From: Daphnia pulex
Lineage: Eukaryota; Arthropoda; Branchiopoda; Diplostraca; Daphniidae
DNA length: 64,000 nt
Direction: 5' to 3'
Assembly (NCBI RefSeq): GCF_021134715.1
Contig: NC_060023.1
Span: 5,518,001-5,582,000, forward strand
Below are positions 1 to 64,000 of this stretch, one piece after another. Position 1 is the first letter of the stretch. Each line of letters starts with the position of its first letter. The position numbers and the translations under genes are program-made. The notes under the pieces are model-generated. The model ran no database searches. It saw nothing but the letters and a program-made list of their open reading frames with translations, and was not told the DNA's origin.

Positions 1-1480
1 TGCTTGGAATGAAGTAAGATTGGATTCTATTATGAGCGACATAAATTTTGTACAAAAGATTCAACACCAACTGCACTAGCTTAGGAGGAAAAAGGCGACG
101 TTGCCAAGTTACAACAATGCCTAAAGACAATCTTGGCTTCCAGCTTCACAAAATCGTCAGTAAGCCTAGTTCCGAATTTTGTTACTTGCAGCCGTTGCTC
201 CCAGTAATTTTTACTTCAAATTAAAAAAAACAAATGGCTCCAGAAAGAGCAAAGGTCGGCAAGGGAAATTTTTGAATTAAAAGTAAAGATGCGCCAAGCG
301 GAATAAAAGTTGAGAGAAACATTCACAAGTAAAGCAGTGAGTATTTACGCAGTATCTTCACCTGTTACATTTTCTAAATGTTATTATTCTTTTTAGTGCT
401 AGAGCCGTGCTTTTCGGCTTTTTATCTGATGAGGCAGCTAGCCTCATAGCTAGAAAGCAGTTGGTGGAAGTTAACGGGAGGTTGGCGAAGATTTAGGAAA
501 AAGAAAAGGAATTGTTTGAGTTCATTTTCAAAAATCAATGTTGCATTTTTTATGTTTTTTAGTTTTTTTTTTACATTTCATTCGATCAAGACAATACAAT
601 TCTTTCCATTCCATCTTATTATTATAATTATTTAGATGCTGAGTAACATGAATCATGAGGAGCATGCAGGAGATGATCCTGAAATCCGGAGAGTATCACC
701 ACACACGCTTGACACACACGTTAGTTTACTTTAAAAATTAAAAAAATTCAAATTAACCAATTAAGAACATGTTAAGATAACAATGCTAATATTTTAATCA
801 TAATATGTTCTTAATAATAGAAAGAAGTTCCTCAAAAATGGCAAGGTCAAGGCCAAGGACTCATTGGATAAGAAAATTGGATTGCGAAGAATCAAGACAG
901 AAAATGAAGGCTATTGGAACTGGGAGAGCGAGGGAAAAGAGGAAAAAAAAGTTTGGGAGAAGACATCATTGTACAAGTTGAAGTTGACAGTGAGGAAGAA
1001 ATTTACCAGAATGAAGAGGGAGGCCTAGACAGTGGTTTTTTGCATTCCAAATGTTATTAAAATAAATGAATTTTAAATACCCATAAATATTGTCCTTGTC
1101 ATTTTTTTCAGCAGTAAGCTCGAAAACCAGAAACGACGAGACTCAATACCATTAATATGAAGTTTCAGGCAGCAATGACTTTTTAGAAATTCACAGATTG
1201 AGGAATTCCTTCATTCATGCATTTCCCTCTTGGATAACAACAAAGTGCCCAACCTAATTATTTTCTTAACCTTTCTATTAAAGTTTCTTAACTTCATAAA
1301 ATACTGGTCCATTCTGTGCATATTTCATCGCTTGGAAAATGCGTGGAATGAAGTTAGATTGGACTCTATTAAGAGAGACATAAATTGTGTACTTGTTCGA
1401 CCAAAGATTAAAGACCAACTTCACTACACTCTTTTGGAGGAAAAGGGCGACGTTGCCAAGTAAAAACAATGCTTGTTGAC
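1..1480. repeat. Direct repeat pair, about 120-140 bp, in gene-poor DNA
   Basis: The stretch at about 1-130 recurs in the same orientation at about 1340-1480. Both copies share the order GGAATGAAGT, GATTGGA, TCTATTA, GACATAAATT, GGAGGAAAA and GCGACGTTGCCAAGT, with clear divergence between them. Between the copies, around 830-1060, lies a short acidic reading frame ending in a stop and followed by AATAAA; I do not recognise it. The arrangement could be the two ends of an old insertion or a segmental duplication. No transposase is visible. Confidence 0.5.
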
Positions 1481-1559
1481 AAGACAAATGAGAGAGCGTT
1501 AAAATTAGGCTTCAGCTTTGTTTTTGCGACGTTGCCTTTTATAAAAAAAGTTATGCACA

Positions 1560-1990
1560 GTCGCACGCTGACTAAAGGAGTACATATCGCTTACTGTATG
1601 TATCTTCTGTAAGCCCGCCCCCTTCATGCTCTTCTCCTCTTTTAATAACCGTGCTCAGTTTTGGGCTCCCATTTATGACCGTACACAATTCTCCTCTTTT
1701 AATAACCTCTCATCATTTTCGCCCACCATTAATGACCTGCTTCTACGGTTGACACACTCAACCGTTCCAATAGGCCGCGCGTGAGTATATTAACTCCCGT
1801 CGCAGCCTCCAAGAGTCAGACTAGTCATCTCACTCGTCAACTACCTAAGGCAACAGTTGTAAGTTAAACTCTCTCTCTCTCTCAGTTTGTATTCTGTGCT
1901 ATGTAGCAAATAAACTAGTTCGGCCTAAATGTTTGAACCATTCTTCGAAGTAAGCGCGCCTTTTCGACCCCCCAAAAAGCGCCTTACAAA
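1560..1990 (+). promoter_or_regulatory. Possible solo LTR or promoter block
   Basis: This block has a TATA-like GAGTATATTAACT near 1783, a CTCTCTCTCTCTCTC tract near 1868 and an AATAAA signal near 1909, followed by a GC-richer stretch. That order (promoter then nearby polyadenylation signal, no ORF) is typical of an LTR. I could not identify paired ends or a target duplication, so this is a suggestion only. No coding sequence is visible here. Confidence 0.22.
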
Positions 1991-4900
1991 AGTACTATTT
2001 TTTGCGATTTTTCATTTTCAAAAAGAGAATAGGGTTCTTCGGAGAAATCAATAGATTTTAAGAATCGTATCAAAAGTATCCATCAAATACTTCTATTTAT
2101 GTGTCATATGTAGGTTCATAATTTATTCAACCAAATAGGTTGCATTGGTGTTGAAAAAAATTAGAAAATCTGCATCGGAAAAAAGTTAAACCGGAAAACT
2201 TTTCTAAAAAAACATCAAAGTATTATTATTTTTGTGAATGAGTATTAAACAACCTATCCTAAAAAATATCTAATAGATTGCATTGGTGTTAAACACAAAT
2301 AAAAAATACTGGAAAAATGTACAGAGCTACAACATTATAAATCGTGCTGGATACTTTTCATATTTTATGAATTTCCTTGATTTTATTTGTCTTAAAAGGA
2401 CTTGTTAACTATTGATTTAATTTTAAATGTTTTCATTTTATAAATGTTCATTTCTTAAATACAAGTGCCAAAACTAAACAACACTTTTAAATAAACATTT
2501 CCTTATTAATTGTGATTTTTAAATTTGGGGTCCATTAATGAAAATGGTTTTCCTTTGAAACTTTTGCCAGAGTTTCCCCTTTAGTATTTAACATGAAGAT
2601 TGTAGCATTATAGAATTTCTCGATAATTACATGGAAAACAATTGTGGGAGAAATTTGAAAACCATTAATTTGCAAATAAATTTTGGTATTTTAACATGAG
2701 GGAGCACAATTAAAACAGCTATTCTATTAAATACACCAATGCAGTGAATCCTATACATCCCATACCCCATGAAGTCCCCTTTATTTAACAAATAAAATAA
2801 ATATCGTTAAAATGTTTGTTCAAAGTTTCAGCATTAATTTGATGAACAATTTGATTTTTTCTATATGCACTATATACAACAAGTTTAACACAATGACACA
2901 GCAGCATGATAATACATTCGAGCCATCGGATTCTAAATCAATATGAATGCAACATTTTCAAAGGCAGTTTGAAGGTCTTAATTTCCCAGGGCTAAGTGAG
3001 GAAGCCTAAATAACGCCAGAACAAGTAGAGGAGAGCGGGATAATTCCGGCAAGGAGCAATTCCGTCCAGCGTACTTTTTGACCAGTTGTTGCTTTATTGT
3101 ATTTTGTAAACCACACACGTATTACTACTATATGCTTGCCTCCAGCAAAATTTATTCCTGAAATACGCAAAATTGTGGACGATACAACAGGAATAGTAAA
3201 TTTTGCTAATTTTCGTAATTTTTTTCTCTCCTCGTCATTTTAATATTGAAATAAAGTAGCTGTAGCTCAAATATAGAAAATAAGTTTAAAAGGGGAAAAG
3301 CCAATATAATTCTGCGTAGAATAGTGGATTAATTTATTTTCTAGGCTTTTTTTACAACTTTTGGGCAATTTTCGAAATATTTTTTAGAATGCTAGTCTTA
3401 GAATTCGAACCAACAACCAATAAAGGCTATCCAATTACTACCCAGTCACTAAAGCCACAGTATCAGCAGCATATTTTCTAATTATTCAATGCCTGATGCA
3501 AGCTGATGAGTAGTGGCCGCAGAATAAAATTATTATGGGTATTTTTACGTTACAAACAATAACCAAAGAGAATCATCAATTCTAAGGCACCAATGTGCCA
3601 TCAAAATCCGTTTCAGTACTGAAAATGAGGAAAAATATAATAAATAAATTATACCTAATAATATCTAATATATATTATATCACAAAATTAATAATCTTCT
3701 CACCACTGTGTTAAGAATGAAGGCACGCCGTTCAGGCAGTTTTCAAAATGCTGAAAAATCAATCATGCCCTAACAAGAATCACTAGAATCTTCAGATGAA
3801 TAGTTTTTTCTGAAGAAGAACGATATTTTGTTTTCTTTCTGTTGTCGAAATTTTTTCTAAGAACGTTTTTCTTGTTTGTTTTTGCATTGTTTGGTGAAAA
3901 TGTTTTAGATGCGAGTTATCTTTTGAGTAGTCGTTGTTCTTTCCAGTAGTTTAGCTCTTCATAAGTACGAGTTTTTCTTTTCCTCATTTTTTAGAAAACA
4001 TGAATACGAAGCTACAATCAATCATCTGCTGACTTTTATCCATTCCCTCTTCATGCCTCTTCTGTCTATCCTTTTTATCGTCAAAATGAAATTACTTTGT
4101 TGGTGAATATCTTGGAATACTCCCAAAACTTTGTCCGTTTTCGATGATCCGCGTAGTCTTTCCTTTTTTTACTTTATCTGTTTGCCATTTGATGCTTTCT
4201 CGTCTAGACTTGTAGGGAGTATAAATTTCGTCGTCTGATTTGTAGGAAGATTTTCTATCCTTTTGCTTCCGTTTACTTGGTAGCTGTTGTTCATTATCAT
4301 TTAATTGATGTTTTTCTATTTCTGTCAAGTCTTTCTCGTCTTTTGAAGCTCCTTCAGTAACAAATTATGTCCATTCAATTATTTTGTTGTAACAATCAAA
4401 TTTGGAAAAATATACCATTTTTGTCAATCATCAATTCTTGAAACTTGTTAGGTTTTTTTCAGTGAGTCACTGACATAAGGAGGCCGATAGCTGTGAGAAA
4501 ATAACTAAATAAATAAAGATAACTAGAGCCTAAAAAAATGTCCAAACGTAACGAAACTTCAATAGCATTGCATGATTGAACTACGAATCATTTCTTCGAT
4601 GAAATAGTGTCACTTTCACCCCTTCCAGTGACTGTGAATTTTGAGATGTACGACCTGTATTCTTTGCGTAGATTCCACGCACAGAGAATCCAGCTTACTT
4701 TAATCCATTTGCAATTGGGATACTAATTTTTTGTTTGCTTATGTTTTGAATCACTTAGTGATTCCCAATTGTCTTTCATTAATTCTGTATAGAAATATAA
4801 AGTTGATACATTTCAAATTTTTAACTCAAAATTGCAATGAAATACTTACTTTAAAATATTTCAGATGATTGAAAATCAGTGTCTAATTGGCTGACCGTTT

Positions 4901-5640
4901 TTTGCCGCTCTAGCATTCTCTAGTCACATTTTCTGAATTTATGTTTTCATCGCCCATTTTTTAAATTATTTGTTTTAACAAGCCAAACGGAAAAAAATGA
5001 AAAATTTAAGGAAGACGTGTGAAAAATATAAAGAATCTGCTGCTATCTTTGTATAATTATATATATATATAAATATAGGAATAATGGAATCGGTAGAATT
5101 ATCAAATATCATTCCTTGTTACTCATTTTGATATTAATGTTTCCCGTCATCACGTTAATGGTTCTTTTCATGTTTTATTTTATAGGTAAATTTATTTGAT
5201 TCTTGTTGATAAGGATGTTATTGATTTATAAATGTTTGATTCGTGATTGATAAGTATTTCTTCCATTCAAATATCCAACCAAATTAATATGAAAAACAAA
5301 AATGGTTGATTTCTTGATAAAACGAATGAATTTGTAGCTTTAATACGGCAAAGAATTTAAGTTAAAAGCAAAGACTGCACCCAATAATATACTACCTTAC
5401 ACATTAAGACAATGGAAGGAAATTTTTTCGGGAGCTATTGCTCAGTTTTAAAGATCGTGTGACGTACACAGGTGCACACATGCACACACACACATACAAG
5501 TCTAAAAAAGAAAGAAAGATAGATATTAAGCAGGGAGAGTTAAGCACACATATAACGAAAAAAACACGGACTGACCATATCTGAGGAAGAAACACAGGAG
5601 GACAAAACATAAAGAAGAAATGTCACAAATATTACTCTCG
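1991..5640. other. Gene-poor AT-rich stretch
   Basis: No supportable gene was found. It contains an (AT)n run near 5057 and a CA-rich simple repeat near 5480-5500. A lysine/arginine-rich minus-strand ORF of 78 codons (4092-4328) has no recognisable domain and is probably chance. Confidence 0.5.
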
Positions 5641-5893
5641 TACAGAGTCTGGCCAGCAGTCATGAAAGAGTGATCTAATTAAAAGGAATCGAAACAAAAC
5701 AAGGGGGGGGGGGAGAGATTGAGCGTTCTTCTATTACGAAAGTGCCAGATTGGCTTATGCCGCTTTTCTCCGAATCATTCTCCCCCGAACCAGGATCTAA
5801 TCGGATTAGTTAATCGGAAAACCGTGCGAACTTAAATAGAGGCAGTTTTGCGTCTTCATCTGCTTCAGGGTCAGGCTGTGAGTTAAGTTTGCT

Positions 5894-6169
5894 TCAGGAG
5901 GAGTAGTCACGGCCTTTTCCAATCAACAAACGTGATGGGCGCAAGGCGCCTCGATCATAAGTTCCGCTCTCATTCTGTACTTGCAAAACACGTACTAAAC
6001 CACCATCGCCTGGGTAGACCTTTACAATGTTACCGATCTGCCAGTGTCCTCTTGGTAAATTAGGGTGGATGATCATTACCACGTCTTCGATGCTGAGATT
6101 CGGCTTTTCTTCTTTCCATTTCTTTCTCTCGACAAGGGAAGGAAGATAAATTATGTCCACAAATCCCAA
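5894..6169 (-). pseudogene. BEL/Pao polyprotein C-terminus (DUF5641-like)
   Basis: The 91-codon frame contains VVMIIHPNLPRGHWQIGNIV, then VYPGDGGLVRVLQVQ and RPSRLLI. This is the pattern of the small domain found after the integrase in BEL/Pao polyproteins, where a W-x2-G-x-I/V core precedes a DG-x-VR strand. It lies just downstream of the integrase fragment in element order, as expected. It is a remnant of a longer polyprotein with no start of its own. The family assignment is confident; the domain's exact biochemical role is not established. Confidence 0.78.
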
Positions 6170-6320
6170 AAGAGTTGGGCCATACGTTGAGTATAGCGGA
6201 ATCTCTTTCTTGGTAACGCGTAACTGAAGGTTTCTGGAGGTGAATTTAATGTAGAAGATCGGTTTAGAAAATCATAAGAGGTGTGAGTTCAAAAATCTCG
6301 TTGGCCCATACTGGCAAAAG

Positions 6321-6581
6321 TTAACGGCCGAGTGTTGAGTAACTCGATAACTTCCACAAGAGAGTGCGCAACACTTCATCAGTTGTGAAACAAAGACCAC
6401 TCTTTTCGATTTCTAGAGCTCGATACAGTTCCTTATTCGTGGAACGTACAAAACTCTTATGTTCTCCACCGAAATTAGGAGTACAAGGAGGTTGAAATCG
6501 CCTGTCGATCCCTTTCTCTTTTATGAAACATTGAATTTCTTCGTTCTCTTTCAGATTCTTTATCAGCGTGTTCAACTCCAT
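6321..6581 (-). pseudogene. BEL/Pao integrase fragment
   Basis: This 86-codon frame carries the end of a retroviral-type integrase core: IDRRFQPPCTPNFGGEHKSF, followed by a helical stretch ending ...TDEVLRTLL. In BEL/Pao integrases the W/F-x-F-x-P-P-x-x-P-x-x-GG-x-x-E motif surrounds the catalytic glutamate, here the E of GGEHK. Only part of the core is in frame; the upstream Asp residues lie in broken sequence. It sits between the RNase H remnant and the DUF5641-like end, so order is conserved. It cannot be functional as read. Confidence 0.78.
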
Positions 6582-6999
6582 TTCAGCACCTACGAAATTT
6601 GTACTATTACCAGAATGAACAGTAATGGGCCTGCCATAGACATGTAATCAGTGCTCCGTAACGTTTCGTTATCCGATTCCAACCCTGGCTGGTTTCTATC
6701 GGTCCGAAATAGTCTATGGCAATGTGAGAGAAGGATGGTGTGTACGAGTCTAAACGTATGCACAGGAGATAAAGAGAATATTTGATATGATTTTGGGAAT
6801 TATGACAGCTGCATAAGCTTCTTCGGAAACATCACCGAACGCATGCAGTTGAGATTCTTCTATTTCTGTTTCATTTGGGAATAAACACCGACTAAAACTG
6901 AACTTTAGAAGCTGTTGCGTGGTGACGAACCATTCTTCCCGCTAGCTCTTGTCTGAATCTGAAATTTTCTTAGACCATTTTAATTCCCCAGTCCCCATT

Positions 7000-7560
7000 T
7001 TAAGTTCTTGTAGCCGGACTTTTGCTTTATTTATGATTGTGGTTGTCGTGCCGAGCGGGTCGTAAACGCTCGTTACCTTTCTGGCGATGACCATGCGGGT
7101 ATATTCTAAACCTTCTAACTTCTAAACTCGCTCACCTGGAATCCTAAAGTGTCGGCTTTTGTATTTTACACTACTCCAAGTACTTTACTACTTTCCCAGT
7201 TTCTTCTTCTGATATTAAAGAGGGAGTTGAAGAATTTCTGGGCTTCATATTTTCGGATTTCTTCGAATTCCTTAGAGTTAGATCTCCGTCCTTGCAGGTG
7301 AAGGTTGGCCGAGGCAAATACGTCTTTTCACGCGATAGATTCATTGAGTCTGATGGCTGCAGTGGGTGCTGATCCCAGATAATCATCCACGTACATCTTA
7401 TTCTTAATAGCATCGACTATTTCCTTTCGTGCGCTTGCATCCGTCGTGGCTCTGCGAGTGGTTTGAATTGCTACAAATGGACACCAGGTGGCTCCAAAAG
7501 GTAAACCGTAAACGGTCCATCCGTTTCCGTTCACAAAGAAACAAAATAAATTGGCGTCAC
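7000..7560 (-). pseudogene. BEL/Pao reverse transcriptase fragments
   Basis: The frame at 7328-7534 reads YGLPFGATWCPFVAIQTTRR followed by NKMYVDDYLGS. The YVDD box is the catalytic metal-binding motif of reverse transcriptases, and the upstream GLPFGA is the matching fingers/palm motif. A second frame continues with the LHLQGRRSNSKEFEE thumb region near 7250. Downstream, near 7030-7080, ARKVTSVYDPLGTTTTIIN matches the BEL linker before RNase H. Frame changes between these pieces show decay. BEL/Pao is favoured over Ty3/gypsy by the flanking protease and DUF5641-like domains. Confidence 0.8.
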
Positions 7561-8132
7561 TATGTTTGACACAATAACGGCTATCATAGCTTCTACGTCA
7601 GATGACCAAGCAACTTCTCCTTCACGGAAGTTAATCAGTACTGTTTTGAGCGATGGTTGAAGCACCGTACCACTCACGATGGCATCATTCAAGCACTTTC
7701 CTTTGCACGGGCTGCTGCATCAAAAACTACTCGTAGCTTCGGTCCTTTATCGCCATGATATGCGATAGAAAATATCGCGCTTCATTTTCTTCTGAGTCCG
7801 TCAGTCAGGAGGAATAACCTTTATCTAGGGTATTCTTCGTCGCTGCTCTATAATCTGTCTCAAAATCTGGGTCTCAATCGAATCGTTTCATAAGGTCCCA
7901 GAATCATTCGATCATTCCATCTTCCGCCATCTTTCGATTACAGGTGAGATCCGATTCATTTTTACGCCAAGTTATGGCACCCTGTAGTTAGGTGTGTGGT
8001 CTGATTGCTGAGTTTGGAGATGGTCAGTTGATCTTCTCCGGATTTTCCTGGACACTGGAATTCTGTCCCAAAATTTTTGGGATCTAAAAATCGTGTGGGA
8101 ACGAACGGCATCTGGTTTCGGAATTCCTCCCA

Positions 8133-8354
8133 TTACTCCCCGAACCATCCAGCCAAAAGCAGTACGTTTTGCGACCGGTTCATTTCTTTCTCCTCCCTAG
8201 ACTCGATCACTGCAGTCAGTTGACCATAATCCAGTTCAATCAAGATGTCCACTCGCCCACCAGATTTCGTTACCGGAAGATCACTCAGATGGGGCCAGCG
8301 GGGTATCAAAACTGGCCAATCTGTAACTGGAGTCAAGCTTGCAACCGTAGGCAT
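8133..8354 (-). pseudogene. BEL/Pao aspartic protease fragment (DUF1758-like)
   Basis: The frame contains PHLSDLPVTKSGGRVDILIE, then LDYGQLTAVIESREE, and ends at LLLAGWFGE. BEL/Pao proteases share a strand of the form VDILIG-x-D, a short insert, and a terminal GW-V-x-G. Here the glycine of LIG is replaced by E and the terminal motif is altered. The catalytic D-S/T-G loop would lie upstream and is not visible in frame. Position between gag and reverse transcriptase is correct for the element. Confidence 0.7.
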
Positions 8355-8699
8355 AGTTTAGCACTTTAGCACGTGAACTTGCCCGGATGTAGTGGGAATC
8401 TGGATGCTTAATTTCTCTGATTTATAGGGACTGATGACTCCACCAGCGCCTTCTAATGCTATTCTTGAGGCTTGCCCTCGAGTTTGAGAGCTCTCGCAAA
8501 TTCTTGCAGCATCAAGGAAGTATTGCTCCCTGTGTATTTGAATACGTTGGCCGATATTAGTCTTTTGTCGCGATCAAGCACTTCTAGTCGAAGCAATTCC
8601 CATTGCTGTGTCCGCGTTTGCTTGATACATGGTTCTTGCGATTGCAGTTCAGGTAGTCTTAGTCACTCTATATTTTTCGTGCAACAACGGATGATGAGG

Positions 8700-9593
8700 A
8701 ATGCCACAACCGTCTTCTTCACCTGGCTTGGTTTGGTTAGAGTTTCTAGCGGAGTGAAGCATCCTTAATACAGTTCATTGCGTATAAAAAACGAAATCTC
8801 TAGTAGGCCTCCAAAGCCAAAAATGGATTCGCAATTTTCTAACTTTGCACTTAAAACAGAACGGACGTGACGAGCCTTTCATAAAAACTCCTTCCTTTTC
8901 TTTTGAATTAATTTGATTAACACGGGCATTTAGTCGAGGGAAGGTAGCTTTAGGTGCTGCTCCAGTTAGTTGTGCTGTTGCTAAACTGTAGGCGTTTTGA
9001 TAGACGGCTGCTCTATCACAGAGCACGGTGCCGAAGGTATTCAGACTTCGCTTCTCCATTCCTCCACGTCTTTCCAAAATCCTAGCTAGTCGATCGGTTC
9101 AGCTAGTCATGTGGTTGCAGCTTCAGACAGATTCTCTCGATGATATCCATACTGGATGTTTCTCCGATCCAATTCATAACGATCGGTTTTACATTCCAGT
9201 TTCTCTCTCGCTTGAATGTGGGCTGCTCGTATCACGTATCTTCTCTCGCACGACTGCTTCAGTCATACTAGAGTTTCGATGTAGGCCTCTTCTCCTCCGC
9301 CCAGTCCGTGGACAATTCCAGACAATCTCCTTTAAGTCTAACTTTAGTAGAGCAAGTTTTTCTCCCGTTGACTTTGTGGTTTCTTGCACCAAAGCTTTGA
9401 ATAGGTAGACCAAACAAAACCAGTCGAGGGCCTTTGCACTGAAAGGTTCCAGTTCTGTTCTTACTGACGAGTTTGAACGGTTTCCTGCTCCTCGAATAAA
9501 ATAGTGTATGAAATAATAAACAAACTGAGAAGCATTAACGTTCATTAGAGATAACAACATGGGGAAAACAATTTTGTACATATCGGGACCCAT
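8700..9593 (-). pseudogene. BEL/Pao gag region, broken
   Basis: Two minus-strand frames (9189-9593 and 8775-9077) lie upstream of the protease fragment where gag should be. The second includes RPFCFKCKVRKLRIHFW, a damaged CCHC-type zinc knuckle. The first has no recognisable motif. The assignment rests mainly on position and on the knuckle remnant, so it is weaker than for the pol pieces. Confidence 0.45.
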
Positions 9594-9600
9594 ATAAAGT

Positions 9601-12600
9601 TGTTAAAACTATATTTAAATATAAAAAAATTTAACGAAAAACGATTAACTAGTCCACCTTTTTTCATGTGGTGAATGGCCTTGACTGGAAAACATTTCCC
9701 GGGGAATGATTCAACGGCAATGCCTACTCCCTAAAATCCAGCTGGCACGTTAAAGGGGTTGGGAATATTTCTAGATTACCGTTTGTTAGGCAGTTGGTTA
9801 ATTTACAGTGATATTCAAACATTTGTTAAATAATTATCCCATTTCTAAAATGGGAAAAAATTTTTTATCCATGCTTAACATGTTATCTTGTTTGTGTCGT
9901 GATCCTTCTATTCCCCATAATTTGGTTAGTGAGGATCAATACTAAACCACAAGTTCTTCCGCCTAAACCAGATAAGAAATGTTAATTTGAGCACATGATT
10001 GGAAATGCTACTGAAATTTACTACAATATTTTAAATAGGGACTAAATTAATAATTGGATGGAAATGTGATCATTTATAAAGACGAAGGGCATACGGATGG
10101 GCCCTGCTGGCGACAACAGTCTGCAAAGGTCAATTACACTTTCCACCGAAAACATCGTTCCCCTACCGATTCAGAAAACTGTGTTAAAGAAGATGTGGGT
10201 AGTATAAATTTTCAGAAATGGTTCTTCAAATTGCGAATTGAACCAGGGGAAATCCAGGATCCTTCACCACGGCATTCAACAAGACTGCGTACACGCATGA
10301 CGATTATCTGAACCAACATTTAGTCTTGTATGAGGGTGATGATTCTGCAGTAAACCCTCAATATTCAAACGGCAATTGAAAGGGGTTAGAAAAACCGAAA
10401 AACCGTACTATCGCACTGCTAAATCTGTGTTGTTGATGGCGAAGAAACGGAAAGGTGAGCCCCTGCAAAACTATACGGCGACATCATGGAGACCACGGTT
10501 ACAAATATGAAAAAGCAAGCAGAACAGGTGCCAAGAGATCTGTCGTAAGTAAGGAATGTTCAAAGAGCGGCAAGAGAAGTGACGAAACTTAGTCACGACG
10601 CACAGTACAACGCTATGAGGTCGGTATCAATACAAACTTAATTAGAAAAGTTTATTTTTTATTGTATTATTTATATTTTCATTATATATTAGATGGAATG
10701 GAACTATTCCGAAGTAAAAAGAGCACGTTGACGTAGAACGGAAGCACTAGATTCAATAGACGCGGCAGGCATTTTTTATGTCTTTACTTTGCTGGAACTA
10801 AAAGAGTTCTGAGGACTTGAGAGATCCCTATATTGGCAATGGCGCTGCTATTGCTTTATTATTCTTGGGTGAAGCTAAATACAAACTGTTCTACACCGTT
10901 AAAGGAGAGTATTTGTGTTAGAAGAATAATTATAATTGTTTCGTCTAACGGCATAGAACTTAAATGAAGATAGCAATACCCAGATTTTTACACGTCAACT
11001 GGTGCCATCTTGTGTTCATTATACCGTCCAGATTTTGTGTACAGTATGGTCCAAAACATCTGAACAAGCTAAAAGCCACCTATCAGTCATGCGGGAACTA
11101 TGTTAGGCTTTTTTATTCTAATTTTGGGGGGCTAGGAACAAAGCGAAAGGTTTGAAGAAAGAAAAAGGAGTAATAGGCTCATTTAGCCTCTGTTCATGTC
11201 TTTTCCCCCAAAAAATTATGAATTAAACCAGACAGGCTGTATGGAATTCCCTTTGTGGGTAAAAATAAATAACCGCATTGCAATTGCCTAAGGCTTAATT
11301 TCAATCTTTCGACAAGTGACAAGAAAACCGAAAAGCTGTCAAAATACTGTTAAAGCGGGAAAAATACAAAGGCATCGTAATATTGCTGTGAATCACTTTT
11401 CATGCAAGTCAAGGAAAGTCGCACGACTTTTGGCTCTGCGTTGACACAAATTCCAATGGCACAGTGGCTTCAGTGAGTACGTTGAAACAGATGAATGCTT
11501 CATGGGTGGTTTTCAAACCCCTCTGACACAATTTCTACAACGCGTATTCAATCAGAAATATTTTTTTGATGATCGCCAAATTTCTTCTTAATGCCTCCCA
11601 GTAAACGAAACTCACTACAACTCATTTTTCGTTTTCAAAATCTTTGTTGTTATGCATAAAATTATGAATGTTTGATAATAATCACACACGTCCTGGTTTA
11701 CAAAATAGTGTATTTGTAATGGTCATTGATATCATCCCTAGTATAAAGGAACACAACGTTTTATTGCAGTTGGTCATCAACGACGTTATTGTTTTTTATG
11801 AAGGAAACATGGCTACATCATCAAAGCAGCTCCATGTGTTGTCCATTTTGGTCGGTTATATAAGAGACCTGATAATAAGTAGTGGCCTGATAAAATTTAT
11901 TTTCTTACAATATTTCAACGTGATATATTACATTTTCTCAAATTACCTCCACTTGCAGTGTTTCCAATGTGACTTATTATGGATTTCAGAAAATAATGCG
12001 GCATATCCCTATTAAAAAAAATTCCGTTGGCCAAATTACTTCAGTATTTCGGCCAAATTACTGCAGTTATCAGCTGTTTTACTGCAGTAATTTGCAAAAA
12101 CAGTTTAACTGTAGTTCTTTTTCAGCTGGGATTCGCAATTTCAAGATTGCCGACCTATGGATTGATTTCCAGTTTCACAGGAAGCTTCTTTACTGTACGG
12201 AAATTACATTGGAGAAGCTGAAAAAATATTGTCCTAATGGATATTCAGGGTTAAGAACATTAGATTTGTTCTTAAATCATTTCTCCTTACTCTGGGATAT
12301 CGTAAAATTGTGTTTTTACGGGACTCCTTAAATATCCACAGGCTCGATATTTCTGCTCTTCAGTGTGAAAACTCTCATTGAGTTTGATTGATGTTGATGT
12401 ATGTTGAACATTCCTGGACGGGATAATATTCTGCCCAGATTTTTCCGGTGTGGTTCAGCGAATTAAACTTGTTTTTACGATGTCCAGCCTTTAACTACTA
12501 CTTACTTCTAATCGATGAAGTGCGGGTGTTTCTTTTAATGACCGTAAGATGATTTTTGTTCCGTAGATTGCTGCGGGATCTGTAGCGACTATGCAAGCTA

Positions 12601-13991
12601 TGCAAATACAAAAACTAACAGACAAGACCGGTTAAATGGTTAGAATTCAATCGGAATATGGCGAATAGATAAGACTATGTCTCGTGGCGGTAGAGTACGA
12701 CTACCCCGATGAGCTATTCCCAGGGCTGGGCTAAGAACAGGATGGGACCACTGGATCAACCTGATCCGTTGGTGTCTGAGTAGATTGAGCTTAAAGATAG
12801 AACGTCTTAAAACTACCACTGGACTGCAACCTTCCAATCAGTAAACGACGTCTGAGCCGAGTCCCGATACTTCGAGAAGACCCGTAAGCGAGAGCGCTTC
12901 TCAAGTCCCTCTAGGCATGAACCAATCTTTTGACTCTCGACATCCGAACACACCATTTAGTAGTTTTTAAGAAATTAAATACTGTTTTTATGCCGAACTT
13001 CTTTAAAGACTATGAGACTTCAATAAATTACAAAACAATGTGATTCGATGCCAAATGATTTATAAAGACTTACAATATGGTTGAATATGGTCAGATATTA
13101 ATAACAGAACTCTCTTTTGGCTACAACCCTCTAGGAAATCCGATAGGATGTCTATGTACCCTACCTGTGAATTTTCGTTGTTATACCTGGAAACTATAAT
13201 AATTTTATTAATCCTTTGTCAAAAGAAAAAAATACGTTTTACGAGTTGACTGTTCATTGCAATCGACACATTTGTATCCATTTTTCGATTCAGGTGGATT
13301 TCCGGCGATATATCTTACACGAAACCTTAAAATACTGACTAAAGCCTCGTAAAGTGCAGGGGATATGATAAAACAAGCTACCAATTGAGGACATTATGCA
13401 AAAGATTGGCGTGGTCTTTATCACTTAAGGATTACTATCATTCCGGTTCTAATAATTTCTTTTGCTAAAAGCAAAATCAGCCGATCGTTCCGGTTGTGTC
13501 CTTCATTTTCCGAATAGTGGGGTTTATTGCCGCCTCCTTCGCCATGTCTCCTAGGTGAGCATAGACGTCAAGGGAAGATGGTGGGTCATGAACTGGCTCG
13601 GAGGGTCTAATCTTCTGAAATCCCCAAAGCTTTTCAACAAGATACTTGCTGATATGCCCGCTCTGCTTGACTTTTTAGAAGGATAATAGATTACTAAATC
13701 AGTATAACTTTCCGTACGCCCGTACGTAGTTTTCATATCCACTGGTGGAAAAGATATCGGACGAGGATTCTCTCGTAAGAACGTCGAGTTATATTTTCAG
13801 GTTGTTTGCTGTCCTGTGCAACCCGGGTGTTCATAGTAGGGCGGGTCTTTTCTTCGTGGAGACCACTTGCTGGATGTTGGGAGCGCAGGGGCGACTGGCT
13901 GACGGAGAGGTGGATTTTGGTTAACCGGGATCCGTTGTGAATTTTGAACGACATGCGAAAGGGGCTGAATCTTAACCGTTTATATTTTGAA
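9601..13991. other. AT-rich DNA without a supportable gene
   Basis: I found no gene here. Plus-strand ORFs at 10054-10311, 11668-12015 and 11969-12331 show no domain or coding character I recognise. A stem with AAATTACTGCAGT arms lies at about 12053-12098. The GC-richer stretch at about 12650-12950, in both strands, has the look of old element coding sequence but could not be assigned. The minus-strand frames at 13551-13954 are likewise unassigned. Confidence 0.5.
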
Positions 13992-13996
13992 GGTTA

Positions 13997-14137
13997 TGTA
14001 GGATATTGCGCATTAATGCGCAATACCCTTTTCTCTCCTCCGTCCACTATGGGCTATCTGGCAACGCTGTCTGCCTGACAAGCACTGTCATCTGCTATCC
14101 CTTCTAGTTTGTTCTGTCTCTCGTACCATGATATGTA
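13997..14137 (+). repeat. 5' LTR, first part
   Basis: It starts TGTAGGATATTGCGC, includes the small palindrome TTGCGCATTAATGCGCAA, and matches 20226-20365 of the 3' LTR closely. It is cut at a TA dinucleotide by the DNA transposon that follows. Confidence 0.9.
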
Positions 14138-17100
14138 CAGTACCCTGCAATAAAATCCGAACGCGATTTTAATTGTAAAAAACATCTAGTGGGAGAAAAA
14201 TTAACTAATACAAACAAAGTATTGTACTTGTCTATTTTTTCGTTATGACAAAAAAAGAGGAGGGGGCGAGTGGAATGAGACGAAAAGGATGGGACATAAG
14301 CCAGACATGGCCTAGGGGCATTTTCATTTTGTATTGTTTATTCCTTTCTAGGGTTACCGACTCTAGGCGCTCCCGATGGTGTGGTGTGTATGGCATTTAG
14401 ACGCTGTTTGGGAAAAATGGGACAGCAATTTAGTATTTTTAGTGTATTAAGTATTTTTTTAGAAGCGGCAAAATACGATTTTAGAATTGTATTTCTCGTC
14501 GGTTACACAGGCGTTTATCCGAATTAAAAGTAATATATCATGCTGGCGAGGTTGAACCGTGTGCTTCTGAATTTTTCAGGTCTGCTTTCATTCAGTTTAG
14601 AATGAATGTTTTTCCCCTAACCGAAATCTTGCAGCGGCATGTCAACTAACGTTTCGAAACATTGAGTTCAATTCAAGATTTCAGTACACAAGCTTCGACA
14701 AACAACACATATGTTGGAAAGCACATATTGGGAGGATTTGCAAAAAGACGAAATCGAGTAACATTAAAACAAGGTCGCGATTAAGTAGAGGGTCCGTTAA
14801 GCATGAAATAGTAGTTTTTAAGACGTCAGTGCAGAGATCCTCGCCAAAAATTTTGACAAGTAGTCCTAAAAATAAAAGCGAAACGTTATCTTCGTGTTTC
14901 TGTTGTCGGAGCGGTAAAAATATTGTTTAGTCAACAAATGGAACACTTCCTGGGCCACCTGATTCACATCCTCTTCTTCTGACAAAGTGACATCCAAATC
15001 GTCGACGAAAACTGTATGACGCAGCGATCGGAGGTTGTCGGCTAGCACATTTGGATTAGAAAATTACAACAGTGATCCTGATAAAAATATGTCAATGTTA
15101 AAGAGAATGGCTTTTTAGCGCACAAGTAGACTAACTTGAAAAAAAACTTTCAATTCGCTTTTCGATGACGATTTTAAGGGCCAGCAAGTTGTTTAACTTA
15201 TTTCCATTATTAGGCCTGACCCTGATATCACCACCCTAGGAATGAGTCACAAAATCCTTACATGCAGCTGATGAAATGCCAGTAGACGACGCCGCCGGAG
15301 TTGTGTTCTGAGATCGGGCTCTATTTACGGCGCCGTGAAGAGCCGGCCCAAGTTACCCGAACTCCTGACGGTAATCGTCAATGTTATCAGGCGATTGGCG
15401 CGTCACTTTCATGACTTTATGCAATTAAAATAAGAACATAGAAGCTGACTGATGAACACATTTTTAAGGTAAGACATACGATCGTCAATTGCGTGATGTG
15501 GGAGGCTGCTATCCGATCGGCATTGGCCTGCCCTGTTCCATCCAAGTAAAGTTCGATGCGTCCACCTATATCGTTCGTATTTTCGGAATAATGAAGGCTT
15601 TGATCAATTCCGTTCCCAATTTGGATGATCCTGTAATTTTACAAAATTGAGAAATTGATTAAATCATTTGGGCATTACGAGATGATGAAATTACCAACGA
15701 GGGCGTGGTAAAATGACGCCAATGGCATTTTGTCGTTGCCCAGCGCTCAACAGAACGACCGCGACACGAGTCTTGCAATTATTCGTCGTTGTGGGGTAAT
15801 TTTTGCAAATCAGGCGTGAAGAGAATCTCTCAAAGCCCAATGATTATCCACTTCTTGCCAAAGACAAATTTTTTGCTGTCCATGCAAGACGTGACAGCAG
15901 GAACTCATTCGTGAAGCTGAAAATATAGATGAAATTATAAATAACGGAGCTGCTGGGAAAGAACTGCAAATATGTAAACTCACTTCTTTTTAAAGGTAAA
16001 GCGTTTGATTGGAAAGCAGTGCTTTAACAGGTGCCAACTTGTTTTGAACAACATTAACTCGAACGCCTTCAGCGATAAAGGTGCACAGGCCAGGTAGCAT
16101 TTAATGCAATCCAGGATCTGAAGCCAAACTTTGGAATGCTTCCTAAAAAGAATCAACACAGAAAAGGGTATTCAGAAGGAACCAACAAATATATAAAGCT
16201 CAATCTCTTACAGCTCTTCTGGCTTGATCGGAGCAAACACAAGCCTCAGTAATTTCTTTAGAGTAGAGCTGCTGTTCAACAGACAATTGTGCTGCAAGCT
16301 GTTTAATTTGTTTCTGTTTTAGGTTTGTTAATTGCCCTGAAAACAAAAGCAATATAATTTGAACTGAAATAATTAAGTGAGTCAAACGATTTACGTAAGA
16401 GCCTTTTTGGTCTTGTCCCCAATTTTAGCAAGTTTAGAGACCGGATCAGAGCTTTCCAGCCGCTGTTGATCTTTGGACAAGGAGGGGGGGGATAATAGTT
16501 AGAACTGGTGGTTTTGTTAACCATGTATCTCGTAAGTTCAAACATTTGACAAGTAAATTGGTTATGCTGCTCGATAATGGCAGTTGGTCATCAAACCTGT
16601 TCCAACCGAGTAAAACATTGACTCATTATAAGAATATATAAAGGGGCAACTGGATTTCAATCTATTCCACCTTTTACTGGTTTGTCAACAAATTTTGTCG
16701 TAGTTTCCAAATTTGGTTGTAATTGGGCATCCGTAACGGCAGATTCTTGACTAATAAGTTGAATGTTTAATTCACTGCCATAAATGTAATTCAAAGGCTT
16801 CATACGCCGATTCAATTCGACAAACTTTTTTTTCATTGCCTGTTATTGTCTTTTCGTTAAAGCCGCCGACAGCCACTTTCTTCTTTTACTGTTAAGCACT
16901 TCTCCGTGTGATAATACTCTTAAAACGCTTTTTCACTGTAAAAAATCACTCAACAAGTTCACAACATTTGTAATTAGCTGGCCTTGCTAGCAAAGAGCCA
17001 AAGAGCAAAAACTACAATATTGACAGATCAGAGATCACAGTAGTTCAGGTGTTGAACATCAGGCCGTGAAACTTAGCTTCTTTTCTTAACCGCTTTCTTG

Positions 17101-17160
17101 CGACTACAAAAACGACCGACAGGTGGAGATTTCCCGTTCGGTTTTTTTTGCAGGATACTG
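14138..17160 (-). mobile_element. Tc1/mariner-type non-autonomous transposon carrying TAF6 sequence
   Basis: The ends are CAGTACCCTGCAATAAAATC on the left and its imperfect inverse on the right (CAGTATCCTGCAAAAAAAAC read from 17160). Each is flanked by TA, and the uninterrupted 3' LTR has the corresponding continuous site. A TA duplication and CAGT-start inverted repeats fit the Tc1/mariner superfamily. At 3,023 bp it is longer than usual and I see no transposase. The cargo is a minus-strand, intron-bearing piece of a TAF6 gene. A short minus-strand frame at 14866-15048 (TVFVDDLDVTLSEEED) vaguely resembles a BEL-type reverse transcriptase box but is not secure. Confidence 0.8.
15240..16910 (-). 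pseudogene. TAF6: TAF6 (TFIID subunit 6) gene fragment with introns, captured
   Basis: TAF6 is a histone-fold and HEAT-repeat subunit of the general transcription factor TFIID. Read in order on the minus strand: a possible histone-fold end (RRMKPLNYIYGS, about 16780); PPLSKDQQRLESSDPVSKLA near 16480-16400; LSVEQQLYSKEITEACV near 16300-16220; EAFQSLASDPGLH and [17 protein letters not shown] near 16140-16050; LHE-x-VPAVTSC near 15920; VDNHWALRD near 15850; ANDKMPLASF-like sequence near 15720; IKAFIIPKIRTI and LDGTGQANADRIAASHI near 15620-15490; DNIDDYRQEFG near 15380. Introns with GT and AG ends remain, for example GCT|GTAAGA to TTTTTAG|GAAGC, which joins ARRA to EAFQ. Stops, frameshifts and one internal deletion make it a pseudogene. 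Retained introns point to capture of genomic DNA, not of mRNA. Confidence 0.85.
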
Positions 17161-17365
17161 TACGTTAATTCGTGTGAGGATAGAATATACAAGCAGACCT
17201 TGCCTCTACACAAAGTGAATCTTATTGAAGAAGAACCCCTTCGGTAAGAGATGTATTGTTCATGTGTGTATGTGTCACTCCCCTAAAGGTTATTTCCTGA
17301 CGGGTAGACAATGATACACCACAATCGGGTACGAGTCTCATATTCTATGTATCTGATCTCTAACA
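17161..17365 (+). repeat. 5' LTR, second part
   Basis: After the inserted element's duplicated TA (17161-17162) the LTR resumes at CGTTAATTCGTGTGAGG and runs to CTAACA at 17365. It matches the 3' end of the 20226-20569 LTR nearly base for base. Confidence 0.9.
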
Positions 17366-17380
17366 GGTTATGGGCCCAGG
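17366..17380 (+). promoter_or_regulatory. Copia-type primer-binding site
   Basis: GGTTATGGGCCCAGG begins immediately after the LTR. Copia elements prime reverse transcription from an internal fragment of initiator tRNA-Met and show this TTATGGGCCCAG core. Confidence 0.8.
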
Positions 17381-17499
17381 CAGCCACACGCTACCTGCTT
17401 TATAGACAAAATGAACTCTACCCATAAGGACACACCAAGTATGATGGAGCTTACCTCCCCTTGCGGAAACTGGAATCCCTCCTTCTACCAGAACAGAAT

Positions 17500-17835
17500 A
17501 GCCTTATCGGAGTGATCTCCAACAAGCATCAACTGCACTAGCTGATTAAGGAAGATGCAATCATGTATTGCACGAGCAAGAAGAACCAACTTCACCAGCT
17601 GATTAAGAAAGATGCAATCGTGTATTGCACACAGCAAGGACTAACTTCACTGGCTGATTAAGAAAGATGCAATCGTGTATTGCACACAGCAAGGACTAAC
17701 TTCACTAGCTGATTAAACAGATGTAATCACGTATTACTTGCAGCAACAAAATCCAACTGTGCTAGCTGATTAAACAGATGCAACCATGTACTGCACGAAG
17801 CAACAAACATCAACTGCACAAGCTGAGGTGGAAGG
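17500..17835 (+). repeat. Tandem repeat of about 56 bp, about six copies
   Basis: Each unit has the form CAACTTCACTAGCTGATTAA, then AGATGCAATCGTGTATTGCA, then a CAGCAA-rich spacer. The second and third units are almost identical; the outer units are shorter or diverged. It lies between the primer site and the captured gene inside the Copia element. In one frame it encodes a repeated L-I-K-K-D-A-I-V-Y-C-T-like peptide, but stops occur, so coding use is doubtful. Confidence 0.75.
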
Positions 17836-18119
17836 AGAGGAAAGTAACGACGACACTGAGGGTGAGATTCTAGACTGATGTAGAAGAAAGAACTTGATGC
17901 TGAGAGGTTAAACCACAACTGCACTGTACCAACAGCGGCCCATGATCAATTGCACGATCGCCCACCAGACGTGCAGAACACCCTTAGCCAAACATCATGA
18001 ATCCAAAACCACCCGGTAAAATCCCAACCAAGGGAAGCAGACAAAATAGAATAATAACCGTGCGCATTACATTCATGATCCTGAATTTTCGACGACTACT
18101 AAAAGGAGGATTTCAATCG

Positions 18120-20070
18120 CTTTGACCTGGCGCTTCGGCTCAACATTTCTGGGCGATCTAATAGAAGGTGTACCGCACGTGTTTTATTCGTTTGAACCGC
18201 TCTTATACCATCACCATCCACATCATCACCTCCACCGCCCACGTACCACGTCAATCCTCTACCACCGTCGCTGTTGGACAAACCTCACGTGGCCAGCATG
18301 GGTGAAATCTACAGCTCCCAGGAGATCCTGGAACTCTCGCCCGTCACGCTCAAAGATTCCGCCTCCTATTCGTGCGAAGCCAAGAACACGACTGGAATCT
18401 CGAATCTCATCACGATTCCCATCAACATCACATACTCGCCGATGATTGTCAACGTCGGGCCGGCTCTTAGCCAACAATAGACGGTCACGCTACACGAGCC
18501 GACTCGGCTCGAGTGTCAGGCGGAAGGCGGAATGGCAGTCACGCTACCATCGGCTCCATAGGTGGGCCAAGGACGACGAAGAGGATATTGTCAACCGGTC
18601 AAAAGACCGTCGCTACTTGCACATCACCAACGTGATGTACGAACATCAGGGTGAGTACATTTGCATCACCACCAGCACCATCAACGGCCTGGAGCGGATG
18701 GTCCATAGTGAAGCCACTTCCCCTCGAGTTGTAGGGCCTCCACAAGTTTAGAACGAAGTCTCGTCACAATTCATCTCTGTGGAACGCGGCGACGATGCCG
18801 TCATCGGACCGTCTTCTGCGCCGATCCACGTCCAATTTGGGTCCCTTGGGGCTGAACAGCTTCCCAGTGGAAGATGAAGGGAGGAAATCGTAGGCGCGAG
18901 GAATAACTCGCTGTCCTCACTCTCCGTGTCAAATTTGACCCTGCTCTCATAGCAACGGTAACCGCCGGGGTGATCGCCTGTCTCTTTCTTTATCATCAAC
19001 GCTGAAACGCTCTGCCTCCTCTACGCCTACCGATCCGAGAGATGCTGTTTCGACCTCTGCAGCTGAGACCTACCGGCACTGCTGGGGAGCGATCCCTTGC
19101 TATCAAAATAATTGAAAATAATCCACGTAGTTCGCGATTCTCTCCCAATCGTGACCTCAAGGGCCACACACGTACGGTGTCAGAAGAATCCGGCTTGTAA
19201 CAACCGGTAACAACGCCAGCCACCCCGGCGTCGATATGGAAGAAGACCTGGAACCGATAAATGGACTTTTGACCCGCTTCCCAAATCAATATTGTCGTCT
19301 GAAAGTCGAGGATTTGTCCGCCAGGAAATGTTGAAATCGCACGGGCAAACCCTCTCGCTTCTGGAAAAATGCCGGTCACAGTCTCAACCAGGGCTCCCTC
19401 TCCACAGCCACGAAAAATCAAGCGACCAGAAAATGAAAGGAAACTTTCTGGACCTTGACCATTCGACGTTTAGAGAACCAGACGCCGTGGTTTACGGAAA
19501 ACGGACGAGAAAGCCATTGCAAACATCACGGGTGCCTGAAACCCGTATCGGAAATGCTGAATATGTTTTAAAACATTTATAATTACGTTTTTGCCTAAAC
19601 AATAATGCTCGCACTTTCTTTTCCATGTGCAATGGTGGCGATGTCTCACCGACAAATTCCAGATGACTCCACGCCTTCCGGCGGACCCGAGAATTCATCC
19701 AATCAAGCCGGCAAAGGAGGAGAGGGCAACAGACCTTACTGGGCAACAGACCGGGACGGCCGTTACTGGACTATGCCCTTCACTGGTTCAGTGGCTTCGT
19801 CGACCGGAAGTGATATGCGGATTATCGAGATGCGTTACCCCGGCGGCCTGACACCAGAGCTAAATTGATCAACAAAATGGTCGAGAGACGCTCGGCCAAG
19901 CGGCAGCCATACCTGCAGTCGCTCAATCCGCACAAACCCAGTTTGAAGCCAAAAGCAACGGCCGCCGAAGATACAGCAACCCACTTCGTTCAAAAGAGCC
20001 AGATAACGCCAGACATGAAACCGGATGCCAGATTTGGAGTACCGACGGAATCGAGCACTATCCCTTGACT
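18120..20070 (+). pseudogene. Captured nephrin/Sns/Hibris-like Ig adhesion gene, broken
   Basis: Sns, Hibris and nephrin are single-pass adhesion proteins with extracellular Ig domains. Here one Ig end reads TLKDSASYSCEAKNTTGISN (18340-18410). A second Ig begins with HEPTRLECQAEG (about 18490) and ends RYLHITNVMYEHQGEYICIT, then VVGPPQV (18610-18747). A third starts near VFCADPRPIWVPW (about 18815). AVTAGVIACLF-like sequence near 18955-18990 suggests the membrane segment. A cytoplasmic-tail-like region follows, with MRYPGGLTPELN at about 19830-19868. Several frameshifts and stops break it, and some domains are shortened. No GT-AG introns are apparent and the segment is much more GC-rich than its surroundings, which suggests an mRNA source. 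It is in the same sense as the Copia element. Confidence 0.78.
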
Positions 20071-20216
20071 CTCTTTCCTACACATAGATTCGCCTACGCA
20101 TCTGGAACAAATCGCCACTAGCCTACTATGGATGGATTCTACCTCAAGTCGACCGTCACGAATCCACTCCAAGGGAAGAAGGCCCACAAAGATTTACAAG
20201 CACTCCGTGTCCGTTT

Positions 20217-20225
20217 GAGGGGGGG
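20217..20225 (+). promoter_or_regulatory. Polypurine tract of the Copia-type element
   Basis: GAGGGGGGG abuts the 3' LTR start TGTAGG, as required for plus-strand priming. Confidence 0.8.
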
Positions 20226-20569
20226 TGTAGGATATTGCGCATTAATGCGCAATACCCTTTTCTCTCCTCCGTCCACTATGTGCTATCTGGCAACGCTGTC
20301 TGCCTGACAAGCGATGTCATCTGCTATCCCTTCTAGTTTGTTCTGTCTCTCGTACCATGATATGCACGTTAACTCGTGTGAGGATAGAATATACAAGCAG
20401 ACCTTGCCTCTACACAAAGTGAATCTTATTGAAGAAGAACCCCTCCGGTAAGAGATGTATTGTTCATGTGTATATGTGTCACTCCCCTCAAGGTTATTTC
20501 CTGATGGGTAGACAATGATACACCACAATCGGGTACGAGTCTCATATTCTATGTATCTGATCTCTAACA
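20226..20569 (+). repeat. 3' LTR, uninterrupted, 344 bp
   Basis: It runs TGTAGGATATTGCGC to ATCTCTAACA and is followed by the GGTTA duplication. It shows the pre-insertion sequence of the DNA transposon target (ATATGCACGTTAACTCG). Confidence 0.9.
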
Positions 20570-20574
20570 GGTTA

Positions 20575-22925
20575 GAAGGTAAGTCTTAGGAATTTGTAGT
20601 GCTTTATTGAATTACTTCTTGAATTTCACTTCCCATCAGTTTGAGTGTCATTTAGAGTATGTGCGTGTCAGTTGAAAGTTCAGCTTACACTTGCTAGAAG
20701 AGAAACTTTGTTTTATTGTTTGACTCAATCTTTGACTTCGTAGAGGTATGCTTGAAGGTTTGTTTCGGCCTTTGCTTTCCATTTGGTAATGTTGTGAATT
20801 TTTATGTCATCAGCGAATCATGCCGTTTGACAGCTAATTGGAGGTTGAGGAAAGTCGGACATCATGACAGTGAGAAGTAGTGGACTTTTTGTTTTACTAT
20901 TTGCTCTTGACATTATTGCGTGCTGCTTAGTAATCATCCTTCTATAATAATCAAGGTAACAAATATAGGTTGAATGTCGCTAAACTTCCGTAAAAGTGTA
21001 TTTTTGTACGTAGGTTACGATAAACTAATAAAGGGATATGAACTACTAAGGTATAATCGTTAAATTTTTTTACATTCTCGACAAGCAATAACCCTTGAAA
21101 AATTAAATTTTGTACTTTGACTTGTATTCCTATTGTTCAGAAAATTGTGTTATCTGAACAGAATTGCTCCTTTACTGTTTTTTGGTCAGTTTTTAGGTAA
21201 GTCCAGTTATCCATGTGTTGGAGCACTTTTTTAATGTACAAATACTACCGTGCTGTTCTTCTGACTGCCCACACTACAGTCAGGAGTGATGGACTAGTGA
21301 AAAATTGAAGGAACTGTCGTAAGTAGGTATCCTGCGTCGTTTTTACCTCGTTTGTAGACATATCTCGCGGTTTTTATATATTTTTAAAATTAGGCTAGTA
21401 GCCCTTCTGATGAGTTGATGAGCGGGACGTTACACATGATGCCTCTTGACTGACTCTGCTGGCAGAGAATAGGTTCGGCGGCAAGTCACGAGTGTGTAGT
21501 ATGTCAGTGATGGTAGTAACATAAAACTAAAGGGCACACATATATACATATTCACAGACAGTACAGAGTAATGTAGTGGAAAGCCTCATCATGTCCAAGA
21601 GACACTATAAAGAGAAGATTAAACTATATTTTACAACATACTTCCTTTATTTTTGCGCCCTGTATCTGGCTTTTATATTCCTGACCTCGGTCGAAATTTC
21701 TTGAAATGTAGAGTGAGGCAGTGCTTTTGTGAAACAAAATTGGCTAGCTGGGTTGACAGAACTCATTCGATTCGTACCAAATTGTTCAACATCTTTTCAA
21801 ACACGGAAATATACATATAAAGTTTCCATTCATATTATTAGTCTTTGTTTTACAATATATTTTAGTTATCGCAGTAAACAGGAAACGTATAACATTTATT
21901 TATCACATTTGGCCCCAATAATATTCTGCGGGATCTCCTGGCGTTTTTCCTATTTTGAAAGTAGAAACGAAATATCTTCCTACATTGGTACACTAATTTT
22001 AGGTACCTTTTTTACAAATTGCACCCATGTCACTGACTTTTTTAATAATTCCTAATTGTTAAGTATGAACTTTTTAACTTTTGAACTTTGTTTTTACTAA
22101 AATGGTGGTGGATTGATTGTCACTTCACATACGTCTTTCGGCAATTTCTCGCTTTATGAATCATTTGGCTGGAATCCGTATCCTCAGATCAAATGCTGTT
22201 GCCAGTGAATGTGTTGATAGACCACGGCTGTAATAAAATATTTTCCGTGAAGAGTTCATCTTATCTCTCAAACTACATGTTGACAAGATTGAATGATTGA
22301 ATGTTGACAAAATTGAGTGTTGGAACCACTACTTATACAATTATGCAGCAACTACGATATGTGTAGTTCCATCATGAACTCTTTCAAACGAAGAAAAAAC
22401 GTTGCAGCTAGACTGAACTCAGCAGATACCTCTGAAAAGGCATCACCACACCACACCATCACATCACTACGGAAACGGAAGTGTGATATTTTCTCATGTG
22501 AAAGCAACTATAAAGTTGATTTCTTTTCCGGGCTTCCATTTTTGGCATATATAGCCAAATTGGCTATTTTTTAGGTGTCGGGCTATGGCTATGGCTATGG
22601 CTATTTCAACGATTTTAAAGGAAATTCAAATTTAATTTACAAAAAAAAATAGAGCAGCAGACAACGCTATTTATTTTGAATTTTTTTTTTCTTAAACTCT
22701 CCAATTTAATGTAATAAATAAGTGTACATTTGGCAATGCCTCCACGTGACGTCTGGCTGAGAACAAACGCCTGAACGCTGAACTGAACTAGTGAACTACT
22801 TTTCCTGCTGAAGGCTGAAGCCTGAAGAAGACTATAATCGCTATATTCCGTTTAAAGTTTTAATTGTCGAAGTGCACTCGTGTCTTTTTTTCCCAGCACT
22901 CAGGTTTATGAATACGTGAAATGAT
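20575..22925. other. AT-rich DNA without a supportable gene
   Basis: No gene was found. GGCTAT is repeated four times in tandem at about 22583-22606 and the motif recurs as scattered TTGGCTAT words near 22545 and 23605-23680, on either side of the zinc-finger ORF. A plus-strand frame at 21729-22055 is unrecognised. Confidence 0.5.
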
Positions 22926-22930
22926 GAAAA

Positions 22931-23532
22931 ATGCCCAAGCAACGGGAAACAAAAAAGGTATTCATTTTGGGGAATTAATTATGCATTTAAATATCTTGTG
23001 TATATGTAGAACACAGATTTGATGTAACAGGGTTTTGTTGTTAACAGAGTATCCATGTTAAAGATAACATTTGAAGCAATTAACTAGGCCATTCCATTAG
23101 TCCGTTTATAAAATTTATAATAAAGGGAATCAAAAGCACTTGGAAATTTCTTTTGAAGCTTTAAAAGTGATGATTATTTATTTATTTTTGTTACAGAAGA
23201 AAACCAGCACTAGTCGAAGTTTTCAAGAAGAATGGCTGAAAGAAAAAGATTTTAAAGGATGGCTTATCAAGAAGATGATTAATCCTGACGACAAATCTTA
23301 TCATCCATATTGCAGTGCCTGTTCTGTATTCCTTCAAAACAAAAAGCACAACATCACAGTACATATGGAATCTTCTATTCATCAGAAGGCAATAGATGTT
23401 TTCCTATCCAAACAAAGGAGACAAAACAGTCTCGCAACATTCCTTGAAAATCCTCTTTATAAAAATGTAACTTCACTGGAATTGAGATTATGTTTGTTTG
23501 TTGTAACATATTCCTCAACTTTTTTAAACTGA
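22931..23532 (+). pseudogene. hAT-like zinc-finger ORF, N-terminal part
   Basis: Exon 1 (22931-22957) encodes MPKQRETKK, followed by GTATTC. Exon 2 opens after TTGTTACAG at 23197 and keeps frame: KKTSTSRSFQEEWLKEKDFK, then YCSACSVFLQNKKHNITVHM and SSIHQKA. The C-x2-C with later histidines is a BED/TTF-like DNA-binding finger of the type found at the N-terminus of hAT-derived transposases and of related domesticated proteins. The reading frame stops at 23532 after about 120 codons and no transposase core follows, so this is a truncated copy or an isolated finger exon. Acidic, lysine-rich scraps near 24650-24810 may be its C-terminal remains. Family placement is moderate; a role cannot be given. 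Confidence 0.5.
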
Positions 23533-23539
23533 ATTGCCC

Positions 23540-25980
23540 AACAATCCTATTCTTGCTCGTGCAACTCGAGAACAGACTCTGATCAGTCGTTGTTTTTCGC
23601 GTATTTTCTTGGCTATCGGTTTGGCTACTTTCTTGGCTATTTGGAATAGCAGTTTTGGCTATGACAGGCTATATCTGGCATCGTTAGAGGCTACTAGACA
23701 ATTTTCTGAGTGGAAGCACTGATTTCTTTGAAAACTATGTGTAAGCTGGGTTTGAATGCGGCCTTGCTGAGTGCCCGATTGTACTGCTTTTTTGAAGATG
23801 CATTGAGCAAGAAGATCAGTGATCGTAACTTTTAGACGGATAGTAGTACCTTCCTCAATTGGGTGCGGAAAGTGCCACCAAATCGAATTTGAGCAACCAA
23901 ATTGGAGAAATTAAACCCCTTTACGGAAGCAGGGGAGTCGCGGTTCGTGCCGACCACCCAATTGCAGTAGGCAGAGATCACCCCTTTTGTTTGGTTGGAT
24001 GGCTAGATATTTCCCTACCCTAAGCCACCCTCGTCGTCAAAAGATTTGCAATGTAAGACTTAAAAAGAAGATTAGGATCGTCCACCTGAATTTCATTCAA
24101 GTAAAACTTCACGATGTATTTTACCTCTTTCAAGTACACATATTCGAGGAAGATGCGGTAGGAGAATCTGAAATTCAGTATTTCCTTAAAAATTACATTT
24201 CTAATTTTTTTGTAGACTCCAATCTACTTATTCGAAAAACAATAGTATGATTACCGTCGTCCTAATCTTGTATCAAATTCTTAAAAGAGATTTGTTGAAG
24301 AGATGATAAAAACCTAGGATAATTTTGACTACTGTCTTTAGCTCTAAAGGTTACTTTTCTTCTTGTTTCAGAATCTCGCAGTTATGTGCAATCTACGAGT
24401 TGACAAGACGATATTTTCGAGCAGCACAATCAGTTGCTGCCAGAAGACCAGTCAGTGTTGTTGAGAAGAAAACAAACATTTTGTAGCTAAACTTCCGAAG
24501 TTCCCTCTCTTTTTATGTGAATTTTTTTTTCATTGGAGAGGTTCTATTTTTTCAAGAATTACAAGAATATTTGTGGGTTATTTTTTTTTAAATGGCTCAT
24601 GATGAAAAATGGTTGGAATCATTTCTAAACTTGTATTATTTTTTATTTGAGGCCCGTTAAAGGAACTAGGAAGGGCAAGACGAAAACAAGTTCAAAGCCA
24701 GGATGATGAAAGTGATAGTGAAAATGAAAACGATTAAAATTAAGACCAAGAGAATGACGAAGAATCATCGGAAGAGGAGAAAACAACGGAAGAAGACAAT
24801 TGACATTGAATTCGTTTTTTTCCCTATTTCTGTTGAAAATTTAAAATTACAAATAAATTAAGTGATTTCTTATTTGCCATATTTTTTATCAAATCTATAA
24901 ATAAATTTTCAATAGAAAATTGATAGGATGTAAACCATGTGTTCAATATATGTAGAATATCGACGGGAATGTGGAACAAGCGTAATATCTGCGCAAATCT
25001 GAGCGTCCGTCGATTTTGGTTTGGTAAGAATGCAAACGCTGTTGCCAACATCATGTGTTACTTGGGTAAACAAGCTACACTTTATGTTTCAGTTAGAAGT
25101 TCAAGCTGATGTTAGTGAACAAGTAGTAAAAAAATTTAGTATTTTACCGAAAGATACAAATCGAAGAACAACAAAGCAGAAGTAATGAGTCCATAATCTG
25201 TTAATAGAGAGTAAACCATACACGTATTCTCGTTATCAGTCCAAATGACAGATAATTTCATTTGTAGAACCTTTCACACACAGCCACAATACCATATGAG
25301 AATGTGAACTACAAAAAATACACAAAGACAAGGCGAACTAGAGAAAGATCGGCGTCAGAACAGCTGACCGCGATCTTAGCTTTTGCTGGCTTAACAGTAT
25401 AGTAGCCAAGGGCATATAGTACCATAGGCTAACACCATCTGCCAATACACAGTTTCCCGATAGGAATTCTATCGAAACTCGACCCCCCAAACCCACCAGT
25501 CGACAACCGATAAGATGGCGCTGTTCCTCTCAGAGGTATGGGACGAACGTTGTTAATTTATACGTTTTTGATTCGTTTGATTGAAATTAAAATAATTAAT
25601 TCTCGGTTGTAGAGGAATTGTAGAGGATGGCAACGTCACAGTGCGAATTAAGTTTGAGGAGCCATAAACTTAGTTAAATTGATGAAAGTGTGGAGTAAGA
25701 GAGAAATGCAGTTTCAGTAATAAATTTTTATTCCGCTAGATGGGTTTCATGCGTGTTCATCAAACTGTTTTATTAAGGCCGTCATGAGTAAAACTAACAG
25801 AATAGAAAGAATGATTGATTTTCAAATTAGAAATGGTTGTTATCGCCTTTTCTTTTCGTGTTTCTTCTTTTGGTTGATTTGAATGAACGTTTTATTTTTT
25901 ATTTGCGGCTATCAAAATAAGGATAAGAGATACAAAACAATAAGAAAAAAGAACGCAATGTTTTTAGAAATTTCATTTTA
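23540..25980. other. AT-rich DNA, no supportable gene
   Basis: A short acidic frame near 24690-24810 (DDESDSENEND-like, then EDEESSEEEKTTEEDN after a stop) resembles the tail of a mobile-element protein. The rest shows nothing I can name. Confidence 0.4.
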
Positions 25981-26072
25981 TTCGTTTTATTTTTTATTTC
26001 ATGATGGTAGCAATGATATATGGAATTAGAATAAAACATGTTTCTGTGGTGAAACTATAATTCAGTATCAGT

Positions 26073-26690
26073 TGTGTTTTGAAACGTTAAAAGTAGAAGG
26101 TTGTGGAGGTTCTAATTTTGTCTTCAAATACAATAATTTTCGTTTTATTTTCAGTTCTGTTTCTTCAATTTTGTCTTCAAGTTCACTAAGTTTCTTGTAC
26201 ATTTTTTCCTTAAAAATATTACGATTGTAAAAATTAGATTAAAGAGAAATTGTTGATGATAGAATATTTTTCGATATGTCGATTTCATAATCTTTTTCGA
26301 ATATATTTTTAAGTGAGTTTTGAACTGTTGATAACGTGGCATTTATTTCCGCGTTGATTTGTTCTTTAAGTAATATCTTCCCAGTATCTGATAAAAGTTT
26401 AACAGGTTGCGCAGGAATAGGAACTGTAGTTACGTTTCCAAAGTAATTGATAAGTATTGCAAGTACCAGTACTGAATTCATATTGAAAAACCTTTTTAAA
26501 AATGAAAATTAAGATGTTGTATATTACAAACGAAAATTTAGATGTTGTATAATAGACTACAATTTGGATGTACTTACAAAATCAGTATGTATTTTACTTT
26601 TGTTGGATATTTGGTTGTAGTTTGTGAACTGTGATGTTATCAGTGTGCCGTGTCATAGTTATGATCACAAAATGATGATTTCAGATGTTT
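26073..26690 (-). CDS. Small secreted coiled-coil protein gene with an in-frame stop
   Basis: ATG at 26481 opens 80 codons starting MNSVLVLAILINYFGNVTTV, a good secretion signal, then a lysine/glutamate-rich helical stretch. A TAA at 26239-26241 ends it. The same frame then stays open for 56 more codons (KMYKKLSELEDKIEETELKI, ending VSKHN) to TGA at about 26071-26073. Upstream on the same strand are TATATATA near 26708-26715, a likely 5' untranslated exon ending TTTT|GTAAGT near 26577, and an acceptor-like AAAAAG just before the ATG. AATAAA occurs near 25990-26003. These signals look like a real short gene. I do not recognise the protein. Either the copy is disabled, or translation stops at 80 residues, or the stop is read through or erroneous. 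Confidence 0.45.
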
Positions 26691-26699
26691 CGACTTGGA

Positions 26700-27430
26700 G
26701 TAGGGTATATATATGTCCTATATGCTACAATAATATGCTAAGAAAACAAAGGATCCAAGGAAATCTAAAAGATTAAAGGATCTAAGTATATCATTCTGCG
26801 AATTAACGAGTTATCGCGAGTGATGAAATACTAGTCATTACGCTTTTATTTTTCATTTTAAAAATTAAAATTTGACTTAATGATGGTATTAAAAATGAGT
26901 TTAAGGAAAAATGGCGTATGTTCGATAAACTGATATATGATACGAATTCTGTCATGTTGTTCATGTATGATCATGTAAATTAAAATTTGACTAGAGCCTA
27001 TTAATGATGGTATTACAAATGAGTTTAAGGAAATATGGCATGTACGATAACTGATACATGATACGTATTCTGTCATGTTGTTCAGGTATGATTTTGCATA
27101 TGAAAGTGATATGTATTTTCTTCTTCTTGGAATTATGCCTACATGTTGGAAATTAACATCACTTCAAATTTGTTCTTCGTTCTTTAAAATGAAGATGTGA
27201 CATATTCTGAAGAAACAAATAAAATTATTTTTATTTTATTGTAGTTTGTGTTGTTAGTTCCATCGGTAGTTGTGATTCGCGGCTGAAAGCGTTCTGTGCT
27301 GTTAACTGAATTATCTTTTCCTCCCGATTTGTAAAGGGAATAATTTAGCGTGTGCGTGTTTTTGTCGTCCTAATAGGGAAAGGTGATTTTTAATAAAGTG
27401 TCGGAAGTAAGTTAGTTTGACGTTTAGATT
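26700..27430. repeat. Tandem duplication of about 117 bp in non-coding DNA
   Basis: About 26863-26977 and 26980-27097 are adjacent copies containing AATTAAAATTTGACT, ATGATGGTATTA, AATGAGTTTAAGGAAA and TTCTGTCATGTTGTTCA. The remainder of the interval, up to the Helitron, shows no gene. Confidence 0.65.
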
Positions 27431-27435
27431 TTTAA

Positions 27436-28655
27436 AATGCCTCCAAAAAAAAGGTGCGATTGCCTACTAAGAAAAATGGTCAATCAAAAGAAAGTGTTAA
27501 TGAAAAATTTTTGTGATGATGAATCATTGCAGGAAGTTAGAAAAAATTCTTTCGTAAAAGAGAAATCTGTGAGTAAAAAAAAAGAATTTTGAAAATCAGA
27601 CATTGTCATTAGCTGAAATTGGTGCTGAGTTGAGTATAGTTTTGATGAAACTGATGCAGATGAACACCTCAAATCAGAATTAGTTAGCGCTAGAGATAGC
27701 GGAACTAGGGGAGATTCCTGTAAATCCATTTCTAATGAAATCTCAATTTCTCTGAAAACAAAAAAAAAATTTGAAAATCAAAAATCGTCATTAGCTGAAA
27801 TTGGTGCTGAGTGGAGTAGTTCTGATGAAACTAATGCAGATGAACACAAAAAAAATCAGAATTAGTTAGCGCATCGATGGAAAGCTTTTGTGCTAATACA
27901 ATTTCTGACACAACACAAGGACTTGCAGGGATTCAGTGGAGTAGTGTTGATAAAAACGACGAACAATACTTTAAATTTGAAATAATTAGCTCAACAGACG
28001 AAGATCAATCAGTGGGGAAAAATTCAACGGAAAAAGTGACATTGATACAGCATGTTCGTCAAGTTTTAACATCTGCAGTTCGAAAGATCGATAGCAATAT
28101 TTTCAGAAGAAGAAAATCAATGCCAACTGAAAGCACTTTAAATTGTGAAATTTCCAAGCTGGTAGGCTAAATTATATATTTTATACTTAATAATGTGTCA
28201 AACTGCAAATATTAATTGAATTTTTATTTTTACAGACAAGTAGCGGTGGATGTGACCAACAATTGGAGCAAGATATTATTAATCTTGAAGAAGTTTACAA
28301 GGAAGACAGGTAAAATTCTTTAAATCTAATAGTTTTATGACAATAGCTTTAGAAAATTACGACACCTTTTCTTTCTTTTTTACCGAGTTGTTTACATTAT
28401 TATTTACGTAATTTACTTTTTACGGATTTTTTATCATTTGCAACTTGTTGCAATGATGCACCTTATGTTTTCAAAAAAATATTTGTTACCAATCACTTAA
28501 GTAGCCTATTGTTGATAATGCGGAAAAACTAATTTTTTTTTTGTTTTAGTGATGGAGATACGACTATTGGGGAAAATTTTCAACCTCGCGTTTTTCCCGT
28601 TGAAAAGACAGGAACGTTAGATAGTGGTGTAGATTTTTTCAGACAATCTTGAAAG
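27436..28655 (+). pseudogene. Helitron Rep-helicase, N-terminal exons
   Basis: MPPKK at 27436 begins a low-complexity acidic region. A segment of about 110 bp is duplicated 182 bp apart (from 27588 and from 27770), giving a repeated SLAEIGAEWSSSDET-type peptide. From 27877 the frame is clean: MESFCANTISDTTQGLAGIQ on to EISKL at 28161, then GTAGGC. An exon at 28236-28309 (TSSGGCDQQLEQDIINLEEV) and another from 28550 (SDGDTTIGENFQP) follow with good GT-AG borders and continuous phase. The frame is lost near 28652. The assignment to the Helitron rests on contiguity and shared orientation with the Rep domain; this region itself has no named domain. Confidence 0.5.
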
Positions 28656-28733
28656 AACGTTAGAGTTGAAAAGCGAACAACAAATGCGAAGATAGCTAGT
28701 AATAATAAGAGGATTGAAAGAGTAGATTATCGA

Positions 28734-30667
28734 GTGAACCGAAATCGAGATGTAACACGAAAAAAAACAGAACATGGAAACACAAATTTTGATACTTGTT
28801 TTAATGACAAAGAATTAGCAGAACTTGATAAAAAGGGGATGCCAGATCCCCTTTCTGAAGAAAAATTGTCAGAAATTACTAGCGAAATTTTCCAAAAATA
28901 TCACGAAGAAAAAGTCACTCATGCAGTTTGCAATCAATTTACTTACATATCGCTCGTGAAGTTGTTGTCTGTTAAACAGTTTCCCAAAAAAATGTACACG
29001 CTACTGAAAGTAACAAATGTGAGTGGAATGTCGGCTCAAAAGCTACACCCTATACTCGTTAAGCAATATGACGTATCCGGAATATTTCCTAGTTAGAATT
29101 AAAGAATGTAATGCTTTCCCCAAACGGTGTAGTGCGTCACATTACAAGTTGTGTTGACAAAGGAAACTGCAAATGTACCCCCAAGATGTATTTTTGCGAC
29201 AAAACACGTCATTCTTGTTTGCAAAGGTTAAAGAGTGGGAAACTACCCAAATTTTCTATTGCTAATAGAAATTGGGTTTGGGAGCTTCCACCTGAACTAC
29301 GTAAAATGTCTTACGGTTCTTTAAGTCTTATGAGACGGGTGCAGTCGTACGGAAGAATAGCCAACTTCAGTGGAACGTAGTTGCTTGAAAGGCCATGTGT
29401 ATTCAAACAGGCTAGACACCTCGTTTGTAACGAAAACAGTTCCCATCATTCCAGGCCAAAGTCCTGTTCGCGTCCTTGTGGTATCTCCCTTCACAAACGA
29501 TGCCTCTGCATTGAACAAGGGCAAAATTGCTGCAACTAAAACCGATTATATTATCGAACCCGTAAAAATGAAACAGCTATATCAATTTTGGAACGATGTC
29601 AATAACGAGTTTATGAAAAAAGTTCGTTTTGACGAAGAATCATTTCGTGTACTTCCAAACAATGTCGTGTCACCAGAAGTTTATTTTCTTGACCACGACA
29701 AACTTAAAAAAGGAAATGAAGGGGATTCTGAAGCAAAAAAAAACAAGAAAAAAACAGCTTCTACTGGGGGAGATTCTTTGCTGAGGTCAACTCAAGAAGA
29801 AAACAGTTCGACGATGATTTCGTGTATTGTAACAATTAGAGAAAAAGATAACGGAGAATTCGTACACGAAGAAATTTTAGATGCACTGCCGACTCAGCCA
29901 TCAACAAAGCCACAAACGTTCGTCGTAAGATCGGCTGAAGATTTTGTCTCTGATTCGGATCCCAATTATCTCGAAATTAGATATCCAGATTTATTCCCAT
30001 TTGGACGAGGAGGATTCGGTGAAACGAGAAAAATTCCAATCTCCAAGAAAAGGCTCATTGCATATTACGCCAATCTTAGTACAAGACAATTTCAGAAAAT
30101 CGATTTCGTTTTGCCTTTGTACGATTACATCGTCCGAACACTATCTTACAATAAAGCTATGGTTAGGGCAAGATTACCTTCACGAATGGTGGACAAGGAT
30201 GGAATTATTATGCCTCAAGCTGTAGCTTATTCCAAAATATCAAAAGAAGATATGAGAAAATCGGTTGAATATCAAATCGAGTGCATATCAAAAGAAAAAA
30301 ATTAGGGCAACGTGCGCCACGTCCTCCAAAAAGTGTGAGTGGTCTTGCATCTTCATTTTTCACGGATCAAAAAATAGCGAATCAAACGATTCAACATTGT
30401 CAAGCTGCAGCGCAGCGCAATAGACAAGAAGTGTATGCAGCTCATGCGAACAACGGAAAAGCCCACATTTGGCTCACTATAAGTCCAGATAACGCTAAAT
30501 CGTACAAAGTTATGTGGTTTCCTTTGGGTGCCGAGGAAGCTATTCCGCATGCTAACGCAATACCATTGGGAACGAAACGTTTTAAGATCCTGTCCGATCA
30601 CCCTGTAGCAGCAGCGTTGCATTTCCAACGTGTTCTTGATATTATTATTGAAGAGATCATTGGCTGA
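28734..30667 (+). pseudogene. Helitron DUF6570-like and Rep N-terminal domain
   Basis: CDKTRHSCLQRLKSGKLPKF, then NWVWELPPELRKMSYGSLSL (29190-29330), matches the cysteine-rich domain that precedes Helitron Rep proteins. One frameshift near 29370 leads into a 311-codon frame with YLEIRYPDLFPFGRGGFGE near 29960-30020, the hallmark start of the Helitron_like_N domain. A second frame shift near 30290 continues with QEVYAAHANNGKAHIWLTIS and KRFKILSDHPVAAALHFQRV, still in the expected order. The breaks are few, so the copy is not very old or the sequence contains indel errors. Confidence 0.78.
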
Positions 30668-32552
30668 TGTTCCAAGAAAGGAAAACCATACAAGCAGGAC
30701 TTTTTGGGGTTCCAAAAGCTTGGCTACGTATCGTCGAGGAACAATCTCGCCTTACTCTGCACACCCACATGCTGATTTGGTTATATGGACATAGCAAAAT
30801 AGAGTACCAGTTAAATAATGCTCTGGAATGCGATAATGCGATTGTTTCATAACTTTACGATTAAAAATAATATACTGGAATGTTTTTTTATTATAACAGG
30901 AAACCGAGCAAGAAATGAAAAGGAAGTCTCCTCACGTTGACAAGTTAACGGAAAAGTTAGCTGCAAATATCGAGACGTCCATTCAAGGGGAGTTAAAACT
31001 CCCCGAGGAAGATATGAAATTTGTTTTAGAATGTGAATCCTGTAAAAATGAAAAATTGGAAATTTTATCAGAAACGGCGCTGGAATCCATGCGATCCTGC
31101 GGAAGAGAGTACGAACAGAAAATTCTGTTTTGTAAAACATGCCAAAAAAATGTGACTATAACCAAAAAAGTTCATGCAGCTCTCCAGCACGGCTACGACA
31201 GATTGAAGAAAAAGAAACCTACGGACGAGGAGATTGACAATTTAATGTGGAAAGGTCTCAGGCAACAGGATCTTTCGTTTACAGACATGGAACGTGATCT
31301 GTGGCTCCTTGATTTCGCATGCATTCAAATGCGAGTCAACTTGCACGACTGGCGGCACAGGAAAAGCTGCTTTAAGAATGGAAGAACAAAATGCAGGTAT
31401 TGTATCCCACCTTTCCCGTGTGACTCAACAACAGTGAAAGCCCATTTTCAAGGAAAGAAAAAATCACCGGAATCGTCCGCAGCTGAGAATGAGCCTGAAA
31501 CATTTTCAAGCCTTGAAATCACTGTAAGGAAAAGGGCTTTTTTCATTTTCTTTGCTGATTGCAATACGTTCATAATGTCGGTACTAAATTGCAACAATTG
31601 TACCAAGTATGTGAAGGACCAGAAGCTATCCATGTATTATGGAGCATACACTTCTAAGCACAATAGTGATTGCGAAAAAGCTCTTGTAGAAACTCTATTG
31701 GCCATTGAGAAACACGAAGAAAAGACTCTCAAACAGCAAGAAATGGTCAGACAACAAGCTATGGAGCAACAAGTAAACCCGGCACGAATTCAAGACGAAA
31801 ACGGGGAATATTCATCAAAAACCGAAAAAACCACTCTCCCGAGATTGGAATATTCTGTAGGACTAGGGAAGTTACTTTCTGCTATTCGAGCTTCGACGAA
31901 TGGGGATACTATTGGTGGACCATTAGCCGCATTTGTCCTACTAGGCAATGAGATCTTTGCTATGTCCCATCAAACAGCAGTTCTTCCACTTACCCAAGCC
32001 ATTGCGTACTTGGAAAAAGAAACTATTTACGCCAACATAACACGGTATGGAGATGTCAAAGCTACAATTTATGATTATGTTTTCAGATCAAAAGAAAATC
32101 CATTAATCGAAAAGATGAATTTGTGGTCTTTTACCCAAAAACAAGAATCATGCAAATTGAAGGCAAGACCAAGCAACTGTGACGCTGAAACTGATTCCAG
32201 TAGCGAAGATGAATCGAATTCAGCACGAATCATTCATAAATGTTCTCCCGACCATCCACAACACGGGACCGAAGGCCATAGAGAAAGAATGGATGTACGC
32301 TGGCCTAAATACGTAGCAAAAAGACTTCCAGATCTCAAGAGCCTCGAAGATAGCAGCGATCTTCTTCCGGATGAAAGACAAGAGCGAAGAGAAGAGTACC
32401 CAAAAGGAGGTTTGACGATTTGCTGTTGGAGAAACGTGGTGGGACGCTTATCAACGCCAGAAAAAGACACTGTATGCCGACGAATCGTCCAAACTAACGA
32501 TAGACAGCATTCAAAATTACTACGAAAGTTTCTGCCGTTCGTCGTCAGATAG
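30667..32552 (+). pseudogene. Helitron Rep catalytic region (HUH and two Tyr)
   Basis: FGVPKAWLRIVEEQSRLTLH, followed by THMLIWL (30706-30783), carries the H-T-H two-histidine metal-binding motif of HUH nucleases in the usual context of a Helitron Rep. A probable intron ends at TTATAACAG (30899). The following 545-codon frame has zinc-binding pairs (CESCKN, CKTCQK), HDWRHRKSCFKNGRTKCRYC near 31340-31400, and MYYGAYTSKH near 31635, which fits the two catalytic tyrosines before a lysine. A further conserved segment, GPLAAFVLLGNEIFAMSHQ, lies at 31918-31974. The order of motifs is canonical for a Helitron Rep. The frame ends at 32552. Confidence 0.8.
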
Positions 32553-32673
32553 CGAGTCATTAGAATTCAGTAAGCCTGACATTGAAGACATGGTTCGAGA
32601 AGAAAAGGAAACCCTTGATATGAACGAAGAGGATGTAAACGTAATTGACTTTAATTAAGCGGACGGCGACAAC

Positions 32674-34229
32674 GTGGAGGCAGCTCAATTGTTAACGGAC
32701 GATCCCTTCATTAAAGCGCTAGAATCTTTAAAAGAGAACCCGATGGATCTGCCTACTAGAATCTGGCCACCGACAACAACCCACTCCGACGCTATGTTAG
32801 CCGTGCAGAAATTGCTATCCAAAAGCAAACAGAAATTTGTCTTGCTCGGTCGAGCAAGTCTTGGTTTCTTGATGGAGGACAGCAACCCGACGCCAGAACA
32901 CCCAGAAATGAACACTAATTTGGACTTGTTGGGTAAATTTTAATTAATTTTTTTCATCCAATGAAGCGTAAAAAGACTTATAATATTTTAAAAAATTCAT
33001 TATTAGGTACGCGTGTCGACCTTCTGGAACATTTGCAAAATGCACTGGACGACCATCTCCACAAGGACATTCTTTCGGATGGCACAGAACCAACGCTCCA
33101 GGACCCTAATTTCCCCAGTCTGCAGGATCAATCGCAGCTATGGTCGCTTAACAAAGAAAAGCACAACGCCTTCCTCTTGATGGGCGCAGCAATGTTACAG
33201 CACATTCATTCCACCAACCAACTGGCGGATAGCGAAAATAATTCAAGTATAACATCGAAAATCAAGAAACTTGACTCGTTTTTAGATGGTTTACTTCCAA
33301 CTAATCGTCACCTGGTTATGTTTTTGGCTGGATTGGGTGGAACGGGAAAATCCAGAATCATAAAGTGCTTCAAATATTTCACGCGGCGGTGGCATTCGGT
33401 TGCCGCAACCGTTATATGTGCTTCTTCTGGTGTTGCGGCAATGCTCATTGAAGGATGCACGCAGCATTGGGCGTCGGAGTTAGAATGGACCCTCCACATC
33501 CGACTTTAGATCAAATAAGCGCTTGGTCTGAGGTGGGAATTCTCATCATAGACGAGTTCAGCATGGTGACGCCTCAGATGCTGAGTTTGTTAGACGATCG
33601 GTTGCGTTGACTCAAGGGAGAGCCAAAGAAGCTCTTCGGTGGGGTTCACGTCATTTTTTGTGGTGATTTTTTCCAGCTTCCTCCCGTGGGCAGTGGGCCA
33701 ATTTACAGTCACCATATTCCGAACGCTAGCAAAAACAGCATCAGATCCTCCAACGGACGACAGCTCTGGAAAACGTGTCTCACAGACGTCGTCGAACTGC
33801 AACAGACAATCATCGCCAACAAGACGCTGAATGGGCGGCAGCGTCATTCAGCCATTGAAATCGACAACCGTGATATCAGATCAACAGAAGGAAAACATTC
33901 GAGGATCTAACAAACTGGGTTGCCCAGGGAACCTTTACTGTGTAGTCGACGCACCATATATTGTGACAGACAACTCCGATGTCGCAAAGGGAGTTGCAAA
34001 TGGAACCTTGGCATACCTCCAAGATATCGTGTTGAAACCGTCGGCAACACTGACTTTGGAATTGCTCCCGACTGGGAAAAAAGTTGCGTCTGTGTGTGCG
34101 TCAGAAGTCGATTGTTTCTTGTTTAAGCACAAGAATACAGCGTGGACCAACTTTTCCCCGTTTAGCAATTTGCAAAAAGGGTGTTTTCCCGTGATTCCGA
34201 CTGTGAAATCAGTCGGAAATAAATGTTAG
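32674..34229 (+). pseudogene. Helitron Pif1-like helicase, broken
   Basis: A likely intron at about 32935-33006 joins LDLLG to TRVDLLEHL. GLGGTGKSRIIKCF near 33333 is the Walker A loop. ILIIDEFSMVTPQMLSLLD near 33540-33595 is motif II, and GGVHVIFCGDFFQLPPVG near 33640-33690 is motif III. These are superfamily 1B (Pif1/RecD-like) helicase signatures typical of Helitrons. The copy has a frame change near 33480, a TGA after DDRLR near 33608, and later frames that skip the expected middle. TDNSDVAKGVANGTLAYLQD near 33965 matches the late helicase region, but the final motif VI is missing. The helicase is not functional as read. Confidence 0.82.
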
Positions 34230-34724
34230 AATGTTAGAATTTAATTACCTCCAATAACTGGTGAAAATGGTGTGCCGCTTCGTTTTTTACACGTCCTTGA
34301 AATTCTACTCCGGCTCTGTCCACCCAAGATGTGGTAAGGCAAGGGACGCCGAACACATTTTCAAAAAACCACTTAAAGGTTAAACGCGCATGCAGACCGA
34401 AGCTGAAAAAAAATTATAAATCAAACACATAAAAGACAATAAGGCAGAAATGTTTCAAAACTTACGTTTCGTTCCTGGGCGAACGCTGTTAAAAGTAGAG
34501 TGGACTCCCCGCATATTGCTAAAAGAAAAACCAGACTCCAAAAAATGACCGGAGCGCTCCATTTTCTCGAGATCTCTGCGTAAGTGGAAAAGTGAATGAT
34601 GACACTGATCCGAAAGGAAGACATTATATTACCATTATAAAAATCAACGTTCTCTTTCAACTAAAAAGAAATACCAAGAAAGTCACACGGCATTAACGCC
34701 ATTTCACGAGCAATCAAGACACAC

Positions 34725-35140
34725 ATTTTACGAGGAAGAATCCAAAATATAAAAAAAATACCCTTTTACCAGTCAACCCAAAACATTGACCCTTCCCAGA
34801 AAAAAACCAAGCAATGTATGAGCACTTGTTGACTTCTACACAACGACCCATATTTCAAGTCGCTTTTCAGAATCATCGCTTCTCACGACGGCAAAATGTA
34901 ATTTACTAATCGTTTAGGCAGAAAACCAACGTTTTTGTTTTCCGCATTTTACGAGGAAGAAAATAAATAAGAAGTTACTCTACTACCAATCAACCACTGA
35001 CCTTGACCCTACCCAGAAAACAACAAAATGGAAAATAACACTATGACTTGTACAAAATGGACCAATTTGTGAATCGGTTTTCAGAACCACCGCTTCTCAG
35101 GGAGATCAAATGCCACTTACTAATCGTCGTTTAGGAAGAA
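34725..35140 (+). repeat. Imperfect tandem repeat of about 220-240 bp before the RPA gene
   Basis: CATTTTACGAGGAAGAA, then ACCAGTCAACC, TTGACCCTTCCCAGAAAA, GACTTCTACA and TTTTCAGAATCATCGCTTCTCA recur from about 34945 as CATTTTACGAGGAAGAA, ACCAATCAACC, TTGACCCTACCCAGAAAA and TTTTCAGAACCACCGCTTCTCA. The repeat lies between the helicase and the RPA-like gene and may include promoter sequence for the latter. Confidence 0.65.
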
Positions 35141-35332
35141 AACAAACGTTTTCCTTGAAAATAACCAAAAGGATCTCGATGCCTGGCATCGAGATTCCTC
35201 GAAAACAAACGAACACCGAAGCGATACAGAAACTACAATTGGCCATAAGTGACTTAGTCATTCTTTACAGGACAAGCGTCAAGTACAGAACAACTTTTTT
35301 TCTCTAAAATCGCTGCTGTCTTCTGTATTGAA

Positions 35333-36742
35333 ATGTCAAAAGCCAGAGGACCCATACCGTCAACCTTCACGAAAAGGAACATCCCGCTGGTAAAGCTGAA
35401 TGAAATTTCAACCTACAGCCAAAAGTAAGTATCATCTAACGTGTCGATGACTTTGTTTTTATTGGTGAGTTTATTCAAATTATAATAATTCAACTGTTTG
35501 TTTTTTATTTATAGAATACGATTAATTGGACGTGTGGTATACGTTTCGTCCCTTATAAGAAACCTCACCGGAAAAAAAAACTACCATGCTGAGGATGGTT
35601 CTGAAAGACGAAACAAAGGAAATTTTCGGAATCTGTTATGCCAAATTGGCCAACGATTGGGCAAAACATCTTTACGTAAGAAAACATTCTTTTAATTCAT
35701 TTACAACAACTGTAATATAATTCGTTTTTTCTTTCTTTACAGATGGATGCCGTCTACGAGTTTCAGCTAATCCAAGCATCGAATACGGATTTAAAAATTG
35801 TTTCGGAATACAACGAACAATTGCGCATCAATTTCAACTTTGATGCTAAATTAAGTTACTCAATACTTTAAAATATATTTTCACATATCTCTGATACTAT
35901 TGTTTTCTTTATTTTTCCCACATTACAGAAGATTCGAAATCTCCGTCCAGCGATTAACATCCCGGACATGGAGTACACCAAACTAGCATCCGTTTGGGAG
36001 GACGGAAGCCAACAAACGTTTTAAGTAAGTACGGGTTAACGACATTAGAAAACAACTAAGATAAAAAAACGTACTAACATGTTCATCTTTCCCTTCTTAT
36101 CTTTCATTTCTCTTTTCCAGATATCATCGGACAACTAGTGAGCTGCCTCGACCCCGTCAGACCCAGAAGCCGGCTACGACAACATTCAGCAAGACTACGT
36201 GATTCAAGACGCAACAAAACAAGTAAGCTATTTTTAAAAACCATTTACACAACCAGCATTTTACACTAACCACTATCTTAATGTTAACAGGTAGCGATGA
36301 CCATCAAAGGCGATATGCTGTTCAAAAAACTAAAGTTTTTCCAAAGCCGTACATCCAAGGAACCAGTCATCATCCGGATAACACGGGACAATCCCATCAG
36401 CAATGATGAAGGGGAATTCCTTTTGTCGACGAGCAAGAATCAAACGTAGAGGTAGTAGAGGAATCAAAAATATTAAAAAAATTCAACTTAACATTTAATT
36501 TCCATTCAAATTTAGGTCTTATTACAATCCTCTACTCTTTATAAAACATTCACGGGCGACGGCGACAGCAGCCAAAACAGTTTGGTAGAAAAAAGAAAAA
36601 TGGAGGAGGCGAACATCGAAGAACCAGAAAACAAGAAAAAATATGCGAATGAAAAATGTCGACAGAAAATGTATCCCATATCATTGCCGAATTTTGAAAA
36701 ATTAAAAACCTTTAACCTTGTATGCTCCGTAAAAAAACTCTG
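35333..36742 (+). pseudogene. RPA-like single-strand DNA-binding gene of the Helitron
   Basis: Replication protein A large-subunit homologues bind single-stranded DNA through OB folds. ATG at 35333 opens exon 1 (PLVKLNEISTYSQ), followed by GTAAGT. Exon 2 (35515-35675) has RLIGRVVYVSSLIRNLTGKK and, after a one-base slip in an A9 run near 35573-35581, MVLKDETKEIFGICYAKLAN. Exon 3 (from 35743) reads MDAVYEFQLIQASNTDLKIV. Exon 4 (from 35929) reads INIPDMEYTKLASVWEDGS. Exons from about 36121 and 36291 give IIGQLVSCLDP and a basic stretch. The last (about 36516-36742) ends in a lysine/glutamate-rich tail. This order matches an RPA1 OB-fold domain and the start of the next. Apart from the A9 slip and a stop before the fourth donor, it reads well. 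Confidence 0.68.
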
Positions 36743-36744
36743 AG

Positions 36745-39700
36745 AGTTGGCTAATTCATTGGCGTGTTACACAGAAATAAAATATTTCACAAATTGTCGA
36801 GAAATGTCTCTTTACTTCCTTTTCATAGTCCATGGCAACGAAATTCAAGAAAAAAATCAATATCGAACGGTTTCTTGCAAGCTAAACGGAAAGTTGCTTT
36901 TTAAAAATAAGAACTTGTTTTTTTGTTATTTAGACGTACACCTCATAGTGGCCAACATACATGAATGCAACCATTTATTTTTAAAAAAGCTCCCTCTACC
37001 GTTGTTATGCAATGGAATATCCCAATCTACATTAAACCGGATTGCCAATATACTCTGAAAGTGGAATCATTTATTGTTTAAAAGCCGTCAGAAAAGCGCC
37101 CTCTACCGGAAACATGCAGGGAAAAACGGAAGGCCGACATTTCTGAAAACACAATAATATTTTTTTTAAAGGAAAAAAACGTCCAAAGCGCCCTCTACCA
37201 AAAAAATGCAAGGAAAGAAACAAAACAACGGATGTAGCGCTATTCCTAAAAAAAGAATTGGTTATTTTAAGAATGACGCAAAAAACAACCTTTTATATAT
37301 AAAGAAAATATATAAAGAAAAAATGCAAAAAGTGGCGTCATCGGACATCAAATCGAGCTTAGCAAGGACTCGACAGAACAAGGAAGAACAATCTCCATCA
37401 ACCAGCAGAGAATTCCGATGTGCCAACTCTTGTCCACCAACAAGTGTTACACGGCTTCGGTTTTATACTGGGAAGATAACGCGGACTATATACAAGAAGG
37501 GGGTGGATGGTCACGACTTTTCATCGAGACCCACCTTTTCGTATATAGTGACCAACGTGCATTGTTCCTGAATACATACTCACTTTCCCCGAGATTTGAA
37601 CTCGGGCCCTCTCTTATGGTTGACATACTCATTAACCAACCATCTGATAGGGTACATATAATCATATTAAAAAAAGTAGTCTTTTTTATTACTATTTTTT
37701 TAAATTAATTTTTTTTTTCTTGTTTGTCGATGATTTCGATTTTAGGTCAATAATTACTTCACCCGTACCGGAAATTGAACTCGGTAACTAATGAATTTAA
37801 AAATAAATTCATAAAAAGGTCGGACCTACAGGGAAACTCACGAGCGAAGTAGTTTTCGTATTAATTACTCTGTGATCGGAGTTTCAGACTCCTGGTATGT
37901 TTCAGTGTTTATTTAAATGGTTAAATCTCTTTATCACTTTTAAATCACTTTAAAAACTATATTACGAAATCAAGACTGTTCAAGGTAGTATGTCTTTCCA
38001 TTATCGTGTGATTCTTACCCTTGAACAGCATCCCCCCTTTATGCTTTCGTGCAGCGAGTCGCCGCGTTAGCAGATCTCATTGAGCCTTATTTAAAATGGT
38101 TTTATCCAAATTTTATTATTAATTCAAACAATTTGATAACTTAAATCGATTCATTTGATTTAATCCAACATTTTTCAGTAGAAATTATTAATAACATTTT
38201 GCTTGTTTGCCAATGGATTCGATAAATAATTAATTCACGGCTTCACCCGTAATGGGAATCGAACACTGGACCATTCGTGTGCCAGGCATACTCGCTCTCA
38301 CAACGCCTCCTGTGGATTGCAAAATGATTGAAACAAAAGCAAGTTATACGTTCATCGTCAAAACATGGCGCTGCTCTTCACAAAGATATCTGAAAATGCT
38401 ACTACTGATATATATGTTAATAGTAAAATTAGAGAAAGACATAAAAAAACCATACTAACCTAAAAATTTTTATTTCATTACTTTGAAAATATAATAATTA
38501 AAAACAATTCAGAAAAGGTCGGACCTAGAGGGAAACTCGCGAGCGAAGCGAGAGGTCGGATTAAAAAGGCGTATTTTTGAGCTACACGTATAGAAACTTT
38601 CAGCCACGACTGTATACAAAAAATAGATAAAACATGAATAACGTTAAAGTGTAAGGCCAGGCGTATTTAACAAACAATCCTCGACTCAACTGCACCGATT
38701 TCCCCCCCATTTTTCCCATTCTGCTATGGGATATGAAAATTAAAAAAAAAAATACAGGATTGTTCATTTTTCCAAATTTGATTTCCTTATTTTCACGGAT
38801 TGTAAAAATTCCCTGTCTTTCAGGAGATATTTAACTTTGAAATTCCTTTTTCTTTATTTCGTCAATTTACGTGAGTGTAGTATCCTTTTGGAGGGAAAAG
38901 GGGCAAGGGGAAAAACTAATTTATTCAAAAGTTGTCTCGGCCATCCCTCTGTACAAATCCAAAAGGAATTTATATTCCGGATTTGATAGTTATTAATAAT
39001 TAAGTAGAGGGCTCATTTGGCCAGTTTCACCCAGACTAGCCACCATTTTTTTAACGGTCCCTCGCGCTCCTGGCGGATGAGAGCCGAAGTTCTCGGTCTT
39101 CATAGTAAAGAGCTCGGTACTTATTGTCCCAAAGTACGGAAAATCAACTTTGGTCGATGGAGTGTAAGGTATTTACTTTTCCATACTTTTTAAAACCCTA
39201 TAGATGCAAGATTAAATTTTCAAATTTTCTCATTGGATTTCATGATAACATGATAAAATTCGAAGATTCAGTATAACGAGAGTCATCCCAATATAGACCT
39301 TATTAAGATCCAAAGGTATGAGTCAAGCTGACCCCTTAGCGGCGCGTTGCAGTGTGAAGGGGTGCCGTGAACAGCAGATTTTTATTTGGCTCGCCCGATG
39401 TGGTTGCAAGCCAGGCTTTTCGGGTTAATCCTGCCTGAGGGAAGAAAAGGGAGGAAAGGAAAGAATGAAAAAAAGAGGGGACCAGACTTTCCTTTTCTAC
39501 CTTTTTAAAATTAAAATATACTTGACATCAACACCGAAAAATGTCAATAACTGTTGTATAATATAAAAAAGATGAACGATACACTTAATAAAGTTGATGG
39601 ATGCTCATATAAAACAATAAGTTTAACGTAAAATGTTAAATTTAAGCGAAAAAACCTTCCTTTCCGTATACTTCTCCATGGAAAGTATGACTGACCCGGA

Positions 39701-39900
39701 CAGCCAGCGCACCAAGCGGATGCCCCAATTTTATTTTCAAGAATTAGCAGACGAAACGTCAAAATCGGGTCTAGCAGACGACAGTTAGTAGACCTCTTAT
39801 TTATAGATCATGATTCGTTCTTTCGAGCTGGAGAGGAAACTCAAAACAGCAAAAAGAGCAACAGCAGGAAACACTTAGTTTGAACTAGAAACAGAATAAA
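36745..39900. other. Non-coding DNA with tRNA-like and hairpin repeats
   Basis: No protein gene was found. GCGCCCTCTACC recurs near 37097 and 37190, with a related copy near 36990. Three minus-strand segments (about 37590-37660, 37755-37790, 38240-38300) look like tRNA T-arms. AGGTCGGACCTA-x-AGGGAAACTC-x-CGAGCGAAG occurs at about 37817 and again at about 38516, the second time completing a CTCGC...GCGAG hairpin. These may be SINE or Helitron-end repeats. Confidence 0.45.
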
Positions 39901-41130
39901 AAAGAGTTAAGTGGTTGGGTCCAGCTTTGGATTCAAGAATATTTTTCACGTGATCCAGGTCAGCCGGATCGTTAACGCGGACAATGATGCTATTTCTCTT
40001 CGATCAAATGAGGGCGGGAACCGAGCCACATCCACACCGGAATCAAGAAGTTTCTCAATCCCAGCTAAGGAAATACGGTCGGCAAGTGCCGATCCGACGG
40101 CGAAGTTGGCTATTAGGACAGGTGCTTGCCAAACTCTTGTGGCTGGGGTATAGGAAAGTATAGCCTTTGTATGCAGAAAGCCCAGGACGCCGGATTGCTG
40201 AGGCTCAGTAGAAGAGGTTGAGGGAGAGGCGCGATTAACGTAACGAATATTTATTGCCTTGGCAAACGTAAAGCTCAACGTTGAGCAGCATAGCCTTTGC
40301 AGCTTCGTGACGCAATCATGTTAGAGATTGATAGCAGCTCGGAGTTTGGCACTGATGGCTTCTTTGCTTGGCGAGTCAAGCTGTGCGAGTTTTTTGTCTT
40401 CGGTAATGCTGGATAGGTCCTCGTAGCGGACTTTCTTGGATGCAGACAGACCCTCCTACATACTGCTGTCGGTGGATAGCAGGCTTTTGGAGTTGTGTCT
40501 GGTCGTGGGTGTTGAAAAAATGTCAGGGTCTCCTCCAGCAGAGTCGATGCCTTCTGAGAGGCAACTCAACTCAACTCAACATGAGCCTACTGTTTGCTGG
40601 CTTCTTCTGGGAGGCTTGGAAGCATGGCTTGCTGCAAAATTTCCCTGAGTGCTTTTTGTGGAGTTGGAACAATGATTGAGACACGTCTAATCTAGCAAAC
40701 GGTAAAAATTTTGCTGAGAGCACGGAGGCCCCTTCGCGGAAGAGGGTTGAATTACTGCCGAGATCGATCAACACAGTCATCGGCACTAGCTACCGCTACC
40801 CATCTGAGACTACGGCTTCCAGCTGGATGACTCCAAACGCGATCAATTCCGCCTCTATCCACAACATGATGGGACTTCACTTATCGATGGGCGGATGCAT
40901 TAAGCTGCAGTGGATGATGAGGTGATTCGCAGCTTCCAGCATTGTAGGCTGCACGGTGACTGCGAGGTAACGAGCGACGTGACGCACGCCAAAAAACACA
41001 GACGAGCCCTCGACCTATCACAAAAGTTGTCCGCTCGCTTACTGAGAGAGCTTTTAAGAAGGTAAAAGTTGGATGGTTATTATTGCCTTTGCACTTAAAA
41101 CAAAGGTCGGTTAGACTACCAACCTTTGTC
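39900..41130 (-). mobile_element. BEL/Pao gag-protease fragment
   Basis: On the minus strand, LTDLCFKCKGNNNHPTF near 41110-41060 is a damaged CCHC zinc knuckle. TVLIDLGSNSTLFREG near 40770-40730 is an aspartic protease loop of the D-x-GS-x-S type used by BEL/Pao elements, with S in place of the usual T/S-G order. A stretch near 40400-40330 reads LAQLDSPSKEAISAKLRAAI. Frames change between these pieces. No reverse transcriptase is present, so this is a 5' fragment. Assignment is moderate because it rests on two short motifs in the right order. Confidence 0.5.
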
Positions 41131-42321
41131 CTACCGACTTGTGTGCAACAGTTTTGATTTCTTGTCGTGTAGAAGATCTACCACCGTTATATATCTGCAC
41201 ATTGTTTTTTTCCAGGATGATTCAGCTGTTGTTGTGGTTGCCTTGAAGAGTTGCTTGGCTTCTAATGGTCGGCTGCAATTGAATATGGGTTTTCGTTGGC
41301 AGAGGCCCGTGCACCCAACTATACACCAAACTTATTCATTGTCCAACTTCCAGGCCGACTCGGTTGCCGTAATTTCATGAGAACCGGTCTTCAATCTAGA
41401 GTTTCTGTGCCAGGCGCTCGATGTCACCATGGCCCGATTCTTCTACGCCACTACAATTAAGAAGCAGTGCCCCAATCTACTCTGCATAACCACGGAAGGA
41501 TGTCGGGTCCCCGCCTTTCAGGGCTTGGAGGCATCTCCGTTTCCTTGCCCGGGGCTTAGAGTTGAGCGGCCAGCATCATCATCATCATCATCGCCGTTCG
41601 GCTGCCACACGTTTTCTTAAACCGACACAAAAGCATCTTTGTAGGTTCTTTCACCATCGCCGAGTTCACAGATGATGTTCACCTGCCATTCCTCTTCAAA
41701 TGACCAATTGTTCACCTTAGACTTTCTGGTGTGATGTACAAAAGCATGAAAAGCTCCATACATTCAAACCAGTCTACCGCTCGTCCGACATAAATTTATA
41801 AATTCATGCGTAACGATGAAGGACAATTCAAATTAGAAATCAAAATCATGATTGATACATTGATTTTTCTATATTTTTTTTATTGATTGATTTTTATTTA
41901 AGTTACATTTTTTATTGATCTTCCGAACACTAACTAAAAGTGTTCACCATATTGTCACGTGGAGATCACGTGACACACCCCGCGCTCATCTCCTTTCTTG
42001 GAAACAAGCAAGGACGAGTGTACGGGTAAATTTGACCTTACTTTGTCTGAATGTCGCTTTAGCATCACAGGACGTTTACACCTTCTCAATTGCTTCGGGG
42101 AAAACAAGCAAGGGCGAATGTACTCAAACTATCGGCCTTGCTTTGTAGTAAATGGTTAAGTGTATCTTCTTCTTTCGTAGAAACAGCATGGGCGGATACA
42201 ACAGGCCTTGCTCAGTAATAAGTCATAAGTGTTATCGGCGTTATTCGTAGAAACAGCAAAGGCGAAAGCACTCGATGATTAAACCTTGCTGTTCGCTTAC
42301 CATAAACAGGCGGTGTAGTGT
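41131..42321. other. Non-coding DNA with stem-loop repeats flanking the P element
   Basis: It includes a CAT/ATC microsatellite near 41575-41592, an inverted CACGTG pair at 41954-41974, and an irregular array of about 80-85-bp units at about 41995-42300. Each unit pairs an ACAAGCAAGG or ACAGCAAAGG arm with a CCTTGCT arm. No gene was found. Confidence 0.5.
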
Positions 42322-42329
42322 CTCTTGTA

Positions 42330-42510
42330 CATGGCCTACTGAAATAACGGCCCAACAGCTCGCTATCTCCCTGTTGCCGAATGGTTCCCAGCCCCTACCC
42401 CTTCCCATCCCCTACTTTTCATAACCAGAGGGTCGTAAGGTACATCAGAAAGTTCCTCATTCCATTTCATCTTTCCGCGGTTTAAAATATTTTTGATCGT
42501 CAGTCTGTTT
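42330..42510 (+). repeat. P element left terminal inverted repeat, about 181 bp
   Basis: It matches 48861-49044 in inverse orientation with few differences, from CATGGCC inward to GATCGTCAGTCTGTTT. Confidence 0.9.
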
Positions 42511-42654
42511 TGTTGGTTTTGTTTTCCTTGCCATCATGCTTGCCATCCGTGGTGATGACTTATTGTCTGTGCATGGTATTCATAAGAAATAAAAAATTGT
42601 TAATTTAAAAATTATATGTATTGATGTCCTTAATTTCAATTAATTATTATTTTT

Positions 42655-43665
42655 TCTTTTAGGCATGTACAACAATTACAAATGTGGACAGGGAACCATA
42701 ATCTGACTGAATGATAGATTGAAATCTGTACCCTCCATTAAGGTTTGGATTACTGGTTGCTTTTAGTTAACTTGAATATCTAGTTATTAATCAATTTATT
42801 CTCAAAATTAGGTAACTTCAAGTGATAAAACAGTGAGCTCTTTTATTGCTCGTGACTTACATCAACATTCTACATCCACTCCTCATTCTATCACAATCAG
42901 TTGTTCACGAATGAAATCAACATTCTAAATTCACTTTTTTTTTACACTTTGAGTGGTGATGTGGGCTACGACTTCTATCTGTAAGCCTGTTTGACTTTTA
43001 GTGAAGTCGAGTTTAGTTGAATGTCAAGTTATTAATCATTGTGATTCAGTACTAGGCAACTACAAGTTATACCAGAAAGGATTCCCTCTGACTCAACGGT
43101 CTCATGACGGATACAAAAGTGGATCCACTTCTCATTCTAACACCCTACATGGAAATTCAGAATTGTTTGTTTTCCTTGTAAGCATTATTTGCTTTTCGTT
43201 TTGTTCAATATAAAGTTATTAATCGTTGTGTTTGAATAACAGGCAACAACAAGCTATACAACAGTGTGGACTCCTTCTTCGGTCGTGGCTGAGATCAACA
43301 TGGTAGATCAACTTCTCTATATAACACACTCAGTGGTGATCTTGACTTCACAGTCATTTGTACCATCCGTAAGCGTTATTATGGTTTCAATCGGTTCTGG
43401 TAATTACACTTCTCATCCTAACGCCATCCCACTTACTTTTTATTTTCTTATCTCTCCGTAAGCATCAATTGATTTTAGAATAGTTGAATGCAAAGTTTTT
43501 ATTCATTGTGATTTAATTCAAGGCAACTACAAGTAAACAACAGTATATCCTTCTTTCGATTAAGACTTACATCAAAATTCTATATCCATTCCATCTCTGT
43601 TATTTACAATTGTCTCTTCTGAAGCATTATTTGCTTTGATTTTAGTTGAAAATTAAGTTGTTAGA
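42655..43665 (+). repeat. Inverted, decayed copy of the P-element exon array
   Basis: On the plus strand this stretch repeats, in order, the same landmarks that the minus strand shows at 48374-47400: GCATGTACAACAA...ACCCTCCATTAAG|GTTTGGATTACTGG, then CTCAAAATTAG|GTAACTTCAAGTGATAAAAC, then several units with (A/T)AG|GCAACTACAAG...CATTCTAACxxC...|GTAAGC spaced by 170-200 bp. Stops and indels are frequent (for example GAACCATAA in the exon-2 copy), so it is not coding. It lies beyond the stop codon of the transposase on the opposite strand. Confidence 0.8.
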
Positions 43666-46027
43666 CATTTTGGTAAAAACAAATATTGTTTCAATTTTTT
43701 GAATTTATTGTAGGAATACAAAGAAATGCTACAACCGATTTACTTCTGAAGTTTCAATACCTTCCTCTTTTGTGGTTTGTTGCAAACAATTGGTACTTTT
43801 TCGAATCGTACCCGAAATCTTTTTTCCTCAGTCCGTAAAACCGCAAAAAAAACTTTTACAGACAAACGTTGTAAAAAAAAGTGCTATGTTTCCCGTTGTC
43901 ACAACATTTAAATTCGTCGCATTTTGACAAAATAGGAACTACAAATGCAACTAAATCATCCACAATTTTGCTGCACTTACGTATTTGTGGAAATAGTTGT
44001 CGGAAATATTGATAGACAGTCCACATTCTATAGGTAACCGGTTCACAGGGATATTTTAAACCACTGCGATCTGGAAAGTAAAAAAGAAATGTAAAATGAT
44101 ATATTATAATAAATAATGAAAAGTGGCCAACAACATTACCTAGATGTTTCACTAAACGTAGATATCTTGCATTGCAAGTTGCAGTAACTAATTTGGTGTA
44201 GCAATTAATGCAATGCAATAATCCTCCAGTTGCCCATATTTGAATATTGTGTAGCCAGTTATATAATCACACGATAAGGCATCAGGAATAAATGGTACGT
44301 GATCTATTTGAAAAGATATTTCTTTATATAAAATCACATAATGAAATGGGATAAACATCAAACCTGGAGAACATGTTAGACTTTTTGACAAATTTTCATT
44401 TGGTTTTTCTGTCATTCTTAACACATCTCTTGCTCTCACCCTAGTGCATTTCGTATTTCGTTCAGTTATAAGTTGTTCCGATTTCTTTAAAATCGCCTCA
44501 CTTATTAAAGGAGTGTTGCATTGCATGGAGGTCATAGCCAATTGCGTTCTACTTATCCTCTCAATTGCACTGAGAGCGTGACCAACGGCAGGACTGTCAT
44601 TGTTTCCGCAATAGTTGCGTACTGCGCCATGGAAGCGCTCAATGTTGTCTGTTGAGAACCTTCTTGTGAGGACAAACTGGAGACCGCCGTTCAACAAATA
44701 CTTAATAAAATTGGCTGTGGAGCGAGACGTCAAAATAATCGCATCTAGAGTTTCCTTCGTGAAGCATTCTAGTGCATTACTTTTCATTTTATTCCAGTGT
44801 TTTAACATTTTCGGTATTTCTTCATCCAACTCATATAGTCTTTCATCATTGGTATCTGAGAATGGTTTTTTTCATTTCCAGCCTTTGCTGGTAATGTTGA
44901 GTCAAATTACACACATCATGGTAATTGAACCATTTCCAGAAAAACTCCAAAAAATCTGTGAGTGCTTCTACATTTTCAAAACCAATTTGGTACATGTCGC
45001 TCATACATCGCAAGGCTGCAACCAACTCCGGTCGGAATATGTCTCTTGCATAACATACTTTCATCCGTTCAAAATTCGTCGGATCAATATGTCTTCTAGT
45101 AAGAAAACGACAAAGAGGTAAACCATTTTCAATTGTTTTGACGAAAAGCAGCTTGATAATCGAAAAATCAAGCCTGGTTTCATTCCATTTCAATTGCCGA
45201 TCGATTAGTTGATTTCTGACATTCTTCAAAATATGTGTATAGTCATAAGAAACAAACAAAATCCTTGATGGATCTGCCGGGTGAGTAACTTGGAAATCGT
45301 TATTGTCAGCTTCTCTTTTAAGCAGTTTAAATAGTTTAACGTTCACTTTGGCATTGTCGGCCACCAGCCGTTCTACTATGAAGCCAATTTCTTCAAGCTT
45401 CTTTTTGACGTGTACGGTTAGGAAAAATAACTGTTTTCCAGTAAATTTTGCGACCGGCCAACTTCCAGCTAGCGCCGAATACTTCTTGGTGATACCGGTA
45501 ATTAAAAAAATTGATTAAACTGTTTGCTAAAACCGGAGCTCCAGTACTTTTCACATCATTGTCGTCTTTCAAGAACGCAGCCTCTTCTGAGATTTTCCCA
45601 CCGTCACAGTCTATTCCTTTCCCATCATTTTCTTCTGAGTCTTCTTCGTCTGATTGTTCTTCATTTTCTTCTTCGAAAATTGCGTTCCAGTCCTCATCGG
45701 TTATTAAAACACCACCGAAGTCTACTTCACCAACGAATTTCTGTCTTGATTGCATCCATAGTAACAAGGCTTTGCAAGCCATTTCATCAATTTCTATGGA
45801 GATCCTTCTTTCGTGTGGCTGTGTAAGACTTTTGAGAAGCATCTTTAGTCGCGCAATGTTTACATTTGTTAATCCGACCTCTCCTTGTGTAGTTCCTGTG
45901 TAGCTTATAATAGTGGTTCTGCAAGGGAGCGTGAGGATGTTATGCGCTCTCAAGAAGTTGTACAACGTTGGACTTCGTCCCTGCAAGGCGATTGAGTATT
46001 TCAAGGTCCATTGACAATATCTGATTG

Positions 46028-46259
46028 TAGGGGAGACTGGAGTATGCCAGGACACCGGGTCAAGAGGGACAGTAGGGGGAAAATAGAAGATTTTAATAAA
46101 ATTCAAAACATTTTTAGTATGTTATTTAGATACATGCCATCTAATTTGGCATGTATCTAAAGCTCATACTAAAAATGTTTTGAATTTTATTAAAATCTTC
46201 TATTTTCCCCCCTACTGTCCCTCTTGACCCGGTGTCCCGGCATACTCCAGTCTCCCCTA
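46028..46259. mobile_element. 228-bp hairpin MITE inside the transposase exon
   Basis: 46030-46257 is a near-perfect palindrome beginning GGGGAGACTGGAGTATGCC and ending with its inverse, flanked by TA on both sides (46028-46029 and 46258-46259). Arms are about 108 bp with a short centre around TTAGATACATGCCATCTAA. Removing it and one TA restores a continuous transposase frame across GATAGCTGTA|CAATCAG. A TA duplication and this structure fit a Tc1/mariner-type MITE. Confidence 0.88.
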
Positions 46260-47411
46260 CAGCTATCTTTATTGAAGTTCAAGAGCTAACAAAAACAAAA
46301 ATAAGTTTTAAAAAATGTTTTGTTAATCAACGGAAAAATTTCAATTACCTGGCATAACAGAAATGAAGCTTTTGCATGTTGTTCAGACTGCTTGTCAAGT
46401 TCTTCTTCAAAAACACTCACCAACGATTTAATTGCAGCTGTCATCCGCTTATCCAATTTGCATAGCTTGATTGTTTGTAATCCTACTAAGTTTTCCAACT
46501 TCTTTATCTCCTTTTCAAGATTTACGACTTGATGACGAAGCTTGCGAACAAACATTCTGTTGTTAGTTAAAGACTCTTTAGACAAAATTTTCTTCTTTTT
46601 TTTCTTTATATTCCTTTGGCTCCTTAGTCACTTCATTGGTGTTGTTACTTGAATCCACTTCTTTTACAGCAATCTTAAGACAATTAGAATTCAGAATTGA
46701 TATCAAATCATTCCCGATAATACCGACCGGTTTACATGTGTTGCAGAACCGCACAAGTTTCCGTATACCGTTTGGTATATTTCTATGAATCCACTCAAGC
46801 ATATCAAAGATTTTCAACATGGCCTAAAATGAAAACATTATTGTTACATTACCTTAAACACTTGAAATAATTCTGAACAATTTAATTACCTTATTCACTT
46901 GATCATTCGCAATAATTTTCGCCAACACAAATGACGTTAGCAATTTAAGCAATCTAGTTTCATCCACTTCCAGTTCGGAATCAACTGCTTCCATCACTAT
47001 TGAATAAACCAGTTCGTTATGAAAGCTTTCTACTTGTAACTCGTGAAGGTGACTAATGGCGGCATGACTATCGCCTGTTTTCTTGTAGTTTTGTAATATC
47101 AGGAAAATTTCACGGTTAAATGAAGTGACTGGATCTGGAATCATGTTCGATGACAACTCGGGAAATCGGCAATCATCAATCTCTGACGGCTGTGAGATTG
47201 AATTGCTGTTTGGATGTAAAAGCGAATCTTCTTTTAAAAATTTGGCTGAATTATCTAAATCAAGAATTGAAGAATCCAAAAGATGGACAACGCTGGAATC
47301 AATTCCTATGTCATTTGAGAAGGGGTGTTGTATCTTTTGGAGTTACCTACAATTAAAAGACAATTATTATTAACTTAATTTTCAACTAAAATTTAAGCAA
47401 TTAAGGATTAC

Positions 47412-48374
47412 GGAGAGACAAGACAACTCTAAATCACCACCGAGGTCGTTATAATGAGATGTGGATCTATCATTTGGTTCTAATTCATGTCCGAAGGAGT
47501 CCAAAGTTTTATCACTAGTAGTTGCCTAGTAGTTAAACACAATTATTTATAATTCTATGCTCTATGGTCCACAAAAAATGCTTACAGAGAGAAGAGACAT
47601 ATCTAAATCACCGGTGAGAGCGTTAGAATGAGGAGTGGATCTACCATTCTTATCAAAGTCATGACCGAAGGAGTTCACGGTTGTATCACCAGTAGTTGCC
47701 TAGTAGTGAAACACAATATTGAATTACTCAATGTTCCAGTAAACTGTAGGCCGAAAAATGCTTACAGATAGGAGGGACAACTGTAAATCACCACCGAGGT
47801 TGTTAGAATTAGAGGTGGATCTACCATTTTGATCTAAGTCATGACCAAAGGAGTCCAAAGTTATATCACTAGTAGTTCCCTAATAGTGAAACACAATCAT
47901 TAATAATTTGATTTTAAACTAAACTTTAAGTAAAGAAATTCTTACAGAGAGAATAGATAATTCTAAATCTCCTTGAAGGACGCTAGAATGAGAAGTTGAT
48001 CTACCATTTTGATCCAAGTCATGACCGAAGGTGTTCAATGTTGTGTCACTTGCAGCTTCCTAATATTGAATCACAATGATTAATAACTTTATATTTTACT
48101 TGACTAAAAGCAAGTAATGCTTAGAGATAGTAGAAAAGACAATTGAGTTAGAATGAGTGGATGTAGAATGTTGATGTAAGTCCCGAGCAAAAAAAGAGCT
48201 CACTGTTTTATCACTTGAAGTTTCCTAATTTTGAGAATACATTGATTAATAACTAGATATTCAAGTAAACTTTTATCAACCAGTAATCCAAACCTTAATG
48301 GAGGGTACACATTTCAATCGACCATTTACGTTTGATAATGGTGTCCTGTCCACATTTGTAGTTGTTGTACATGC
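47412..48374 (-). repeat. Tandem array of in-phase exons in the P-element gene
   Basis: Exon 2 (48294-48374, 27 codons) is followed by repeated exons at about 48125-48224, 47946-48059, 47766-47879, 47586-47699 and 47412-47525. The last four are each exactly 114 bp (38 codons), all phase 0 at both ends, each preceded by a TTAG/CTAG acceptor and followed by GTAAG or GTAAT. Periods are 180, 180 and 174 bp. They encode variants of TTSDxTLDSFGHDLDQNGRS, then STSHSN-x-LGGDLELSLLS. The first unit is diverged and lacks a clear GT donor. All four later units are free of stops. Confidence 0.85.
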
Positions 48375-48466
48375 CTATAAGAAAAATATTATTAATTGAA
48401 ATTAGGCACATCAAAACACATAATTTTTATTATAATAACAACTTTTAATTTCTTATGACAACTTGC

Positions 48467-48769
48467 CTTTATGGAGTGATGTGTTGGTAATTGAAAAATG
48501 GTAGGAATAGCATTTTTAATAAGTTTTTTAGTATTCTCATTAACAAATTTCGGCTCGAAATGCAAGCTACAAATTTTCAAGTTTTTGGTAACCTTAAAAT
48601 ATTTAGAAAAACCAGTGACAAAACTGTTGTCTGAGAATGCCTTGAGCCACGTTTCCACTACATTCTCATCTTTAGGCCACGAAAAAAAATGTAACTTAGA
48701 TTTGTTTTCCACAATGTTTGAACCATGTTTTGAACTATTGCAAAATCTTACACAGCACGTACGTGGCAT
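48467..48769 (-). CDS. THAP zinc-finger exon of the P element
   Basis: 101 codons from MPRTCCVRFCNSS. The C2CH ligands are C..C in CCVRFC and C-x2-H in ICSLHF. The invariant tryptophan is in VETWLKAF and the closing AIPTIFQLP equals the AVPT-x-F signature. THAP domains bind the element's own DNA near its ends. The exon ends at ATAAAG|GCAAGT, a GC-type donor in phase 0. The start codon lies about 90 bp inside the terminal repeat, consistent with a promoter in or near that repeat. The exon itself is undamaged. Confidence 0.85.
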
Positions 48770-48860
48770 TGTATTAAAGGAAAAAAAACACATTAAAAAA
48801 AACTTAATTAGCCATGCCCAAATACGACCATATATGACGTTAGCTTAAGGCTTGCAAGGC

Positions 48861-49044
48861 AAACAGACTGACGATCAAAAAAATTTTAAACCGCGGAAAG
48901 ATGACATGGAATGTGGAACTTGACTCTGATGTACCTTACGACCCTCTGGCTATGAAAAGTAGGGGATGGGAAGGGGTAGGGGCTGGGAACCATTCGGCAA
49001 CAGGGAGATAGTGAGCTGTTGGGCCGTTATTTCAGTAGGCCATG
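48861..49044 (-). repeat. P element right terminal inverted repeat, about 184 bp
   Basis: It is the inverse of 42330-42510 and ends GGCCATG at 49044, next to the CTCTTGTA duplication. Confidence 0.9.
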
Positions 49045-49052
49045 CTCTTGTA

Positions 49053-49611
49053 TAAACTCTCTTTCTTGACGTCCGAAAGTGTGGACGTCCTAAGAAGCTC
49101 GTGTTACACATCTCCCCGCATCACTAAACGAAAATCTCACCTGATAACGAACGAATGTAGTTATCCATTTATGAACGAGAACAAGAGATGACTGAAATGG
49201 AAAAAATTAAACTAATAATGGATAATGACACCGGCGAAACTCCAAAAGCCGCCATGCAAGAACAATTACCAATTCGTGTCAATTTTTTTTTTTTTTTCTT
49301 AAATAAAAGTGACAACTTCGGACGTTAGCCTTGTCTATTGGATGAGAAATGTGATTCATTGAACACTGTTTTCGTGTTTTGGTAAAAATTAGCTGTGGAT
49401 TTTGATTCGTTAAAAAGTGATTAAAATAAAAATATTAAAAAAAAATATTTAGATCAAAATTGAAATCACCGATAACTTGATTTAAATCACCAATTGATCT
49501 TTCGAACAGCCCTATATGGGCTGTTCGACATGTTTTTTTACATGTGTTGCCATCGCGGAAACGCAGCATTCGAGTCAAGATGATGTCTGCTACAATTGCC
49601 CGCCCCGTCTT
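49053..49611. other. Non-coding flank of the P element
   Basis: No gene. A small stem, GACGTCCGAAAGTGTGGACG, lies near 49068-49088, just outside the P insertion. The rest is AT-rich. Confidence 0.45.
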
Positions 49612-49690
49612 GTCTGACCAATTGACGTAGGTCACATGATGTCAGATTTTTTCTGACGTCATCTGACCTTCGTCAGTTGGTCAGACAAAG
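49612..49690. repeat. 79-bp hairpin
   Basis: TTGTCTGACCAATTGACG at the left pairs with CGTCAGTTGGTCAGACAA at the right, around a T-rich centre. Arms are about 36 bp with a few mismatches. It may be a very small MITE. Confidence 0.75.
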
Positions 49691-49699
49691 CCAACCAAG

Positions 49700-49911
49700 G
49701 CGATTTGGAAACTTTAAAAGGCGCCTCTAGTGAGTGTGTCAGCTACTACGCTCAGCTACTTTTGAGAGCCTAGATGGCTCTATTTAACGTTTCCACTTCA
49801 CAATTCTGACAGGCTCCTCCCTAAAATCTCTGAAAATCGGCTTACTTTTACCCTGAAACAGGGATAGGGAAGCCAACACAGCCGTGAAGCGACCAGGAGT
49901 CTATAGCTCTG
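49700..49911 (-). mobile_element. Deletion derivative of the second THAP element
   Basis: GGCGATTTGGAAA...GCGCCTCTAGTGAGTGTGTCA matches 51283-51330. TTTCCACTTCACAATTCTGA...GGGATAGGGAAGCCAACAC...CTATAGCTCTG matches 52768-52890. So left-interior and right-end pieces are joined, without a left terminus. It ends at 49911, directly against the next hairpin. Confidence 0.65.
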
Positions 49912-49913
49912 CC

Positions 49914-50175
49914 TATAGGGCTCTTTCGGATCTGTTTTTTTTGCCGTTTTATCTGGCAACGCAGCATGGCGCCGTTCCTTGGTAGCGCGAGAACGGAGAG
50001 AAGAGGGAGAATGGGACGAATGGGGGAGAAGAGGAAACGAGGGTCCCCTTTTTTTCGTACGCCCTCCTCCCTCCCATTCGTCCCATTCTCCCCGTTCTCG
50101 CGCTACCAGGGAACGGCGCCTTGCTGTGTTGCCAGATAAAGCGGCAAAAGAAAACAGATCCGAAAGAGCCCTATA
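49914..50175. mobile_element. 262-bp hairpin MITE
   Basis: TATAGGGCTCTTTCGGATCTG at the left pairs with CAGATCCGAAAGAGCCCTATA at the right. Inner arms TATCTGGCAACGCAGCATGG and GTAGCGCGAGAACGG also pair with their inverses, and the centre contains two opposed copies of GGGACGAATGGG. A TA duplication is possible at both ends. No coding sequence. Confidence 0.8.
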
Positions 50176-51214
50176 CCTAACTATTATTCATTAATCATTA
50201 GGCCTTAGCACTTAACAGATATTAGTAAGGATAGTAATCCTTCAGGGATAAAAATAGTATTCGTTAAGTACATATTGTGCATCTTTATTCGAAGCGTAAT
50301 AATGTATAGACAAGTTCCGGATGCTGAGTTGCACAACCGCTAAATTAGGATCGTGCGCCAACGTGTCCTTTTGACGTTGTGGGGATAGTAGAAAGCGGGT
50401 TTTTTATTATTTAAGCATAGAATTACTTATCTAATCTTAGAAATGTTCAGGATTATCGTTGTTTAGAACATTCTGCTTTTTATAGAGTAATTTGTTTGAG
50501 CTTGTCACTTGTCAGCACTATCCACTTTCAATAACTTTTCAAGATACTTTTCTTTTTCTTTTGGCACTAGTCCTTTCGCGTAGTCGGACAATTTAAAAAG
50601 GGTTAAAGTTTCCCCAAGTATAGGATCACTAGCATTAAGATCACCCATGTTATTGTTTACATCTAAGATTCTAAGTATTAAACACAAGAAAAGACTAAAC
50701 AGCATCCCAGGCTTGGACTTTCTTTAATTTTAATGGGTAAACTAAGCTGAATTATACATTTAAAATCCATATATAATAAAAGAACAAGCTTTTGGGGGAG
50801 GGGCTTATTCATGTGTCAACAATGTGTCAACACAGGCTCCTCCCCCAAAATGGAACATGCCCAAACATGCCCAACACCAGATGTCGTCGTCGTGATGACG
50901 CAATCTTCAACAACCAGCATCATCACCAGATGTCTATAGCATCGCGGTGATGACGAAATCTTCAAGTAAGGTACTGGGCAGATTTCCCACGATAAAATCT
51001 ATTACGGGCAGATCGTGCTACAGAAAAGCGAATAGCAAAACAGCCCGACTTAACGCTAGACCAAAGTTCCCCGGATTTGACCGGGGCTCAGGTTACTCGT
51101 TACTCTATAAAAAGCAGAATGTTCTAAACAACGATAATCCTGAACATTTCTAAGATTAGATAAGTAATTCTATGCTTAAATAATAAAAAACCCGCTTTCT
51201 ATTATCCCCACAAC

Positions 51215-52890
51215 CAGAGCAATAGATACCTGGTCGGTTCTCGGCCGTGTTGGCTTCCCTATCCCGGTTTCAGGGTAAACGTGGTCCGATTTGGAAAAAT
51301 TGATGAGCGCCTCTAGTGAGTGTGTCAGGTACTACGTGAAGCCAGCCAATCAGGAAGGGTCTATGAAAAACTCATTGACCAATCACAGCTTACTTTTCTA
51401 CAAGAAGTGAACAAAATAAAAAGGTAGAAGTATCCAACTGTCAAACCTCTAGGTCTTTTCTAAGTGTCCCAACATTACATTTTATTGTTTGGTTGTGTAA
51501 ATTGTTTATTGTTCCGTTGACATAATACACTACTTCTTGTTTTGAAAATGTACACTTTTCACATTATAATTTTCATTTGGTAGTTGATCCATCGAAATGC
51601 AAAAAATCGTTTGTTTAATTTGATCAAAATACCATGTCCAATTCTTTGGTACCATTGATGAAGTTACTAGTGACTGAAATGTCACAAAATTAGACTTGAA
51701 ATTAGTAGAGCTTGCTTCCATAGAAGGTGATGTAACTGTCGAATCTTCAATGACAACAGCAACATTTTCGTTCATTACATCAGGAAGTGGATCAAAAATT
51801 GCTTCTTCAGCAGCCTGGTGAGTGTCCATTGATTCTTGAATAGTAGAGGTAGCTTCCATAGAAGGTGATGCAACTGTCGTATCTTCCATGACAACAGCAA
51901 GATTTTCCTTGATTGAATCTGGAAGTGGATCAAAAATTGCTTCTTCAGCAGCCTGGGGAATGTTGATTGATTCTTTAATAGTAGAGGTAATTTCCATGGA
52001 GGGTGCTATCAGATAAAATTTAAAGCAATTGCTCTTAAAAATAAAATGTAACGAGAACTATTATCAATACCTGTACTGTCAAATTTTTTTCTCTTAGACG
52101 TAGTAGGTATTTTGTCTACTTTTGGTCGTTTCCTTACTGATGCATTGCTAGCATTTGTTTCCACTACAATACATATTTAAGAATTGCATTATTTGATATT
52201 AAACAAAATAAACATATTTAAAAATACCATTGAGGTTATTTCTCCATTTGAAACCATCAACATTTTGCATTGCTTGTCGACTAGGTGTATCTAAAATGAA
52301 AAAGGTTCAGTTTCTGTGCTTTACAGATTATACAGGAAATGTAATATCAATACCATTTATCAGAAAATGTTTGGGAATTGCTCCAGCATTACGATTCCTA
52401 CGTTTGAAAGGATGGAACACGTTCAAAATTTAAATCCCTGATTTGAAGTCACTTTCGTCAAAATGACGGGAGCAAATACGTGAGGTGCTCGTCAAATAAC
52501 TACATGGAATTAGTTCTCGCCATTTAGATAATGAAGTTTTAGGAATTGCAAACAGGGTAACCTCGTTTTCTTTTTGATTTCCTTTGAAATATGTTGATTT
52601 ACAACCAGGAACAGCACACCTGCAAACCATTTTTACAGAAATTATGGTTAGGCTTCATTCACGTATTCCCGATGATGGCCGCCGTATTCACATATTACAC
52701 AAAAATGGCCGCCGAAAGTATTATTTGAAAGTCAACGTCTTATCACTAGATGGCGCTGTTTCATTTTTACCACTTCACAACTTCTGACAAGCTCCGCCCT
52801 AAAATGTCTGAAAATCGGGGATACGTTTACCCTAAAACCGGGATAGGGAAGCCAACACGGCCGAGAACCGACCAGGTATCTATTGCTCTG
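51215..52890 (-). mobile_element. Second THAP-encoding element, 1,676 bp
   Basis: The termini begin CAGAGCAATAGATACCTGGT on both sides (about 67 bp nearly perfect). Flanks are CCACAAC at 51208-51214 and 52891-52897. The intact left arm of the surrounding element shows the empty site ...ATCCCCACAACGTCAAAAGG, confirming a 7-bp duplication with this choice of end. The element encodes a THAP-type protein on the minus strand but no transposase core, so it is non-autonomous. Confidence 0.82.
51530..52630 (-). pseudogene. THAP protein with internal 47-residue repeat, one stop
   Basis: The THAP exon starts at 52630 (MVCRCAVPGCKSTYF), with W in LSKWREL, C..H in ICSRHF and the closing AIPKHF near 52385. 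A TAA after SDFKSGI (about 52433) breaks the domain. Following exons with good borders give TPSRQAMQNVDGFKWRNN (about 52290-52230) and a basic, nuclear-signal-like KRPKVDKIPTTSKRKKF (about 52130-52080). The last exon (to 51530) contains two adjacent copies of PSMEATSTIQES...QAAEEAIFDPLPD and ends NWTWYFDQIKQTIFCI...FQNKK. The repeat region follows the DNA-binding domain, as in the larger P element here. It probably binds element ends; without the stop it could act as a repressor, but that is inference. Confidence 0.7.
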
Positions 52891-52966
52891 CCACAACGTT
52901 AAAAGGACACGTTGGCGCACGATCCTAATTTAGCGGTTGTGCAACTCAGCATCCGGAACTTGTCTA

Positions 52967-53276
52967 TTATGTATTTATGTGAACGCTCCCTGCAAACTAA
53001 TAGAAATTTTTTTTAAATATTTGTACATAACCAGCGCAGTCAAAAGTCAAGGCTTATAATCAAGGTAACAATAGTGTGGTCAAAAAAACGTTTTCATGTT
53101 CGTGTGCAAGAAATTGTTAGTTATAATTTATTTTGAAAACGTATTATTTATTTATTTTTTTAATTCAGTGAATCACCCGAATTACCTGTTTTGCCTTTCT
53201 TTTATTCTTGAACTCAAAGCATGTCTAATTATATAGTTCGTAGTTCATTTGTATTTGTCTTATAGGGTCTACACTT
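52967..53276. other. 3' flank of ATP13A1
   Basis: AT-rich, no ORF. AATAAATAAATAAT on the minus strand near 53144-53158 supplies likely polyadenylation signals about 120 bp after the ATP13A1 stop. Confidence 0.6.
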
Positions 53277-56200
53277 TTAGTCAATTGCAATTTTTAGTTT
53301 CCCTTCGCCAAAAATGAACAAACAAATTCTATCTACAAGGAAAGCAAGAGCAAAATCAGCTAAGAGAACTCCTGCGAGAAGATTGCGATATTCGGTTTCA
53401 AAATCCACAATTCCAAACTCTTGATTAATTTCTGGGAAAAAACCGAGAACTAAACCAAGTATAAAGGATCCTGTCCCTATCAGACTGTAAAGCAAAACGC
53501 GATTCTCTTTCAGACTTTCCATAAAGGGATGACCACGATAGTTGACTGCGATCGTTGAAACTTGAAGAGCCATACTAATTATGTATACTGTACTGTTCAG
53601 CAAATTCGGTTCAAATTCTTTGTCTAGATCAGGAAACGGTGATTCTCTTGGTGGTAGACGTATGGACGACTGCTGGACCAAAAACACTAAACTTGAAAAA
53701 TGAACCAAGAATTGAAGTAATACAGTCAAAATGGTATAAGAATTGAAAATATTAGGTAAGGGTCGATTTCGGGACAAATGCTTCAGTGGTTTTGATCGAG
53801 AAATGAATAAAAAGCAAGCGGCTAAGAGTAAACCTTGCAAAGTTGCTTGCCCATCACTGAATTTGACACCCTCTAGATAAAGAACAGATTGACTATAAGC
53901 CAATACAAGAGCGTTCAGTGCCAGGATTTTAAACATTTGCAAAGTGGTTACGAGCGTGCAGCGACCCTGTTTGATGACATGGCAAATGCTTTGGATAGAA
54001 CTCATTTTCGATGTAAATGGAGCAGCGATGGATGCGTCTCCTAACTTGACTAATTGGGCCCGTTCCTGTTCTTCCATATCTTTCATCATTTGCTGGAGCT
54101 GAACTTGCGCCCTGTTTAAACGTTCCAGACGAGGGTCCAAGGCGACATCATGAGAACCAGGGATGGGCCGCCCTTTGTCGCCATGACGCGAGACGAGTCT
54201 TTTACTTTTCTCGTGGCCTTCGTTGTTGACTTCTTTTTCTTTTGACTTGTCTTCCGATTTCTTCGATTTCGACGTCAGCTCCGGGAGATGAGAAAGAATG
54301 GCCACACCTGACAAACAAAGGACACACAAGGTTACTTTTTGTTTTGTTTTTTAAGAGAAAAAAACAAAACAAAACTTACCAACATGAGCATGTTTCAATG
54401 CTCCTACATCATTGGTCCCGTCTCCACACATTAGAGTAGTGTAGCCTAGCCCATTCAAAGAAGTAATAATCAGTTCTTTTTGTTTAGGATTGACTCTGGC
54501 ATATACGCGGATGTGGGGTAAAACCCGGTGATAAAATTGGGGAATCGCGTTGTACAAATGAGCGAGGCCTAAACCCGTTATGCAAAGCACATGGTCCGAT
54601 GTGAATCGTTTGAAATCGGCCGGTATCAGTGGGAGCTCCAAGTCTTGGTCAACACTTTGCCACACCCACTCATTCGCAACACAAGTCATAATAAGAGTAG
54701 ATTCTTTTTTGGCAAACTTCAACACTTTGGCAACATGGCAGGCCGTTAAAGGGTTATCCCCGGTGATCATGACGACTCGATGTGACGACGATACTATTTC
54801 TCGAATAACAGAGAGAGAGTCTTTCTTCATCGGGCATGAGAGAATCAAGAATCCGGCAAACTTAAGCTCTGATTCAAGATTTTCACGCTTCAATGAACGG
54901 ACAGCTTGATGACTCAATGTTCCTAGATTGCGGTATCCCAGGGCCAAAACTCTGGCTCCTTTGCGAGACATGGCTAAATACACCTCATCATAGCTGGACG
55001 GTACTGAAACGAACATAGACCTTAGGGTCTCAGGAGCTCCTTTCACGGCGGTTATGTAGTTGATTTCCATGGAGCCTGATAAGCTGTAGCCAGCTACAAC
55101 TGCCATTCTCTTCAGCGCACTGCTGAAGTGATATCTTTGATGAATTTTCAATGCTGGGCTGCGCACCTAAAGTCGTTAACATCGAGAAATAATTCAAAAT
55201 TTAACTAACAGGGTTTGACAGAAACTTACCGATTTATTGTTGGGTATCAAAGCGTCACCTTTGGTCAAAGTCCAATCAATAGCTGTTAGTGTGGCCTTTT
55301 CAAGTGGGTCACCAACTAGGCCTTCGTCCATGTGAATGAGGGAATGACAAGTGGCCAAGGTTTGCAGAGTCTCTAGCGGCACTTGATTTAAACTTTGTAC
55401 AATAGTTGGATCGTTTTCATCGAGACCAGCGATGCCCTCAACAACAAGATTGTCATTTGTTAAAGTTCCAGTTTTATCAAAACAGCACATTTCGATTCGG
55501 CCGGCAAATGGGATCCTGAAAGGTTCGGTGCAATACACTCCTAGTTTGGTGAGTTGAACCAGTGAGGTGTTGACAGCTAGAGATAGTTCTATAGGAAGTT
55601 CAGGAGGAACTACCGACGTCAGAATCAACGTGCACTCTAAGAACAGTTTGTAGCGATTGCGATCCGGATCTTCTGTTCCCTTGATCCACAAGTATCCAGA
55701 AGCCAAGATGGCGAAAAACAAAAGGAAAACTATAAATCCAAATGTTTCCAGATTGTTGGCCGTCACACGTTTAACACCAAACAATATTGTACGTAGCAGC
55801 TTTCCCTGAAACAATCAAACGTAAATATATTAACTAAAATCAACAAACTTGACACGCTCATGATAGGGCATTAATCCGATATTTTTTCTTGTTTTTTTCA
55901 TTTATCATCAGTTATTTTTTGTTAAATAGTTGTATTTGAAATGTCTTTTAATTCATTTTTACCTGAGATGTGTTGAAGCTATTACGAAGAACATAAGCAA
56001 TGCATCCTCCATCAGGAGACTTCAGCTGTCCGGCTGTTTTGGTGGGCCTGAAAATCAAAATATTTTCGTGACATTAAATTCGCCATTCCTGTATTTAGTT
56101 TGTGTTGTTAATCTCACGAAGTGTGCTGAACGATACGAGTTCCCCCAAATAATATATGGAGTTTACTTTCATCTTCTATGTCCAAGGAACGACTTGTTTG

Positions 56201-57533
56201 GTCGTCAGGCAAATTCTCTATGGGCTCCTTCATTTGTGGGACTGACTCTCCAGTCAGCAATGATTCGTCAACAATACATGGACCACGAAGAAGTAGCATG
56301 TCGCACGGTACGAGCAAAGAATCGTCAGAGGAGCGACTCACTGACACTAGATCACCAGGAACTAGTTGATCGCTAGAGATCATTTGCCATTTTTTACTCC
56401 GATAAACCTAAAATACAAAATATCTTACATAATCTATGTTTACGTTAATCGTAGTTATTAAGTATAAACCCACCTGAACACTATATGGCTTATTCCCCAT
56501 TTTTCTAATTTCAGACATGTTGCGCAACTGTTGTTGTACAAGCGTACATTCAAAAGCAACCAACATAAGTAACGTAAAGATGGAATAATACCTATATTTA
56601 GCAAATATTAGAAAACAGTTCATAGTATGGTATTTAACCTAATACAAGTAGTACTTACCAGTAGGCATCCAAACACCAAAGACAAACACAAAATACTTGG
56701 AAAACAAAGAATGGTGCAGTGGCTCTCTCCAAAAACAATTCCATGAATTCAGGCACAACCATTTCCAACCTAGAACATTTGACGGCATTAAGAAATCATT
56801 GAAAAATTAATGTTAATAAAACAGCAATAAACTATTTACTCATTTTTTCCATAGTTGTTTTCAGCTTCTTTGATATCAGAATCACTTTGATATCCTTTCC
56901 AATCTAAATATTCTTGGTAACTATGACCAATTGGGAATACTATTCCTTTAAAACACTTTTCTTCAATATCCCTGTATTAGAACAAGAAAGAATGTTAAAA
57001 ATGCAATAGTGTTGTGGGTAAATTTTGAATTTATCATATTAATCATATAAATTACCAAATGTATCTTGTTTTTTGAAACATGAACCAAATTTTCACAACT
57101 TTTCCTTCAACATCCTGAAAACAATAAAAAAAAAGTTTATTAATTTATTTTCATTGTGCCCATTGTCGAAAATTACCTTCGTTCTTTGAATTGGAACAAG
57201 TTGAGAGGAACCATTATTTGGAGTTGGAACCACTTTAACATAAATTGCTTCTAATGGATTAGATGTACTTGTACAGGTAAGAAATGTTCTGATGTGAACG
57301 GACCAGTAACACGACAATGAAACTAAAACTTGGATTAGTCCTATGCCGGCTAATGATATCCACCCTGCTTCTGGATACTCTTCAACCCCGTAAACAAAAA
57401 CCCATAAATAAAACCACAACCCGTACAAAAATATGAAAGGCAGTGAGTATCCATGAATAATTGTAGGAAGCGGATTGTGTAACGAAACTTTTTGAACGAG
57501 ATCGTCCAGGTTTTTTGACACGTCAACATCCAT
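53277..57533 (-). CDS. ATP13A1: ATP13A1-type P5A ATPase, ten exons, intact
   Basis: P5A ATPases sit in the endoplasmic reticulum membrane and remove wrongly inserted transmembrane helices. Exons: 57177-57533, 57056-57114, 56840-56971, 56659-56769, 56474-56591, 56118-56407, 55963-56047, 55230-55805, 54380-55166, 53277-54307. All borders are GT-AG and phases join, giving 1,181 residues (human ATP13A1 is about 1,200). Visible motifs: an N-terminal membrane pair after [24 protein letters not shown] and [10 protein letters not shown] in the actuator domain; the P5 signature [17 protein letters not shown] near residue 450; [10 protein letters not shown] with the phosphorylated Asp at about 494; [35 protein letters not shown] near 824; then a run of membrane helices to the stop. 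No lesion was seen. It is the one clear single-copy housekeeping gene in the window. Confidence 0.97.
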
Positions 57534-60500
57534 CTTTTTCGTCGTCTGTTGGTGCCAATCCTACTGCATTGTGCATTTCAGAGAGTGACAGTTTTCACGA
57601 GAATTAACCGGTTAACCGAAAGTCGTAAACAGTTCTGAATTAATCCGATAGATGAAAATAAAATGTTGCGTTCGCTTCCTTATAGGTGGCGTTCCGTATG
57701 AATAGAAAAAATTATAAAATTAAAATGTTGAGGCTCTTAATTGAATTTTTTAGTAATAATCATTTTAAATTACTATTAATATAAAAGATTCGTTAACCTC
57801 AATAAGTCGCTTCGTTTAAATAGCAAACTTTTCGTACAACGCAAATTACGCAATGCAATGCTTTTACGAGTAGATTTCGAGTCGATATTATGCTTACTCA
57901 GCAATTCAGCATAGTCAGCAATAAGGAGAAGAGGTCGGGCCATATAAAGTCACAGTTATTAGTTGATTCACCTTTTCGCTCCTTATTAACCGTGAAAAGC
58001 AAAGAAATATTTGTTGCTACATTCAAACAGATAAAGGGAGTCCAAGTCAGAATCTACTTTGATGAGTTCTGTTTTATAATTCAAGCTACTTTTTACAGGG
58101 ACTAGTTAGGAAGACGCAAATTTCTTAATTTTAAACTAAGATTTTACTTAAAGTGATGACTACCACGATATCGATCGGTATCTGTGAGATTCATTGCCGT
58201 TTTTTTTTTGTTTTTCATTCTTCAGTTCTGTTCCATCAACTACAAAATAACACTTAAGAATGCAGGATAGAATTCGGATTGATTTTAGCCATAGTTTTAA
58301 TATATTATCAGGGGTGCTGCTGTAGAAGTCAATGACTTTCAAAGGACTCTTGAAAAGAGATAGGCCTATTTACTCGAACTCAAAGTCAATCAACGAAGAT
58401 GCGTCGAAATCCGCATTGTGATTCAACTTCGAGGGCCGGCATCTCACGACGTTTCGTTTTCAACTCATTTCCATGTAGCCTATATATCACTGCAATTTCA
58501 TTATAACAAGAAAATGGGTTTCTTCTTGACGTTCAAATTTTAAATTCTTTGGAAATGAATATGTGGAGAGATTAAAGGCAAACTCTTTCAGGTTTGATAC
58601 CACTATCAATTCTAAATTCTTGTATATTAGAAGTTCATGATAGACATTAATTGTTTTATTCTTCTGTATGGAATTGCTTACACAATCAATAAATATTTCG
58701 CGCGTCTGTGTTAATACTGTGGCGGCACACAGTTTAATCTCGTAGACTACTCGTTTGAAATAAATTTGATAAAGCGGAGAAAATAATTCCATATTTCTGT
58801 CGCTGGAATAAGGTGTGAAAATAGCAAATGGATAATACTTGTCAAACGACCCGGCTATTTCCAAGACCTACTACGGCTAGAAGAGTATTGATTATTTACC
58901 CTATAAACTCTTTCCTCCTGCCACGCATCAGCAGGACCACCTGCCGCACAAACGATTTAAGGGTTCCATCGCCGCGACAAATCCAATTCTATTAAATTAT
59001 TGAAAGTTAAGCTATCTATTTTTCCCCCATAGCAAAAACAGACATATTTCGTTTATTTGCTGTCAGTCCATCAACCGGTAGCAGCGGGAGGTGGTCGTTT
59101 CTATTCACGTTTCCACCTTTGCTTGCACGATGGCAGATCTGTCAAGAACAAGTGCTTTCAAACCTCTGGTCGCTGTACCATAGAACCCAGTCGATCTCCT
59201 ATACTATATATATACTGAATGTGTCTTGATCGTTAGAAGGCCAGCATTACATATACAGTTGACGATGATTGCAGACACCATTAAGAAAACGGAAATGCTC
59301 GTAACATTTAACAGTAGTTAGAATTAAATATAAAAACGCAGTGTATCCAAAATATTGACGATCTTGAATAAATGCTGCGCGACATATATTTTTATTCGTC
59401 TAGAGTTGAAGATACACTCACATTGCCTGACTGTCTGCTGCTGCTATATATGTAAGCTAGCAGCTAGCATCGTCCCCGCTCATTATTTTAGATTGTCCAA
59501 AAAGTCACGTTTCATTCTCTTGTCGCGTTATCTTATAACAGACAAGAACCCCACTTTATCTTGTTCCGTCTTTCTTGTTTTCGCAAGGGATAATGGAATA
59601 AATAGAACATTGAGCAATTTCTGGTTTTCGTATTCAAGTTGTTCGTACTGATATTTCCCACCGCGAATCGTTTGATTGTCTACACGCGCTACAATGTCTT
59701 TGGTATCATGTGAAAAAATCAAGTACTACGTTTCGCTGATTTCTTCAAATGATATTTCCAACCCAAACGCCATCACCTGGAGAAAATCAAGTGTTCTAAT
59801 TAATTCTATTTTTTCATTGCGCATCCTTATCATCATTTTTTATCATTTTGACGTGAAACTTTTGATGGGATCCACCATTTCAAATTGTTCACTCGTTCCG
59901 AGGTCACGTTTGACGATCATGTATGACGCAGTATCGACTTAATGGCGCGCAATTTGATTTTTTAGCGAGATAAGTTCTAGCTAAAAACCGATTTTTTTAA
60001 TGGGCAGGGGGGTGAGTATAATCTAGTAACCGGAAGTATCGGGAAGTAGAGTAGAAATCTGGTTCCCGATTTTCTTCTTATTGTGTCTAATTTGACAGTC
60101 GATTTTACAAGAAAGTGGGCTAGATAATATTTGTTATATGGACACTTTTCATGAAAGACTGCAGCAGTATACGTTTACTGCCAATTAGGCCTGTTAAGCT
60201 ACACATTTGTAAACTTGCGCCTGACTTGCGCACCTTGTTAATAAGAGAGAATCACATAATACATAACAAAGCACGACGTTATTGCGCAGCGCGATACGGT
60301 ACTAATAACACAACGCACTTGACATTATTCTGGCCCTCTCGTCGCCATCAGGGACATTGTTGTTCAATTAGACTCCCCATCGAAGGACAATCTAAAAACA
60401 CCTGCTTTATTACTAGCTAGTTATTATCGACATGTCTATACGATACGAATATCCAAAACTAATTGGATTCAATTGTTTATGCTACGTTTGTTGAAATTTT

Positions 60501-63500
60501 GAAGAATTTAAAAATAATTTAGACCCAACTCGAAAAAACTGGTCTATAATAAAGACGATGTTAAACATTTTGAAAGACTTGACGAGATAAGCATTACGTC
60601 TAAATTGAAAACATTTTGGAGATTAGTTCTGTAAAACTCGATAAAACTTATGTATTTGAATCGGTATTTTTTTAAGTGACGTAAGGTGGCTGGGAGAGTT
60701 TATTCATCACGCGTCAATAGTATGCTCAAGTATGCTGATATATACGCATACAAAACATATTTTAAGATCGTAAAATCGACGGTGTGCGGCCTATATATAT
60801 ACTATACTATTGATGAACATAAACAGAGGGGGACACACCCCAATATAGCTTCCCTTTCTTTTCTTTTCTTTTTTTTATTTTTCGAGGAAGAAGTCTACGC
60901 GATCTAACCCACCAGATGTGAATAGGAAATGAGTCGAAAAGTGGGCCACGCAAAATCCCCTTTCGAAAGCCCGAGCAAAAGTTGGAAGATCCGGGGATCA
61001 GCAACAAAGCGGGATTTGGAACTATATAGTGAGGCGGTGGGCTGCGCAGACGGAAAACCCCTCTCATCATCACGCCGAAAGCCCTGCTGTGCTCCTGCTT
61101 TCGCAGAGGCAAGATATGAGAAATATATACGTATATACGTACACGTATAGAGCTATGTATGGGATAGTCACTATAGAATTACCAGACCTTAGGAATAAAG
61201 TAGATAGTCTGACTTGAAGTCACCGAGTCAGTAAGTCGTCGCCAGCAGGCATGAAAATAAACATTGTCACATTCCCCTCCGCGGCCACTGATCTCGTTTG
61301 TCGGATCAGTATTTTCTCAACTTCTTATTTGAGCAAGCATCGGGAACCTTTGATGACAAAAGTCCAAAGTCTTGCGCGGGGGGGAAAATAAAAATGGAAG
61401 CCTCTTGGCCAATATCAATTTTTGGCTACAATCCAAATAACCGAACGTTCTTTGGACAATCTTTAAACTAGACTAAACAGAGCAATCTTCAAACAACTTA
61501 TTGGAGTTGTATGTACGCAGGGTTTCTTGTTAATGCGTAATTAGAATAACTTGCGTAACATCGCATCTCCGTTTGCGGGATGCGATAGAAATGACTGAGA
61601 CGGTGAAAGTCCAGCATCTTCCTGATGGCGAGTTTCAAGTCACTTAAAATTGAACTCTAAACGTGCGCATAGCTCTCCACTATTGGTTCCTCTTGAATGG
61701 CGTTGCTTTCTCTTGCTTAACCGTTCAGAATGATTACCCATTTTGTTGAGAGGAATCAAGTGGTTGTGTCGAGTACCCGACAGGATTTTCCCCCAATTAA
61801 ATTCATTCGCAACAAGCGACAAACAACATTCATTCAAAACAACAATAAAAAAAACTTACAATGCTAGACTACAATCAAACGACTTGCGAACTTTTAAAGA
61901 TAATTCATTAATACCCGCTGAAAATCCGCCGCGATTTTTCCGTTTTTCGAATCAAAATTAACCAATTTCTTCCAAGATTTTTGAATTTTTGGTTGTCCTC
62001 GAAATAAAATAGTTGGCGCATCTTTCTATTCATCCAACTGTCTGCCGTGTTCTAAGTGCTCTGAAGTAATTCAATCTCATAAGAGCGTGCAAGTTATCGC
62101 TGTAATTCCAGATGTTGTTGTAATCGATTGGCGGCGAGAACGGCGAGAAGTATGTGATATAATATCGTCCGCCGTAAACTCGAAGAGTGAACTTTATAGA
62201 GCGGCGGAGGGGTGAGTGTAGTGTACGTATATACACGATGTGTTGCGCACCCTGGGATAGATGTAGGCTATCCGAAAAATGGATTTCCTATCACTGGATA
62301 TTGTCGTAGTCTAAGCCGTTCATCACTTGATCCGGCTGATGGAGAGGAGATGGGAGTCAGAATTCAATACTAAATCCCTCTGCTGTGCTGCTGCTCATCG
62401 CGAGGCTGATGGATGTCGATGCTTGGCGAAGACGATCTCTCTCTCGTCGGCACAGGGCAGCAGGCAGCAGGCAGCAGGCAGCTAGGCCAAATAAAAACGT
62501 CACCCAAGTTGATCCGGCCCTCAGTCACATTGAAATCCGAAACCAGAAGCTCGCAAGTCGCAACGAGAGCCTTTCATCTCGAGTTGCATATAGAAAGCCT
62601 CGCTCGCTCGCTCGGCCCAAGACGGCCCAAGAGTCTCACAGCTAGACGTCGAGATGCATGAATGTATGACGATATGTACGCCCGTGAAAAGAAACTCAAA
62701 CTTTCTATTGTCTGAGTGATCGCTTCTTACAATGACTTTCTTAAAACTTGACTTCTTTAGACTTTTTAAAGATCACTGTGTACGTACGTACGTATGTGTC
62801 CTGTATACTAGACGTACACACATGGAATTGGAATGTCTCCCACAATTTTGTCCGCCTTGTGTCATTTTTAACACTAGCGTGTATTATAGCTATTGTAGCG
62901 GCCTACAGTTTCAGATTAACTGCCCGTGTAGTTCTTAGTTCGTCGCACATAGAATTTAATAGTTTTCAGCTCCTTGCTGAAACTACAATGCCAAAGGCTT
63001 TGACGTGGCTAGCGCTATCGCTTTGACTGTGAGCGTATTAGAGCGTATATCGTTGGTCGGAAGAATGGAGGTTGCATTACTACTCACATCAGACGAATCA
63101 CAAAATGGCATCGCCTTTTTCGATAAAACTTTACTATTAATTATTGGACGATTCCTAACTCAATCAATATTTATTTGTAATGTGCAGCGAGAAGTTCACA
63201 TCGAGTACGATTGACAATTTAAAACAAAAATGGCGGGAAATTCGAAACGTTTTAACAAATCAAAGATGTCGTATTCAAATTCCGGCGGGAGTTTCATTCA
63301 TTATTGGCATATAGTAACAGCCAGTTCTATTTTTAAACATGAAATTCATTTATTTTTTATTTTTCAATAAACAATTCCTCGAAGATACACTTCATTATCA
63401 AAGAGCCCAGCTTTATTTCTACCCGGATGAATAAAATGTAAGGGGGATAAAATGATGCATATGAACTGCTTTCTAGACATACTGTTGTGAGGATTCACTC

Positions 63501-64000
63501 AGTCCTACCTCAAGCTGATTAGCATGCATATTGTCGAAGCCTATCCTACAGAAAGCAATGCAAATTCCAAATGAATCACCAATGTCTTATAGAATGCCGC
63601 ATGAAATAGAAAGACCAGCAGTCAGCTATATAAAACAAAAGGGATAAATAGAAATGCTGGAGACGATGGATTATGACCGGCTCTATAGACTTGTAGGCGG
63701 AGGGCATAGGCCCATATCTTTGCCAACGGGAGTCAAACTGACGAGTCAAGGTGTCGTCTGCGGCTGAAATCCCTCGGATATGCGACACACAGAGCAGAAG
63801 CCAGCGAACGAGACATGCGCAATCGCCGTCTGCCGTCCCGGCACGTCTAACATCCATCCAGCAGCCGAGAAAAAAAAAACAAAAACAAGACTGTCCTATA
63901 TGGCTTGCTCGTCGTTTTTTGATTCCCGTGCGCTGAGACCGCACCAAAAAGTGGACGGCAACGCACACAACGACTCCCGTCTTTTCCCTCTATCCGCTGG
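57534..64000. other. Upstream region of ATP13A1 with no supportable gene
   Basis: No protein or RNA gene could be defended. Minus-strand frames at 58487-58864 and 59528-59722 are the longest that look composition-like; the second is preceded in frame by VMAFGLEISFEEISET and a TAG, after a CTCCAG acceptor-like site near 59778, so a pseudogene exon is possible. There are simple repeats (CAGCAGG near 62457-62480, ACGTACGTACGTA near 62781) and a purine-rich tail to the window end. Confidence 0.45.

Follow-up and report, generated by a model that had tools for sequence, protein, structure and literature searches.

A tandem row of short open stretches inside a P-type transposase gene of Daphnia pulex raises the question of whether these repeats are exons of the transposase and, if so, how they were multiplied and what the encoded chain might do. 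The locus lies in a window of 64,000 nucleotides, which is the whole stretch of DNA that was analysed and to which all positions refer unless a contig is named. The best explanation, which we consider likely, is a P-superfamily family of cut-and-paste transposons in Daphnia, represented here by a dead copy, whose transposase gene would have acquired a tandem-multiplied linker exon and an MA3 domain captured from PDCD4, the array being present a second time, inverted, at the 3' end. The features concerned are collected in Table 1.

Table 1. Positions of the element, its transposase exons and its terminal arms in the window (strand given as a dot where none is assigned)
Feature	Position	Strand	Basis or remark
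Target-site duplication CTCTTGTA, left	42322..42329	.	Identical to right flank, perfect 8 bp
Whole P-superfamily element, 6715 bp	42330..49044	- (gene strand)	Inverted CATGGCCTACTGAAATAACGG ends and identical 8-bp flanks
3' terminal inverted repeat, outer part	42330..42510	+	Partner of 48861-49044
Inverted copy of exon 2, 3' arm, 80 bp	42663..42742	+	Three stop codons
Inverted copy of unit array, 3' arm, outside transposase gene	42757..43672	+	Stretches between splice-like borders measure 169, 122, 126 and 98 bp; reading frames disrupted
RNase H / GTP-binding insertion region, frame-shifted pieces	44188..46026	-	PF21787, PF21788, PF21789
Palindromic MITE inside transposase coding region	46026..46261	.	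Inverted pair; many genomic relatives; P0002 continuous across site
Long-helix segment (low-confidence model)	46349..46591	-	71/81 residues to P0001, 78/81 to P0002, 46/76 to P0005
Second part of MA3 domain (extent aligning with host PDCD4), after intron at host position	46689..46823	-	Alignment
Long exon: u5 (frame-shifted here), linker, first part of MA3 domain	46890..47346	-	Alignment to homologous proteins
Unit exon u4, 114 bp	47412..47525	-	AG acceptor, GT donor, phase 0
Unit exon u3, 114 bp	47586..47699	-	AG acceptor, GT donor, phase 0
Unit exon u2, 114 bp	47766..47879	-	AG acceptor, GT donor, phase 0
Unit exon u1, 114 bp	47946..48059	-	AG acceptor, GT donor, phase 0
Unit u0, 100 bp, donor lost	48125..48224	-	Open in unit frame; 38-40-residue u0 in P0001, P0003, P0008
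Exon 2, 81 bp, 27 codons, phase 0	48294..48374	-	25/27 residues identical to P0003
Exon 1, THAP domain, 101 codons, 303 bp, GC donor, phase 0	48467..48769	-	THAP profile 51.6 bits (cut-off 23.9)
5' terminal inverted repeat, outer part	48861..49044	-	95.7% identical to 42330-42510 inverted, over 184 columns
Target-site duplication CTCTTGTA, right	49045..49052	.	Identical to left flank

The sequence-only reading had taken the gene for that of a P element, and this identification is borne out by the terminal inverted repeats (TIRs), the 8-bp target-site duplication (TSD), the N-terminal THAP domain and the RNase H N and GBD domains, that is, an RNase H-like domain with a GTP-binding insertion; together these are marks of the P superfamily. 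In the catalytic region, the profiles PF21788 (41.7 bits, cut-off 24.8) and PF21787 (26.0 bits, cut-off 24.6) score above their cut-offs, and a second PF21787 piece (22.0 bits) and PF21789 (20.5 bits, cut-off 24) fall below. An Rfam scan of the 64-kb window returned no match. The intact transposase frame that marks an autonomous copy is missing: it is broken by the MITE and changes near 46600, 45470 and 44860. The window copy is a dead pseudogene.

Within this gene, the units u1 to u4 comprise 38 codons each and share one phase-0 frame that is open in all of them, both other frames containing stops. Their starts are spaced by 180, 180 and 174 bp, and Tandem Repeats Finder scores the array at 684 (threshold 50) with a period of 180 and 3.8 copies, a period that includes the introns as well as the unit exons. 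The sequence-only reading's description of at least four symmetrical phase-0 exons of 114 bp, each with its own acceptor and donor and spaced by 174-180 bp, is therefore confirmed on the minus strand, as is the repeated peptide open in all four. The array had also been placed directly after the THAP exon, which does not hold, since the 81-bp phase-0 exon 2 (48374-48294) intervenes. Exons 1 and 2 have the same phase as u1-u4. The one further diverged unit that had been announced was found as u0; its unit frame is open, yet the unit is not symmetrical: its 100 bp, counted to the site of the lost donor (CT instead of GT), are not a multiple of three. Loss of symmetry thus happens, at least in a dead copy. 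A sixth unit not counted before, u5, starts the next long exon behind an acceptor at 47346; it is 5 bp short of the unit profile here, which causes a frameshift, and the predicted proteins P0001, P0002 and P0004 are uninterrupted across the lesion site (VTQ/PKDTTADS/TF).

Such predicted proteins are independent evidence that the units are exons. A protein search with the concatenated peptides returned at least five proteins at E <= 0.001 among 7991 candidates scored, all five from Daphnia; of two further protein searches, one gave nothing extra and the other added three (P0006 and P0007 from D. magna, and P0008). P0001 from D. galeata carries eight units of 38-41 residues followed by u5, the MA3 domain and long helices. 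The five units of D. magna are spread over two proteins: P0003 (named 'isoform X1' at its source) holds u0-u3 and ends soon after the start of u4, and P0002 holds the end of u3, u4, u5, the MA3 domain and part of the catalytic domain. P0004 from D. pulex covers the end of u3, u4, u5 and part of the MA3 domain. The junction of exon 1 (K followed by ACTTTT) is identical in P0003 and P0008. In the D. galeata and D. magna predictions, one unit follows another precisely at the expected exon borders, and the unit order is unchanged; this supports the assignment of u1-u4 as putative exons. Unit number varies between elements (eight in the D. galeata prediction, five in that of D. magna), the extra D. 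galeata units being placed between u0 and u1.

The order of the units appears to be old. Pairs were formed among 13 full-length u1-u4 sequences, with the window and D. pulex grouped as one species; units u0, ua, ub, uc and u5 were excluded throughout, as were the incomplete u4 of D. magna and the lone unit-like stretch of P0005. Units of the same index are 92.7% identical across species (14 pairs, 79-100), whereas identity is 65.8% over the 21 within-species pairs of different index and 66.5% over the 42 such pairs that join two species; the single remaining pair, u4 of the window and of D. pulex, is 97% identical. Another grouping of species gives the same picture. The array therefore predates the separation of these copies, and unit order has been stable. 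Relative to D. magna, 33, 38, 37 and 38 of the 38 residues of u1-u4 are identical in the window, so that the units are about as conserved as the THAP exon (89/97), the helix segment (78/81) and the first catalytic piece (161/166). As a separate observation, the residue identity between the window and the D. magna proteins P0002 and P0003 is very high (87-100% in the units, 97% in the first catalytic piece), which could reflect horizontal transfer of the element. P0005 (D. magna LOC116923366) has at most one unit-like stretch, of weak resemblance to a unit, and no MA3 domain; P0006 and P0007 share that stretch and have no listed domain. We read these three proteins as possibly near the state that preceded the array.

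The same predicted proteins bear on whether the array serves mainly to make isoforms. Transcripts that skip units, or that connect an early unit with the gene's end, would then yield THAP-only competitors of the transposase comparable to the KP (207 aa) and 66-kDa repressors of the Drosophila P element, for which the available text of PMC7776569 provides the precedent. The uniform phase 0 of exons 1, 2 and u1-u4 would permit such products, and P0008, with 204 aa, consists of exon 1, exon 2 and u0 followed by the 3' tail of the element, without the intron sequence that carries stops in the window copy. The source name of P0003 and its early end point the same way. Both predictions, however, may derive from internally deleted copies, and the donor-less u0 of the window copy cannot be spliced in normally. 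P0008 is an example of a shortened THAP product among the predicted proteins, whether it arose by splicing or by internal deletion. As the principal role of the array, isoform production is possible though rather unlikely; it is compatible with the best explanation.

Selection on the units was assessed from the differences among u1-u4, for which 38 codons were compared. The pooled pN/pS is 0.50, with pairwise omega from 0.19 to 0.81, and is not near 1, the value by which the sequence-only reading would have been contradicted. The variable columns fall 14, 9 and 21 times on codon positions 1, 2 and 3, and the third-position excess has a permutation P of 0.011 (20,000 permutations). Together, the pN/pS ratio and the codon-position pattern are moderate evidence of purifying selection in a small sample.

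The element contains a control of its own for this selection, namely a decayed inverted copy of the array. Both arms are long and internally repetitive (5' arm 47326-49044, 3' arm 42330-43672). Exon 2 and u0 (48142-48458) occur inverted at 42580-42897 with 87% identity, including 93% over 172 nt without gap, and the remainder of the array lies inverted within 43010-43672, where BLAST gives overlapping segments of 61-79% identity; the inverted copy does not include the THAP exon. Since exon 2 and the array are inverted at the other end, the array forms part of long repetitive TIRs of the Galileo type. Only one of the four 3'-arm stretches between splice-like borders is divisible by three in length (the 98-bp stretch has lost its donor and its end is approximate; a partial fifth stretch, 43398-43465, was left out of the measurement). 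In a profile alignment of the exon part, u1-u4 (4 x 114 bp) show no indel and each 3' unit shows several; the profile was built from u1-u4 and so favours its own members, while the stretch lengths are independent of it. The coding pattern is kept in the 5' arm only.

The presence of the array in both arms, in inverted orientation, invites a reading in which the repeats are primarily cis-acting, offering the transposase THAP domain sites to bind within the long terminal repeats; the precedent is Galileo of D. buzzatii, where THAP-binding sites lie within two of the four Galileo-G repeats according to the accessible part of PMC3688188; the exons would then be a by-product confined to the 5' arm. 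The distribution of the ends speaks against a need for the array. The outer TIR is found at nine further places in the genome, none of which has any similarity to the array. L006 (279 bp) and L010 (138 bp) are complete at both ends, carry perfect 8-bp TSDs and have no array. Such short array-free derivatives with perfect TSDs argue against a cis requirement, although another transposase may have moved them. L005 and L013 have two ends without matching duplication, and the five other places have one recognisable end. Moreover, none of the words of 8-12 letters from the 5' outer TIR (up to two mismatches) recurs in at least three of the four repeat periods, the means of the shuffled controls being 0 to 0.15, and the coding pattern survives in the 5' arm alone. 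A primarily cis-acting array is accordingly improbable.

Still less can be said for a domesticated host gene merely resembling a P element. One copy was found in the genome and similar proteins occur in several Daphnia species, as such a gene would have it; the inverted termini, the perfect TSD and the frames broken by MITE and frameshifts make this very unlikely, and for the window copy domestication was rejected on its ends, its TSD and its lesions. Lastly, a non-coding tandem repeat with open frames by chance could draw on the introns being within the 180-bp repeat too, but it is scarcely credible in view of the predicted proteins, the conserved unit order, the third-position bias and the lack of indels in u1-u4.

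The genome searched has 13 contigs that total 133,188,837 bases. Used as DNA queries, the 5' array and the 3' array found no second array in it, and a search of the genome with P0003 gave clear unit matches at the window element only. Of the expectation that other copies would carry the 114-bp unit in differing numbers, the first part thus fails in this genome, and the second stands for the predicted Daphnia proteins. At the place on C3 (L021), which is 37% identical to P0003 through exon 2 and u0, a THAP exon is accompanied by at best one faint unit; a tandem repeat with a 71-bp period lies away from that exon. Tandem repeats with a period of at least 100 bp were absent from the relatives L007, L008, L009 and L021 in this genome.

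Several further observations concern P-type sequences in this genome and the surroundings of the element. P-type RNase H matches number at least 77 and THAP matches at least 137 (E <= 0.001), which indicates that the P-superfamily population of the genome is large and diverse. A relative at L008:4130-6893, whose DNA identity is 68%, is perhaps a THAP-less derivative: its inverted repeats of 193 bp, 96% identical to each other, closely bracket the catalytic region alone. In the window, a second THAP gene on the minus strand at 51530-52654 has a different in-frame repeat of 46 residues (138 bp, 2.2 copies). Its THAP match at 52364-52618 agrees with at least six other genomic places in score, in frame length and in having one TAA, and may therefore belong to a recently spread family, again with repeats behind the THAP exon. 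Short repeats, both direct and inverted, are clustered between 49701 and 52967, with 99% identity in some pairs (50376-50490/51100-51214; 50306-50382/52891-52967; 51215-51282/52823-52890); they are probably pieces of inserted small transposons.

The second unusual part of the transposase is its MA3 domain. With a cut-off of 23.2, the MA3 profile scores 48.3 bits in P0001, 51.8 in P0002 and 32.9 in P0004, and 34 bits in the first MA3 exon of the window copy alone. P0001 matched 11 solved sequences, one THAP11 chain and 10 of PDCD4; the latter are all those that match its MA3 stretch (best E = 7.3e-16). The host gene for PDCD4 lies at C7:1594536-1595389, and its peptide matches solved PDCD4 with E = 3.9e-50. 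The host and transposase MA3 align without gap over 125 residues, of which 46 are identical. In both genes, as read from open frames and splice signals, the sole intron of the MA3 stretch separates residue 80 from residue 81, in phase 0, a coincidence with a chance of about 1 in 375 by our own estimate (one intron each, placed at random in 375 bp). When four MA3 loci were compared by tblastn, only L016/L017, which are one gene, matched in the MA3 domain; L015 and L018 were compared by tblastn only, and L019 is presumably an eIF4G-like translation factor, to judge from features of its sequence. By sequence similarity, the MA3 of the element appears closest to PDCD4 among MA3 proteins. The alignment and the shared intron position suggest capture of a genomic PDCD4 fragment, intron included, and we conclude that the MA3 exon pair was in all likelihood taken from the host PDCD4.

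Another MA3 piece of 23.8 bits, L020, is located at C8:2496367-2496606 on the minus strand, with L007, a relative of the P type, some 30 kb away. It has an apparent break near the place of the PDCD4 intron, in an open stretch, and its tblastn comparison gave one weak match, at E = 0.001, to the MA3 portion of P0002, the rest having E of 0.7 or more. L020 is possibly a second old PDCD4-derived copy.

The history of the family may be pictured as follows under the best explanation. A short exon with symmetrical borders, downstream of the THAP exon, would have been multiplied in tandem, the array growing by unequal exchange or replication slippage over the 180-bp repeats; the frame stays intact when whole phase-0 units are gained or lost. 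The resulting chain of 38- to 41-residue units, rich in Ser, Thr, Asn and Asp, would lie between the DNA-binding domain and the MA3, giving a transposase in the putative order THAP, unit chain, PDCD4-derived MA3, long-helix segment and catalytic core. At some point an inverted copy of exon 2 and the array would have been placed at the element's 3' end, the direction of copying presumably being from the 5' array. In Galileo, the part of PMC3573991 at hand describes the recruitment of internal sequence into the second TIR, and such recruitment would explain the inverted copy. The unit chain may act as a linker of variable length. Its units may set the distance between the DNA-binding and catalytic parts, make isoforms, or both, and their symmetrical borders would allow gain, loss and skipping, including short THAP-only products as possible repressors. 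An AlphaFold2 model of P0001 has a mean pLDDT of 36.7, too low to tell a linker from a folded domain in the units.

PDCD4 binds the translation factor eIF4A. A bolder proposal, to which only a small chance is given, is that the terminal repeats double as transposase exons, each duplication of a 180-bp unit lengthening both the linker and the DNA ends, and that the PDCD4-type MA3 might dock on eIF4A or compete with PDCD4. If the repeats do double in this way, protein reach and end geometry could co-vary; if docking or competition by the MA3 occurs, transposition would be tied to translation control.

Under the preferred reading of a linker array and a captured domain, a relative of the P element would have gained a variable-length chain of duplicated exons and a host domain with its intron, and would document how a cut-and-paste transposon captured exons. 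The family would also make testable the effect of the distance between DNA-binding and catalytic parts on transposition, as well as the growth of long terminal repeats of the Galileo kind through recruited coding sequence. That no P element with such an array had been described, as the sequence-only reading supposed, agrees with the literature: among the matches listed, there was no P element with an exon array and no transposase with an MA3 domain. The family may bear a name in Repbase.

Four known systems can be set beside the Daphnia element. The domain order of the Drosophila P-element transposase is well mapped. In the portion of PMC7776569 available, the P element of Drosophila melanogaster is alike in its THAP domain, its dimerising leucine-zipper part, its RNase H split by a GTP-binding insertion, its 8-bp TSD and its introns; it differs in its 31-bp TIRs and in a domain list from which a unit array and MA3 are absent. 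The size of P0008 recalls the KP repressor of the same system (PMC7776569). Galileo, a member of the P superfamily in Drosophila, resembles the Daphnia element in long TIRs with internal tandem repeats. In D. buzzatii its ORF is intron-less, unlike the gene described here, and the accessible text of PMC3688188 neither describes the Galileo repeats as exons nor mentions MA3. The C-terminal MA3 of PDCD4 has the gap-free alignment and the intron position and phase in common with the element, the difference being that in the latter the MA3 is one domain inside a predicted transposase. The last comparison is within the genus: D. magna LOC116923366 is identical to the window copy at 59 of 88 residues in the THAP domain and 46 of 76 in the helix segment, but has neither the array nor the MA3 domain of the Daphnia pulex element.
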